Positions 1-64,000 of a stretch of DNA of 64,000 nucleotides are shown here, piece by piece. This stretch comes from Planctomycetota bacterium (GTDB lineage Bacteria; Planctomycetota; Phycisphaerae; Phycisphaerales; SM1A02), in the NCBI GenBank assembly GCA_016872835.1, contig VGYX01000008.1, forward strand, positions 1 through 64,000, read 5' to 3'. The notes beneath the pieces were generated by a model. That model saw nothing but the letters and a program-made list of their open reading frames with translations. It did not search any database and was not told the origin of the DNA. Positions within the stretch are counted from its first letter, which is position 1. Each line of letters opens with the position of its first letter. The translations under genes were made by a program, and so were the position numbers.

Positions 1-1156
1 GGGCGTCTTCGGCGGGCATGGCCGGCTCGGGTGCCTCCTTCGGCGGGCTGTAGCAGAGGAAGCAGGGATCGAGCCGCAGGAGGCGCTCGGTGCAGAGGTG
101 CTCGGATCCCGGCGGATCGGTGATCGAGTCGACCACGCGCCAGTCGACCGCGGGCACGCCCGTGGTGTTCGGGTAGCCGATCGCGCTGATGATCACGGGG
201 GCGGGCTTGCTCGCGAGGGAAGGGAGGCGACCAGCCTCGGTGTGCGCCGAGAGCTCCAGCAGCACGTCGATCGATCGCCCCCGAATCGCGGCGTCGAGGC
301 CCTCCATCGACATGCTCGCGCTGGGATGCCAGGCATCGAAGAGTCCCTGGAGCAGCGCCATGCGCTCGTCACCCGGCTTCGGAATGCCGTTCGAGAACGC
401 CTCGAAGGTCATCCCCGAACGTGGCTGCTCCAGAGTCGGCTGCAGGAAGAACGACACCGAGTGATCACCGAGGTCGCCGGACAGCACGCCGACGCGAAGG
501 GAGCGCTCCGGATCGCGCACGGTGCGCGCGGGCTCCATCGGCGCACCGACCGCGTCTCCGTAGCGCCGGTGCTCCGCCACGATCTCGGTCGGAGGTCGCG
601 CCGTGTAGTTCAGGAGCATCAGGAGACTCGAGCGGAGCTTTTGCTTGGCGGGGTTCGCCTCCACGCCACGCCGCAGCACCTCGATCGCCTCGTCGATCTC
701 GCCGGCGCGCGCCAGCGCGAAACCCAGGTTGCCGGCGGCCGCGGGCAGGTTCGGCGCCAGCGCCAGCGCCCGACGTCCGGCCTCGATGGCGCGTGGCGTG
801 TCATCGACCTCGAGATAGACCACGCTGAGCGCGATCCAACCGAGCAGGTAGTCCGGATGCATCGAGAGCAGCTGCTCCCATTGGGAGACCGCGTCGCGCG
901 GCCGCTTCGAGTGCAGGAGCGCATTCGCGTAGTTGTGCCGGAACGCGGCCCGATCCGGCACCATCGCGATCAGTCGCTCGTAGTGCACGATCGCCTCGGC
1001 GGAGCGACCGGCGTCCTGCAGCAGCGTGCCCAGCAGGTTGATCGCGTCCAGATCCTTCGGACGCATCTTGATGTGAAGCCGCACCATCGACAGTGCGGCG
1101 TCGATGCGACCGGCCGCCGCCTCGCGCTGCGCGCGATCCCAGATGGTGTCAGCCAT
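1..1156 (-). CDS. TPR-containing O-GlcNAc transferase-like (GT41) protein, 3' end truncated by window edge
   Basis: Reverse-strand translation from ATG at 1156 (MADTIWDRAQREAAAGRIDAALSMVRLHIKMRPKDLDAINLLGTLL...GYPNTTGVPAVDWRVVDSITDPPGSEHLCTERLLRLDPCFLCYSPP) runs open off the left edge; same domain layout as the two next paralogs. Absent from the ORF track because no stop lies in the window. Confidence 0.85.
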   Translation of the reverse strand, partial: MADTIWDRAQREAAAGRIDAALSMVRLHIKMRPKDLDAINLLGTLLQDAGRSAEAIVHYERLIAMVPDRAAFRHNYANALLHSKRPRDAVSQWEQLLSMHPDYLLGWIALSVVYLEVDDTPRAIEAGRRALALAPNLPAAAGNLGFALARAGEIDEAIEVLRRGVEANPAKQKLRSSLLMLLNYTARPPTEIVAEHRRYGDAVGAPMEPARTVRDPERSLRVGVLSGDLGDHSVSFFLQPTLEQPRSGMTFEAFSNGIPKPGDERMALLQGLFDAWHPSASMSMEGLDAAIRGRSIDVLLELSAHTEAGRLPSLASKPAPVIISAIGYPNTTGVPAVDWRVVDSITDPPGSEHLCTERLLRLDPCFLCYSPPKEAPEPAMPAEDA

Positions 1157-1186
1157 GGCGGACGCGCTCCATGGACAGGGTCCGGC

Positions 1187-2023
1187 TCACGAGGGATGCA
1201 CCGCGCGCGCCTGCGCGTGGACCGCGAACACGCGCAGCCAGCGCACGCTCGCGCGCTTGGGCCGCTGGCGCGCCTTGCGGGCGTCGAGCCACTTGTGCAC
1301 GATCCACAGACCGATCACCACCGCCAGCGTGACCGCGACCGCCACCATGATCTGGTGGAACGTGTCGGTCACGCCGGCCTTTTCGGCGGCATGGAAGGCG
1401 AGCCATCCGATCATCATCTGCAGCGGCGCGGTGATCAGCACGCACATGCCTTCGACCAGCAGCAGCTTCCACCACGCCATGTGCAGCAGGCCGCACATGG
1501 TGATCACCGGGGTGCGCGTGCCGGGAATGAAGCGCGCGGCCAGCAGCACCCATGCGCCGCGCTCGTCGATCTGCCACTTGATCTCGAGCAGACGCCGAGG
1601 ATGGAAGACGCGCTTGAACCAGCGGGTGTGCATCACGCGCGTGCCGAAGGTGCGGCACATCCAGAACCAGCCTGCGTCGCCCAGCACGATGCCGAGGTAC
1701 GCGGCCGCCGCGAATTCGCCGAAGAGCGCCCAGTCCTGCGCCGCCATCCAGCCGGCGGGAATCAGGATGAAGTCCTCGCTCAGATGCAGCCCGATGCCGC
1801 TGACGATGAAGGCCACGAAGATCGCGATCGCGCCGTACTTCTCGATGCCTTCGCGGATCCATGCGGGCATGGCGGGCGCGGCGGACTCCCTCGACGCCGC
1901 GGCATCGGCCGGAGCGGCCTGCGCGGCGGGTGTGGTGGCCGTGTCCTGCATCGCCGCAGCCGGGCTCCAGGTCATCAGCAGGAACGCCAGGAGCGCGCCA
2001 AGGCTCAGCCGAAGGATCGTCAT
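1187..2023 (-). CDS. DedA family (SNARE-associated) membrane protein
   Basis: MTILRLSLGALL... start; IEKYGAIAIFVAFIVSGIGLHLSEDFILIPAGWMA...LGIVLGDAGWFWMCRTFG...RFIPGTRTPV typical of DedA. Start overlaps the stop of the upstream gene (ATGA). Confidence 0.85.
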   Translation of the reverse strand: MTILRLSLGALLAFLLMTWSPAAAMQDTATTPAAQAAPADAAASRESAAPAMPAWIREGIEKYGAIAIFVAFIVSGIGLHLSEDFILIPAGWMAAQDWALFGEFAAAAYLGIVLGDAGWFWMCRTFGTRVMHTRWFKRVFHPRRLLEIKWQIDERGAWVLLAARFIPGTRTPVITMCGLLHMAWWKLLLVEGMCVLITAPLQMMIGWLAFHAAEKAGVTDTFHQIMVAVAVTLAVVIGLWIVHKWLDARKARQRPKRASVRWLRVFAVHAQARAVHPS

Positions 2024-3753
2024 GCGAGCGACGAGTATAGTTCTGCGAGCGAGGTGCACAGGCGCGTGGCGTAGGCGTGTGCATCGAGCAGCGGCGAGGT
2101 GCGCAGCGTGTCGCGCATCGAGCCGCGCAGCGAGACCAGTCGCGCGCGATCCTTCGCAAGTCCCGTGGCGATCCTCACGAACTGCTCCGCGTCACGCGCG
2201 ACCCACGCGCCGAATCCGGCGGCCTGCAGCAGACTGGATGAGACGCGCGCGGCGTGCCGCGCTCCCTGCAGCGTGACCACGGGTACGCCCATCCACAGGG
2301 CCTCGCAGGTGGTGGTGGTGCCGTTGTAGGGGGTCGCGTCCAGCGCGACATGCACCTCGCCGTACAGAGCCAGGTGGGTGGCACGATCAAGCCGCGCATC
2401 ACGCAGCTCGATGCGGGAGTCGTCGATTCCGGCAGCCTCGAAGCGACGCCGCACGGCATCTTGGATCGTCGCGTCCTCCAGGCCGATCGACTTGAGCAGC
2501 AGGCGCGACTGCGGCATGGCCTGAAGCACCCGCGCCCAAAGGTTCACCGTGCTGGGCACCAATTTCGCCACGTTGTTGAAGCTGCCGAAGGTCAGGGGCG
2601 CGGATTCGGCTGGCATGGAGGGTTCCACGGCCTCGCGCGGCGGGGAGTAGCACAGGAAGCAGGGGTCCAGACGCAGCAGCCGTTCGGTGCACGCCCCATC
2701 GAAGCCCGGCGGATCCGTGATCGAATCCACCAGGCGCAGATCGATCGCGGGCACGCCGGTCGTGTCCGGGTAGCCGATCGCGGTGACGAGCAGCGGTGCG
2801 GGCTTGCGTGCGAGCGCCGGCAGCCGGTTGTCGCTCGTGTGCCCGTTGAGTTCAAGCAGCACGTCGATCTTCTCGTGTCGGATCAGCGCGTCAAGCGCGG
2901 CATCATCCATCGCATGGACATCGTGCCAGGTGCGCACGAGCGCGCGCAGATGCTCGCGGGTGGGATCGGTGCTCTGGTAGGGTGAGTTCGAGAACACGAC
3001 CAGGTCGACCGTGTCCGGTGCGTTCGCCAGCAACGGTTCCACGAAGAATCCCACCGAGTGGCCGCGGAGATCCGCGGAGAGCACGCCGATCCGCAGGCGC
3101 GCAGCGGGCCGTCGGGGCGGTGGGGGCCGTGGTGCGGGAAGTGTCGCACCGAACGCCCGATGCGCCTGCAGGATCGATTCGGGTTCGCGCTCGGTGTACT
3201 GCAGCATGAGCAGCATGTTCGAACGCAGCTCATGCGCCTGTGGATGCCCGACCAGGAACGACTCGATGGCGGCAAGCGCGGCATCGGTCTCGCCGGCGCG
3301 CGCAAGGGCAATCGCGCGGTTGCTGGCCAGACTCGCCGAGTTCGGGTGGTGCGCAAGACCCTCGCGGGCGATGCTGGCCGCGTTCGCCACGTCTCCCGTC
3401 ACGATCAGCGCCGCGGTGAGGCTGAGCCATGCGTCCTCATGCGCCGGATCCAGCGCGATCGCGCGGCGCATGGCGGCGATTCCGTCGGCAGATCGGTTCG
3501 CGCGCATCAGGGCATCGGACAGTCGAAGCTGCAGCAGGGCGCTGCCAGGCTCCAGTTCGCAGGCACGCTGGAGCTGGTGCGCCGCTTGCGCTGGCTCGTT
3601 GGCCTGCAGCAGCAGCAAGCCCAGCAGCTCGCACGCCTCGGGATCGCGCGGGCGCATGCGCTGGCGCATGCGCGCCGACGCGATCGCCTCGTTCAGTCGG
3701 CCGGATTCGGCCTCCTGCACGGTGCGCATCCAGAAGTCGCTCGGCATGCGCAA
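2020..3753 (-). CDS. TPR + GT41 O-GlcNAc transferase-like protein
   Basis: N-terminal TPRs; C-terminal SADLRGHSVGFFVEPLL, FGSFNNVAKL, HVALDATPYNGTTTTCEALWMGVPVVTLQGARHAARVSSSLLQAAGF motifs of Glyco_transf_41. Confidence 0.88.
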   Translation of the reverse strand: MRMPSDFWMRTVQEAESGRLNEAIASARMRQRMRPRDPEACELLGLLLLQANEPAQAAHQLQRACELEPGSALLQLRLSDALMRANRSADGIAAMRRAIALDPAHEDAWLSLTAALIVTGDVANAASIAREGLAHHPNSASLASNRAIALARAGETDAALAAIESFLVGHPQAHELRSNMLLMLQYTEREPESILQAHRAFGATLPAPRPPPPRRPAARLRIGVLSADLRGHSVGFFVEPLLANAPDTVDLVVFSNSPYQSTDPTREHLRALVRTWHDVHAMDDAALDALIRHEKIDVLLELNGHTSDNRLPALARKPAPLLVTAIGYPDTTGVPAIDLRLVDSITDPPGFDGACTERLLRLDPCFLCYSPPREAVEPSMPAESAPLTFGSFNNVAKLVPSTVNLWARVLQAMPQSRLLLKSIGLEDATIQDAVRRRFEAAGIDDSRIELRDARLDRATHLALYGEVHVALDATPYNGTTTTCEALWMGVPVVTLQGARHAARVSSSLLQAAGFGAWVARDAEQFVRIATGLAKDRARLVSLRGSMRDTLRTSPLLDAHAYATRLCTSLAELYSSLA

Positions 3754-3765
3754 AGCCTATCGCGC

Positions 3766-5487
3766 TCACGCGCCGGCGCGCAGATTCTCGAGCGCCGCGA
3801 GCACGCGCTGCGCATAGGCGGGACCGTCCAGCAGCGCGGAGCTGCGCAGGCGTTCGCGCATCGAGGTTCGCAGCAGGGCAAGACGCGATCGATCCGCCGC
3901 CAGGTCGGCGGCCACGTGCGCGAAGTCCGCCTCATCCTTGGCGATCCACTCGGGGAATCCGGCGGCCTGCAGCAGGCTGGCCGAGACACGAGTTGCATGA
4001 CGATCGCCGAGCGTGGTGACCACCGGCACGCCCATCCAGAGCGCCTCGCAGGTGGTGGTGGTGCCGTTGTAGGGGGTGGTGTCGAGCGCCACATGCACGC
4101 GGGCGTAGGCGTCGAGATGCTCGCGCCGGCCCGTCGTCAGATCGAGCGTTTCCACGCGCATGGGATCGATGCCCTCGGTCGCAAGCGCCTGCAACAGCAC
4201 GCCGCGCGTGACACGGTCGGCGAGTCCGGCGCTCTTCAGCAGCAGTCGCGAGCCCGGGACGGCGGTCAGCACCCGTGACCACGCCCGTGCGGTGCGCGGA
4301 CCGATCTTCGACGCGTTGTTGAAGCTGCCGAAGGTGATCGGGGCGTCCGCGGCGGGCATGCGCGGTTCCGGCGCCTCCTCGGGCGGCGTGTAGCACAGGA
4401 AGCAGGGATCGATCCGCACCAGTCGTTCGGTGCAGCGATCCTCAGTGCCGGCGGGATCCGTGATCGAGTCGACCATTCGTGCGTCGATGGCGGGCAGTCC
4501 CGTGGTGTCCGGATAGCCGATCGCCGTCACGATGACGGGCGCGGGCTTGCGCGCGATCGCCGCGAGTCGATGTCCGGTGGTGTGACCCGAGAGTTCCAGC
4601 AGGACGTCGATGCGCTCGGTGCGAATCAGCGCGTCGAGCGTGGCGTCGTCCATCGTCGTGACCTCGTGCCAGCGGCGGCAGCGCGCGCGGATGCGCTCCG
4701 TCACGCCGTCCGCCCATGCCCTGGGTGCGCCGGAGAAGGCCACCAGTTCCATGCCAGTGGGGGTATGCATGGCGAGGGACTGCACGAAGAAGCCCACGGA
4801 GTGCGCGCGCAGATCGCTCGAAAGAAGTCCCACACGCAGCGGCTCGCCGGGTCGGCGCGGGAAGCGCGGTGGATCGGGGCGGGGCAGGTGCTCGCCGAAG
4901 GCACGATGCGCACGCAGCACCGAGGCCTGGTCGCGTTCCACGTACTGCAGGCCCATCAGCAGCTCGGATCGCATCGCGGCGTCGGACGGGTGGCGCGCCA
5001 CGAAGGATTCCAGCAGGGCCATCGCCTCGTCACGCCGCCCCGCACGCACCAGCACGGTGACGCGCGTGTTCACGTACATGCCCATGTCGGGTCCAAGTTC
5101 GATTCCACGGGCGCTCGTGGCGAGCGCCTCGTCGATTTCGCCCAGCTGCAGATGGCACGACGCCATGCCCATCCAGCCGCCGGGATGTCCGGGTGCCATC
5201 GCCATGGCGCGCTCGAAGCCCTTGCGCGCTTCGGCCGTGGCCCCGTCGACGAACTGCGACCCCGCGAGGTTCAGCCAGTGCAGGGGATTGTCAGGCGCCA
5301 GGTCGCACGCGCGTCGCAACTGCTGCAGGCCCTGCATCGTCTCGCCCGCGCGCCGCAGCATCAGGCCGAGCGCGGATGCGGCGTGATCGTCTTGCGGGCG
5401 GATGCGCACCTGCATGCGAAGCGCGGCGACCGCCTCGTTCAGGCGGCCCTCGCGAGCCAGCTGCCGCGCGCGCTGCAGGGCGTCCAT
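3766..5487 (-). CDS. TPR + GT41 O-GlcNAc transferase-like protein
   Basis: Same architecture: SSDLRAHSVGFFVQSL, ITFGSFNNASKIGPRT, HVALDTTPYNGTTTTCEALWMGVPVVTTLGDRHATRVSASLLQAAGF. Confidence 0.88.
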   Translation of the reverse strand: MDALQRARQLAREGRLNEAVAALRMQVRIRPQDDHAASALGLMLRRAGETMQGLQQLRRACDLAPDNPLHWLNLAGSQFVDGATAEARKGFERAMAMAPGHPGGWMGMASCHLQLGEIDEALATSARGIELGPDMGMYVNTRVTVLVRAGRRDEAMALLESFVARHPSDAAMRSELLMGLQYVERDQASVLRAHRAFGEHLPRPDPPRFPRRPGEPLRVGLLSSDLRAHSVGFFVQSLAMHTPTGMELVAFSGAPRAWADGVTERIRARCRRWHEVTTMDDATLDALIRTERIDVLLELSGHTTGHRLAAIARKPAPVIVTAIGYPDTTGLPAIDARMVDSITDPAGTEDRCTERLVRIDPCFLCYTPPEEAPEPRMPAADAPITFGSFNNASKIGPRTARAWSRVLTAVPGSRLLLKSAGLADRVTRGVLLQALATEGIDPMRVETLDLTTGRREHLDAYARVHVALDTTPYNGTTTTCEALWMGVPVVTTLGDRHATRVSASLLQAAGFPEWIAKDEADFAHVAADLAADRSRLALLRTSMRERLRSSALLDGPAYAQRVLAALENLRAGA

Positions 5488-5518
5488 GCCCGCAGCCTAG
5501 CGCGACCCGAGAATGAAA

Positions 5519-5544
5519 GCGGCCCGCTCCGGAGAGCGGGCCGC
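5519..5544 (-). terminator. Rho-independent terminator downstream of hppA
   Basis: 11-bp perfect inverted repeat gcggcccgctc-cgga-gagcgggccgc followed on the minus strand by TTTCATT. Confidence 0.75.
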
Positions 5545-5568
5545 GTGGGGTTCAGGTTGCCGCGGCGA

Positions 5569-8064
<2,496 letters not shown>

Positions 8065-8183
8065 TGGATGGGGATCCCTCTTGTGTGTCCGGGAACTCGC
8101 GTTCCCATCGAGGGGCGTAAGGGTACTGGGCTCTGGAGGTTCCCGCAACGCCTTCGGTCGATTGCCTGCGGTAGGGTGCCCCC

Positions 8184-9191
8184 ATGCTGGGAAACCGCCT
8201 TCGCAAGCGCCACGATCAGTTGCGGAAGTGGGCCGCGCGCGCGGGCGTCGAGGCGTTCCGGCTCTACGAGCGCGACATTCCCGAATTCCCGCTGGTGGTC
8301 GACTGGTATGCCGGTGACGTGGTGGCCTGGCTGCAGCCGCGTACACGCGACGACACGTCCGAGAAGGCCGCGGAGCACCGTGCGCGTTGCGTGCAGGAGA
8401 TCCGCGAGGGTCTGGAACTCGAGAAGGGCCGGCTCTTCCTGAAGACGCGGCGTCGGCAGCGGCACCGCCGCGAGGGCGCCGAGGACGAAGGCTCGGGCCA
8501 GTACGAGCGCACGGGCGAGGCGAACGCCGTGCGCGTGATCGGCGAGCAGGGACTGAAGTTCGAGGTGAATCTGAGCGACTACCTCGACACGGGCCTGTTC
8601 CTCGATCATCGCGTGACACGCGACCTGGTGCGGCAGCGCGCGCAGGGCAAGCGCGTGCTGAACCTCTTCGCCTACACCGGAAGCTTCACCTGCTACGCGC
8701 TGGCGGGTGGCGCGGTGGCGACCACCACGGTGGACCTGTCGAACACCTATCAGGCGTGGACCGAGCGCAACATACGGCTGAACGGCTTCGAGCCCTCGCG
8801 CGATCATCGCCTGATCGCGGCCGACTGTGTGGAGTGGATCGCCCGTGGTCCGCGCAAGCGCGAGCAGTACGACATCGTGGTGTGTGACCCGCCCACGTTC
8901 TCCAACAGCAAGCGAATGGCCGCGGACAGCTTCAGCATTGACCGTGACTGGCCGCAGCTGCTGGCGAACCTGGTGCCGTGGCTGAGCGAGGACGCGACGG
9001 TGTGGTTCAGCACGAACTCGCGAGGGCTGGAGTTCGACGCGGCACGGCTGCCAGCGGGCTACGCGGCGCGTGACATGACCGAGCGCACGCGCGCCCTCGA
9101 CTTCACCGAGGCCGAGGGGCACCGCGCGTGGCTTGTGGCGCGGCAGGCCACGTTCGATTCGTGGAAGAAGCCGCGTGAGCCGACGGCGTGA
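8184..9191 (+). CDS. RlmK/RlmI-like class I SAM-dependent rRNA methyltransferase
   Basis: NLSDYLDTGLFLDHRVTRDLVRQRAQGKRVLNLFAYTGSFTCYAL...DYIVVCDPPTFSNSKRM-type motifs; resembles the C-terminal RlmK half of RlmKL as a stand-alone protein. Confidence 0.85.
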   Translation: MLGNRLRKRHDQLRKWAARAGVEAFRLYERDIPEFPLVVDWYAGDVVAWLQPRTRDDTSEKAAEHRARCVQEIREGLELEKGRLFLKTRRRQRHRREGAEDEGSGQYERTGEANAVRVIGEQGLKFEVNLSDYLDTGLFLDHRVTRDLVRQRAQGKRVLNLFAYTGSFTCYALAGGAVATTTVDLSNTYQAWTERNIRLNGFEPSRDHRLIAADCVEWIARGPRKREQYDIVVCDPPTFSNSKRMAADSFSIDRDWPQLLANLVPWLSEDATVWFSTNSRGLEFDAARLPAGYAARDMTERTRALDFTEAEGHRAWLVARQATFDSWKKPREPTA

Positions 9192-9197
9192 GCGGCT

Positions 9198-10373
9198 TCA
9201 GTCGCCGACCCACATCAGGAATTCCGGTTTGTCCGGCAGCGTGGCCACGGGCTTGTCGTCGGCCTTGCCGTCCTTCAGCTCGAAGCGCAGGATCTGCTTG
9301 CCTTCGCGGCTTCCCACGTAGAGCCACTCGCCTTTGAGGGCCAGTCCGCTCGGCGCCTTCAGGTCCGCGTCGCCCTTCTTCACGAAGGTGTCCACGCTGC
9401 CGTCGGCCAGCTTCACGCGATAGATCGAGTCGGTGCCGTTGTCGCCGATGTAGGCGGTCTGTCCATCGGAGGCGAAGAGCACCTGAATGGGGTGCTTCAA
9501 CCCGTGGCTCTCGTCGGCGAGCACCTTCACGCGGCGGCCGGTGGTGGTGTCGTAGCCGCTCACGCGCGAACCCGAGCGGTCGCACGCGTACAGCAGGCCG
9601 TCAGGCCCGAACGCGATGCCGCGCACCTCAACGAGTCCCTCGGGGCTGGTCTTGGCGTTGGGCACGATCACGCCGGGCCGTAGGTCGGCAAGGTGGCTCA
9701 TCGAGACCGGCGGCGAGAGCGGTTGGCCCGCATTCGGCTGGCCCACGCCCACGTACCTCGTCACGGTGTTGGAGTCCTGATTGCTCACGTACACCTGTCC
9801 GTCGGCGCCGATCGCCATCTGGTACGCGTGCACCATCGCCGGATTCGCGGGGCCGAGCACCGTGAAGTTGCCCACGAAGGGGTACTGGCCCTGCGCGTCC
9901 TTCGGGCCGAAGCGCAGGATGCGCGTGTCCTTCATGAACGCGTTCACCGCCAGAAAGCCGCCGTCAGGCAGTGGCGTGAGTCCGCGCATCGAATGTGGCG
10001 CCGGTCCACCGGGGCCGTCGGCGAGAGGCTGGTTCACGGGACCCTTCACATTCCCCTCGCCTGTCACGCCCCACACGCCCTGCGGCTTTCCGTGCTCGCC
10101 GTGCATGGTGACGAGCCAGCAGACCTCGCCCGGATTGGCGGTGTGGTCATGCGTGCGCTTGTCGGCCTTCTTGCCCGCATCCTTGTCACCCTTGTCCTTG
10201 CGTTGTTTCGAGCTGTCATCGCCCGCATCCTGCGCGGGCAGGGCCGCCTCGCTTGCGGCGCGTACGCGTGACTTGCGATGCGGCTTGCCGTCACCGCACC
10301 CAAGCGCGCCTGTGGCGAGCGCCAGCGAGGTCAGGCAGGCGAGCAGGGCGAACGATTTTCGACGACACGTCAT
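9198..10373 (-). CDS. Lipoprotein with NHL/SMP-30-like beta-propeller repeats
   Basis: Start MTCRRKSFALLACLTSLALATGALGC (lipobox ATGALGC); repeated GxDGxVYVSNQDSNTVTRY, FGPDGLLYACDRSGSRVSGY, SDGQTAYIGDNGTDSIYRV blades. Confidence 0.75.
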   Translation of the reverse strand: MTCRRKSFALLACLTSLALATGALGCGDGKPHRKSRVRAASEAALPAQDAGDDSSKQRKDKGDKDAGKKADKRTHDHTANPGEVCWLVTMHGEHGKPQGVWGVTGEGNVKGPVNQPLADGPGGPAPHSMRGLTPLPDGGFLAVNAFMKDTRILRFGPKDAQGQYPFVGNFTVLGPANPAMVHAYQMAIGADGQVYVSNQDSNTVTRYVGVGQPNAGQPLSPPVSMSHLADLRPGVIVPNAKTSPEGLVEVRGIAFGPDGLLYACDRSGSRVSGYDTTTGRRVKVLADESHGLKHPIQVLFASDGQTAYIGDNGTDSIYRVKLADGSVDTFVKKGDADLKAPSGLALKGEWLYVGSREGKQILRFELKDGKADDKPVATLPDKPEFLMWVGD

Positions 10374-10437
10374 GGAATACTCCGGAGGATGCGCGGACGG
10401 CCCGGGCAAGATACCCTCCAACGATAGGAGGCTCTTG

Positions 10438-11238
10438 ATGATCACATCTGCCCGGATCAGCGTCATTTTCGCTTGTGCAGCCTGCTGTGCCGCGGCGTTC
10501 GCCAGCGTGGATGGCACGGTCGGCCCGATTCACTCGCTCGCGGGAAAGACGGCCGCCCCGGAGGGCAACGCAGGCTCCCACGGCCGACTGCTTGGAAGCT
10601 TCGACCAGTTCACGCACGTCTGGTTCATCACCCGGCTTGTGGTGGGACTGGTGCTCAGCGTGCTGCTGGCGCTGCTGATCGCGGCACACCCGCGCCGCAG
10701 CACGCGGCTCGATCCGCTCAGCGATCTGGAGGAGCGCAAGACGCTGATCCTGATGGGCATGGTAGGTGCGGTGGTGGCCGAGCTCGTCAGCGTGGAGAGC
10801 ACGATGGCGCTGGTGATCTTCGGCATCGGTGGACTGATCCGCTTCCGAACCATCCTGCGCAACCCCAAAATCACCGGCAAGGCGATCCTGGTGGTGCTGA
10901 TCGGTCTGGCATGCGGACTTGGCCAGTTCGCCACCGCGATCTTCGTGACGGCCTTCGCGTGGGCGCTCATCATGTGGCTTGAGAGCCACCTGAGCGCACG
11001 CATCAAGGTCCGCGTGCACGAGCGCATCAATCTGCACGACGCCTATGTCGCGGTGCTGGAATACCTGCGCGCCAAACATTGCCGCGTGAAGAGCAGCATG
11101 CTGGTCGAGGGCAAGCATCAGGTCGTGGCGATGATCCACTACCCCTCGGGGCGTGATCCCAAGGCGATGGAGACCGACCTGAAGGCCGCCATGCCGCGCG
11201 GCGGCGAGGGCTGCGACGTGGAGATCGAGGTCGAGTGA
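10438..11238 (+). CDS. Membrane protein, MgtC/DUF4956-like
   Basis: ATG at 10438; ERKTLILMGMVGAVVAELVSVESTMALVIFGIGGLIRFRTILRNPKITGKAILVVLIGLACGLGQF with soluble C-terminal domain. Confidence 0.6.
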   Translation: MITSARISVIFACAACCAAAFASVDGTVGPIHSLAGKTAAPEGNAGSHGRLLGSFDQFTHVWFITRLVVGLVLSVLLALLIAAHPRRSTRLDPLSDLEERKTLILMGMVGAVVAELVSVESTMALVIFGIGGLIRFRTILRNPKITGKAILVVLIGLACGLGQFATAIFVTAFAWALIMWLESHLSARIKVRVHERINLHDAYVAVLEYLRAKHCRVKSSMLVEGKHQVVAMIHYPSGRDPKAMETDLKAAMPRGGEGCDVEIEVE

Positions 11239-11266
11239 TCGCGCCCGGTGCGCAGGGCGTGGGGCG

Positions 11267-12037
11267 TTGAGCGGGCACGGGCTTGCCATCGAGGTGCGTG
11301 GGGCAGCCGTGCGCTTCGGCACGGTCGAGGCGCTCGCGGGCGCGACGATCGACATCCGCGCGGGAGAATTCCTGGCGATCGTGGGGGATTCGGGCGGGGG
11401 CAAGACCACGCTGCTTCGCGCGATCGGCGGACTGCTGCCGCTCGCGGGCGGATCGATCGCGTTCCATGACGCGCGCGGTCGTTCGGTGCGTCCCGGCCCG
11501 CGCGACCTTGGCTTCTGCTTTCAGGAGGGACGCCTGCTGCCGTGGCGCACGGTGCTGGCGAACGTCGCGCTGCCGCTTGAACTCGAGGGAATGGCGCGCG
11601 AGGAGCGGCTTCAGGCCGCAGCCGGGATGCTTGCGCGCATGCACCTGCAGGGTGTGGAGCAGCGCATGCCGCGCGAACTCTCCGGTGGCATGCGTATGCG
11701 CGTCGCGATGGCCCGCGCATTGGTGACTCGACCGCGTGTGCTGCTGCTCGACGAGCCTTTCGGCGCGCTCGACGAGGTCACCCGGCAGGCGCTGGACGAG
11801 GAGTTGCTGGTGCTGGTGCGCGAGACGGGTGCCACGGCGGTGCTCGTCACGCACTCGATTCAGGAAGCGGTGGCGCTGGCGGACCGCGTGTTGGTCCTGC
11901 GAGGTCGGCCGGGTGTCTCGCTTGCGCCGATCGCGATCGATCTTCCGGCGCGTGACGAGTTGACGCGACTCTCGGTCGGGTTCGCCTCGCTGTGCGCGCA
12001 GGTGCAGGCGGGTCTGCGTGGCGGAAGGGTCGCGTGA
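11267..12037 (+). CDS. ABC transporter ATP-binding protein (NitT/TauT/ThiZ-like)
   Basis: TTG start; Walker A GDSGGGKTT, LSGGMRMRVAMARAL signature, LLLDEPFGALDEVTR Walker B. Confidence 0.9.
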   Translation: MSGHGLAIEVRGAAVRFGTVEALAGATIDIRAGEFLAIVGDSGGGKTTLLRAIGGLLPLAGGSIAFHDARGRSVRPGPRDLGFCFQEGRLLPWRTVLANVALPLELEGMAREERLQAAAGMLARMHLQGVEQRMPRELSGGMRMRVAMARALVTRPRVLLLDEPFGALDEVTRQALDEELLVLVRETGATAVLVTHSIQEAVALADRVLVLRGRPGVSLAPIAIDLPARDELTRLSVGFASLCAQVQAGLRGGRVA

Positions 12038-12816
12038 TGCGTGCGCTTCGTGCGGCCCTGCCTCCGATCGTCGTGCTGGTGCTCGCGCTCGTCATGTGGG
12101 AAGTCGCCGTCGTGGCGTTGAAGTTGCCGCCGTACCTGCTGCCGGCACCGAGCGCGGTGCTGCGCGCCGCGTGGGGCGACTCGGCGCGCATGGCCGCGGC
12201 CACGCTCGAGACGGCGAAGGCGGCCGTGGGGGGATTCGCGCTGGCGACGGTGCTCGGCGTCGCGCTCGGGAGCGCACTCGGATCAAGCCGCATGCTGCAG
12301 CGCGGCTTCTATCCGCTCGCATTGCTCTTCCAGATGGTGCCCCTGGTGGCGATCGCACCGCTGCTTGTGATCTGGCTTGGCTACGGCTTGCGCAGCACGC
12401 TCGCGTCGGCGTGCATCGTGGCGGTGTTCGCGGTGCTCGCGAGCACGCTCGATGGTTTGCGCTCCACCGATCCCGGACTCCGAGAGATCTTCCGCATCCA
12501 TCATGCCGGGCGGCTGGCGCGCTGGTGGAAGCTGGAGCTTCCGTCGAGCCTGCCCTCGATCGTCACGGGCTGCCGCGTGGCGGCGGGCCTTGCGGTGATC
12601 GGCGCGGTGGTTGGCGAGTTCGTCTCGGGCTACGCGGGCGACCGCGCGCCGCTTGGCATCGTGATCACCACCGGCATGCGCGAGGCGCGCACCGACATCG
12701 TCTTCGCGGCCGTGGCGCTGAGCGCGTGCGTGGGCTTCCTGCTCTTTGGTATCGTGAGCGCGCTCGGCTGGCTGCTGCTTCGGCGCTGGCACGCCAGCGC
12801 GCACCTGGAGAAATGA
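12037..12816 (+). CDS. ABC transporter permease
   Basis: ATG at 12037 overlaps the preceding stop (TGATG); LYPLALLFQMVPLVAIAPLLVIWLGYG permease motif; hydrophobic segments. Confidence 0.88.
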   Translation: MRALRAALPPIVVLVLALVMWEVAVVALKLPPYLLPAPSAVLRAAWGDSARMAAATLETAKAAVGGFALATVLGVALGSALGSSRMLQRGFYPLALLFQMVPLVAIAPLLVIWLGYGLRSTLASACIVAVFAVLASTLDGLRSTDPGLREIFRIHHAGRLARWWKLELPSSLPSIVTGCRVAAGLAVIGAVVGEFVSGYAGDRAPLGIVITTGMREARTDIVFAAVALSACVGFLLFGIVSALGWLLLRRWHASAHLEK

Positions 12817-13817
12817 TCATGCGGATCGCCAGCTCGATCGTCAGCCTCGCCGTGGTCGTCTCGCTCGCAGCCTGTGGTGACTCCGCCAAGCCTGCGGCGT
12901 CGCCCGCGGGCGAATCGTCCGCTCCTGTTGCGCTGCGCTTCCAGCTGAACTGGGTGCCCGAGCCCGAGTTCGGCGGCTTCTATGCGGCGCAGGCCGACGG
13001 CCTCTACCGTGACGCGGGCCTTGCCGTCGAGATCATCAAGGATCCGGGCGGCGGTTCGGTCCCGCAGCTCGTGGCGCGCGGCGCGTGCGACCTTGGCGTG
13101 GTGAGTGGTGATCAGATCCTGCAGCTTCGCGAGCAGGGCGGCGAACTCGTCGCCGTGTATAGCGTGTTCGATCACACCCCCTACGGCGTGATGGTCCACG
13201 CGAAGGACGCGCCCGAGTCGCTCGAGGCGGTGTGGAAGGGCCGGGGCAATCTGGCGCTGGAGTCGGGGCTTCCCATATGGAAGTACCTCGCTTCCCGCTA
13301 CGGACCCACGACGCGCACCGTGGTTCCCTACGGCGGCGGCACGGCGACCTTCCTCGCCGATCCGAAGGCCGCAAGCCAGTGCTTCATCACCGCCGAGCCC
13401 GCGACGATGGACGTGCAGCAGGTGCCCGTGAAGGTGTTCAGCGCGAGCGAGTCGGGATACGACCCCTACACGGTGGTGGTCGCGGTGAAGCCTGGACAGG
13501 TTCCTGATCCGGTGCTTCAGAAGTTCTGCGTCGCCTCGCAGGAAGGCTGGAAGCGCTATCTCGCCTCGCCGGCGAAGTACAACCCCGCGATCGCCGCGCT
13601 GAATCCGGCCATGAGTCTCGAGGCCATGAATGCTGCCGCCGAGCGCATGCGTCCACTGCTTGACACGCCATGGACGCGCGCGAACGGGCTCGGCAGCATG
13701 GATCCTGCGCGCTGGAAGGCGATGTCCGACATGCTGCTGCAGGCCGGCGTGATCAAGTCGACGCCCGAGCCCGCGTCAATCATGCGCACGATGGGTGCAA
13801 CGCCGACAAAGCCCTGA
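12813..13817 (+). CDS. ABC transporter substrate-binding lipoprotein, NMT1/THI5-like
   Basis: MIMRIASSIVSLAVVVSLAAC lipobox; VALRFQLNWVPEPEFGGFYAAQADGLYRDAGLAVEIIKDPGG...QLVARGACDLGVVSGDQIL; ATGA overlap with permease. Confidence 0.9.
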   Translation: MIMRIASSIVSLAVVVSLAACGDSAKPAASPAGESSAPVALRFQLNWVPEPEFGGFYAAQADGLYRDAGLAVEIIKDPGGGSVPQLVARGACDLGVVSGDQILQLREQGGELVAVYSVFDHTPYGVMVHAKDAPESLEAVWKGRGNLALESGLPIWKYLASRYGPTTRTVVPYGGGTATFLADPKAASQCFITAEPATMDVQQVPVKVFSASESGYDPYTVVVAVKPGQVPDPVLQKFCVASQEGWKRYLASPAKYNPAIAALNPAMSLEAMNAAAERMRPLLDTPWTRANGLGSMDPARWKAMSDMLLQAGVIKSTPEPASIMRTMGATPTKP

Positions 13818-13822
13818 AACAC

Positions 13823-13852
13823 GCGGGCCCCCGGCACACGCCGGGGGCCCGC
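13823..13852. terminator. Strong hairpin between convergent genes (possible bidirectional terminator)
   Basis: 13-bp perfect inverted repeat GCGGGCCCCCGGC-acac-GCCGGGGGCCCGC; no T-run. Confidence 0.6.
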
Positions 13853-13883
13853 GCTCGAACCTCTTCGATCGGTCGATGCGCGA

Positions 13884-14537
13884 TCAGGCGCGCCGACGGC
13901 GCATCAGGCCCGCCATACCCAGCAAGGCGATCGCGCCGGGCGCGGGCACCAGGTAGGTCTCGGCCCACTCCACCGCAGCCTCGTGCTCCTCTTCGCTGCT
14001 GCCAAGGTTGAACACCACCCAGAACGCGTCGCTGGTGTTCAGTCCCGCCGACGAGAGGGTGAACATGGCCAGATAAATGCCATTCACCGGATCCGCTGAA
14101 CCCGGTCCCGACAGCGTGAAATCGGGGTGCAGATCAAGACCGCTGGTCACGAGGAACGAGAACGAGCCGCCGGAACCGGTCGACGCCGACTGCCCGCCGT
14201 AGGACACGGTCAGCATGCCCATGGAGGAGAATGGTAAGTCGTAGCCCGCGCCGTTCCAAATGCCGAGGTCTGGGGAGAGGTTCATGGTGAGCGTCAAGCC
14301 CACAAGATTCGAGCCGATGCCCGGCTCGTCGCCCGAGAAGGGGAACGAGGGGTCCTCGCCAAGCTCCCCCTCGAACACGCGCTGCGAGGGGTTGACGACG
14401 TTGCCGGTCTCGTGATCCCAGCCACCCGTGACGAGCGTGCCGTCAACCTGATAGGCCCAGATGTCGCTGTGCACCACCTCGGCGGTGGCGGCGGAGGCGA
14501 GCGCAAGTGCAGCGGAAGCGATCGTGAAATAACGCAT
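13884..14537 (-). CDS. Secreted protein with PEP-CTERM-like sorting tail
   Basis: Signal peptide MRYFTIASAALALASAATA; C-terminus VPAPGAIALLGMAGLMRRRRA. Confidence 0.8.
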   Translation of the reverse strand: MRYFTIASAALALASAATAEVVHSDIWAYQVDGTLVTGGWDHETGNVVNPSQRVFEGELGEDPSFPFSGDEPGIGSNLVGLTLTMNLSPDLGIWNGAGYDLPFSSMGMLTVSYGGQSASTGSGGSFSFLVTSGLDLHPDFTLSGPGSADPVNGIYLAMFTLSSAGLNTSDAFWVVFNLGSSEEEHEAAVEWAETYLVPAPGAIALLGMAGLMRRRRA

Positions 14538-14623
14538 GGAACAAGTCTCCTGAGTGGACCCCTGGATGGAGTCGGTGAGGAAAGAAGGAAGGAAGAAACG
14601 GAGTGAATCGGGATGGATACGGC

Positions 14624-15400
14624 TCATGAGCAGGGCCCCGTGGAGAGCAGGATCAAGGCGACATCACCAAAGTCGACCTCGCCGGTGCTGTCGAGATCGC
14701 TGGCGCAGTCCGCGCATGGCCCATAGTGAAGCAGCGCGAACGCCACGTCGCCGTTGTCGACTTCACCGCTTCCGTCGACATCGCCGAAGCACGGCGTGGC
14801 CTCGAAGCGCGCGCGCGCCTCCGCCACGGCCGCCTCGAACGCCAGTTGCGGGAGCGACTCGTTCAGCACAAGCCAATAGGTTTCGCTCTGCATCGAGGGG
14901 GTGGTGGTGTAGAGCTGCATCGGAACCAGATAGGCGCCGGCCAGTGGCACAGCGCCCCCAGCGCCCAGCAGCGTCATGTTCAGGTGGCGGTGCAGGCCTC
15001 CGCTCGACGACACCAGCACCGTGAAGCCGGTCACTGGGGTCGTGCCCACAACGAAGCCGACGTTCAGGTACTTGAACTGCACCTGTGCGTTCGTGGCGAT
15101 GAAGTCGGCGCCGTCCCAGCGAAGCAGCGGCGCGACCGACTTCCAGCCAATGCGTGTGCCACTGGTGAAGGTGCCCGACGCGGCCTCGTACCCCGGATCC
15201 GCGGTGAACTGCGGCACACCGGTGTCGCCGAACGTGCCGGTGAACACACGCGCGGGGACTGGCTGCAGATTCTCGTCGTAGCGATTCGTCTGCAGCACAC
15301 CCATGGAGACCGAGACATGGACGTCGCCAGCGTGCTGGGCGCGCAGTGGGGTGATCAGGAGCGACAGGGCGAGCATCGCGATCGTGTGTGCGCGTGTCAT
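14624..15400 (-). CDS. Secreted protein with C-terminal dockerin-like repeat pair
   Basis: Signal peptide MTRAHTIAMLALSLLITPLRA; CFGDVDGSGEVDNGDVAFALLHYGPCADCASDLDSTGEVDFGDVALILLSTGPCS. Confidence 0.8.
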   Translation of the reverse strand: MTRAHTIAMLALSLLITPLRAQHAGDVHVSVSMGVLQTNRYDENLQPVPARVFTGTFGDTGVPQFTADPGYEAASGTFTSGTRIGWKSVAPLLRWDGADFIATNAQVQFKYLNVGFVVGTTPVTGFTVLVSSSGGLHRHLNMTLLGAGGAVPLAGAYLVPMQLYTTTPSMQSETYWLVLNESLPQLAFEAAVAEARARFEATPCFGDVDGSGEVDNGDVAFALLHYGPCADCASDLDSTGEVDFGDVALILLSTGPCS

Positions 15401-16182
15401 GGCCGGAAAGTCCTTGCCGCGAACGGGTCGAATGCGTTGGCTTGCTCGCTTGCATAGACGCGACCGAACATCTCGGTGGCCACATGGCCGTCCGCGAAGC
15501 CGTAGTTGCTGCGCGCGTCGGCGGCTGGCGTGCCACCCACCGACGCGATGGAGAGTTGTGTGCGCGCGATCATGGCGCTGGCCGCGCCCTCGCCCCATTC
15601 CTCGACATGAGGGTGATCCGCGCCGGCGAAGTCGCCGGTGGTGGCCATGCACACGGTGTGCACCGTCATGGCAGGGTTGGGTATCCGGCCGATGCGGTCG
15701 GTGACGCGCGCCGGATCCAGCGCGCCGAGCGCGCTGAATTCTCGCGAAAGATGGTTGTTGATCCCGTAACTCGTCCGGCGGAAGCGCGAGGTGGATCCGG
15801 TGACTGGAACACCCGATCCACCCATCTCGACAGACCAGTGTGGGCTCCCGTCAAGTGGGCTGCGCATCACCTGCAGCTGATTGTCCAGAAACGGCTGCAG
15901 CGTGGCCACGAAACTTTCGGCGCTTCCAAGGTCCGCGCCGCCATGCGGCAGACGGGCGTCGGCCAGGAATCCCTTGTGCTCCTCGGCGTAGGACAGATGC
16001 GCCATCTGGAGTGCGCGCACGTTCGCAAGGCAGGCCGATGCCCGTGCCGCGCGCGACGAGGACGCGATGACGGGGATCAACAGGCCCGCCAGCAGCGCGA
16101 TGATCGCGATGACGGCAAGCAATTCGACGAGCGTGAAGGCGGATCTGCGCGTCTGCACGCGCGGCCTGAACTGGCGATCCAT
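15397..16182 (-). CDS. Prepilin-type N-terminal cleavage/methylation domain protein (planctomycete pseudopilin-like)
   Basis: RRSAFTLVELLAVIAIIALLAGLLIPVIASS; SNYGFADGHV near C-terminus; ATGA overlap with 14624..15400. Confidence 0.9.
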   Translation of the reverse strand: MDRQFRPRVQTRRSAFTLVELLAVIAIIALLAGLLIPVIASSSRAARASACLANVRALQMAHLSYAEEHKGFLADARLPHGGADLGSAESFVATLQPFLDNQLQVMRSPLDGSPHWSVEMGGSGVPVTGSTSRFRRTSYGINNHLSREFSALGALDPARVTDRIGRIPNPAMTVHTVCMATTGDFAGADHPHVEEWGEGAASAMIARTQLSIASVGGTPAADARSNYGFADGHVATEMFGRVYASEQANAFDPFAARTFRP

Positions 16183-16305
16183 GGTGTCCCCATGCCGGAG
16201 CGATCCGGCTTTGAAGGTCTCGAATGATGAAGGGTGGCCTCACAAGGGCCGACGCTGCGGCACGCGATGTCTGGTGGCTGCGTACCGAATGATGCGATGC
16301 GCGGG

Positions 16306-16677
16306 TCAGACCGCAGGTGGCGGCATAGCCCGCAGCGCTGCGAGCGGTGCCTGCTTGTGGGCCACCAGCGGCGCCGATGCATCAAACGCGGGCCGAGCAG
16401 CCGGCAACGCGAGCGCCAGCATCGGCGCCTCGCACGGTGTCAGCGAGGCGAGCGAGTCACAGATCGCACAGTCGTGCGCATGCGCCGGAGCTTCGGGCTT
16501 GTCGCCCTCGTGCGCACCGTTCGCATGATGCTCCGCGTCGTGATCGTGATGATGCGCATCACCGCAAGCCACCTCGTGGGTGTCCATGTGGTCGTACGCC
16601 GTCGCCTCGTGCACCCAGCGCAACGACGACGGCCCGAGGGCCGTCAGGAGCGCCAGAAGCAGGGCATAGCATCGCAT
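16306..16677 (-). CDS. Small His-rich exported hypothetical protein (DUF2946-like pattern)
   Basis: MRCYALLLALLTALGPSSLRWVHEATAYDHMDTHEVACGDAHHHDHDAEHHANGAHEGDKPEAPAHAHDCAICDSLASL. Confidence 0.55.
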   Translation of the reverse strand: MRCYALLLALLTALGPSSLRWVHEATAYDHMDTHEVACGDAHHHDHDAEHHANGAHEGDKPEAPAHAHDCAICDSLASLTPCEAPMLALALPAARPAFDASAPLVAHKQAPLAALRAMPPPAV

Positions 16678-16747
16678 CAGCAAGAGGCTAGGCCCTCGTG
16701 GGGGGTCAAAGCAAGCCCTCCCAATGGCCCATTCGTAGACTCGATCG

Positions 16748-17518
16748 ATGCGCCGCCCCCCCCTGAAGGCCTTTCCCAGCACGCTGTGGGAGTACCCCAG
16801 CCAGCACTTCGACATGAAGGACGCCGACGGGTTCACCGTCACCGTACAGGGGGACAAGGACTATGTGGGCGCCACGCCAAGCTGGGTGATCTGGCAGCTG
16901 CTCACGCGCTACACCCGTGAAGGCGACACCGTGCTCGACCCCATGTGCGGCAGCGGCACCACCATCGACGTGTGTTCGCTCATGAAGCGCAAGGGTGTCG
17001 GCTTCGATCTGGCACCCACCCGCGACGAGATCCGGCAGGCCGACGCGCGCAACCTTCCGTTGCCCGACGCCAGCATGGACTTCGCCTTCGTGGACCCGCC
17101 GTACTCCACCCACGTGAACTACTCGGACGATCCGCGCTGCATCGGCAAGCTCGACGCCTCGGGCGAGGATGACGGCGCGGCGTACTACCAGGCGATGGAG
17201 CGCGTGCTCGGTCAGATGCACCGCGTGATGAAGGACCGGCGCTACTGCGCGGTCTACGTGAGCGACTCGTGGAGAAAGCGTCGTGGCGCGAAGGGCGGCG
17301 GCGGCGGCACCTTCATGCCGATCGGATTCGAGCTCTTCGCGCGCATGCGCCAGCTCTTCACGATGGTCGACGTGATCAGCGTCGTCCGCCACAACAGCAA
17401 GCTGGATCGAGGCGACTTCGCGCGCGCCGCGATCGAGGGCAACTTCTTCCTGCGCGGGTTCAACTACCTGATGATCGGCAAGAAGGTCACTTCCTCGGCG
17501 CCGGCGGGCGAGGGTTGA
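16748..17518 (+). CDS. Orphan site-specific DNA methyltransferase (N4/N6 type)
   Basis: LWEYPSQHF, DTVLDPMCGSGTTIDVC (motif I), FAFVDPPYSTHVNYSDDPRCIGKL (motif IV DPPY), YVSDSW, NFFLRGFNYLMIGKK. Confidence 0.85.
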   Translation: MRRPPLKAFPSTLWEYPSQHFDMKDADGFTVTVQGDKDYVGATPSWVIWQLLTRYTREGDTVLDPMCGSGTTIDVCSLMKRKGVGFDLAPTRDEIRQADARNLPLPDASMDFAFVDPPYSTHVNYSDDPRCIGKLDASGEDDGAAYYQAMERVLGQMHRVMKDRRYCAVYVSDSWRKRRGAKGGGGGTFMPIGFELFARMRQLFTMVDVISVVRHNSKLDRGDFARAAIEGNFFLRGFNYLMIGKKVTSSAPAGEG

Positions 17519-19961
17519 CCTGCTCGTAGGCGAAGGGGCGCTCGCGCGCCCACGCGGCCACCGCCTCCCAGGCCGCCGGATCGTCGCCGTGCAGGCTCGC
17601 GAGGCTGCGAAGCATGCGCGCGTTGATCTCGTCGCGGATGCGCAGCGCCACCCCGAGCGCGGGCGCCTGCCGCTCGATCTCCGTGAAGGTGCCGCGCCCG
17701 ATGCGGTTGGCGTCGCTCATCCAGTGTCGCCGCGCCTCCACCAGATCGGGAATCGCGGCGTCGAGCGCCGCGGCGCGTGCTTCCACCAGCGCGTCGGCCG
17801 CGGCCCGCAGGTCGCCCTGCGGTGGCAGGCTCTCCACAAGGCGATCGATCACCGGTTCGCAGGGTCGCCGCTCCACGAACAGTTCGGGGAACGCACGCTC
17901 CCAGTAGGCCCGGCGTAGTTCACGCGCCTCGATCGGCGTGAGCGCCTCGGCGATCTGCTGCATGAGCGAGCGCTGCAGTTCCATGCGCATCTGCGCCACC
18001 ACGGCCACGCCCGTTGAGGCCGCGCGCACGGCACGTTCCACCTCGGGGCCCATCTGCCGCTCCGGCACTTCACGCAGCGTGGCGCGCTTCAGGTCCAGCA
18101 CCACCGAGCGCAGCGCGACCACGCAGGCCGCGCGAATCGCCTCGCTGGACTCGATCACGGCGACGGCGTTGTCCACCAGGATCATGTCCGCGATCGCGCG
18201 TGCGCCGGCCGACAGTTCCATCTCCTCCACCACGGTGGGCAGGTCGATGGTCGCCTCGCGATCCAGCCGAAACAGCGTGTGCACCGGAAGGTCGCGCCAC
18301 GCGAGTCCCGCGAACTCGGTCGCACGCTCCACGCGCAGGCGCTCCATGCGCGGATCGGTGCGATGCAGTTCCGCCACGGCGGCCGCGCTCTCGAACACGT
18401 CGTCCTCGATCCGCTGCAGATTGGCGCGGATCGCGTCGTATTCGCTGATCGCGGCACGCACGCGCCGCTGCGTCTCGTTCAGGGAGACCTGCGGATCGCC
18501 CAGCGAGTCGCCGATGGGCTTGGTCAAGGGCTCCAGTCGCGTGAGCGAACTCTGCATCTCGGCGGTCCAACGCTCTCCAGCGTCCTGCACGAGCAGTCGG
18601 ATCGGTTCGCTGCGGTCCAGGTCACCTTCCGCCAGCCCGGGCAATCGAATGGCGGCCCACGCGGCGAAGTCCGGCGGCAGCATCTGCAGCAGGCTGTTGG
18701 TGCCGTTGCGCACGGGCAGGCGATACACGGGAGCCGCCGGCTCGGGATCCGGCAGCTGCGCCTGCAGTCGCGCGGCGACGGCCGGATCCAGGATCAGGTC
18801 CATCTCGCGGCGCAGTTCCGCCACGCTTTCGCCTTGCACGCGCTTCATCGAGGGCTGCATCGACTCGGGCAGCAGCGACAGGACCTTCGCGTTGAGCGCC
18901 TTCAGGATCTGGCGCCGCTGTGCGCGGATCTCCGCCAGCGACGGATCCGCGGGGTCGCGTGCGGCGAGCGAGGCGAAGCGTTCGCGAAGCAGGCGATCGG
19001 CCGTCTCGTGCGCCTCGATGGCCGTGCGGATCTCGCTGCGGGTCCTGTCATCGATGGGCTTCAGTTCCACCGCGATGGGGGCCAGCAGTTCCATGCCGAA
19101 TCGAGGCCTGCCCTGGTCGGAGGCGTCCACGAGCGCGTCGCGCAGCCGCTCCCGCGACGCCTCGGGCAGCGCACCCTGCAGACGGTCGATCGTCTCCAGA
19201 CCCAACTGGAGCATGCCATCGACGATCCGTCGATCGCGCCGGCGCAGGTCCTCATCGAAGGACTTCAGGTCCGGCTTGTCGGTGACGCCGCGCTGTCGCT
19301 CCAGTTCGCGCTGCCGCTCGAGCGGCCCCTGCAGGCGGGATTGCGCAAGTTGCCGTGCCATCGGCTCGAGCTTCCGCGCGTAGTCAAGCATCTCGCGACG
19401 GATCGCCTCGCGTGTGGCGTCGTCGAACTGCAGCCCGGGAATCATCAGTCGCAGATCAAGGATGGATGGACCGCCGCCCTCGGCGACGGCGCGAGCACGC
19501 TGGATGGATCGATCCACGCGCAGCGCGTCCAGCCGATCGCCCCAGTCCGTGCCGAGACACTGGCTCCAGTCGGACAGCAGGCCATCGTCGAGCGTCTCAA
19601 GTCGGCGCATGAGTTGGGCGTGGCGGCGCGCGAACTGCTCGTACAGATCCGCCATGCCGCTCGCCTCGCGATCACCCATCTGCAGCGGGCCGCGTGCCTC
19701 GCGAATCCGGTCGCTGAGTTCGCGCGCCTCGTTGCGTGCGAGTTCGAGCCATTGCTGCAGGTATCGATCGTGCGCGGCATCCACACATCCCCATGCCGTG
19801 GGGTCGTCGTGCAGGCCAAGCGACACCAGCGAGGCCGTCGAGAGTGGGGGTGGCGTGGTGTCGAACCGCACTTCGGGTCCACCGCAACCTGCGAGCGTGG
19901 CGAGCGCCCATGCCGCGGTGAGCCTCGCGAGGCGTCGCAAGTCGAGGCGAGGCATGGCCAT
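17487..19961 (-). CDS. Large predicted lipoprotein, Arg/Glu-rich helical
   Basis: MAMPRLDLRRLARLTAAWALATLAGCGG lipobox; long uninterrupted ORF; overlaps the convergent methyltransferase 3' end by 32 bp. Confidence 0.65.
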   Translation of the reverse strand: MAMPRLDLRRLARLTAAWALATLAGCGGPEVRFDTTPPPLSTASLVSLGLHDDPTAWGCVDAAHDRYLQQWLELARNEARELSDRIREARGPLQMGDREASGMADLYEQFARRHAQLMRRLETLDDGLLSDWSQCLGTDWGDRLDALRVDRSIQRARAVAEGGGPSILDLRLMIPGLQFDDATREAIRREMLDYARKLEPMARQLAQSRLQGPLERQRELERQRGVTDKPDLKSFDEDLRRRDRRIVDGMLQLGLETIDRLQGALPEASRERLRDALVDASDQGRPRFGMELLAPIAVELKPIDDRTRSEIRTAIEAHETADRLLRERFASLAARDPADPSLAEIRAQRRQILKALNAKVLSLLPESMQPSMKRVQGESVAELRREMDLILDPAVAARLQAQLPDPEPAAPVYRLPVRNGTNSLLQMLPPDFAAWAAIRLPGLAEGDLDRSEPIRLLVQDAGERWTAEMQSSLTRLEPLTKPIGDSLGDPQVSLNETQRRVRAAISEYDAIRANLQRIEDDVFESAAAVAELHRTDPRMERLRVERATEFAGLAWRDLPVHTLFRLDREATIDLPTVVEEMELSAGARAIADMILVDNAVAVIESSEAIRAACVVALRSVVLDLKRATLREVPERQMGPEVERAVRAASTGVAVVAQMRMELQRSLMQQIAEALTPIEARELRRAYWERAFPELFVERRPCEPVIDRLVESLPPQGDLRAAADALVEARAAALDAAIPDLVEARRHWMSDANRIGRGTFTEIERQAPALGVALRIRDEINARMLRSLASLHGDDPAAWEAVAAWARERPFAYEQVNPRPPAPRK

Positions 19962-20305
19962 GGCGGCATTCTGACCAAATTCCAGCACGCGGTCTTGAGT
20001 CGCTTTCGGAACGCGCCGAAGACCTCTCCGCGCGACGCAAGCCCGTGAAAAGGGCCTGTTTCGCGCAAATCCGACGGCGGACTTGCATTCCCGCCGGCGT
20101 ATTGGATGGTGTGGTCGTTGGATGACGGGCCCTGGAGGGTGGGTTCGTCAGGGAAGGCCGCGGGCGCGGGAACGCCCGCGGCAGGGAAGGTCGGACGCGA
20201 GGAGGGTCGCGCCCGACCGACAACGACCAGATCAGCTCATGCGGGATGGTTCGGCGATGCAGACGCATCGTCGTGGCGGTGTGCGCTCTTTCTGGAGACG
20301 AAGCG

Positions 20306-21619
20306 ATGGAACCGAACAGTGAAGGAATCATTCAGGTGAGCGGAGGGGTGCACGAGCGGAATCGCCGCGCCTGGGGCGTGTTCACGCTCTCGGTTGCGGG
20401 AGCGGGCGCGTTCCTCGCGTTCCTGAACGGCACCTTCCTTGGCTCCGCCAACAGCGCAGCCACCGTCTCCGACGCCGTGTGGCGCACCTCGCTGGCAGGC
20501 GAAGTGCGGCAGGCGATCTCCGTGCCAGGCGACTTCACCACCCTCCAGCAGGCCATCGACGCGGCGCCGGAGGGCGCGACGATCCTGGTCTCGCCGGGCG
20601 TGTATCGCGAGCGAATCGATCTTCAGGAGCGCACGCTCCACCTGTGGGGGGTGGGCGGTGCGGGGTCCACACGTCTGGTTGGCGATGGCGTCACCGGGCC
20701 GGTCGCGCGCGTGCGCGGCGGTTCCGTGCAGTTCGACGGCATCACCTTCCAGGGAGGCCGGGGGGAATCGGGCCGCGGGGCGTCCGTTCTGGACGGTGCG
20801 GCCCGATTCACCTCGTGCCGCTTCATCGACAATCGCGGCGGCGCCAGCGCAAGCAACGCGCGGGTGCGCTTTGAGGACTGTCGTTTCGAGTCCAACCGCG
20901 CCGAGACCGCGGGAGGCGCCGTGGAAAGCCAGCGGAGCGACGTGCAACTGGACGGGTGCGTGATCCGCGAGAACGCGGCCGGCACCTTCGGCGGCGGCGT
21001 GAGCGCGAAGCTTGGATCCGTCGAGTTGTTCGAGACACGGTTCGACGGCAATCGGCTCGTTTCGGGTGCCTGGGGCGGCGGCTTGTACGCGGAGGGTGCC
21101 GAGGTGCGCGTGCGAGGTGGCGAGTTCCGCCGCAACGCGTCGGCCGAGAGCGGCGGCGCGATGTATCTGCTGGGCGGCTCCGCGCGCATCGAGGACGCGA
21201 TCTTCGACGGCAACCTGTCTCCGAAGTTCTGGAGCCTGCACGGCGAGGGCGCGGATGTGCGCGTGCACGGCGGCTCCGCGGACGGTGCCGAGACGGAGGC
21301 GTTCAGTGACGGCGTGGTGCGTGTGGGCGCGGTGATGCTGGACCGGGCCGACTGCGATCAGGATGGCGTGCCCGATGCCGAGTCGATCGCGCGTGGCTGG
21401 AGCACGGACGCCAACGGCAACGGCCTGCCGGACGGCTGCGAGGCGGACTGCAACGCCAACAAGATTCCCGACTGGGTCGAGATCGCGCGTGGCTACGGCC
21501 GCGACGAGGATCACGACGGCCAGCTCGACGTCTGCCAGATGCTTGAGCGCGAATCGCTCGCGCTGGCCGAGGAAACGGACATCGCGGTCTCCGCTCTGGA
21601 GGCGCCTGAGGCGCCCTGA
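20306..21619 (+). CDS. Parallel beta-helix repeat protein with EF-hand-like Asp/Asn repeats at C-terminus
   Basis: DFTTLQQAIDAAPEGATILVSPGVYRERI pectin-lyase-fold start; repeated FxxCRFxxNRA blocks; DCDQDGVPDAESIARG, DANGNGLPDGCEADCNANKIPDWVEIARG, DEDHDGQLDVCQ. Confidence 0.82.
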   Translation: MEPNSEGIIQVSGGVHERNRRAWGVFTLSVAGAGAFLAFLNGTFLGSANSAATVSDAVWRTSLAGEVRQAISVPGDFTTLQQAIDAAPEGATILVSPGVYRERIDLQERTLHLWGVGGAGSTRLVGDGVTGPVARVRGGSVQFDGITFQGGRGESGRGASVLDGAARFTSCRFIDNRGGASASNARVRFEDCRFESNRAETAGGAVESQRSDVQLDGCVIRENAAGTFGGGVSAKLGSVELFETRFDGNRLVSGAWGGGLYAEGAEVRVRGGEFRRNASAESGGAMYLLGGSARIEDAIFDGNLSPKFWSLHGEGADVRVHGGSADGAETEAFSDGVVRVGAVMLDRADCDQDGVPDAESIARGWSTDANGNGLPDGCEADCNANKIPDWVEIARGYGRDEDHDGQLDVCQMLERESLALAEETDIAVSALEAPEAP

Positions 21620-21648
21620 AGCCCGACTGCACAGGACATCCACCGCTG

Positions 21649-21688
21649 GCCCGACCCGAGCCTCGCTGCTTGGGTCGGGCTGTTTTTG
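21649..21688 (+). terminator. Rho-independent terminator
   Basis: GCCCGACCCGAG-cctcgctg-CTTGGGTCGGGC followed by TGTTTTTGTG. Confidence 0.88.
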
Positions 21689-21709
21689 TGAGCACTACAC
21701 TCTGTGCCC

Positions 21710-23068
21710 ATGTCGCAGGGCGTCGGCACCGAGATCGCGAACACGGGTTGGCTGCGCACGGCCGCTCGTGTCTCGCTGCCGGAAGTGCACGCGAGCGTGC
21801 CTGTGGCGCGGGCCGGAGGATTCTGGCGCACGATGGCGGCGTTCGCGGGGCCTGGACTGCTGGTCTCGGTCGGCTACATGGATCCGGGCAACTGGGCCAC
21901 CGATCTCGCGGGCGGAGCGCGCTTCGGCTACGCGTTGCTGAGCGTGATCCTGCTGAGCAACGGCATGGCGATCCTCCTGCAGCATCTCTCGGTGAAGCTG
22001 GGTGTGGTGGCCGAGCGCGATCTGGCGCAGGCCTGCCGCGACAGCTCCGGCCGAGCGTGGGGATTCGCGCAGTGGGGGCTGTGCGAGGTCGCCATCGCCG
22101 CCTGTGACATGGCCGAGGTGATCGGTTCCGCGATCGCGCTGAATCTGCTCTTCGGCATTCCGTTGGTGGTCGGCGTTCTCATCACGGTGTTCGACGTGAT
22201 GGTGGTGCTGCTGCTGCAGAGCCGGGGATTCCGCATCCTTGAGTGCATCGTCGGCGGACTCGTGGCCACGATCGGTGCGTGCTTCGCCTACGAGCTCGTG
22301 GTGTCGAATCCTGCGTGGTCGGCCGTGGTCGGTGGACTTCTCCCCACGCCGGCGATCGTGACCGATCCATCGATGCTGTACATCGCGATCGGGATTCTGG
22401 GCGCCACGGTGATGCCGCACAACCTGTACCTGCACTCCAGCGTGGTGCAGACGCGCGCCTATGAACGCACCGAGGAAGGCAAGGCACGCGCGGTGCGCTT
22501 CGCCACGATCGACTCCACGGTGTCGTTGCTCTTCGCGTTCCTGATCAACGCGGCGATCCTGGTGCTCGCGGCAGCGGTGTTCCACGGCACCGAGCACGCG
22601 GGGGTGGCCGACATCAGCGATGCCTACCGGCTGCTGTCGCCGGCGCTTGGCATTCCCGCCGCCAGCACCCTGTTCGCCGTGGCGCTGCTGGCGAGCGGGC
22701 AGGCGAGCACGCTGACAGGCACGCTGGCTGGTCAGATCGTGATGGAGGGATTCCTGGATCTGCGCCTGAAGCCGTGGATGCGGCGGCTTGTCACGCGACT
22801 CGTGGCGGTGGTGCCCGCGGTCATCGTGGCCGCGCTCGCCGGCGAGCAGGGGGTGGGCCAACTGCTGATCCTGAGCCAGGTGATCCTGTCGATGCAGCTC
22901 GGATTCGCGGTGGTGCCGCTGGTGCGCTACACGAGCGATCGAGCGAAGATGGGGCGATTCGCCAACGGACCGACGCTCGCGGCGATCGCGTGGACGATCG
23001 CAGCCGTCATCGTCGGCTTGAACGTGTACCTGCTGGCGCAGACGGCGCGCGAGTGGCTTGCAGCCTGA
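21710..23068 (+). CDS. mntH: Nramp-family divalent metal (Mn/Fe) transporter
   Basis: [18 protein letters not shown] and [19 protein letters not shown] hallmark motifs; about 11 TM segments. Confidence 0.92.
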
Positions 23069-23071
23069 GCG

Positions 23072-25042
23072 TCAGCCGGTCTCGACCTTGCGTAGCCAGG
23101 CTTCCTCGTGCGCGGCAAGGTCGGCTTCCAACTTTTCGCGCTCCTTCACCAACTTGTCCAACTTGACGCGGTCGCGGGCAAGTGCGGGGCTCGCAAGTTC
23201 GTCGTCGATCTGCGTGCGGCGCGCGGTGAACTTGGCGATGGCCGCCTCCAGATCTTCCGAGCTGCGGTTGTCGAGCGGTGAGCGCTTCGGCTTGGGCGCG
23301 GGCTTCGATGGCGCGGCGCTCTCCGTGGCCTTGGGCGCGAGTTTCGCTGCGGGTGCCGGTCGCTTCGCGGTCTCCTTCGCGGCCGCCTTCGCCTCTGCGG
23401 CGCGGCGCTCCTCCCACTCGTCGTAGGTTCCGTCGAACACTGTGGCGCCGCCATGACCATCAACCACGATGAGCTTATCGCACGTGCTTGCGAGCAGCGC
23501 GCGATCGTGGCTCACCAGCAGCAGCGCGCCGTCGAATCCGCCGTCGTCGGGATCCATGGCGAGCGCCTCTTCCAGTCGCTCGGCGCTGGGAATGTCGAGA
23601 TGGTTCGTGGGCTCGTCGAGCACGAGCAGGTTGTGACCGCCCGCGACCAGGCCGGCGATCACCGCGCGCGCACGCTCGCCGCCCGAGAGCTCGCCAAGCA
23701 CCTTCTCCTGCTCGCTGCCACTGAACAGGAAGGCGCCAGCCATGTTGCGCGCCTCCTGCTCGGTCAGCTTGGCGCCACCCGGCCGCGCTGGCACCGTGCG
23801 CTGCAGGTGCTGCCAGATGGTGAGCGTGCGGTCGAGATGGTCGTGCGTCTGACGGAACCAGCCCGCGTGCATCTTCGGACTGCGCTTGATGGTGCCGGTG
23901 TCGGGCTCGAGCTCGCCAAGGAGCGTGCGGACGAGCGTGGTCTTGCCGGCGCCATTGGGGCCGATCACGCCGATGCGCTCGCCCGGCGCGATGAACAGGT
24001 CGAGGGCCTTGAAGAGTCGCCGATCCCCAAGCGTCTTGCCGATCTGCTCGGCCACCAGAACCGAATCACCCACGCGCGGGCCACTCGGCAGGCGGATCTG
24101 CATCGAGTCGAGCTCGATCGGCCGTTGCACCAGCTCGTCGCGCTTGAAGCGCTCAAGGCGCGTGGCGCGGCCGCGGGCCTGCTTGGCGCGCTGGCCGGCC
24201 TTGTAGCGAAGGATGTAGCGCTCCTCGCTTCGGATGCGGTCCAGCTGCTTCTCGTGCACACGCATCTGCGTGAGGTGGCGCTCGGCGCGAAGCGCCACGA
24301 ATGCCTCGTAGTTGCCGGGATAGCCGCGGACGCGCCCCTCGTGGATCTCCTCGATGCGGTGCACCACGCGGTCGAGCAGTCGGCGGTCGTGGCTGATCAC
24401 GATCACCGCACCCTTGAAGGTCTCGGCGAGGAAGGTCTCGAGCCACTTGCAGCCCTCGATGTCGAGGTGGTTCGTGGGCTCGTCCAGCATGATCACGTCG
24501 GGGTTCTGCAGCAGCAGCCGGGCGAGGCTGAGTCGCGCCTTCTGGCCGCCGCTGAGTCCGGTGATCGGGATGTCGAATTGGTGGTCCTCGAAGCCGAGGC
24601 CGTGGAGCACCGCGTCGACGAGATGATCGTTGCTCCAGCCACCGCCGCGTTCGATGGCCTCCTCCAGCTCGACCTGCCGGTCCATCAGACGCTGCAACTC
24701 GGCGCCCTCGGCGGTGGCCATGGCCTCGAACACCTCGTCGAGTTCGGTCTTTGCGTGATCGGCTTCGGCCATCGCCTTGGCCGCGGCGCTGCGCAGCGTG
24801 TCGCCGGCGTCGAAGCGATGTTCCTGCGCCATGTAGCCAAGGCGTGTGCCTCGCTGCAGGCTCACGTCGCCCGAGTCGAACTTGGCGGTGCCGCAGAGAA
24901 CCTTCAGCAGGGTGGTCTTGCCGCAGCCGTTGCGGCCCACCAGGCCGACGCGCTCACCGGGCTCGATCGCGATGGTCGCGCCGTCGAGCACCTGCTTCGC
25001 CCCCAAGGTGACGCGGATGTTGGTGGCCGTGACGATGGGCAT
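23072..25042 (-). CDS. ABC-F family ATP-binding protein
   Basis: Start MPIVTATNIRVTLGAKQVLDG; two ABC domains (GRNGCGKTT, LSGGQKARLSLARLL; GPNGAGKTT, LSGGERARAVIAGL) with linker and C-terminal coiled coil; no TM segments. Confidence 0.92.
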   Translation of the reverse strand: MPIVTATNIRVTLGAKQVLDGATIAIEPGERVGLVGRNGCGKTTLLKVLCGTAKFDSGDVSLQRGTRLGYMAQEHRFDAGDTLRSAAAKAMAEADHAKTELDEVFEAMATAEGAELQRLMDRQVELEEAIERGGGWSNDHLVDAVLHGLGFEDHQFDIPITGLSGGQKARLSLARLLLQNPDVIMLDEPTNHLDIEGCKWLETFLAETFKGAVIVISHDRRLLDRVVHRIEEIHEGRVRGYPGNYEAFVALRAERHLTQMRVHEKQLDRIRSEERYILRYKAGQRAKQARGRATRLERFKRDELVQRPIELDSMQIRLPSGPRVGDSVLVAEQIGKTLGDRRLFKALDLFIAPGERIGVIGPNGAGKTTLVRTLLGELEPDTGTIKRSPKMHAGWFRQTHDHLDRTLTIWQHLQRTVPARPGGAKLTEQEARNMAGAFLFSGSEQEKVLGELSGGERARAVIAGLVAGGHNLLVLDEPTNHLDIPSAERLEEALAMDPDDGGFDGALLLVSHDRALLASTCDKLIVVDGHGGATVFDGTYDEWEERRAAEAKAAAKETAKRPAPAAKLAPKATESAAPSKPAPKPKRSPLDNRSSEDLEAAIAKFTARRTQIDDELASPALARDRVKLDKLVKEREKLEADLAAHEEAWLRKVETG

Positions 25043-25082
25043 GGGGAGCTCGGGGCCGAAGGGTGAGGCCGGCCTTGGGAAG

Positions 25083-25156
25083 CGCACGCGGCAGGATTCG
25101 AACCTGCGACCCTCGGTTCCGAAGACCGATGCTCTGATCCGCTGAGCTACGCGTGC
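25083..25156 (-). tRNA. tRNA-Arg (anticodon UCG); CCA not encoded
   Basis: Reverse complement GCACGCGTAGCTCAGCGGATCAGAGCATCGGTCTTCGGAACCGAGGGTCGCAGGTTCGAATCCTGCCGCGTGCG folds as cloverleaf; acceptor GCACGCG/CGCGTGC; anticodon loop CTTCGGA; GGTTCGAATCC T-arm. Confidence 0.93.
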
Positions 25157-25322
25157 GGGAGAGGGAACAAGTGTACCGATGTGGGGGGGGCAAGCCGCCG
25201 GCCGCGGGAATTTCTCAACGAAATCGAGGATGGGGTGAGCGGTGTCCCCCGGGGATCTCGTTTCGCTGGGTGGAGCGGCTGCATGGAGCGGCCGCATGGG
25301 ATGCCCCGTCAGGAGGTTCGCG

Positions 25323-25574
25323 ATGTCACGTCTGCATGGATCCGTCGTTTCGCCCGCGCTGGCGCTTGGCCTGCTGGCTGCGTCGGCGCAGGCGCAGTGC
25401 GAGAATCCGACCGCCTACACCATGCCCGGCGCGCCCTCGTCGCCGCAAGGCCTGAGTCACTTCAACACGAGGCATCTTCCTGCCGCGGACGCGCGGCGGG
25501 TCCACTCCCAAGCCCCTCGGCGTTCACGCGCCGGGGGGCTTTCATGTCGCTTGGGCGCTTCGAGCCGGTTGTGA
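25323..25574 (+). pseudogene. Signal-peptide-bearing short ORF, probable remnant of a secreted-protein gene
   Basis: MSRLHGSVVSPALALGLLAASAQAQCENPTAYTMPGAPSSPQG..., then low-confidence sequence; a strong terminator sits inside the nominal 3' end. Confidence 0.4.
25510..25543 (+). terminator. Rho-independent terminator
   Basis: 13-bp stem AAGCCCCTCGGCG-ttcacg-CGCCGGGGGGCTT (one T-G pair) followed by TC. Confidence 0.7.
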
Positions 25575-25677
25575 TGGCATGCATTCCATGCAATTCACTT
25601 GACCTCGACCGATTTGGGGGCATAATGCGGCCGCGTCCCTTCCAAGACCGGCAAGAGCCAAAAAACTGCAGTTCGCT

Positions 25678-27603
25678 ATGCCTGCAACTTCTCAACAGCA
25701 CGATCCATCCCGTCGCTGCTTTCTCCGTGCCTCGGCCGTGGTCTGCGCGTCGGCGTGGTTGCCGGTGTTCCGCGTGTTGCCTGGCACGGCGATGGCCGAC
25801 TCGGGTGGTGGCGGCTGTCCGGAGCCGCCGAACTTTCCCGCGAGCATCGCGGTGTTCAAGCAGGCCTACCGCAACTGGTCCGGCGAGATCTCGATCGACG
25901 CCATCTGGACCGCCACCGCGGCAACGCCGCAGGACGTGGTGACACTCGCGAACTGGGCGCACGCCAACGGCTGGCGCATTCGTGCTCGCGGCGTGGCGCA
26001 CACCTGGTCGCCGATCAGCGTCGACCCTGACGCGACATGCGACTCGCCGATGCTGTTGGTTGACACCACCACGAATCTCACCGCCGTGTCGGTGGACACG
26101 GGCGCATCGCCGCCCACCGTCACGGCGCAGACGGGCATCTTGATGGAGGCGTTCCACACGGCGCTGCAGGCCGCCGGGCAGGGGGTCACGAACTGTCCCG
26201 GTCCGGGCGATCTGACGCTTGGCGGCGTGTTGGCGATCGATGGCCATGGCGCCTCGGTCCCCGCGGTGGGAGAGACTGCGCTGCCGGGTCACACCTACGG
26301 CACCATCTCGAACCTGCTGCGCGCCGTGACGGCCGTGGTGTGGGATGCCGACACGCAAGCGTACGTGCTGCGATCGTTCCAGCGCTCGGATCCGGAGATG
26401 GCCGCGCTATGCGTGCACTTGGGGCGCGCGTTCCTCGTGGAGGCCACGCTGCAGGTGGGCGCGAACAACCGACTGCGCTGCGAGAGCTATCGAAGTCATT
26501 CAGCGGCCGACTTGTTCGCCGCGCCCGGGTCAGGGTCCACCGGCAAGACATTCAGTGACTTCCTAGACGAGAGTGGTCGTGTGGAGACGATTCTTTTCCC
26601 GTTCACCGACAATCCATGGCTGAAGGTGTGGACCATCACGCCCGAAAAGCCGTTCTGGTCACGGGAGGTCTCCTCGCCGTACAACTATCCATTTACCGAC
26701 AGCATTTCGCCGGAGGTGTCGCAGATCCTGACGGACATCACCGAGGGCGCGGTGTGGCTGACGCCCGCGTTCGGCACGGCGTACGCGCTGGCGGTCGATG
26801 CGGGCCTGACCACGCTTCTGGCGTGGGACCTGTGGGGATGGTCGAAGGACCTGCAGCTGTACATCCGCCCGACCACACTGCGCGTGACCGCCAACGGCTA
26901 TGCCGTGAGCTGCCGACGCGCCGACGTGCAGCGCGTGGTCAGTGAATTTCACGCCAAGTACACCGCGCTGCAGCAGGTCTATCGCGACCGCGGCGAGTAC
27001 CCCATGAACGCGGCCGTGGAGATTCGCGTGTGCGGCCTGGACCGTCCGGAGGACTGTCGGGTACCCGGCGCGCAGGTGCCGCTGCTGTCGGCGTTGCGAC
27101 CGTGGCCGCAGCACCCCGAGTGGGACACCGCGGTGTGGTTCGACATTCTTTCCTTGCCCGGCACGCCTGCCGCGAACCGCTATTACGCCGAGCTTGAGCA
27201 GTGGATCTACGCGAACTACGTGGGCGACTACGCCGGTGTGCGCGTGGAGTGGTCGAAGGGATGGGCCTACACCGACGGCGGCGCGTACATGAACGACGAG
27301 ACGCTGCAGGTGCGCATACCTGCAGCGTTCACCGCCGATACCCCCCTTGGCGCCGACTTCCGCACGGCGGTCGACATGCTCGACCGGCTCGATCCGTTCC
27401 GCATCTTCAGCACGAAGTTCCTGGATCGACTGATGCCGCGCAGCGCCGATCTGAACAGTGACGGCATCGTCGAGAACGATGACCTGTCCCATCTGCTGCT
27501 TGAATGGGGGCCACAGTCAGGCCCCGCCGACCTGAACACGGACCGCTCCGTGGATGGCGGTGACGTCAGCGGCATGATACTGCGCTGGGGCGAGCGAGCC
27601 TGA
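25678..27603 (+). CDS. Tat-exported FAD-linked oxidase (BCO2/cholesterol oxidase type II-like) with C-terminal dockerin-like repeat pair
   Basis: SRRCFLRASAVVCASAW Tat signal; ATPQDVVTLANWAHANGWRIRARGVAHTWSPISV FAD-binding PP-loop/His region; DLTLGGVLAIDGHG; C-terminal ADLNSDGIVENDDLSHLLLEWG and ADLNTDRSVDGGDVSGMILRWG. Confidence 0.82.
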   Translation: MPATSQQHDPSRRCFLRASAVVCASAWLPVFRVLPGTAMADSGGGGCPEPPNFPASIAVFKQAYRNWSGEISIDAIWTATAATPQDVVTLANWAHANGWRIRARGVAHTWSPISVDPDATCDSPMLLVDTTTNLTAVSVDTGASPPTVTAQTGILMEAFHTALQAAGQGVTNCPGPGDLTLGGVLAIDGHGASVPAVGETALPGHTYGTISNLLRAVTAVVWDADTQAYVLRSFQRSDPEMAALCVHLGRAFLVEATLQVGANNRLRCESYRSHSAADLFAAPGSGSTGKTFSDFLDESGRVETILFPFTDNPWLKVWTITPEKPFWSREVSSPYNYPFTDSISPEVSQILTDITEGAVWLTPAFGTAYALAVDAGLTTLLAWDLWGWSKDLQLYIRPTTLRVTANGYAVSCRRADVQRVVSEFHAKYTALQQVYRDRGEYPMNAAVEIRVCGLDRPEDCRVPGAQVPLLSALRPWPQHPEWDTAVWFDILSLPGTPAANRYYAELEQWIYANYVGDYAGVRVEWSKGWAYTDGGAYMNDETLQVRIPAAFTADTPLGADFRTAVDMLDRLDPFRIFSTKFLDRLMPRSADLNSDGIVENDDLSHLLLEWGPQSGPADLNTDRSVDGGDVSGMILRWGERA

Positions 27604-27613
27604 ACCGGCGGCC

Positions 27614-29596
27614 TTAGCCGCCGATGGCACGCAGCGCCGCCGCGCAATCCTTCGCCAGCGGCTCGATGGACAGCGGGCTGCCGACGGCCTTTCGCATCCA
27701 GTAGTCGGGCGTGAAGCTGCCGATGCTGGTGATGCGCTTGGTTTCGGCGGCCAGATCCTTGCCGCGAAGATGCGAGCGGATCTGATGGCTCATCACGTGC
27801 CCAATCGTGTAGTCAGCCAGATAGAGCGGATGACCCACCATGTGCTGGTAGGCCGCCAGAATGCGGTACGGGTCCTTGCCGAAGTGCGGCTCGTAGAAGC
27901 GTGTCCACAGGCGCTCGGCGATGGCCAGCACCTGGTCGCGCAACTGCTCGGGCGTGGCCGTGGGGTTCGTGTAGATCCAGCGCCAGGTGTGCAGTTCCAG
28001 CAGGCTGGGGCCAGCGATTTGGAACGCGGCGAGCATTGTGGCGAGGCTGTCCACATGGAAGGCACGCGCGGTCTGCTCCTTCGTTTCAAGGCCAAGCACT
28101 TGGCGGCCCATGGACTGGTACAGGAACGCGAACGCCTCGGTGCATGCCGTGTTCGGCACGCCGCGCAGCAGCGGCCGCGGCGCGAAGTGCGTGCTGCAGA
28201 GCTGCTCCAGATTGTGGCCGAGCTCGTGCATGGCGGTGTCGAAGCCATCCCAGCCCATTTCAGCGTCGAGGCGGCTGGTGCGTAGCCATGCGCCGTACTC
28301 GGGCATGCCCGGACGCATGGCGTGGCCGCTGCCGCGAGCGATCTCGACGCGGATGCGCGAGCCGAGGAACTCCGCCTCGTCGGGCTTGAAGCCGAGGCCC
28401 TTGAGCACCTCGGGCAGCTTGCGCTCGAAGGCCTTCTCGTCGGAGAACAGGCGCTTCACCGCCGCGTTCATCTCCTCGGCGGGCTTCACCTCGGCGATGT
28501 CCTCGAAGTAGATGTCCTGCGGCTCGAGTTCGCGGCCGAGCCGCGTGCGCAGCCATGCCGCCGCTTTCGCCATGACGGGGTGCCCGAGCAGGTCGGTGAG
28601 CAGGCGCTCCACCTCGGTCTCCGGGATCTCGCGGTCGAGATCGAACTTGCGCGCGATCGCGGTGGGCGCTTCGGGGTACAGGCGGTCGAACTCGAACGCG
28701 AGGTCGCGGTGCGCAAGCCAGTGCGCGTAGCGCTGTGGGCCGTGCAGGTTCGTGGCTAGCTTGCCGTCAAGCGTGTTCCTCTCGCTGTCCCAGTCGAGCA
28801 CGTTCGAGCCATCGATCACACTCGCTGGGATGGTGCCGTCGATGTGTCGCGCCATGACCCACATGAGCGCGCGCTGGCGCGCGAGACCGTTCGCAGGATC
28901 ACCGTAGTTCGCCTTCACCTCCTCGCGCACCAGCCAGTGCGCCAGCAGCTTGCGCCCGGCGGGCAGCCATCGTTTTCCCGAGCCGTCCACGAGCGTCTCG
29001 ACCGGCACATGGAATCCAGACACGAACACGCTCGCCTCATGGCCGATGCGGCGCGCACGCTCGCTGAGCGCGGCGGGAATGCGCGGGCCGAAGCTTTGCG
29101 CCAGCCGTGACTCCGCCCAACGGTCCACGCTCCATGCGCCGCCTTGCTTCAGCATCTCGGCCAGATCGCTGCGCGGGAAATTCAACAGCGCGAGAAAGCC
29201 CACCTTCTGTCGGTACAGTTGGTCGGAAAGATCGGGAGCGGGATCGAACTTCGCCAGCACATCGTCCACGCCGGCCACGTTGTCGGTGCGCACGTCGGTC
29301 CACCAGCGCAAGTCGCGGCGGATCTCGTAGAGATGGCCGCTCACGCTTGTCATCGCGCGTTCGAGCCGGTCGAGCAGGCGCGTACGGGCCTCGCCGGGCG
29401 GCGCGAAGTTCGCGGCGCAGAATTCGGCGAAGGCGATGGCGTCGCCATCGTCGACGGTCCAACGCGCCGCGACCTGCTGCACACCGCGCATCGCCGCGGC
29501 CCGCACCGACTCGCCGTGACGTTCCACGATCCCCTCGATGGCGTGCTGGCTGGCGGAGGCGTCGATCGCGGGGGGTGTTGCTTCGGCGAGGCTCAT
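27614..29596 (-). CDS. Zinc metallopeptidase, M3-like (HExxH)
   Basis: FDTAMHELGHNLEQL active-site motif; start at MSLAEATPP; long soluble helical protein. Confidence 0.75.
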   Translation of the reverse strand: MSLAEATPPAIDASASQHAIEGIVERHGESVRAAAMRGVQQVAARWTVDDGDAIAFAEFCAANFAPPGEARTRLLDRLERAMTSVSGHLYEIRRDLRWWTDVRTDNVAGVDDVLAKFDPAPDLSDQLYRQKVGFLALLNFPRSDLAEMLKQGGAWSVDRWAESRLAQSFGPRIPAALSERARRIGHEASVFVSGFHVPVETLVDGSGKRWLPAGRKLLAHWLVREEVKANYGDPANGLARQRALMWVMARHIDGTIPASVIDGSNVLDWDSERNTLDGKLATNLHGPQRYAHWLAHRDLAFEFDRLYPEAPTAIARKFDLDREIPETEVERLLTDLLGHPVMAKAAAWLRTRLGRELEPQDIYFEDIAEVKPAEEMNAAVKRLFSDEKAFERKLPEVLKGLGFKPDEAEFLGSRIRVEIARGSGHAMRPGMPEYGAWLRTSRLDAEMGWDGFDTAMHELGHNLEQLCSTHFAPRPLLRGVPNTACTEAFAFLYQSMGRQVLGLETKEQTARAFHVDSLATMLAAFQIAGPSLLELHTWRWIYTNPTATPEQLRDQVLAIAERLWTRFYEPHFGKDPYRILAAYQHMVGHPLYLADYTIGHVMSHQIRSHLRGKDLAAETKRITSIGSFTPDYWMRKAVGSPLSIEPLAKDCAAALRAIGG

Positions 29597-29636
29597 GCGC
29601 GAATCTGTACCACGCGGCCCCACTGGGGACCAGCGA

Positions 29637-30548
29637 TCAGCCACCTATCGCGGCGCGCAACTTGCCTTGGAACTGCTCGATCGTCGGGATGAAGTGGCCC
29701 AGAAGTCCGCGCTGCATGTCGACTTCCATGCAGATCACCATCACGATCGTGAAGGCGATCATGCCGAGCAGGCACGCGGCGAAGCGCGTGGCCCATGTTC
29801 GGTCGCGATCCGACGAGGCCATCTGCAGCAGGATGCTCGCGATCGCGCTCACACCCATGAGCGCGACCATCCAACGCTGCGCGAGAAAGACCGGCTCGAG
29901 CGGATCGAGCAGCAGCGCGAGTGCGGCCGCAGTGATGACGTAGCGCACGCCGTGGTGCCGCCATGCGTGCAGTACGGTGCTTGGATCGACCCACGCGGGC
30001 AGATCGCCGTGCAGGATGCGGCCCACGTTGCGGCGGAACGACAGGATCGACGTCTCGCCCTGCGTGGTCTGTGGTCCGGCGTTCGTGGCTGCGGTCTCGC
30101 CATGCACCACGTGTCTGCGCTTCGCGACATCCGCCTGCCGCTCCGCCTCGGCCCCCTCCGACGCCGCCTTCTGCAGTTCGGATTGCGCGCCGGCCCGCTT
30201 CAGGTCGGGTCTCGGACGACTCGTCCAGGCGCAGAACTCCACACCGGACTCGGTGAGCAGCAGACGATCGCGCTGCTCGCGATACTCCATCAGGCTGATC
30301 CATCCACCCTTGATCGAGCGGCGCATGCGCGCCAGCGACGTGTGATGCACGCGCAGGGCACGGACCACGGGCGGCTCGAACAGCCCGTCGAACTCCCAGC
30401 CCTCGCACCAATCCTCGGTGCCTCCGGGCGCGATGCGGTCCTCGACATCCAGATGGCCCGACGCGACCAGCAGCGGTAGTCGACTCTCGGGCACCGCGTC
30501 GTGACGCGGACCATCCTCGCACCAGATTCGATAGAGCCGCTCACCCAC
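29637..30548 (-). CDS. Hypothetical membrane protein
   Basis: Coherent ORF with hydrophobic segments VRYVITAAALALLL, WMVALMGVSAIASILLQM, LLGMIAFTIVMVICM. Confidence 0.6.
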   Translation of the reverse strand: MGERLYRIWCEDGPRHDAVPESRLPLLVASGHLDVEDRIAPGGTEDWCEGWEFDGLFEPPVVRALRVHHTSLARMRRSIKGGWISLMEYREQRDRLLLTESGVEFCAWTSRPRPDLKRAGAQSELQKAASEGAEAERQADVAKRRHVVHGETAATNAGPQTTQGETSILSFRRNVGRILHGDLPAWVDPSTVLHAWRHHGVRYVITAAALALLLDPLEPVFLAQRWMVALMGVSAIASILLQMASSDRDRTWATRFAACLLGMIAFTIVMVICMEVDMQRGLLGHFIPTIEQFQGKLRAAIGG

Positions 30549-30601
30549 AGGACGGAATTGATTCTAACACATGGCCCCGAGCCCGCGCGTAGTCTTGCGG
30601 C

Positions 30602-30937
30602 ATGGTTCCGAGGATCTCCGCATCGATCGCCGTGCTCATGCTGCTGTGTGCCTGCGAGTCGCGCTATCAGGAAAACTGGGGTCGACTGAAGGTCGGCATG
30701 ACGCAGGTGCAGGTGGAGGATCTGCTTGGCGAACCAAGCAGTCGCTACGAGGCTCGCACCGACCAGGGCAAGGTGATCGTGCCGGAGACGCGCTGGCAGT
30801 ACGGCGACAACCTGAGCACGCTGGCCACGGGCGTGGTGTTTCCCACGGACGCTGACGCGCGCGCCTGGGCCGTCTACTTCGACGCGGAGGGGCGCGTGAG
30901 CCGTTTCCGCGCGGCGGAATGGGCGCAGGGTCGTTGA
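30602..30937 (+). CDS. SmpA/OmlA (BamE)-like small lipoprotein
   Basis: IAVLMLLCAC lipobox; WGRLKVGMTQVQVEDLLGEPSSRYE typical of SmpA/OmlA-like domains. Confidence 0.7.
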   Translation: MVPRISASIAVLMLLCACESRYQENWGRLKVGMTQVQVEDLLGEPSSRYEARTDQGKVIVPETRWQYGDNLSTLATGVVFPTDADARAWAVYFDAEGRVSRFRAAEWAQGR

Positions 30938-30952
30938 GCGAAGTCGACGCCG

Positions 30953-31462
30953 ATGCCACTGGGTCCTGAAGCATTGCTGCGTCGGCTGGAGGCCGCTGGG
31001 TTCACCGACGAGGCCTCGGACCTGCGGACATCGGGCTCGTTGGAGCATGTCGAGGCAGGCGAATCGGAGAGCGAGGACGGCCTGCCGGATCGACTCGGCC
31101 CCTTCGAGATCGTGGGCGAGCTTGGGCAGGGCGGCTACGGCGTGGTGCTGCTGGGCACGCAGCATCGGCCGGTGCGGCGACTGGCCGCCGTGAAACTGCT
31201 GAAGCGGGGCATGGACAGCCGGAGCGTGCTTGCGCGATTCCGTGCGGAACAGCAGGCGCTGGGTCGCGCCGACGTGCGCAGTGACGTCTGGTCGCTCGGC
31301 GTGATTTTGGGCGAGTTGCTGGCGGGCGTGCGGCCGCTCGATCGCGAGCCCGCGCGCGGCGCGGATAGACGGGTGGATGCCGGCGTGTTCGTTCGTCCCT
31401 CGGAGCGCTTCCATCGATGGACGGGGCTGGATGCGTCCGCGGCCCCGCGGCGCGCTGCATGA
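30953..31462 (+). pseudogene. Internally deleted Hanks-type Ser/Thr protein kinase remnant
   Basis: LGPFEIVGELGQGGYGVVLLGTQHRPVRRLAAVKLLKRGMDSRSVLARFRAEQQAL (subdomains I-III) joined directly to RADVRSDVWSLGVILGELLAGVRPLD (subdomain IX); HRDLKxxN and DFG absent. Confidence 0.8.
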
Positions 31463-31828
31463 GTCGCCGCTGGGCCAGGATGCGTGAGGCGAGTTCCCGA
31501 AGCGTGGCGTAGTGCGTCTCCAGCATGCCATGCAAGGCACGCACGGACTGTGCTTGAAGGACTGGTTTCTTTCGGGTTTGAGACATCGTGACGCTGTGAG
31601 TGTGGCCGAGCCCGCGTGCTGCCCGGTCGCTTCAGCTGATCGGCGACCGGGCAGCGCGGGTGACCCTTGTTTCCGAAATCTTCCCGCGTCGCCGACCGGC
31701 TCGGCGTGAAGGCGTCAGAATTCCGGAAGGGCTCGCGACCCATCTGGGTGCAGATGGATCCAGAACGAGACGCGCGGAAACCACCCTGATGCCATCACGA
31801 GAATTCGAATTTTTTCGCCGCTGACCTG

Positions 31829-31863
31829 AAAGAGCCCCGGCCGCACAGGCCGGGGCTCTTGAT
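31829..31863 (-). terminator. Terminator downstream of atpD
   Basis: Inverted repeat AAGAGCCCCGGCC-gcaca-GGCCGGGGCTCTT; on minus strand followed by TCAGG. Confidence 0.7.
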
Positions 31864-31889
31864 TCATCCAAAGGTCAAGCGAGAGAGAC

Positions 31890-34599
<2,710 letters not shown>

Positions 34600-34603
34600 G
34601 CGC

Positions 34604-35077
34604 TCAGAAGGTCATGCCGGTGATGCGCGACTCGAACACCAGCTTGTCGTTCACGAACCCCTGCGCCTGACTGACGAAGCGCCGGCGGTTCTGCTCGACC
34701 AGCTTCACCACCAGATACAGCGTGTCGCCCGGCACCACCTGCCCGCGGAAGCTCGTCTCGTCACAACGGGTGAAGCCCAGAAAACCGGTCAGATCTAGGC
34801 AAATCGTCTGGACCAGGCTGCAGAGCTGTGCCGCGGCCTCGATCATCAGGACGCCTGGTAACAGCGGCCGGCCGGGAATGTGATGCGGCACCCAGAATTC
34901 GTCGTGGCGCACCCGCTTCAGGCCCACCGCGACCTGGCTGACCCGATCGAAGAACACCACTTCGTCCAGCATCCGCATCGGGCCGGTCTGCGGCAGTACG
35001 CGGTCGATCTCAGACGCGGGAATCACGCTGCGGGTCAGGTCGAGCGTGGAGAGGTCGAGAAGGGGTTCGCTGGCCAA
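34604..35077 (-). CDS. FabZ/FabA-like 3-hydroxyacyl-ACP dehydratase (hotdog fold)
   Basis: VLPQTGPMRMLDEVVFFD, HHIPGRPLLPGVLMIEAAAQL. Confidence 0.85.
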   Translation of the reverse strand: MASEPLLDLSTLDLTRSVIPASEIDRVLPQTGPMRMLDEVVFFDRVSQVAVGLKRVRHDEFWVPHHIPGRPLLPGVLMIEAAAQLCSLVQTICLDLTGFLGFTRCDETSFRGQVVPGDTLYLVVKLVEQNRRRFVSQAQGFVNDKLVFESRITGMTF

Positions 35078-35217
35078 GGTGGTCTCGTGGAGGTGAGGTC
35101 GGGAAGATAGCCCAATCGGAGTTGGGAGGTCCGGGAAGCGACAGCCGCGAATCTTTCCGTTACCATCCAGAGATCAGGCGGGGCGCGCCCGCCACCAACC
35201 CGAGGAGGCACCCAGCG

Positions 35218-35406
35218 ATGGAAACATATGAGTTGCTGAAGCGCAAGGTTGAGGAAGTGGCGGATGACATGGCCAAGGCCTTCGGTGGCAACAAGGCCGC
35301 CGGAACCCGCGTTCGCAAGGCGATGCAGGACATCAAGGCCGTCTGTCAGGACATCCGCGTGAAGGTTCTCGAGGTCGGCCGTACGCCGCCGCCTCCGAAG
35401 GCCTGA
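35218..35406 (+). CDS. Histone H1-like (Hc1-like) small basic protein
   Basis: 62 aa: METYELLKRKVEEVADDMAKAFGGNKAAGTRVRKAMQDIKAVCQDIRVKVLEVGRTPPPPKA; GNKAAxxRVR core resembles chlamydial HctA; SD gaggagg upstream. Confidence 0.75.
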   Translation: METYELLKRKVEEVADDMAKAFGGNKAAGTRVRKAMQDIKAVCQDIRVKVLEVGRTPPPPKA

Positions 35407-35453
35407 GACGAATCACCGATCGCTGGTTGACCGTCAGGGGCTGACGAGACCGC

Positions 35454-36017
35454 TCAGGTCCGCAGCCCCTTCACCATTTCAAGGCAGGTCTTGAAGGTGG
35501 GGTGCGCGGAGTCGCCGAGCAGTTCGTAGATCGCGGAGAGCGATCCGGTGCGCACGGCGCCGGCCCGCTCCATGCGTGCGTAGGCGTGCGCGATCTGCGC
35601 CTCCTGACTGGCCGAGATGCAGTCGGTGCACAGGAAGACCTGTCGACCCGAGGTGAGCAGGTCCAGCGTGGTCTGCAGGATGCAGACGTGCGCCTCGATG
35701 CCGCAGACGATCACGGTGCCGCGATGCAGCGCGGCGAGCGCGCCGGCGACCTCCGGCGTCATCGAACTGAATCGCGTCTTGGTGAAGAGCGGCGCTCCCT
35801 CGGGCAACGCGGCCTTCACCTCGGCCACGGTGTGGCCAAGCCCGCGCGGATTCTGCTCGGTGGCGATCACGGGAACGCCCAGCGCCCCCATCGCGCGGCA
35901 CAGGATCGCGGCGTTGTGCACAAGCATGTCCCAGCCGTGGATCGACGCGGCGAAGCGCTCCTGGATGTCCACCACCAGCAGCGTGGTGTCGGTCGCGCGA
36001 AGTCGGGGAATCGGCAT
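35454..36017 (-). CDS. Isochorismatase-family cysteine hydrolase
   Basis: TTLLVVDIQERFAASI, TKTRFSSM, VIVCGIEAHVCILQTTLDLL. Confidence 0.9.
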   Translation of the reverse strand: MPIPRLRATDTTLLVVDIQERFAASIHGWDMLVHNAAILCRAMGALGVPVIATEQNPRGLGHTVAEVKAALPEGAPLFTKTRFSSMTPEVAGALAALHRGTVIVCGIEAHVCILQTTLDLLTSGRQVFLCTDCISASQEAQIAHAYARMERAGAVRTGSLSAIYELLGDSAHPTFKTCLEMVKGLRT

Positions 36018-36019
36018 GG

Positions 36020-37462
36020 TCAGACTCGCAGGGTGGGTTGATGGGCAAGGGTCGCGGCGTGGCGCGCACGGATCGGCGCCGCGACGCCGGTGATCCATCG
36101 ATCCACCTGTTCGGCGCTGCGGCCGGTCAGGCGGACGGGATCCAGCGCGGCGGCCAGATCGACGCCGCGGAAGAGGGGGTCGCGCGAGAGTCGTTCCGCC
36201 AGATCGTTGGATTCGCCGCGCTTCACGCGATCGGCGGCAGCGAGCGCGTGCGTTCGGATCGCCTCGTGCGCGTGCTGGCGGTCGGCGCCGGCCTTCGCGG
36301 CGGCCATCAGCAGATCCTCGGTGGCGACGAACGGAAGTTCCTGCTTCAGTCGAGCGGCGATGGTGGCCTCGTTCACCACGAGCCCGCCGAGCACGTTCGT
36401 CATCACCTCGATCGCGGCGTCAAGCGCCAGGAAGGCTTCGGGCAGCGCGAGGCGACGTGCGCTCGAGTCATCCAGCGTGCGCTCGAGCCACTGCTCGGCG
36501 GCGGTATCCAGCGCGACGGGCGCGAGGCCCATCACGAACCGCGCAAGGCCGGTGGCGCGTTCGCATCGCATCGGGTTGCGCTTGTAAGGCATCGCGCTTG
36601 AGCCGACCTGATCCTTCTCGAATGGCTCCTCGACCTCGCGCAGGTTCGCGAGCAGCCGGAGATCGTTCGCGCACTTGTGGATGGCGCTCGCCGCAAGCGC
36701 GAGCGCGTTGAGCACGATCGCGTCGAAGCCGCGCGGATAGGTCTGGCCACACACCACCCAGGTGCCGTCCTCGGGCCAGCCAAGACGCCTGCACACGCCA
36801 CGTTCGAGCGCGTCGACCTTCGCGCCGTCGCCCAGCAGCGCCAGGAAACTGAACTGCGTGCCGGTGGCGCCGCGCAGGCCCTTCAGGCGAACCTTCGCGT
36901 GCGCGGCCTCGACTTCCTCGAGCGCCATGGCGAAATCCTGGCCCCACAGCGTGGCGCGCTTGCCCACGGTCACCGGCTGCGCGGGCTGGTAGTGGGTGAA
37001 GCCCAGGCAGGGCAGGTCGCGGCGCGCGGCCGCGAAGGTGGCGCAGCGGTCCACCAGGCGAGCGAGTCCAGCGGTGACGAGCGACAGCGCTTCGCGCAGC
37101 AGCATGGCGTCGGCGTTGCAGACCACGTCCTGACTCGTCATGCCGAGGTGGATCACCCCCTTGGCCGCAGGGGCCGCCTCGCCGAAGGTGTGCACGTGCG
37201 CCATCACGTCGTGACGCAGGCGGGCTTCATGTCGCGCGGCACTCTCGAAGTCGATGCGATCCAGGTTCGCGCGCATCTGTGCGACGGCCTCGTCGGTGAC
37301 GGGCAGGCCGAGTTCCTTCTGGGTCTCGGCCACCGCAAGCCAGATGCGTCGCCACAGGCTGAAGCGTCGCGCGTCGCTCCACGTGCGGCGCATCGCGTCG
37401 CTCGCGAATCGCGAGGCGAGGGCGCTCTGCCACAGGTCCGTGGTGCGTGCGGCGTCGCTCAC
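36020..37462 (-). CDS. purB: Adenylosuccinate lyase
   Basis: GTG start; GVIHLGMTSQDVVCNADAM, LGFTHYQPAQPVTVGKR, GSSAMPYKRNPMRCE signature. Confidence 0.94.
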   Translation of the reverse strand: MSDAARTTDLWQSALASRFASDAMRRTWSDARRFSLWRRIWLAVAETQKELGLPVTDEAVAQMRANLDRIDFESAARHEARLRHDVMAHVHTFGEAAPAAKGVIHLGMTSQDVVCNADAMLLREALSLVTAGLARLVDRCATFAAARRDLPCLGFTHYQPAQPVTVGKRATLWGQDFAMALEEVEAAHAKVRLKGLRGATGTQFSFLALLGDGAKVDALERGVCRRLGWPEDGTWVVCGQTYPRGFDAIVLNALALAASAIHKCANDLRLLANLREVEEPFEKDQVGSSAMPYKRNPMRCERATGLARFVMGLAPVALDTAAEQWLERTLDDSSARRLALPEAFLALDAAIEVMTNVLGGLVVNEATIAARLKQELPFVATEDLLMAAAKAGADRQHAHEAIRTHALAAADRVKRGESNDLAERLSRDPLFRGVDLAAALDPVRLTGRSAEQVDRWITGVAAPIRARHAATLAHQPTLRV

Positions 37463-38151
37463 GACGCGATGGTAGCGGGGGGCTGCGGCTTCTTCGCGCC
37501 CACGCGCGGCTCGGTGCCCGCGAGCAGCCGGCCGATGTTGGCGCGATGCGTCAGCAGCACGGCCACGGCCAGCGCACCCGTGACGACCATCGGTCGCCAA
37601 GGCGATCCGACGGCTCCCTCTGCGGGCCAGGGCAGCGTGATCGCGCACCAGAGTGGCAGCGAGCAGCCAGCCACCATGCTCGACAGGCTCACGATGCGCG
37701 TGACCCGCATGCTCGCAAGCCACGCGGCCAGCGCCAGCAGCACGGGCCAGGTGAGCACCGGCCACATCGCCACCATCGCGCCGAAGCCCGTGGCCACGCC
37801 CTTGCCTCCCTTGAAGCCGATCCACGGACTGAAGACATGGCCGAGCAGCGCGGCGAACACCGTGCCGCTCCACCACCAAAGATCGAAGGGCGGAAGTTCC
37901 GTCACCGGCGATCCAAGCGCACCCATCGCGCGACCCGCCGCAAGCACCGGCGCGGCGCCCTTCAATGCGTCCAGGAAGAAGCAGAGGAGTCCCCATGCGC
38001 GCCCGAGCGCGCGACCCACGTTCGTGGCGCCCACGTTGCCGCTGCCGACCTTGCGGAGATCCACGCCGTGTGCCTTCGCCAGGATCACGCCGAAGGGAAC
38101 GCTTCCGGAGAGGAACGCGATCACGATCCAGATCGGCCAGCCGCCCTGCAT
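37459..38151 (-). CDS. plsY: Glycerol-3-phosphate acyltransferase PlsY
   Basis: SGSVPFGVILAK, VGSGNVGATNVGRALG, GHVFSPWIGFKGGKGVATGFG. Confidence 0.95.
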   Translation of the reverse strand: MQGGWPIWIVIAFLSGSVPFGVILAKAHGVDLRKVGSGNVGATNVGRALGRAWGLLCFFLDALKGAAPVLAAGRAMGALGSPVTELPPFDLWWWSGTVFAALLGHVFSPWIGFKGGKGVATGFGAMVAMWPVLTWPVLLALAAWLASMRVTRIVSLSSMVAGCSLPLWCAITLPWPAEGAVGSPWRPMVVTGALAVAVLLTHRANIGRLLAGTEPRVGAKKPQPPATIAS

Positions 38152-38161
38152 GCGCGCGATG

Positions 38162-39193
38162 CTAGCGATCCAGCAGCCGCACGCAGGCGTGCAGCACGTC
38201 GCCCACGCCGATCCGATCCATGCCGCAGAAGCGCGCCACGCGGTCGGCCACGATCTCGGCGGGCAGGAAGGGTTCGGCGAGCAGCTGGATCTCGCGCGCG
38301 GGCCCCGCCGCCTCGTGCAGCGCGGCCCAGCGCGGATCGGTGGGTCCGAACAGGCTGACGCAGCGCGTGCCCATGCCGGCGGCCAAGTGTCGCGGGCCAG
38401 TGTCGTTGGTCACAAGCAGATCGGCGAGGCCGATCGCCGCCTTCAGCGAGCCCAGCGACACGCCGCGCTCGATCAGATTTACGGCGCGATCGCCGCTGGC
38501 CTGCACCACACGCACCACCACCTCGCGCTCCGCCGGTCCTCCGGTCACGCACACGCTTCCGCCGCGCGTCTGCAGCAGCCGCTCCGCCAGCGCACCGAAG
38601 CGCTCGGCCGGCCAGCGCTTGTCCTCGCGATTGGCGCCGGGATTCAGGATCGTGATCGGTCGCGCAAGGCCCTCGAGCAGGCGCTCGCCGGCGGCACGCT
38701 GCGAGGCCGAGCACGCCAGCGACACGGTGCGATCGGTCACGGGCCGCGTCAGCGCCCAGGCCACCAGATCCGCGTACCAGTCCACGGCGCTGCGCGGCGC
38801 GCGGTCCTTCGGCGCCGACAGTCGATGCGTGAGCATCCAGCCGCGGCCGTCGCGGGACCAGCCGAGGCGACGGGGCGCGCCGGTGGCCAGCGCGAAGAGT
38901 CCGCTGCGAGGGCTGTTGGGCAGCAGCAACACCGCGTCGAAGCGCATGGCCCGGAAGCGACCCACGCCGGTGAACGGTCCGAGCCAGCCACGCATGGTGT
39001 GCACGTGGAAGGCGTCGAGGAACGGCGCGCCTTCCAGCACGGCGTCGAGCCCCGGCCGTCCGAGTCCCTCGATGCGCGTTCCGGGCAGCGACGCACGAAG
39101 CGACCGCAGGGCGGGCGTGGCCATGACCGCGTCGCCGACCCAGGAGGGCAGGACCACCAGAAGTTTCGAGACGCCATGCAGAGGGCCGTTCAT
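38162..39193 (-). CDS. Glycosyltransferase family 9 (heptosyltransferase-like)
   Basis: KLLVVLPSWVGDAVMATPALRSLRA, ILNPGANREDKRWPAERF, LLVTNDTGPRHLAAGMGTRCVSLFGPTDP. Confidence 0.9.
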   Translation of the reverse strand: MNGPLHGVSKLLVVLPSWVGDAVMATPALRSLRASLPGTRIEGLGRPGLDAVLEGAPFLDAFHVHTMRGWLGPFTGVGRFRAMRFDAVLLLPNSPRSGLFALATGAPRRLGWSRDGRGWMLTHRLSAPKDRAPRSAVDWYADLVAWALTRPVTDRTVSLACSASQRAAGERLLEGLARPITILNPGANREDKRWPAERFGALAERLLQTRGGSVCVTGGPAEREVVVRVVQASGDRAVNLIERGVSLGSLKAAIGLADLLVTNDTGPRHLAAGMGTRCVSLFGPTDPRWAALHEAAGPAREIQLLAEPFLPAEIVADRVARFCGMDRIGVGDVLHACVRLLDR

Positions 39194-40053
39194 GCGCCGG
39201 CCCAGAGTGGACCCGATCCGCCGTGTGCGCGCCACCAGCGTTCCGTGGTGCGGCGAAGTTCGGCGGCGAAACCAAGCGCGATGATCTCGCCGCCTTCCAC
39301 CGTGGCGGTCAGGCCATGCGTGTTCCAGTCCAGGCCGCGCAGCCGCACGCCGGTGCGTTCCGCCAGTCCCTCGGCCGCCGTGGTGATCGCCGCCCGGAGC
39401 GCTGGCGCATGCAGGTCGACGTCGGGTCGCGCGTGCAGCGTGACCATGCCTGCGGCGACCTTTGGGGTGTCCTCGTGCGCGATGCGCAGCGCGGCCTCGG
39501 CCAGATCGTGCGCGAAGAAGTCCGCGTCGCTCGCCGCGCTGGGCGCGCCGATGAGAATCGACCGGCATCCGGCCGATGCGCCCGCCTGCGCGTCGCGTTC
39601 CTGATCGCCGATCATCCAGCTTGCGCCGAGATCGAGCGCATGCTCACGCGCGGCTTCGAGCAGCATGCCTGGCGCGGGCTTTCGCCACGGGTGTTCGCGG
39701 CAATAGCGCTCGACCGTTCCCTCGGGATGGAACGGACAGAAGTAGAAGGCGTCGACCACCGCGTGCAGTCCGGTCGCACGACGCAGCACCTGTTCCAGAC
39801 GCTCGTGCGTGGCGTGCACCGCGGCCTCGTCGTACTTGCCGCGCGCCACGCCGCCCTGGTTCGTGACGACCACAAGCGCGTAGCCAGCCTGACGCAGATG
39901 GCGCATCGCCTCGGCCGCACCGGGCAACAACTTCACCGCATCCGGATCGCCAAGGTCCCCGTCGTTGTGGATGACGGTTCCGTCGCGGTCCAGGAACACC
40001 GCGCGCCGCATTGCCGAACGTGCCGCACCGGCGGCGCCGCGCGGATCGTTCAC
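39190..40053 (-). CDS. gmhB: HAD hydrolase, D-glycero-D-manno-heptose-1,7-bisphosphate 7-phosphatase-like, with extra C-terminal domain
   Basis: AVFLDRDGTVIHNDGDLGDPDAVKLLPGAAEAMRHLRQAGY, VTNQGGVARG, CPFHPEG, WRKPAPGMLLEAA, WMIGDQERDAQAGASAG. Confidence 0.88.
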   Translation of the reverse strand: MNDPRGAAGAARSAMRRAVFLDRDGTVIHNDGDLGDPDAVKLLPGAAEAMRHLRQAGYALVVVTNQGGVARGKYDEAAVHATHERLEQVLRRATGLHAVVDAFYFCPFHPEGTVERYCREHPWRKPAPGMLLEAAREHALDLGASWMIGDQERDAQAGASAGCRSILIGAPSAASDADFFAHDLAEAALRIAHEDTPKVAAGMVTLHARPDVDLHAPALRAAITTAAEGLAERTGVRLRGLDWNTHGLTATVEGGEIIALGFAAELRRTTERWWRAHGGSGPLWAGA

Positions 40054-41207
40054 ACCACCACCGCGGGCTTGGGCTGCGGATAGTGGCTGTGCGGCAGGCC
40101 GTCACCGAAACTGGTGCCGAGCGCGCGTGCCGCGCTGATGAGCGGATGGTCCTCGTTCACCAGCCGCTGCTTGCCGGCCGAGTGCAGCAGGTCCACGTCG
40201 CCGAAGATGTTGTTCTGTCGCACGACCATGCGGTTGCGACCACCATTCATCAGCGTCTGGATCGCGTGGTAGCCGAAGTGCGTGGCCAAAATGCGGTCCG
40301 CCGGGATCGGCGTGCCACCGCGCTGGATGTGGCCCAGCACCGTGGTGCGCGTCTCGACCCTGCAGAGCTTCGCCAAGCCGTCCGCCACACGCTGGCCAAT
40401 GCCGCCCAGGCGTACCGGATCGGGACTGTTGTGCACCATGTGCGCCACCACCTGTTCGCCGCCGCGCATGCGCGCACCCTCGGCCACGGCCACGATCGCG
40501 AAGCCCGGACCCTTGTTCATGCGCTCGTCGATGTACTGCGCCACGCTCTCCATCTCGAACGGGATCTCGGGCAGCAGGATCACGTCGGCTCCACCGGCCA
40601 CACCCGCAGTCAGCGTGATCCAGCCGGCATTGCGGCCCATGAGCTCGCACACCATCACGCGATGATGGCTGTCGGCGGTCGAGTGCAGCTTGTCCAGCGC
40701 CTCGGTGGCGGTGTTCACCGCGGTCAGGAAGCCGAAGCTGATCTCGGTGCCCACGATGTCGTTGTCGATCGTCTTGGGCACGCCGATCACGTTCAGGCCC
40801 TTCTCCACCAGCGAACTGGCCGCGGCCATCGTGCCGTCGCCACCGATCACGATCACCGCGTCGAGCTGATGGCGCCTCGCCACCGCCACGCAGCGGTCGG
40901 TCACGTCGCGATACACCGGCTGGCCCTCGTGATCATCGCCCACGTGGTAGCGGCGGGGGTTGCAGCGGTTGTTGCTGCCGAGCACGGTGCCGCCGCGCAC
41001 CAGAATGCCGGCGACATCCTTCGGTGAGAGCGGGCGCACGCGATCGTCGATCAGTCCCTGGAAGCCGTCCTCGATTCCCGCCACCTCGATTCCGTACTGC
41101 AGGATCGCCGTCTTGACGACGGCGCGGATGACGGCGTTCAGACCGGGGCAGTCGCCACCACCGGTGAGCACACCAATGCGGCGGATGTTGGCGGGAGGGC
41201 TCATCAT
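40050..41207 (-). CDS. pfkA: 6-phosphofructokinase (ATP or PPi dependent not resolved)
   Basis: IGVLTGGGDCPGLNAVIRAVVK, IVIGGDGTMAAAS, GVPKTIDNDIVGTEISFGFLTAVNTATEALD, GRNAGWITLTAG. Confidence 0.93.
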   Translation of the reverse strand: MMSPPANIRRIGVLTGGGDCPGLNAVIRAVVKTAILQYGIEVAGIEDGFQGLIDDRVRPLSPKDVAGILVRGGTVLGSNNRCNPRRYHVGDDHEGQPVYRDVTDRCVAVARRHQLDAVIVIGGDGTMAAASSLVEKGLNVIGVPKTIDNDIVGTEISFGFLTAVNTATEALDKLHSTADSHHRVMVCELMGRNAGWITLTAGVAGGADVILLPEIPFEMESVAQYIDERMNKGPGFAIVAVAEGARMRGGEQVVAHMVHNSPDPVRLGGIGQRVADGLAKLCRVETRTTVLGHIQRGGTPIPADRILATHFGYHAIQTLMNGGRNRMVVRQNNIFGDVDLLHSAGKQRLVNEDHPLISAARALGTSFGDGLPHSHYPQPKPAVVV

Positions 41208-41284
41208 GTGAAGCCCCGAAGTTTAGCGAGGCGTGAGTGGGCGTCTCGCCCGGCACGACGCGTGGCCCTGTGGCCGCCCGCGGG

Positions 41285-41545
41285 TCAGAACCAGGCCTTC
41301 TTGCCCACCTGGTACTCGGCCACGAACTGCTCGTCCGACTTCGTGAGGTAGACGATGCCCTCGATGAAGCCGATCAGGTTCCCGATCCCGCACGTGAACA
41401 CGGTGATGACGATGCGAAGAATGCCGCCGCCCACGTCCCCGAGGATGAAGCGATGGATGCCGAGGCCTCCAAGCAGGATGCCCATGATGCCGCACAGCAC
41501 GCGCTGCGACTGCTCAGGAAACGAAGGCGTCGGGTAGGGGGACAT
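41285..41545 (-). CDS. TM2 domain protein
   Basis: MSPYPTPSFPEQSQRVLCGIMGILLGGLGIHRFILGDVGGGILRIVITVFTCGIGNLIGFIEGIVYL. Confidence 0.8.
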   Translation of the reverse strand: MSPYPTPSFPEQSQRVLCGIMGILLGGLGIHRFILGDVGGGILRIVITVFTCGIGNLIGFIEGIVYLTKSDEQFVAEYQVGKKAWF

Positions 41546-41674
41546 CGTCGTGGTTCTCCGTCTGAAAGGCCTCCGGAACAGGGCCGCCGCGCGACGACAC
41601 CCCTCACCAAAGCGTAGCCGAACGGACCTTCGTGACCGGATCGTGCGGCACCTCCGCTCCACTACCATCTCCCG

Positions 41675-43264
41675 ATGGCCGCAGAGCAGCCGAAGAAGGA
41701 ACCGGAAGCCACGCCCGCGGAGGAGCATCCCTCCGTGCTCGAGGCCGCCCGTCGCGCGAAGCTGGCCCGATTCCGCAACGAGCTGAAGATCGAGCCCTAC
41801 GGTGGGCGGGTCGAGGGGCTCGTTTCGCTCGCGGAGGCCCGCGCCGCCTTCCGTGAGGATCTGCAGGTGGCCGCGGACGCCGAGGCGGCGAAGGCCAAGG
41901 CCGATCCCGCCTACGCGCCTGCCGAGCCGCGCCCGGTACACCGCGTGGCGGGCCGCATCGTGCAGCACCGCGACTTGGGCAAGCTCGTGTTCATGTGGCT
42001 GCGCGACCATACCGGCGACCTGCAGGTCTCGATCAGCAAGTCGGCCGTGTCTGCGGGCGAGTTCGAGCTCGCGAAGGCGCTCGACTACGGCGACATCGTG
42101 AGCGCCGAGGGCCCCGTGGGACGCACGAACAAGGGCGAGGTCTGCGTATGGGCGAAGTCGCTCGCGCTGCAGTGCAAGAGCCTGGCGCCGCCGCCCGGCA
42201 AGTGGCACGGCCTCGAGGACAGCGAGACGCGCTACCGCCGCCGCTACGTGGACATGTGGGCCACGCCGAAGACCCTCGCCACCTTCCAGGCGCGCAGCCG
42301 CATCGTGAGCCTGGTGCGCCGCTTCATGGAGGCGCGCGGCTATCAGGAAGTGGAGACACCGATGATGCAGCCGCTCGCGGGCGGCGCCGCGGCGCGACCG
42401 TTCGTCACGAGGCACAACGCGCTCGACATGCAGCTCTTCATGCGCGTGGCGCCCGAGCTCTACCTGAAGCGCCTGCTCGTGGGCGGCATGCCCAAGGTGT
42501 TCGAGATCAACCGCAACTTCCGCAACGAGGGCGTGGACCGCAGCCACAACCCCGAATTCACCGCCATGGAGGCCTACGAGGCCTTCGGCGACTGCTGGAC
42601 CATGCTGGAACTCACCGAATCGCTGGTGCACGAGGCGGCGGTCGAGATGGCGAAGGGCCGCGAGGACGCGGGCGCCGGACCCACGCTGCCCTTCGGCGAC
42701 ATGGCGATCGACTACGCGAAGCCCTTCGTGCGCGTGACCTTCGGCGAGCTCTTCGAGCGCGGGGCGGGCTTCAGCATGTTCGACGAGGCGAAGGTGCGCG
42801 CCGAGGCGATGAAGCGCCACGTGGCCGACGCCGCGAAGCTCGATCACTGGCTGCTGGTCGAGGCGCTCTTCGAGATCGTGGGCGAGCCGCGCATCGACCC
42901 GCTGCGTCCCACCTTCGTCACCGACTGGCCCAGCGCCATCAGTCCGCTCACGCGCTCGCGCCGCGATGACCCGCGCCTGTGCGAGCGGTGGGACATCTTC
43001 ATCGCGGGCATGGAGGTCGGTCCGGCGTACACCGAGCTGAACGACCCCGACATCCAGCGTGAGAAGTTCACGCAACAGCTGGTGGGCATCGACGACGAGG
43101 AGCGCACCTTCCGCACCCTCGACGAGGACTTCCTGGAGAGCCTGAAGGTCGGCATGCCGCCCGCGGGCGGTCTGGGCATCGGCATCGATCGACTCGTGAT
43201 GCTGCTCACGAACTCTCCGAGCATCCGCGACGTGATCCTGTTCCCGTTGCTGAAGCGGCAGTGA
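41675..43264 (+). CDS. lysS: Lysyl-tRNA synthetase, class II
   Basis: RVAGRIVQHRDLGKLVFMWLRD, EDSETRYRRRYVDMWATP, FEINRNFRNEGVDRSHNPEFTAMEAYEAFGD, GLGIGIDRLVMLLTNSPSIRDVILFPLLK. Confidence 0.96.
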   Translation: MAAEQPKKEPEATPAEEHPSVLEAARRAKLARFRNELKIEPYGGRVEGLVSLAEARAAFREDLQVAADAEAAKAKADPAYAPAEPRPVHRVAGRIVQHRDLGKLVFMWLRDHTGDLQVSISKSAVSAGEFELAKALDYGDIVSAEGPVGRTNKGEVCVWAKSLALQCKSLAPPPGKWHGLEDSETRYRRRYVDMWATPKTLATFQARSRIVSLVRRFMEARGYQEVETPMMQPLAGGAAARPFVTRHNALDMQLFMRVAPELYLKRLLVGGMPKVFEINRNFRNEGVDRSHNPEFTAMEAYEAFGDCWTMLELTESLVHEAAVEMAKGREDAGAGPTLPFGDMAIDYAKPFVRVTFGELFERGAGFSMFDEAKVRAEAMKRHVADAAKLDHWLLVEALFEIVGEPRIDPLRPTFVTDWPSAISPLTRSRRDDPRLCERWDIFIAGMEVGPAYTELNDPDIQREKFTQQLVGIDDEERTFRTLDEDFLESLKVGMPPAGGLGIGIDRLVMLLTNSPSIRDVILFPLLKRQ

Positions 43265-43268
43265 GCCC

Positions 43269-44750
43269 ATGCGCGCGCGGATCCTGGCCCTGTTGCCCGC
43301 GATCGCGCTGCTTGTCGCGTTCCGCGCCGGCGACGCGGCGCCCGACGTCACCGAGCGCTGGTTCGAGGTGCTCGTCGGAGGTCGGCCCGCGGGCTGGACG
43401 CGTTCGGTCGAGCGTCGCGTGCCCGAAGGCTGGCGCACCGAGAGCGAGACGCGCCTGCGGCTCGGTCGTGGCGGCACCTCGTTGGACATGACCACCACGG
43501 GCTGGCTGATCGAGAACGAGCAGGGCGTCCCGATGCAGGGTGGCCGCACGCAGGCCGGCAGCGGACAGAGTCAGCGCGTGACATGGCGCTATCGGCCCGA
43601 GGCGATCGAGGAGCGCACGGTCGATCTGGACAGGATCCTGGACCGCACGCTGCCACCGGTTCCGGCCGACGCGCTGGCGCCGCACGCCTCGGAGGCGCAG
43701 GCCAAGGCGAAGCGCGCCTCGGGCGCGAGCACGATCGAGCAGCTTGTCTTCGAGCCCGCGCAGGGGGCGGTGCCGCAGCAGGTGCGCGCCGTGCGCGAGG
43801 TGGAGGAGACCATCCGCGTGGCAGGAGAGCCCGTGCAGGCGGTGCGATGGCGACTCGAGGGCCCGATGGTGCCGCCAGGTTCGCGTGAGTGGCGCGCGGC
43901 CGACGGCGAACTGCTTCGCAGCCTCTCGCCCACTGGCCTTGGCAGCATCGAGAGCATCCGGAGCACACCGGAGCGCGCGAAGCAGGCGCTGGATCGCGCG
44001 GGTTCGGGCCCCGAGGTGATGGTCGCCAGTTTCGCCGAGGTCGATCGGCCGATGTCCGATCCCGCGCGGTTGCGCCGCGCCGCCTTCCGCATCCGTGCCG
44101 CGGAGGGTGCGGAGCCGACATCCTCCGGCGCGCAGACCGTCTCGCGCGAAGGTGACGCATGGCGCGTGGCGGTGGATCTGGACGCGCCGGCGCAGGAGGC
44201 CACCGCGACCGAGCGCGCGGATCCCGCCTACCTGTCGGCCTCGCCCATGATCGATTCGCGCGATCCGATGGTGGTGGAACTCGCCACGCGGACGCTGGCC
44301 GACGCGCCCCCGGACCCTCGCATGCGCATCGAGCGTCTGCGTCGAGTCGCCGGCGCGAGCCTTCCGCGCAAGAACCTCTCCAGCGCGCTCGCGAGCGCCA
44401 GCGAGGCGCTGCGGACGAAGTCCGGGGACTGCACCGAACACGCGGTGGTGCTGGCCGCGCTGCTGCGTTCGCAGGGGATTCCCGCGCGCGTGGTCGCTGG
44501 ATTGGTGTGGTGCGACGCGTTCGCGGGTCGGCGCGACGTCTTCGGCTGGCATCTCTGGACGCAGGCGCTGGTGGATGGTCGCTGGGTCGATCTGGACGCC
44601 ACGCTGACCGAGCCGGGCGTGGCCTTCCATCCCGGTCACATCGCGTTCGTGACCACGCCGCTGGCCGATCCCGCTTCCGACCCCGCACTGGTGCGACTGG
44701 TGGCCGCGCTGGGCGCGCTGAAGATCGAGGTGCTTGATGGAGCGCGTTGA
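43269..44750 (+). CDS. Exported transglutaminase-like domain protein
   Basis: Signal peptide MRARILALLPAIALLVAF; TKSGDCTEHAVVLAALLRSQGIPARVVAGL, GWHLWTQALVDGRWVDLDATL (Cys-His-Asp triad). Confidence 0.88.
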   Translation: MRARILALLPAIALLVAFRAGDAAPDVTERWFEVLVGGRPAGWTRSVERRVPEGWRTESETRLRLGRGGTSLDMTTTGWLIENEQGVPMQGGRTQAGSGQSQRVTWRYRPEAIEERTVDLDRILDRTLPPVPADALAPHASEAQAKAKRASGASTIEQLVFEPAQGAVPQQVRAVREVEETIRVAGEPVQAVRWRLEGPMVPPGSREWRAADGELLRSLSPTGLGSIESIRSTPERAKQALDRAGSGPEVMVASFAEVDRPMSDPARLRRAAFRIRAAEGAEPTSSGAQTVSREGDAWRVAVDLDAPAQEATATERADPAYLSASPMIDSRDPMVVELATRTLADAPPDPRMRIERLRRVAGASLPRKNLSSALASASEALRTKSGDCTEHAVVLAALLRSQGIPARVVAGLVWCDAFAGRRDVFGWHLWTQALVDGRWVDLDATLTEPGVAFHPGHIAFVTTPLADPASDPALVRLVAALGALKIEVLDGAR

Positions 44751-45645
44751 ACGCATCCCGCATCTGCCGCCACGCGAGGCCGAGGGCCACAAGGGCACGT
44801 TCGGTTCGGTGCTGGTGATCGGCGGACATGCGGCGAACCCGGTGATGCTGGGCGGGCCGGCGCTCGCGGCCCGTGCCGCGCTTCGTGCCGGCTGTGGTCT
44901 GTGCACGCTCGCGATGCCCGAACCCTTGCTTGCGCCGGCGTTGGGGGTGGCGTCGAGCGCCACCGGCTGCGCATTGCCGGTCGATGCCGAGGGTCACCTG
45001 CGCCCAAGCGCCGCCGCCGAGGTGCTTGATCCGTTGCTCGCCCGCGCAAGCGCGGTGGTGGTCGGGCCCGGCCTTGGCTCCGGCTTCGCCGTGCAGCAAC
45101 TCGTCGTGCGTCTGGTCGCGACGGTCGAGGTGCCCATGGTCGTGGACGCCGATGCGCTGAACGCGCTCGCCGCCACGCCCGACTTCACCGCGGACCTGCG
45201 CGCGCCGATCGTGATCACGCCCCATCCCGGCGAGTTCGCCCGACTCGCCGAGGCGCTTGGCCTGCATGCGGATCCGATCGAGCCGACGAAGCGCGAACAG
45301 GCCGCGGGCGCGTTGGCGGCGCGGCTGGGCTGCGTGGTGGTGCTGAAGGGATCGAACACCGTGGTGAGCGATGGCGTGCGCGCGTGGATCTGTGGCGCGG
45401 TGGAGCCGGCGCTCGCGACCGGCGGAAGTGGCGACGTGCTTTCGGGCGTGCTGGGTGGAATGGCCGCGCAATTCGTGCGCGCCGGCGCGCGTCGCGCGCT
45501 GCCGCTGTTCGAGACCGCATGTCTGGCGGTGCAGCTGCACGCCGACAGCGCAGCGCGATGGGCCGCGAAGCATGGGCACGCGGGCATGCTGGCCGAGGAG
45601 ATCGCCGACGGCATCCCCGACGCGATGGCCGCGCTGCGCACATGA
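44737..45645 (+). CDS. nnrD: ADP/ATP-dependent NAD(P)H-hydrate dehydratase
   Basis: GTFGSVLVIGGHAANPVMLGGPALAARAALRAGCGL, VVGPGLGSG, VIVTPHPGEFARL-like, LATGGSGDVLSGVLGGMAAQ. Confidence 0.9.
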   Translation: MERVERIPHLPPREAEGHKGTFGSVLVIGGHAANPVMLGGPALAARAALRAGCGLCTLAMPEPLLAPALGVASSATGCALPVDAEGHLRPSAAAEVLDPLLARASAVVVGPGLGSGFAVQQLVVRLVATVEVPMVVDADALNALAATPDFTADLRAPIVITPHPGEFARLAEALGLHADPIEPTKREQAAGALAARLGCVVVLKGSNTVVSDGVRAWICGAVEPALATGGSGDVLSGVLGGMAAQFVRAGARRALPLFETACLAVQLHADSAARWAAKHGHAGMLAEEIADGIPDAMAALRT

Positions 45646-45676
45646 GCGGCGCGCGCGTGCGGCTAGACTCGCGCGG

Positions 45677-46720
45677 ATGAACGCCACTCGAAACGAGGGT
45701 TCGGTCATGCCGCACATCGCCATCCGGGACTTCGTCGCCAACACCTACGTGAACGGCACCTACTCGCTCGTGAACCCGCAGATGGGCGTCACGCGCGCCG
45801 GCAAGCCCTTCTTCAAGGCGCTGATCCGCGACGCGACGGGCGAGGTGCCCGTGCGCGTGTGGACCTTCGACGAGGCGCAGATGCCCGAGGTGGCGCGCAC
45901 CGGCTTCGTGTTCGTGAGCGGCCAGACGCAGGCCTACAACGGTCAGCTGCAGCTGATCGCGGAGGCGATCCGTGGCGTCGACGTGGACCAGAAGGATCTG
46001 CAGCGGCTCCTGCCCGTCACCAAGGGCGACATCCGCTCCATGATGGACGAGGTCACCTCGCTCCTGCGCTCGATGGAGCACCCGGGCATGCTGGCGCTGG
46101 CCGAGCAGTACCTGGGCAGCGCCGCGCTGATGGATCGCTTCCGCCACGCGCCCGCAGCGGTGAGCGTGCATCACGCGTTCATCGGTGGGCTGCTGGAGCA
46201 CACGCTGCAGCTCATGCGCCTGGCGGATCGCACGCTGCCGCTCTATCCGGCGCTCAACCGCGATCTGGTGCTCATGGGTCTCTTCCTGCATGACCTTGGC
46301 AAGACGGCCGAGCTGGAGTGGGAGAAGGGCTTCAGCTACACCACCGACGGCAATCTGATCGGGCACGTCGTGCGCGGCGCGGTCTGGCTGAACGCGATGG
46401 CCGTGAAGGCCGCAACCGAGAAGGGCGCGGCGCTGCCGGCCGACGCGCTGCGCGTGCTCATGCACATGGTGATCAGTCACCACGGCGAGCTGGAGCACGG
46501 CGCCGCGAAGGTGCCGAGCACGCCCGAGGCGATGTTCGTCGCGATGCTCGACAACCTGGACGCGAAGGTGGCCACGTCGCTGGTGGCCGCCGCGCGCGAG
46601 AAGGGTGACAGTCATCAGCCCGGCCACGAGTTCAGCGACAGGGTCTGGGCGCTCGACGTGCGCGTCTATCGCCCCGATCCACTGGCACCCGGCGCCGTGG
46701 CCGCGCCGCCGCAGGCCTGA
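45677..46720 (+). CDS. YhaM-like 3'-5' exoribonuclease (OB fold + HD domain)
   Basis: FFKALIRDATGEVPVRVWTFDE OB-fold region; VHHAFIGGLLEHTLQLMRLAD, LFLHDLGKTAELEWEKGFSYTTDGNLIGHVVRGA, HMVISHHGELEHGAAKVPSTPEAMFVAMLDNLDAKV. Confidence 0.87.
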   Translation: MNATRNEGSVMPHIAIRDFVANTYVNGTYSLVNPQMGVTRAGKPFFKALIRDATGEVPVRVWTFDEAQMPEVARTGFVFVSGQTQAYNGQLQLIAEAIRGVDVDQKDLQRLLPVTKGDIRSMMDEVTSLLRSMEHPGMLALAEQYLGSAALMDRFRHAPAAVSVHHAFIGGLLEHTLQLMRLADRTLPLYPALNRDLVLMGLFLHDLGKTAELEWEKGFSYTTDGNLIGHVVRGAVWLNAMAVKAATEKGAALPADALRVLMHMVISHHGELEHGAAKVPSTPEAMFVAMLDNLDAKVATSLVAAAREKGDSHQPGHEFSDRVWALDVRVYRPDPLAPGAVAAPPQA

Positions 46721-48058
46721 TCAGGCGTTCGCACGCGCCTCAAGCGCGTCCCGCAGGGCCGTCACGCGCAGCGGATCCAGCAGCGCGAAGCACCAGGTGC
46801 GCCGAACCGCAAGTTCCCGCGCCAGACGCGCCGCGCCAGCCGCCTCCTCGGCGCCCCGCAGGGCGTCGAGTTCACCGCTTCGGCGAAGCCGGCCGGCGTT
46901 GCGTTCGTTCACCAGTTCGCGGAAGGCCGCGCGTCGCCGCGGATCACGCGGCGGGATGGAGGCGATGAACTCGATCGCACGTCGCCGGGTGGCGCTAGGA
47001 CCCGTTCCGCCCGATTCAAGCAGGTCCGGATCGCACCAGGCGCGACGCCAGGGCATCGCGGCCCTCGTGGGCTCCTGCGGCATGGGCAGCTCCATGCGAA
47101 GCGAGGCGCTCACGACATCGTGTGGCGGTGGACTCCAGCCCAGCCAGTCACGAATCCAGCGATCCGTCGCCTGCTCGTAGACGCCGCCTCCAAGCCCATG
47201 GGTGAAGCGGTCCGCCAGCGCCGTGCGCGCGATCGCGCTCATCAGGAACGCTCGAGGCAACACCGACTCGCCACGCGAAAGCGCATCACCGAGCGCCCGT
47301 GCGCTCGCGCGGAGTCGCACACCATCGGGGCCCAGCAGCCATACCGGCAGTTCGGAATCCGCTCCGCGCACGTGCAGGGCCCGCGCCGCGCGCGGTGCGT
47401 GACGCAGTGCGGCGTTGAAGTGACGGGCGCAGCGCTCGGGGTCCTCCAGCATGCGCTCGAGCAGGCGTCGCGCGAGCGTGGTGTGCATCATGTCACTCGC
47501 ACGCACAAGCGCCGGTCGCTTCAGCCACGTGCCGGCGAGATCCAGCATCGCGAGGGCGCCCTGCATCGCCGCGCTGCTGGCGGTGCCGTGCTCCTGCAGC
47601 GCGTCATGGACCGACTGCACGCTTGCCGAGACGCGCGGTTCGACGCCTTCGCCGGGCTCGACGGGCCGCGGCCGGCACGCCGTGCATGCGACGGCCGCTC
47701 TGGACTCCGCCGACGCCGCGAATCGGTGACCTCGCACGCCCCACCAGCCATCCGTGCGTTGGAACGGCCACTCCAACGGCATGCCGTCGAAGCCGTCCTG
47801 ATCCACGACCACATGCACCGCCAGCGCATGCTCCCGGTGGGCGATCGCCTGCACCCACAGCGATTTTGCCAGGATTCCCGCATGCCAGCACTCGCTCTGA
47901 TGACCTGTGGCGAACACGGCCCCGGTCGGAAGCCCGAGCGTCGCGCGCGCCTCGTCACGCCACGCCGACAGGGGCCTGCCCTCGATGGACTGCAGCGCTG
48001 GCGCAAGCGTCTCGCCGCCGTGCACCACGATCTCCACGCCCTCGCTGAGCCGGGTCAT
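46721..48058 (-). CDS. Conserved hypothetical protein, weakly BshC-like N-terminal region
   Basis: Start MTRLSEGVEIVV; VFATGHQSECWHAGILAKSLWVQAIAHRE...VVVDQDGFDGMPLEWPF; coherent 445-aa ORF. Confidence 0.6.
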   Translation of the reverse strand: MTRLSEGVEIVVHGGETLAPALQSIEGRPLSAWRDEARATLGLPTGAVFATGHQSECWHAGILAKSLWVQAIAHREHALAVHVVVDQDGFDGMPLEWPFQRTDGWWGVRGHRFAASAESRAAVACTACRPRPVEPGEGVEPRVSASVQSVHDALQEHGTASSAAMQGALAMLDLAGTWLKRPALVRASDMMHTTLARRLLERMLEDPERCARHFNAALRHAPRAARALHVRGADSELPVWLLGPDGVRLRASARALGDALSRGESVLPRAFLMSAIARTALADRFTHGLGGGVYEQATDRWIRDWLGWSPPPHDVVSASLRMELPMPQEPTRAAMPWRRAWCDPDLLESGGTGPSATRRRAIEFIASIPPRDPRRRAAFRELVNERNAGRLRRSGELDALRGAEEAAGAARLARELAVRRTWCFALLDPLRVTALRDALEARANA

Positions 48059-48825
48059 CCGCCCAGACACCCGCCCGAAGCGGGCAGGTCTTGAGAGGCC
48101 TTGCTGGAGAGTCGATGTCGGAATCGCGTGATCTCTTCGTGCATGGTGCGGCGGTACAACGCGAGGCGCACCTGCGGGTCGTCGAGTCCGCCGCCAAAGG
48201 AGCGTCCAAGATCCTTGTAGATGCGCCGTACCGGAATCTCTCGAATACGCAATCCGGCCGCCGCGGCCTGCACCCAAAACTGCAGTGGGAAGTCGTAGCC
48301 GTCGACTGAAAGTCCCATGCGCCGCGTGGCGGCCGTGCGATAGGCCTTGAAGCCGCAGAAGGCGTCGGTCAGGTCCAGATCCAGGCGAGCGTTCAGCTCC
48401 TGCGTGATCTGCAGGTTCACCTGACGGCGCGCCGCGGGTGCCGCGTCATCCTGCGCATGTTCGCACAGGTAGCGACTGCCGCTGATCACGTCCGCGCCGC
48501 CCGCCTCGATCGCGCGCACGAAGTCGGGAATCTGCGTGGGCTCATGCTGCTCGTCGCAGTCCATGGTGACCACCCATGCGTAGCCATTGCGATCGGCCAG
48601 ACGCAACATCTCCTGCATGGCACGACCGTAGCCGCGGTTCTCCGCGTGGCGCACCACGTTCACGCGGTGTCGAGCCAGGATGTCCGGAGTGGCGTCCGTG
48701 CTGCCGTCGTCGATCACCAGCACGTCGCGTGCATAGGGGCGGACGCGGTCAAGCACCATCTCCAACGTCGCTGCCTCGTTGAACACCGGAATGGCAAGCA
48801 GAATGGAGGAGCGGTCGATGGGCAT
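48055..48825 (-). CDS. Glycosyltransferase family 2 (polyprenyl-phosphate hexosyltransferase-like)
   Basis: ILLAIPVFNEAATLEMVLDRVRPYARDVLVIDDGSTDATPDIL, HAENRGYGRAMQEML, MDCDEQHEP, ISGSRY. Confidence 0.9.
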   Translation of the reverse strand: MPIDRSSILLAIPVFNEAATLEMVLDRVRPYARDVLVIDDGSTDATPDILARHRVNVVRHAENRGYGRAMQEMLRLADRNGYAWVVTMDCDEQHEPTQIPDFVRAIEAGGADVISGSRYLCEHAQDDAAPAARRQVNLQITQELNARLDLDLTDAFCGFKAYRTAATRRMGLSVDGYDFPLQFWVQAAAAGLRIREIPVRRIYKDLGRSFGGGLDDPQVRLALYRRTMHEEITRFRHRLSSKASQDLPASGGCLGG

Positions 48826-48886
48826 GGGCGCGAGGGTGTTCGTCCCGCCCGTGCTTGGGATTCGTCGAAACGGAGGAGGACCCGAA

Positions 48887-50485
48887 CTACGGTTCAAGGC
48901 CCACGGCCCTCCAGCGCCGCTCGATTTCCGCCGGTGTGCTGGGGTCCATGCAGGATCCGTCGGCCTCCTGCCGACGCAGCAGGCGGCCCTCGCCGTCGAA
49001 CCATTCCAGACTGGCGGGGGTGTCGGGCGTGTTCTGGACCTCCAGTTTCCACGCGCCGGGGGTGGTGTTTTCGCGTGACCACCGCACCAGACGCTGGCAG
49101 AGTCGTCCGCTGCCCGGATCGAGCGCGTAGAAGACCATGCTGGCTGGCGCACTGCCGTCCTTCGGCAGCATCGCGCCCAGAGCGAGCGCGACCGCCTGCG
49201 GCAGATACCCGACGGGAGGCCGCGGCCAGATCGCAGGCTCCTCCATGCCAGCGCCAAGATCGCTCGCCACCATCAGCACGGGAGGTTGCTGACCGTCGCT
49301 GCGCGGGAGCAGTCCGACCTGTTCGAAGCGGCTCTTGGGACCCGCGCCCTTCTGCTCGCTGCGGACGGTCCACGCCTCGCTGCCCAGATCCCACGCGATC
49401 CAGTAGTTGGCGCGGGTTTCCACGCGATCGGTGCCGTCGGTGGCGGTGGTGCGCGCGATCAGCGAGATGAGCAGCCCCTCCTCACGCTCGCTTGGCTTGT
49501 CAAGCACGGATGGCCCGGTGCGGCCTGCGCTCGATCGGGGTGCCCGCTTCATGAGCACCTCGACCCATCCGAGTTCCTCAGGTTCGCCGTCAGGTCCCGG
49601 CCTCCACAGCCGGCGCACACGTGAAACGCCATCCGCAAGTGCCTGCAATCGCTCCTTCGAAAGGCCCTTGAGAAAGTCCTGTCCGCGCGTGATCGCGGCC
49701 TCGCGCTCCAGTTGGATCGCGCGCGGATCCACCACCTGAAGCGTTTCAAAGCTTCGTTGCAGCATCGCCTCGGCTTCCGCGAAACGATCCGGCGTCATGC
49801 TGGTCGCGATGCTCACGAACACGCCGTCGCCCGTGCGCACCACCACCAAACCGGCCACGCGCGACGCGCCGCCCGTGGTGAGCGTTGCCCACACGGAACG
49901 CGCGTCGCATCCGGAAACCTTCCAATTGCGTTCGGAAAGCACCTTTACCTCGGTGTTCCCGAGCGTCAGTGCCGCAAGACCCGCCCTCACCTGCGCCGCA
50001 CAGTCGGTCTCGGCGTCAGGGCCCCACACTTGCTCGACGCGCAGCCGCCACTCGGGGCCACCGGCGGGGGAGAGCACCTGCCATGCGGGGAACTCTTCAT
50101 TGCTGAGTCGGGTGACATCGCTGTCCTTTGGAAGCCGGATCGACGCGCCGATTGCGGCAAACGCAGTGGGCTCCGCCTCCAGTTCCTCTGCATGCGGCGG
50201 GGCGGGTGCTGGTGCGGCAGGGGCGGGGCGTGGATCGGCTGGGGGAGCGGGGACCGGGGCGGATGGCTTGGTCTCCCCGGGTCGAGGGGTTGCCTGAGGG
50301 CGCCGAGGTGCTGCGGGAGGCGAGGGCGGATTCTGTTCGAATTCTGATTCAAATCCAACGCGGCAGTTATTATAGGACTCATTTACTGCCGCGGATGCCT
50401 GCCCCGACCACGCAAGAGCCTGCGCAGAAACAACGAATGTTGCCGTCAGCACGCGCCAGGCCGTGGGTTGGAATCCAATCCGCAT
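48887..50485 (-). CDS. Exported hypothetical protein with Pro-rich linker
   Basis: [32 protein letters not shown] signal; [45 protein letters not shown] linker; coherent 532-aa ORF. Confidence 0.65.
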
Positions 50486-50568
50486 GGCGTTCCACAATAC
50501 CGAGTCGCAGGCATCTTGACGGCGGCCCAAATTTCTGTAGCCTTGTTCGTTCGCGCCATTTCTGGCCC

Positions 50569-50585
50569 AGCGGCACGGTGCCGCT
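50569..50585 (+). promoter_or_regulatory. Hairpin in the rpsJ leader
   Basis: AGCGGCA-cgg-TGCCGCT perfect 7-bp stem 45 nt upstream of the rpsJ ATG; a TTGACG (50516-50521) lies further upstream as possible -35. Confidence 0.4.
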
Positions 50586-50629
50586 CGGTCCAAGGGCGTT
50601 GTTCGCGAGTGCAAAGAGGCAGGAACGCC

Positions 50630-50938
50630 ATGACAGGCGGCAAGATTCGAATCCGCATGGAGGCCTACGACCATCAGGCTCTCGACGCGTCCGCGCGCGA
50701 GATCGTCGATCACGCCAAGCGCACCGGCGCCCGCGTGGCTGGTCCCGTTCCTCTGCCCACCCGTCGCGAGATCTACACCGTCAACCGCTCGCCCTTCATC
50801 GACAAGAAGAGCCGCGAGCAGTTCGAGATCCGCACGCACAAGCGAATCATCGACATCACCGAAGTCAACCCGCGCACCGTCGATGCGCTGAACCGTCTTG
50901 TGGTCCCCGCCGGCGTGTTCATCAAGATCAAGGCCTGA
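50630..50938 (+). CDS. rpsJ: 30S ribosomal protein S10
   Basis: [72 protein letters not shown]. Confidence 0.98.
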
Positions 50939-50950
50939 TCCGAAGGAAGC

Positions 50951-51646
50951 ATGACCATGCCCGCCGCAGCGATCCTTGGCAAGAAGATCGGTATGACCCG
51001 CTGGTTCATGGAGGATGGCACCAACATCCCCGTGACCGTGATCGAGGCAGGTCCCTGCGTCGTCACGCAGGTCAAGACCACCGCGACCGACGGCTACGCC
51101 GCCGTGCAGCTGGCCTTCGATGACGCGAAGGCCCGCACCAGCACGCAGCCGGTGATCGGCCACGACGCGAAGGCCGGCAGCGCGCCGAAGCGCGTGCACC
51201 GCGAGCTTCGTCTCGAGAACGACAAGGACGCCGAGGGCTTCACCCTGGGCCAGGCCGTGACCGTGAGCGCCCTCGACGGCATCAAGTTCGTCGACGTCAC
51301 TGGTCAGAGCAAAGGCAAGGGCTTCCAGGGCACCATGGTGCGCTGGAACTTCAAGGGCATGTGCGCCAGCCACGGCACCGAGCGCAAGCACCGTTCGCCC
51401 GGTTCGATCGGCGGTGGTGGCACCGACCGTGGCGTCGGCCCCAAGCTGAAGAAGGGCAAGAAGATGTCCGGTCACATGGGCGACGAGCGGGTCACCGTTC
51501 GCTCGCTCGACGTGGTCAGCATCGACACCGACAAGAATCTGCTGGTCGTGAAGGGGGCTGTCCCCGGCGCCAGCGACGGCTATCTGTTCATCAAGACGCC
51601 CACGCGTCTCTACAAGCGAAAGGCACGCACCCAGGCCGGCAAGTGA
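50951..51646 (+). CDS. rplC: 50S ribosomal protein L3
   Basis: ILGKKIGMTRWFMEDGTNIPVTVIEAGPCVVTQVKT; GKGFQGTMVRWNFKGMCASHGTERKHRSPGSIG. Confidence 0.98.
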   Translation: MTMPAAAILGKKIGMTRWFMEDGTNIPVTVIEAGPCVVTQVKTTATDGYAAVQLAFDDAKARTSTQPVIGHDAKAGSAPKRVHRELRLENDKDAEGFTLGQAVTVSALDGIKFVDVTGQSKGKGFQGTMVRWNFKGMCASHGTERKHRSPGSIGGGGTDRGVGPKLKKGKKMSGHMGDERVTVRSLDVVSIDTDKNLLVVKGAVPGASDGYLFIKTPTRLYKRKARTQAGK

Positions 51647-51788
51647 CCTGGATGGCTGGGCAGGCCCTTCGGGAACCGCCCAGTCGAAACAAGCAAGACC
51701 CCTGACCGAGTCGATCCCTGCCGCCGCCCCATCGTGACGGGCGCCGGAGGGTAGGCGAGACGGCCGCAAGGCCAAAGGTGAATGACCA
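51647..51788 (+). promoter_or_regulatory. Candidate structured intercistronic element upstream of rplD
   Basis: 142-nt gap; hairpin CTGGGC..CCCttcGGG..CGCCCAG (51656-51683), stem CGCCC/GGGCG (51725-51743), tetraloop hairpin GGCC-GCAA-GGCC (51762-51773) just upstream of the rplD start. Confidence 0.45.
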
Positions 51789-52442
51789 ATGATTGAACTT
51801 CCAATCCTTGATGTGCACGGCAAGAAGGTTGACGTGCTGAAGATCGATGAGGGCGCGCTCGGCGGCGAAGTCCGCCACGCCCTCCTGAAGCAGGCGTACG
51901 TGATCACCCATGGCAACCAGCGCCAGGGTTCCGCCCGCACGAAGGGCCGCGGCTCCGTCCACGGCTCGACCCGCAAGCTCTACAAGCAGAAGGGCACCGG
52001 CAACAGCCGCGTCGGCAACGCCCGTGTGAACAGCCGCAAGGGCGGTGGCGTGACCTTCGAGAAGACCCGCACCCGCGAGGACTTCCGCACCAGCCTGACC
52101 CGCAAGATGCGCCAGCTCGCCAACCGCAACGCGCTGCTCGCGAAGCTCGTGGACGGCGAGGTGAAGTGCTTCGCCGAGCTGAGCTTCAAGGAGCCCAAGA
52201 CCAAGGCGTTCGCCGACGTGCTGAAGGCCGGCGGCGTGGACCGCAGCTGTCTGGTGGCGCTGAATGGCGCCAACGAGAACGCGCGCCTCTCGGCCCGCAA
52301 CCTGGACAACGTGACCGTGACCCGCATCGAGCAGCTGAACGCGTTCGACCTGCTGAACCACCGCTATGTGGTGGTGGACAAGGCGAGCCTGCAGGCGTTC
52401 ATCGACGGCTCGGCCCTCACGGCCGGGAAGGAGGCCGCCTAA
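51789..52442 (+). CDS. rplD: 50S ribosomal protein L4
   Basis: QGSARTKGRGSVHGSTRKLYKQKGTGNSRVGNARVNSRKGGGVTF. Confidence 0.96.
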   Translation: MIELPILDVHGKKVDVLKIDEGALGGEVRHALLKQAYVITHGNQRQGSARTKGRGSVHGSTRKLYKQKGTGNSRVGNARVNSRKGGGVTFEKTRTREDFRTSLTRKMRQLANRNALLAKLVDGEVKCFAELSFKEPKTKAFADVLKAGGVDRSCLVALNGANENARLSARNLDNVTVTRIEQLNAFDLLNHRYVVVDKASLQAFIDGSALTAGKEAA

Positions 52443-52720
52443 TGCATCCGACGCACATCATCCGCCGGCCCATCGTGACCGAGAAGGCCAGCTTCGGCAC
52501 CGGCCACGGCAACCGCTACACCTTCGAGGTGGCGGGCACCGCTCGCAAGGACCAGATCAAGGCCGCCGTGCAGCAGCTCTACAAGGTGCGCGTGCTCGGC
52601 GTGGCCACACAGAACCACAAGGCGCGCGCGCGTCAGTACAAGTACGGCCTCGTGGCCGGCGCGATCACCAAGCGCGCCATCGTGAAGGTGCACCCCGAGG
52701 ACAAGATCGAGCTCTTCTGA
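52442..52720 (+). CDS. rplW: 50S ribosomal protein L23
   Basis: HIIRRPIVTEKASFGTGHGNRYTFEVAGTARKDQIKAAVQQLYKVRVLGV. Confidence 0.96.
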   Translation: MHPTHIIRRPIVTEKASFGTGHGNRYTFEVAGTARKDQIKAAVQQLYKVRVLGVATQNHKARARQYKYGLVAGAITKRAIVKVHPEDKIELF

Positions 52721-52734
52721 GCTGAGGCATTCCC

Positions 52735-53589
52735 ATGGCGATCCGCATCTACAAGAAGACCACCAACGGCCGTCGCAACGCGAGCGTGAACATGCACGTC
52801 GAGGTGACGCGCTCGAAGCCCGAGAAGAGCCTGTGCCGTCCGCTGCCGAAGACCGGCGGCCGCAACTGCCAGGGCAAGCTCACCGTGATCCAGCAGGGCG
52901 GCGGACACAAGCGCCGCTACCGCATGGTCGATTTCAAGCGCCGCAAGGACGACGTCGTGGCCACGGTGGTGTCGGTCGAGTACGACCCCAACCGCACCTG
53001 CCACATCGCCCTCGTGGAGTACGCCGACGGCGAGAAGCGCTACATCCTCTGCCCGAAGGGCCTGAAGGTCGGCGCGAAGATCGTGAGCAGCCAGAATGCG
53101 GTCGAGCCCGACGCGGGCAACTGCATGCCTCTCAAGCACATCCCCACGGGTCTCGACGTGCACTGCATTGAGATGACTCCCGGCAAGGGCGGCGCCCTGT
53201 GCCGCGCCGCGGGCATGGCCGCTCGACTCACCAACAAGGAGGGCCGCATGGCCACCCTCGTGCTGCCGAGCGGCGAGATCCGCCAGGTGCTGCTCGAGTG
53301 CCGCGCCACCGTCGGTGCGGTCGGCAACGCCGACAACGGAAACATCATGCTTGGCAAGGCCGGCCGTGCGCGCTGGCTCGGCCGTCGTCCCCGCACCCGC
53401 GGCGTCGCGATGAGCCACCATCAGCATCCGCACGGTGGCGGTGAAGGTCGCTCGAAGGGCGGCCAGGAGCCGTCCAATGCCAGCGGCACCCAGTCGAAGG
53501 GCGGTCGTACCCGCCGCTTCGGCCTGTCCAGTGACCACATGATCATCCGTCGGCGCTATAGCCGCCGCTACGGTCAGCTGAAGCTCTGA
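52735..53589 (+). CDS. rplB: 50S ribosomal protein L2
   Basis: [75 protein letters not shown]. Confidence 0.98.
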
Positions 53590-53605
53590 TTTCCAGGAGA
53601 CACCC

Positions 53606-53902
53606 ATGAGCCGATCCAGCAAGAAGGGCCCCTTCGTCGACGAGCGCCTCTACCGCAAGGTGGAGAAGATGCAGTCCGGCGGCCGCCGTGCGCCGCTGAA
53701 GACCTGGCGCCGCGCCTGCACCATCGTTCCCGAGTTCGTCGGCATCACCTTCCAGGTGCACAACGGCAAGGGCTTCCACGACGTCTTCGTCACCGAGGAC
53801 ATGGTGGGCCACAAGCTCGGCGAGTTCGCCATCACGCGCCATTTCAAGGGTCACACGAACAAGAAGGAAGGCATCGACGGCGGCGACAAGGACGCCGGCT
53901 GA
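53606..53902 (+). CDS. rpsS: 30S ribosomal protein S19
   Basis: [22 protein letters not shown]...[51 protein letters not shown]. Confidence 0.98.
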
Positions 53903-53916
53903 TCTGGAGCACACCC

Positions 53917-54246
53917 ATGGCCTACACCTCAACACATCGTTTCGCGCGCATCGCGCCCCGCAAGGCGCGCCTCGTGGCCGACCTGATCCGCGGCAAGAGC
54001 GTGGACCAGGCGCTGACCGAACTCGAGTTCACCAAGAAGCGTGGCGCGTACTTCCTGCGCTACGTGCTTCGCAGCGCCATCGCGCAGGCCGAACAGGCCA
54101 ACGTCGATCCAGGCCGCCTCTACGTGAGCGAGAGCCGCGTCGACGAAGCCCCCACCATCAAGCGGTTCCAGCCCAAGGACCGCGGTCGTTCGCACCCCAT
54201 TCTCAAGCGCAACAGTCACCTGATTGTTGGCGTGGACGTCCGCTGA
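53917..54246 (+). CDS. rplV: 50S ribosomal protein L22
   Basis: FARIAPRKARLVADLIRGKSVDQALTELEFTKKRGAYFLRYVLRSAIAQAEQ. Confidence 0.96.
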   Translation: MAYTSTHRFARIAPRKARLVADLIRGKSVDQALTELEFTKKRGAYFLRYVLRSAIAQAEQANVDPGRLYVSESRVDEAPTIKRFQPKDRGRSHPILKRNSHLIVGVDVR

Positions 54247-54256
54247 GGAGCACACC

Positions 54257-54961
54257 ATGGGACAGAAGGTCCATCCGTTCGGTTTCCGCGTCGGCGTCAC
54301 CGAGGCTCACAAGAGCCGCTGGTTCGCCCCCAAGGCCCTCTTCGGCGAGCTGCTGATCGAGGACTACAAGATCCGCAAGTACGTCGACAAGCGGCTCAAC
54401 CGCACGCCGCCGTTCGCGGCCGTGAGCGACGTGCACATCGAGCGCACGCGCGAGGAGCTCACCGTCATCATCAAGACCGCGCGTCCCGGCCAGGTCGTTG
54501 GCCTGAAGGGCGCCGAGGTCGAGAAGCTGACCAGCGACCTGCAGACCCTCACGGGCCGCAAGGTGGCGATCAAGATCATCGAGATCAAGAATCCCGAGAT
54601 CGACGCCAAGCTGATCAGTGAGACCCTCGCCGAGCAGCTGAAGAAGCGCGCGAACTTCCGCAAGGTGCTGAAGCAGCGCTGCGAAGGTGCCATGCAGAAC
54701 GGCGCCCTCGGCGTGAAGATCCAGCTCAGCGGCCGCCTTGGCGGCGCCGAGATGAGCCGCACGCTCGACAGCCGTCTGGGCAAGATCCCGCTCAGCACGC
54801 TGCAGGCGAACGTGGACTACGCCGTCACCCACGCGTTCACCACCAGCGGCGCGCTGGGCGTGAAGGTCTGGGTCTACAAGGGCATGTACAGCCAGGACCA
54901 GCAGGACGAGGTGGTGTCGAACGCGGCCGGTGGCCGTGCGCGCGCCCGCGGCCGTCGCTGA
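54257..54961 (+). CDS. rpsC: 30S ribosomal protein S3
   Basis: MGQKVHPFGFRVGVTEAHKSRWFA; KH-domain region; LGVKIQLSGRLGGAEMSRT; GALGVKVWVYKG. Confidence 0.98.
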   Translation: MGQKVHPFGFRVGVTEAHKSRWFAPKALFGELLIEDYKIRKYVDKRLNRTPPFAAVSDVHIERTREELTVIIKTARPGQVVGLKGAEVEKLTSDLQTLTGRKVAIKIIEIKNPEIDAKLISETLAEQLKKRANFRKVLKQRCEGAMQNGALGVKIQLSGRLGGAEMSRTLDSRLGKIPLSTLQANVDYAVTHAFTTSGALGVKVWVYKGMYSQDQQDEVVSNAAGGRARARGRR

Positions 54962-54995
54962 TTGAACGTCGACGAATGAACACCGAGGACCAGCC

Positions 54996-55415
54996 ATGAG
55001 CATGATGCCCAAGCGAGTCAAGTTCCGAAAGCAGCAGCGCGGCAAGATGAAGGGCAACGCCACGCGCGGCAACTACGTCTCCTACGGCGACTACGGCCTG
55101 CAGAGCCTGGAGACGCACTGGCTGAGCGCGCGTCAGATCGACGCGGGCCGCATCGCCGCGCAGCACTTCCTGCGCCGCCAGGGCAAGCTCTTCATCCGCG
55201 TCTTCCCGGACAAGCCCATCTCGAAGAAGCCGCTGGAGACCCGAATGGGCACCGGCAAGGCCGACGTGGACTTCTGGGCCGCTCGCATCAAGCCGGGCAC
55301 GGTGCTCTTCGAGATCGCCGGCGTGCCCGAGGAACTCGCGAAGCAGGCGTTCGCCCGCATCGCCCACAAGATGCCCGTGAAGTGCCGCTTCGTGGGCCGC
55401 CGCATCGCCGTCTGA
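54996..55415 (+). CDS. rplP: 50S ribosomal protein L16
   Basis: [52 protein letters not shown]. Confidence 0.98.
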
Positions 55416-55427
55416 CCGGAGCCGACC

Positions 55428-55631
55428 ATGGAAATCACCGAGATCCGAAAGTTGACGAACGAGCAGATCACCAGCGAGCTGGCCAGCCAGCGTCGCAAGA
55501 TCTTCGACCTGCGCGCGCAGTCCGTCACCGAGAAGGTGGCCGACACGAGCCAGTTCCGCACCATCCGCCGAACCATCGCCCGCCTGCTCACCGAGCAGGG
55601 CGCGCGCACCAAGACCGGAGCCAAGGCATGA
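55428..55631 (+). CDS. rpmC: 50S ribosomal protein L29
   Basis: [56 protein letters not shown]. Confidence 0.95.
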
Positions 55632-55939
55632 GCCGCGACCACACGATCCACATCACCGACGACAGCCCGCGCCGCATCGGCGTGGTGGAGAGCGACGCCC
55701 GCGACAAGACCCGCAAGGTCGTCGTGGCCTTCGTCGCCCGCCACCCCAAGTACGGCAAGTTCACGAAGCGCCGCACGGTGCTGCACGTGCACGACGAGAA
55801 GAACGAGAGCCACGTGGGTGACCGCGTGGAGGTCGCCGAGTGCCGTCCCATCAGCCGCACCAAGAGCTGGACGCTCGTGCGGGTGGTCGAGAAGGCGCCG
55901 GTGAAGTTGCTCGCCATCACCGAGGAGGCGGGCCGCTAA
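55628..55939 (+). CDS. rpsQ: 30S ribosomal protein S17
   Basis: [75 protein letters not shown]. Confidence 0.96.
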
Positions 55940-55957
55940 AGGCGCCCGGCACCAGTC

Positions 55958-56344
55958 ATGATCCAGAAGGAATCACGCATCGAGGTCTGCGACAACAGCG
56001 GCGCCAAGGAGGCCATGGTCATCGGCATCATGGGCGTCAGCACCGCGCGCGGAAAGTTCACGCGCGTCGCGATGGGCGTGGGTGACCGCGTCCTGGTCGC
56101 GGTGAAGAAGGCCCTGCCGACCGGCGACGTGAAGAGTGGTGACAAGGCCACCGCCGTCATCGTCCGCACCAAGTACCCCACGCGTCGCCCCGACGGCAGC
56201 TACGTGCGCTTCGACTCGAACGCGTGCGTGCTGATCGACGCGGAAGGCAACCCGCGGGGCACCCGCATCTTCGGCGCCGTGGCGCGCGAGCTGCGCGAGA
56301 AGAACTTCATGAAGATCGTGTCCCTTGCCTCGGAGGTCGTCTGA
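55958..56344 (+). CDS. rplN: 50S ribosomal protein L14
   Basis: [70 protein letters not shown]. Confidence 0.98.
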
Positions 56345-56345
56345 C

Positions 56346-56681
56346 ATGCCACGCCACGTTCGGAAGGGTGACATGGTGATCGTCACCGCGGGCAACGCCC
56401 GTGGCACGGTCGGCGAGGTGCTCTCGGTCCTGACCGACAGCGATCGCGTGATCGTGAAGGGCGTCAACATCCGCACGAAGAACCTCCGCCGCACCCAGCA
56501 GCGCCCGCAGGGCGGCCAGGTGAAGCAGGAGATGCCGATTCACATGAGCAACGTGAGCCCCGTGGTCGACGGCAAGCCGTCCCGCGTGCGGTTCGTGACC
56601 AAGCCCGACGGAAGCAAGGTGCGCGTGTCGGCCCGCGGCGGCAAGGAGCTGCACGTGCTGAGCAAGGCGCGCAAGGCCTGA
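56346..56681 (+). CDS. rplX: 50S ribosomal protein L24
   Basis: [54 protein letters not shown]. Confidence 0.95.
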
Positions 56682-56694
56682 AAGCGAGCAAATC

Positions 56695-57291
56695 ATGGCA
56701 GCGACCCGTGACATTCCCCGTCTGCAGAAGTCCTTCCGAGAGCAGGTGGTGCCCAAGGTGATGAAGGAGTTCGGCCTGAAGAACCCCAACCAGGTTCCCA
56801 AGGTCGCCAAGATCATCGTGAGCACCGGCGTCGGCAAGCGGCTGGAGAACCAGAAGCTCAAGCCCGAGCACCGCGAGGCGGTGGTCGACACCTATCGCAA
56901 GATCACGGGTCAGAACCCGATCATGATCAAGGCGAAGAAGGCCGTGAGCAACTTCAAGGTGCGCGAAGGCTCGCCCAGCGCGTTCATGGTGACCCTGCGG
57001 CGTGACCGCATGTGGGGCTTCCTGGACCGCCTGATCAACCTTGCCATCCCCCGCATCAAGGACTTCCGCGGCGTGAGCGACAAGAGCTTCGATCGCGGCG
57101 GCAGTTGGGCGATGGGTCTCACCGAGCAGGCCGTGTGGCCCGAGATCAACATGGCCAACGTGACCTTCAGCCACGGCATGCACGTGAATGTGGTGTTCGA
57201 GAACAGCGATCCCAAGATGAGCCGCTTCGTGCTCGCCGAGCTCGGCATGCCTTTCATGCAGCCCGAGGAGAAGCAGGTCAAGAAGGCCTGA
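56695..57291 (+). CDS. rplE: 50S ribosomal protein L5
   Basis: [81 protein letters not shown]. Confidence 0.97.
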
Positions 57292-57305
57292 ACCGGAGAA
57301 GACCC

Positions 57306-57491
57306 ATGGCCAGCAAGCGAACTTTCGTCAAGATGTCCCAGAAGCCCAAGTTCAGCACCCGCAAGCGAAGCCGCTGCGAGATCACGGGCCGCGGTCGCGG
57401 CGTGTATCGCAAGTTCCGCGTGTGCCGTCACATGCTGCGCGAGCTCGCGCTCCAAGGCATGGTGCCCGGCATGCGCAAGGCCAGCTGGTGA
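57306..57491 (+). CDS. rpsN: 30S ribosomal protein S14, short (type Z-length) form with two of four Zn-ribbon Cys
   Basis: [61 protein letters not shown]. Confidence 0.93.
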
Positions 57492-57516
57492 ACCCCGAGC
57501 AGAAGAGGAACCCAAC

Positions 57517-57915
57517 ATGCCCCTTCACGATCTCACCGCCGACATGCTGACCCGCATCCGCAACGCGGTTTCCAACCGCGCGAGGCAGGTCATGGTGCTG
57601 GACAACAAGCTCAACCGCGGCGTCGCCAAGGTCCTCCACGAGGAGGGCTACATCCGCGGCTTCGAGACCATCGCGGACGGCCGCGGCGGACTCATTCGCG
57701 TCGACCTGAAGTACGGACCGGACGGCCAGAGCGTGATCGGCTCGATCGATCGCGTGAGCAAGGCCGGCCGTCGCGTCTACTCGGGCGTCGAACAGTTGCC
57801 CCGTCCCCAGCAGGGCCTGGGCATCGCCATCGTCACCACGAGCCGCGGCGTCATGAGCGACCGCGCCTGCCGCGAGGCACGCCTGGGCGGCGAAGTCGTC
57901 GCGCTGGTCAGCTGA
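57517..57915 (+). CDS. rpsH: 30S ribosomal protein S8
   Basis: DLTADMLTRIRNAVSNRARQVMVLDNKLNRGVAKVLHEEGYI; GLGIAIVTTSRGVMSDRACREARLGGEVVALV. Confidence 0.97.
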   Translation: MPLHDLTADMLTRIRNAVSNRARQVMVLDNKLNRGVAKVLHEEGYIRGFETIADGRGGLIRVDLKYGPDGQSVIGSIDRVSKAGRRVYSGVEQLPRPQQGLGIAIVTTSRGVMSDRACREARLGGEVVALVS

Positions 57916-57934
57916 GAAAGGACACGAACCACCC

Positions 57935-58492
57935 ATGAGCCGCATCGGACGAAAGCCCGTCACCGTGCCCGCCGGCGTGAAGGTGCAGGTCAACGCCAGC
58001 ACTCGCGTGATCGACGTGCAGGGACCCAAGGGCAAGCTCTCCTTCACCCACCGACCCGAGGTCAAGGTCGCCTACAGCGATGCCGACAAGGCGATCGTGT
58101 GCGACATGGATCCAGCCATCGTCGAGTTGGGCAGCAACAAGGCCTTCTGGGGCACCACCCGGTCCGTGCTGAACGGCATGATCGAGGGCGTTACCAAGGG
58201 CTATGAGAAGAAGCTCGAGATCGTCGGCGTGGGCTGGAGCGCCCGCGTCGCCGGCAAGAAGATCGCGCTGACCCTCGGCTACGCCAACACGATCGAGCTC
58301 ATGATCCCCGCGGGCGTGAACGTGAACGTGAACGGCGCGCTGTTGGAGTTGAGCGGCCCGGACAAGCAGGCCGTCGGCGCTTTCGCCAGCCAGATCCGCT
58401 CGCAGCGCAAGCCCGAGCCCTACAACGGCAAGGGCGTCAAGTACATCGACGAAGTGATCCAGCGCAAGCAGGGCAAGGCCTTCGGCAGCTGA
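57935..58492 (+). CDS. rplF: 50S ribosomal protein L6
   Basis: [77 protein letters not shown]. Confidence 0.97.
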
Positions 58493-58511
58493 TCCAAGGA
58501 GCAGAACCACC

Positions 58512-58877
58512 ATGCCATCCGCCACGCTTCTCAAGAAAGTTCGTCGCGCGCGCCGCAAGATCGGCCTGCGCAAGCGCATCCACGGCACGCCGGAGCGTCC
58601 GCGCCTGACCGTGTTCCGTTCGCTCAAGCACATCTATGCCCAAGTCATCGACGACGTATCGGGCCGCACGATCGTGAGCGCAAGCGACCAGGCCGGCAAG
58701 GGCGGCAAGGCCGTGAAGGCCAAGACCGGCAGCGCGAAGAGCGTGGGTTCGACCCTCGCCGAGCGCGCGAAGAAGGCGGGCGTCACCAAGGTGGTGTTCG
58801 ACCGCAACGGCTACATCTATCACGGCCGCGTGAAGGCGCTGGCCGACGGCGCCCGCGAGGGCGGCCTGCAGTTCTGA
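58512..58877 (+). CDS. rplR: 50S ribosomal protein L18
   Basis: [75 protein letters not shown]. Confidence 0.97.
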
Positions 58878-58893
58878 ACCCAAAGGACCAATC

Positions 58894-59631
58894 ATGAGCG
58901 GCAAGTTCGAAGAACGAGACAGCGACTCCACGACGGTGGGCGTGTATCGCACCAGCTCCACCGTGGCCGGCGGCCGTCGGTTCAGCTTCAGCGCCCTGGT
59001 CGTCGTGGGCGACAAGAATGGCAGCGCGGGCATGGGCTACGCGAAGAGCAACCAGGTCCCGCAGAGCGTGGAGAAGGCCCAGAAGGAAGGTCGTCGCAAG
59101 ATGCGCCGCTTCCCGCTGCAGGGCCGCACCATTCCGCACGCGGTCGAAGGTCGCTTCGGCGCCAGCAAGGTGCGTCTGGTTCCGGCCGCGCCTGGAACCG
59201 GCGTCATTGCGGGCGCCGCGGTGCGCGCGATCCTGGACATGATCGGCGTGCAGGACTGCCTCACGAAGTGCTATGGCAGCAGCAACCCCAAGAACTTGGT
59301 GAAGGCCACCTTCGCCGCCCTCGACCGCCTGCGCACCCGCGAGCAGATCGAGAGCGTGCGTGGTGTGATGCTGGGCACCACCGCCGTGGAGGACGCGATC
59401 CGCAAGGGCGCGGCCGCCATGCCCGCGGCACGCAGCGGCGAGAAGGCGCAGGCCCCGGTGAACACCGTTGGCGACGATCGTCGCGGTGGCCGTGGTGGCC
59501 GTGGCGGTCCGGGCCGTGGCGGTCCAGGCCGTGGTCGCGGTGGCTTTGATGGCGGCGCGCCAAGCGCACCGTCCGCACCGGCCGCACCGGCTGCACCGGA
59601 GAGCGCGGGCGACGCCCCGGCTGCCGGCTGA
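58894..59631 (+). CDS. rpsE: 30S ribosomal protein S5 with RGG/Gly-Arg and Ala-Pro-rich C-terminal extension
   Basis: RTSSTVAGGRRFSFSALVVVGDKNGSAGMGYAKSNQVPQSVEKAQKEGRRKM; tail DDRRGGRGGRGGPGRGGPGRGRGGFDGGAPSAPSAPAAPAAPESAGDAPAAG. Confidence 0.97.
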   Translation: MSGKFEERDSDSTTVGVYRTSSTVAGGRRFSFSALVVVGDKNGSAGMGYAKSNQVPQSVEKAQKEGRRKMRRFPLQGRTIPHAVEGRFGASKVRLVPAAPGTGVIAGAAVRAILDMIGVQDCLTKCYGSSNPKNLVKATFAALDRLRTREQIESVRGVMLGTTAVEDAIRKGAAAMPAARSGEKAQAPVNTVGDDRRGGRGGRGGPGRGGPGRGRGGFDGGAPSAPSAPAAPAAPESAGDAPAAG

Positions 59632-59666
59632 TCCCGAACACGAGACGAAGACAGGAGATTCCTCCC

Positions 59667-60113
59667 ATGATGATCCATGACATCACTGCCAAGGTCGGCG
59701 CGCACAAGAAGCGAACGCGCGTCGGTCGCGGCGAAGGCAGCGGCAAGGGCGGCACCAGCGGCCGTGGCCACAAGGGCGCCAAGAGCCGCGCCGGTTGGAG
59801 CAGCCGTCCCGGCTATCAGGGCGGCAGCACGCCGATCGCGCGTCGCTTCCCCAAGCGTGGCTTCTCGAACGCCGGTTTCCGTGCGCTCTTCCACGAGGTG
59901 AACGTGCAGGCGCTGGAGAAGCACTTCGCCAGCGGCGCCACCGTCGACGCGAAGGCGCTCGCCGAAAAGGGCCTGATCCGCGACGTGAAGTTGCCGGTGA
60001 AGGTGCTCGGCACGGGCGACCTGACCAAGAAGCTCACCGTGAACGCGGCGAAGTTCAGCGCCTCGGCGAAGACCAAGATCGAGAAGGCCGGCGGCAGCGC
60101 CGTGGCGGCCTGA
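59667..60113 (+). CDS. rplO: 50S ribosomal protein L15
   Basis: GAHKKRTRVGRGEGSGKGGTSGRGHKGAKSRAG; GYQGGSTPIARRFPKRGF. Confidence 0.97.
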   Translation: MMIHDITAKVGAHKKRTRVGRGEGSGKGGTSGRGHKGAKSRAGWSSRPGYQGGSTPIARRFPKRGFSNAGFRALFHEVNVQALEKHFASGATVDAKALAEKGLIRDVKLPVKVLGTGDLTKKLTVNAAKFSASAKTKIEKAGGSAVAA

Positions 60114-60129
60114 CCGGAACCCCCGCGCA

Positions 60130-61545
60130 GTGATCCAGGCCGCAGCGAACATCTTCCGCATTCCTGACCTGCGCAACCGCGTGCTGTTCACGCTGGCGAT
60201 GCTGGTCATCTATCGCATCGGCTTCTGGATCCCGCTCGTCGGGGTCGACCAGACGCAGCTTGCGGAGGCGGCGGAGAAGGCCAGCGAGAACGCGACCGGC
60301 TTTGGCCGCATCGTGCAGTTCGCCAGCATCTTCTCAGGCGGCAGCCTGCAGCAGAGCACGATCTTCGGTCTGGGCATCATGCCCTACATCACCGCGGGCA
60401 TCATCTTCCAGCTGCTGGGCCAGGTGCTGCCCGGCCTGCAGGAACTGAAGAAGGAAGGCGCTGGCGGCCAGCAGAAGCTTGCGGAGTGGACGCGCTACGC
60501 CGCCGTGGGCCTGTGCATCTTCCAGGGCTGGATGTGGCTCAGCTACCTGCGCGCGCAGAACCTGGTGCAGCCGCAGTTCGAGCAGGGCAGCTCGCTGATC
60601 GTGTTCTACGTGTCGGGCTTCTGCGCCCTCACCGCCGGCAGTCTGTTCCTGATGTGGCTGGGCGAGCAGATCGACAAGTACGGCATTGGCAACGGCGTCA
60701 GCATCATCCTGACCACGGGCATCCTGGCCCGCATGCCCGACGCCGTGATGTGGGTGGCCGGCAACTTCGACCCGCGCCAGTCGAGCGACGCCGAGGGCAA
60801 GGTGGGCCTGGTGGGCCTGCTGCTCCTGGTCGGCGGCTTCTTCGCGGTCACCGCGGGCGCGATCATCATCACGGTGGCGCAGCGCCGCATTCCGATCCAG
60901 CAGGCCAAGCACACGGTGGGCCGCAAGGTCTACGGCGGCCAGAAGCTCTATCTGCCGCTGCGCCTCAACCACGCCGGCGTGATGCCGATCATCTTCGCCA
61001 GCAGCTTCATGGTGTTCCCCAGCGCGTTCTTCGGCTGGCTCGCCAGCAGCGCACAGGCCGGTGGCGAGATCGGCTGGCTCGGTCGCGTGTCGATCTTCCT
61101 CAGCGAGGCGTTCCAGAACGGTGCGTATCCCTACGTGATCCTGGAGATCGTGCTGATCTACTTCTTCAGCTACTTCTGGACCACCGTGCAGTTCAGCCCC
61201 GACGAGATGTCGAAGCAGCTGCGCGATCACGGCAGCATGATTCCGGGCATCCGCCCCGGTCCGTTCACCGCGGACTATCTCGAGCGGATCATGGAGCGCA
61301 TCACCTACGTGGGCGCGGGCTTCCTGGCGGTCATCGCCATCATCCCGACCCTCGTCACCCAGCAGCTCGGCATTCCGTTCAACGTGAGCCAGTTCCTGGG
61401 CGGCACGGGCCTGCTGATCGTGGTCAGCGTGGGTCTGGACGTGCTGCAGCGCATCGAGGCGCAGCTTCTCATGCGCAACTACGCCGGTTTCCTCTCGGGC
61501 ACCGGCGAGCCCAACGGTCCCCGCATCCGGAGTGCGCGCGCATGA
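60130..61545 (+). CDS. secY: Preprotein translocase subunit SecY
   Basis: GTG start; NIFRIPDLRNRVLFTLAMLVIYRIGFWIPLVGVD; FGLGIMPYITAGIIFQLL; YGIGNGVSIIL; LPLRLNHAGVMPIIFASSFM. Confidence 0.97.
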   Translation: MIQAAANIFRIPDLRNRVLFTLAMLVIYRIGFWIPLVGVDQTQLAEAAEKASENATGFGRIVQFASIFSGGSLQQSTIFGLGIMPYITAGIIFQLLGQVLPGLQELKKEGAGGQQKLAEWTRYAAVGLCIFQGWMWLSYLRAQNLVQPQFEQGSSLIVFYVSGFCALTAGSLFLMWLGEQIDKYGIGNGVSIILTTGILARMPDAVMWVAGNFDPRQSSDAEGKVGLVGLLLLVGGFFAVTAGAIIITVAQRRIPIQQAKHTVGRKVYGGQKLYLPLRLNHAGVMPIIFASSFMVFPSAFFGWLASSAQAGGEIGWLGRVSIFLSEAFQNGAYPYVILEIVLIYFFSYFWTTVQFSPDEMSKQLRDHGSMIPGIRPGPFTADYLERIMERITYVGAGFLAVIAIIPTLVTQQLGIPFNVSQFLGGTGLLIVVSVGLDVLQRIEAQLLMRNYAGFLSGTGEPNGPRIRSARA

Positions 61546-62498
61546 TCGACGCGGCTCCCAAGACTGGCATCGCGCGCTCCTGGTGGGTGCGTCTGGACAC
61601 TGGTGCCGCCGAGCGCCTGAGTGGCCGCCTGGCCGAGCAGCGGGGGCCTCGTGCACCGCGCCCGTCCGCGGAGATCCGCAGTCAGGCGGAGATCGAGTTC
61701 ATGGCGGAGGCCGGCCGTGTGGCAGCGATGGCGCTGCGAGCGGCGGCTGTCGCGTGCGTGCCGGGCGCGACGACCGCGGCGGTCGACGGCGCGGCAGGCG
61801 GCGTGATCGCCGCCGAGCGCTGCGAGCCCGCGTTCCTGGGTCTGCGTGCCTCGCCCGAGGCGCCCGCCTTCCCGGCGGCGACCTGCGTGAGCGTGAACGA
61901 GCAGGTGGTGCACGGCATTCCCGGCGAGCGTCGACTGCTCGAAGGTGACGTGGTGAAGATCGACTGTGGCGTGCGCTGCCGCGGCTGGTGCGCCGACGCC
62001 GCCGTGACCGTGGCCGTCGGCCGCGTGTCCGACGACGCGCTGGCGATGATCGCCCGCGCGCGCGCCATGCTGGACGAGGCCGTCGCGATGGTCGCCCCGG
62101 GCCGTCGTTGGAGCCAGATCGCCGAGCGCCTGCAGTGCATGGCGCTCGAGGGCGGCTACGGTCTGCTCACCGAGCTCATCGGGCACGGCATCGGCCGTCG
62201 CCTGCACGAGTGGCCCGAGGCCCCGAACTCGCTCAGTCGTTCACTGCTGACCCACCGCGACTTCACGCTGCTGCCCGGCATGACGCTGGCCATCGAGCCG
62301 ATGGTCGCGATGCTGGGTGGCTCGCCGGTACGCCGCGACGAGGACGGCCACCCCATGGGCGTAGCCACCTGCGTGGCCGCCGACGGCTGGACCGTCGAGG
62401 CCCTGAGCGGCCTGCCGAGCGCGCACTTTGAACACACCATCGCGGTGACGCGCGAGGGTTCGCGTGTCCTGACCCGTCTGCCGGAAGGAATCCGCTGA
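61542..62498 (+). CDS. map: Type I methionine aminopeptidase
   Basis: VVHGIPG, VVKIDCGVRCRGWCADAAVTV, IGHGIGRRLHEWPEAPN, MTLAIEPM, HFEHTIAVT: metal-ligand residues present; about 45-aa N-terminal extension. Confidence 0.93.
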   Translation: MIDAAPKTGIARSWWVRLDTGAAERLSGRLAEQRGPRAPRPSAEIRSQAEIEFMAEAGRVAAMALRAAAVACVPGATTAAVDGAAGGVIAAERCEPAFLGLRASPEAPAFPAATCVSVNEQVVHGIPGERRLLEGDVVKIDCGVRCRGWCADAAVTVAVGRVSDDALAMIARARAMLDEAVAMVAPGRRWSQIAERLQCMALEGGYGLLTELIGHGIGRRLHEWPEAPNSLSRSLLTHRDFTLLPGMTLAIEPMVAMLGGSPVRRDEDGHPMGVATCVAADGWTVEALSGLPSAHFEHTIAVTREGSRVLTRLPEGIR

Positions 62499-62714
62499 AT
62501 GGGCAAGGACGACAAGATCACCCTCGACGCCGAGGTCACCGAGGCCCTGCCGGACGCCATGTTCAAGGTGCGCCTGCAGAACAACCAGGAGATTCTCGCC
62601 TACGTGAGCGGCAAGATGCGGAAGTTCTTCATCCGCATCCTGCCCGGCGACAAGGTCACCATCGAACTCAGCCCCTACGACATGACGAAGGGGCGCATCG
62701 TCTACCGCTACTGA
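62499..62714 (+). CDS. infA: Translation initiation factor IF-1
   Basis: [69 protein letters not shown]. Confidence 0.98.
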
Positions 62715-62727
62715 ACGAGGAAACACC

Positions 62728-62844
62728 ATGAAGGTCCGAAGCAGCATCAAGCGACGCACCCGCGACTGTCAGATCGTCGTCCGCAAGGGCAAGCGATTCG
62801 TCATCAACAAGAAGAACCCGCGCCTGAAGCAGCGCCAGGGCTGA
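62728..62844 (+). CDS. rpmJ: 50S ribosomal protein L36, Cys-depleted form
   Basis: 38 aa: [38 protein letters not shown]; in canonical infA-rpmJ-rpsM position. Confidence 0.95.
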
Positions 62845-62863
62845 AACCGAGGAGCACCAAACC

Positions 62864-63241
62864 ATGCCACGTCTCGCAGGCATCGACATTCCAGAGCGCA
62901 AGAAGATCTACTACGCGCTGCAGTACATCCACGGCATCGGCGCCAAGGTCGCCAAGGACATCCTTGCGAAGGTGGGCGTCGACGGCGATCGTCGCGCGAA
63001 CACCCTCGACGACAAGGAACTTGCCAGCATCGCGCAGTGCATCGACTCCGGCTACGTGGTCGAGGGCGCGCTGCGCCGCCAGGTGGGTCAGGACGTGCAG
63101 CGCCTGAAGGACATCAAGTGCTATCGCGGCGAGCGCCATCGCAAGGGCCTCCCCGTGCGTGGCCAGCGCACCCGCACCAACGCCCGCACCCGCAAGGGCA
63201 AGAAGCGCACCGTGGCGGGCAAGAAGGGCGTGAAGGGCTGA
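62864..63241 (+). CDS. rpsM: 30S ribosomal protein S13
   Basis: PRLAGIDIPERKKIYYALQYIHGIGAKVAKDILAKVG; CYRGERHRKGLPVRGQRTRTNARTRKGKKRTVAGKK. Confidence 0.98.
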   Translation: MPRLAGIDIPERKKIYYALQYIHGIGAKVAKDILAKVGVDGDRRANTLDDKELASIAQCIDSGYVVEGALRRQVGQDVQRLKDIKCYRGERHRKGLPVRGQRTRTNARTRKGKKRTVAGKKGVKG

Positions 63242-63267
63242 TCCAGCCCTGATCCAGGAGCAGAACC

Positions 63268-63642
63268 ATGGCAAGCAAGAAAAAGGTCCGCAAGAACGTG
63301 GCGAAGGGCATCGCGGTGGTGACCGCGTCCTTCAACAACACGATGATCACCATCACCGACGTCAACGGAGAGACCCTCGCGTGGGACTCGGCCGGCAGCG
63401 TCGGCTTCAAGGGCGCTCGCAAGAGCACCCCGTTCGCCGCCAGCCGCGCCGCCGAGAAGGTGGCCGGCAAGGTGAAGCGACTCGGGATGCGCGAGGTCGA
63501 GGTGCGACTCAAGGGCCCGGGACCGGGTCGCGAGAGCGCAGTCACCGGCCTGCAGGCCAACGGCCTGAAGGTGCTGGCGATCGAGGATCACACCCCGATT
63601 CCGCACAACGGCTGCCGCCTGCCCAAGAAGCGCCGCGTTTGA
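63268..63642 (+). CDS. rpsK: 30S ribosomal protein S11
   Basis: [96 protein letters not shown]. Confidence 0.98.
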
Positions 63643-63652
63643 CCGTTTCCAG

Positions 63653-63677
63653 GCCCTTTCCGCGGTGCGGGAGGGGC
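63653..63677 (+). promoter_or_regulatory. Hairpin downstream of rpsK / in rpoA leader (attenuator or terminator-like)
   Basis: 11-bp stem GCCCTTTCCGC-ggt-GCGGGAGGGGC (includes T-G pairs), no long T-run. Confidence 0.5.
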
Positions 63678-63828
63678 TTGGAGGTGGGCCCACGGGGGCC
63701 TACCATGCACGATTCGTCACTCCCCTCGGCACAGAAGAGGCGCGCCCGACCGCCCCGGCAGGGCCGGCCGACCTCGCGAAGCCGCAGGGATTCCTGTTCA
63801 GGACACTGCCGGACTCTGGAGACTCACC

Positions 63829-64000
63829 ATGCACGTTCGTTGGCGCGGACTTGAACTTCCCTCGCGCGTGACCGTCGACCGGTCCACCCTCACGCCCACC
63901 TTCGGCCGCTTCATCGCGGAGCCGTTCGAGCGTGGCTTCGGCACCACCGTCGGCAACGGTCTTCGTCGCATCCTGCTCTCGAGCCTCGAGGGCGCTGCCA
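63829..64000 (+). CDS. rpoA: DNA-directed RNA polymerase subunit alpha, N-terminal part (truncated by window edge)
   Basis: [57 protein letters not shown]. Confidence 0.94.

Follow-up and report, generated by a model that had tools for sequence, protein, structure and literature searches.

ECF sigma factors have been reported that carry Ser/Thr-bearing residues instead of DAED and are switched on by a Ser/Thr kinase encoded next to them, and further kinase-activated ECF groups have been predicted from planctomycetes (PMC8999054, PMC8103513). We analysed a stretch of 64,000 nucleotides from a Planctomycetota genome (contig VGYX01000008.1, positions 1 to 64,000; hereafter the window), which appears to hold the remains of a comparable pair. 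Elsewhere in the genus, an intact sigma-factor gene adjoins a Ser/Thr kinase gene. This resembles ECF43 (EcfP/PknT, EcfK/PknS) and the planctomycete ECF59, ECF61, ECF62 and ECF217, where the sigma factor also lies beside a kinase gene and where, as in the genus, DAED is gone from sigma region 2.2 with Ser/Thr instead. Specifically, the eleven intact genus sigma factors carry SPTS (10 of 11) or SPSS (G001) at the usual DAED position. They match TIGR02999 (Sig-70_X6) and PF07638 (Sigma70_ECF) over nearly their full length, the TIGR02999 score of a genus sigma factor (95.8 bits) being under the cut-off of 126.15. The occurrence of PF07638 sigma factors beside kinase genes would be in keeping with a planctomycete lineage. 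Because of this adjacency, the SPTS/SPSS segment in place of DAED and the published ECF factors, we infer that in the relatives the kinase would phosphorylate this segment and so turn the sigma factor on.

The orientation of the genus pair is different from that of most relatives. Of 65 similar sigma hits in related genera, at least 39 lie no more than 1.5 kb from a kinase hit; at least 36 of these are on the same strand as the kinase, sigma first, whereas the genus pair converges. The two genes face each other in the intact loci L037, L038, L039 and L041–L048. In the window, neither gene is intact.

The kinase partner can be compared with Hanks-type Ser/Thr kinases with a TPR C-terminus (PF00069 with TPR_12/TPR_10), whose full domain set and motifs are present in the genus orthologs. 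Relative to these, the window copy retains subdomains I–III and IX–X but has lost subdomains IV–VIII and the end of the domain, along with the membrane segment and every TPR.

Results

The kinase remnant and its full-length orthologs

The open reading frame at 30953–31462 (+ strand; ATG at 30953, TGA at 31462) encodes 169 aa and starts 15 nt behind bamE. Its product contains GELGQGGYGVVLLG and AAVKLLKRG, followed by RFRAEQQAL, which runs directly into GRADVRSDVWSLGVILGELLAG. In fact, kinase subdomains I–III, including the P-loop and Lys, are fused to subdomain IX. This junction had been proposed in an initial annotation of the DNA, and both ortholog alignment and Pfam confirm it at the positions given there. 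The N-terminal piece (30953–31261, + strand; 103 aa) comprises a leader, the glycine-rich loop GQGGYGVV, the VAIK lysine (here in AAVK) and alphaC up to EQQAL, and is 53–68% identical to the genus orthologs. The second piece (31262–31437, + strand) covers subdomains IX–X (GRADVRSDVWSLGVILGELLAG...RPSERFHRW) at 46–71% identity. Remnant residues 1–103 align to the ortholog kinase N-terminus and residues 104 to ~160 to the segment past the PEQ motif. Similarly, Pfam Pkinase matches the remnant in two separated pieces, the best placing residues 107–132 on profile positions 175–200, with a total PF00069 score of 31.2 bits, under the curated cut-off of 31.7. Third-position GC of the remnant (0.79–0.80) is slightly under that of its neighbours (0.82–0.93).

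A search of the remnant protein against 40 relatives, a comparison that the initial annotation had recommended, found syntenic long kinases in the genus. These orthologs are Ser/Thr kinases of ~860–880 aa with a TPR C-terminus, in most cases with frames of 867–880 codons; in the two inspected as examples, Pfam shows a complete Pkinase domain and then TPRs. The gene order in the genus is M3-type peptidase, orf303, bamE, kinase, facing gene (sigma) and atpD, and the window kinase lies in the same place. Two neighbours anchor this synteny: (I) a gene for a small BamE-like lipoprotein, immediately upstream of the remnant (30602–30937, + strand; Pfam BamE, E 4.7e-7), which adjoins the kinase across the genus, and (II) atpD, encoding the ATP synthase beta subunit (31890–33350, − strand, start provisional; Pfam ATP-synt_ab), 87–96% identical in the genus and in the same place. 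Because the relatives hold long syntenic orthologs, the window gene is the derived short form, and it keeps ~160 of the ~860–880 ortholog residues.

We also note two features of the surrounding DNA. A 303-aa protein (29637–30548, − strand) is conserved in the genus at this place with about 31–48% identity and has no Pfam or NCBIfam match above cut-off. Just behind atpD lies a perfect 13-nt inverted repeat (31830–31860), which is probably the atpD transcription terminator.

Two deletions in convergent genes

In five orthologs, the E of PEQ follows that of EQQA at a distance of 129 residues, compared with 1 in the window; therefore, 128 codons (384 nt) are missing with the frame kept. The initial estimate of ~110–130 absent residues in an open frame thus agrees with the alignment, toward its upper end. 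This first deletion took the region after alphaC through the HRD catalytic loop, DFG and the activation segment, all of which lie within the 128 absent codons. Codon comparison with the five orthologs places its junction at 31250–31262 (+ strand), at a short shared sequence (CAGCAGGCGCTGG), which at either endpoint is approximately AGCAGG(C) in the closest relatives. Such a short shared endpoint sequence is of the kind seen at deletions by slippage or end-joining and suggests a similar origin here.

Kinase similarity stops near 31437, and a second deletion has its junction at 31436–31444. Judged from the orthologous loci, its size is 2,123 nt (versus G010) or 2,139 nt (versus G001). It removed the kinase C-terminal lobe, membrane segment, TPRs and stop, the intergenic DNA and the 3' part of the convergent sigma gene. 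Loss of the C-terminal half had been recognized from the window alone; it is real and amounts to more than half, although the second deletion had been seen only in part and the sigma gene had been missed. What is left of the latter is the first 49 codons of an ECF sigma-factor gene (31440–31586, − strand; MSQTRKKP...LMQRAAGP), convergent to the kinase and without sigma2.2 onward. Because the opposite strand from 31440 reads the start of this gene, the final ~8 residues of the 169-aa frame are the antisense strand of the truncated sigma-factor gene and not kinase. In relatives, the facing gene encodes a sigma factor of the ECF type (PF07638, E 1e-19). Compared with the TIGR02999 and PF07638 models, the window copy retains the N-terminal 49 residues only, and Pfam finds no match in them. 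Its assignment comes from a 32-aa match to the sigma factor of G001 (68.75% identity) and is supported by the genus sigma alignment.

Upstream of the sigma-factor start lies a very stable hairpin (31612–31660, − strand; −39.7 kcal/mol, z −6.2). By alignment, it is conserved in 4 of 5 clade members, namely the window's genome (G000), G010, G004 and G012, but not in G001. The exact pattern occurs once in the window's genome and persists there despite the broken sigma gene; an Rfam search of the locus returned sub-threshold chance matches only.

Loss of the pair across the genus

Genomes with the kinase also have the sigma ortholog, which is absent or truncated in G000, G008, G013 and G014. The assembly of G008 lacks the locus. 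G012 has the sigma gene and the two ends of the kinase, the middle of which falls in a gap between contigs. G013 carries a kinase remnant (L049:4336–4850) with a stop at codon 3 and a frameshift; its last kinase residues are GLPIHAR, and behind them comes a sigma remnant in antisense. This is a separate event, namely a tail-to-tail deletion that differs from that of the window and has the same outcome. In G014 (L105:5404–5583), 179 nt lie between bamE and atpD, and kinase and sigma are both cleanly absent.

The pair is lost in 3 of the 15 genus members with the locus at least partly assembled, in two of the three by a deletion fusing the facing genes. A five-gene protein tree places G000 in clade A, while G013 and G014 occupy separate positions in clade B. 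Since these three genomes are placed apart, three separate losses are the simplest reading, given a pair in the genus ancestor.

Discussion

Taken together, the 169-aa frame is very probably what two inactivating deletions left of a Hanks-type Ser/Thr kinase with a TPR sensor half, leaving the kinase–sigma switch dead. In most of the genus, an intact kinase at this locus faces an ECF sigma-factor gene. In the window, a 384-nt in-frame deletion removed the catalytic core, and a deletion of ~2.1 kb the rest of the kinase together with the functional part of the sigma factor. The whole switch would be dead in this organism, and its loss is presumably recent, since the surviving codons have not drifted so far. 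The remnant may still be translated and is most likely without any role. The reading as a decayed gene is well supported because full-length syntenic orthologs exist, the sigma gene is destroyed too and the pair was lost separately in two other species. A literature search on pseudogenes in Phycisphaerae returned nothing relevant.

An error of assembly or binning would offer another account, in which intact kinase and sigma genes exist and the assembler skipped two stretches or took a minority strain variant. The window's genome is a draft (2.39 Mb, 46 contigs, 98.9% complete) and probably a metagenome bin, and contig ends interrupt the same kinase gene in G012. However, at either junction the shared sequence spans only ~5–10 nt, well under usual assembler word sizes, and the locus lies in the interior of a 139,895-nt contig. 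The missing kinase parts are not found elsewhere in the assembly: queried with two parts of the G004 ortholog, its catalytic segment and its C-terminal half, the window's own genome yielded only paralogs, of at most 51% and 40% identity, respectively. The similar loss in G013 and G014 also argues against such an error, which we consider unlikely.

The state of the surviving codons bears on whether the product still functions. The initial annotation had left the choice between a decaying pseudogene and a minimal pseudokinase, here a truncated N-lobe with an alphaF stub that binds nucleotide or a partner. For the latter speak the open frame and the retention of P-loop, Lys and every ortholog-invariant residue of the N-terminal piece (41 of 41), with a single such change within the homologous stretch of the second piece. 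In addition, a codon model gives omega ~0.07 on the remnant branch, much as in the background (0.084); omega = 1 over that entire branch is rejected (2dlnL 12.3), the branch being long and its synonymous sites saturated. Because of this saturation, the codon data fit recent loss or continued constraint alike. The open frame and constrained codons do resemble a living gene and in that respect count against decay, but a recent loss on a long branch predicts them just as well. Structurally, the alignment shows that the remnant falls short of a near-complete bilobal kinase fold: beta4–beta5, the hinge and most of the C-lobe, with alphaE, catalytic loop, DFG and activation segment, are missing. The sigma partner is wrecked by the adjacent deletion, the 3' end of the frame is chimeric, and the short form is found in no relative. 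Structure prediction gave a pLDDT of 46 for the remnant, compared with 56 (pTM 0.59) for an intact ortholog with an equally shallow alignment, and was set aside as evidence because this intact control scored only slightly better. Of the two initial options, the pseudogene is thus favored by the syntenic orthologs, the destroyed sigma gene and the parallel losses, while the functional pseudokinase is very unlikely and gained no positive support. It is likewise highly improbable that the remnant was retained for a new non-catalytic N-lobe role, for example by binding a partner of one of the other kinases (six other Pkinase matches occur in the window's genome).

Finally, the notion that the long kinases arose by insertion into a short ancestral gene can be dismissed: no support for it was found, every intact genus member, in either clade, carries a long kinase with canonical motifs, and the short form sits within clade A with its facing sigma gene cut too.

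The decayed kinase on its own is a dead or dying gene and mostly a case of ordinary gene decay; the added value lies in the repeated loss of the pair within the genus. We considered co-loss as proof of functional coupling and held this back, since kinase and sigma genes adjoin and adjacency alone lets one deletion strike both. The repeated loss of the pair nevertheless fits a single switch that is dispensable as a unit. In the relatives, the convergent pair, with SPTS/SPSS in place of DAED, is a candidate kinase–sigma system on which to test whether phosphorylation controls ECF factors of this lineage.
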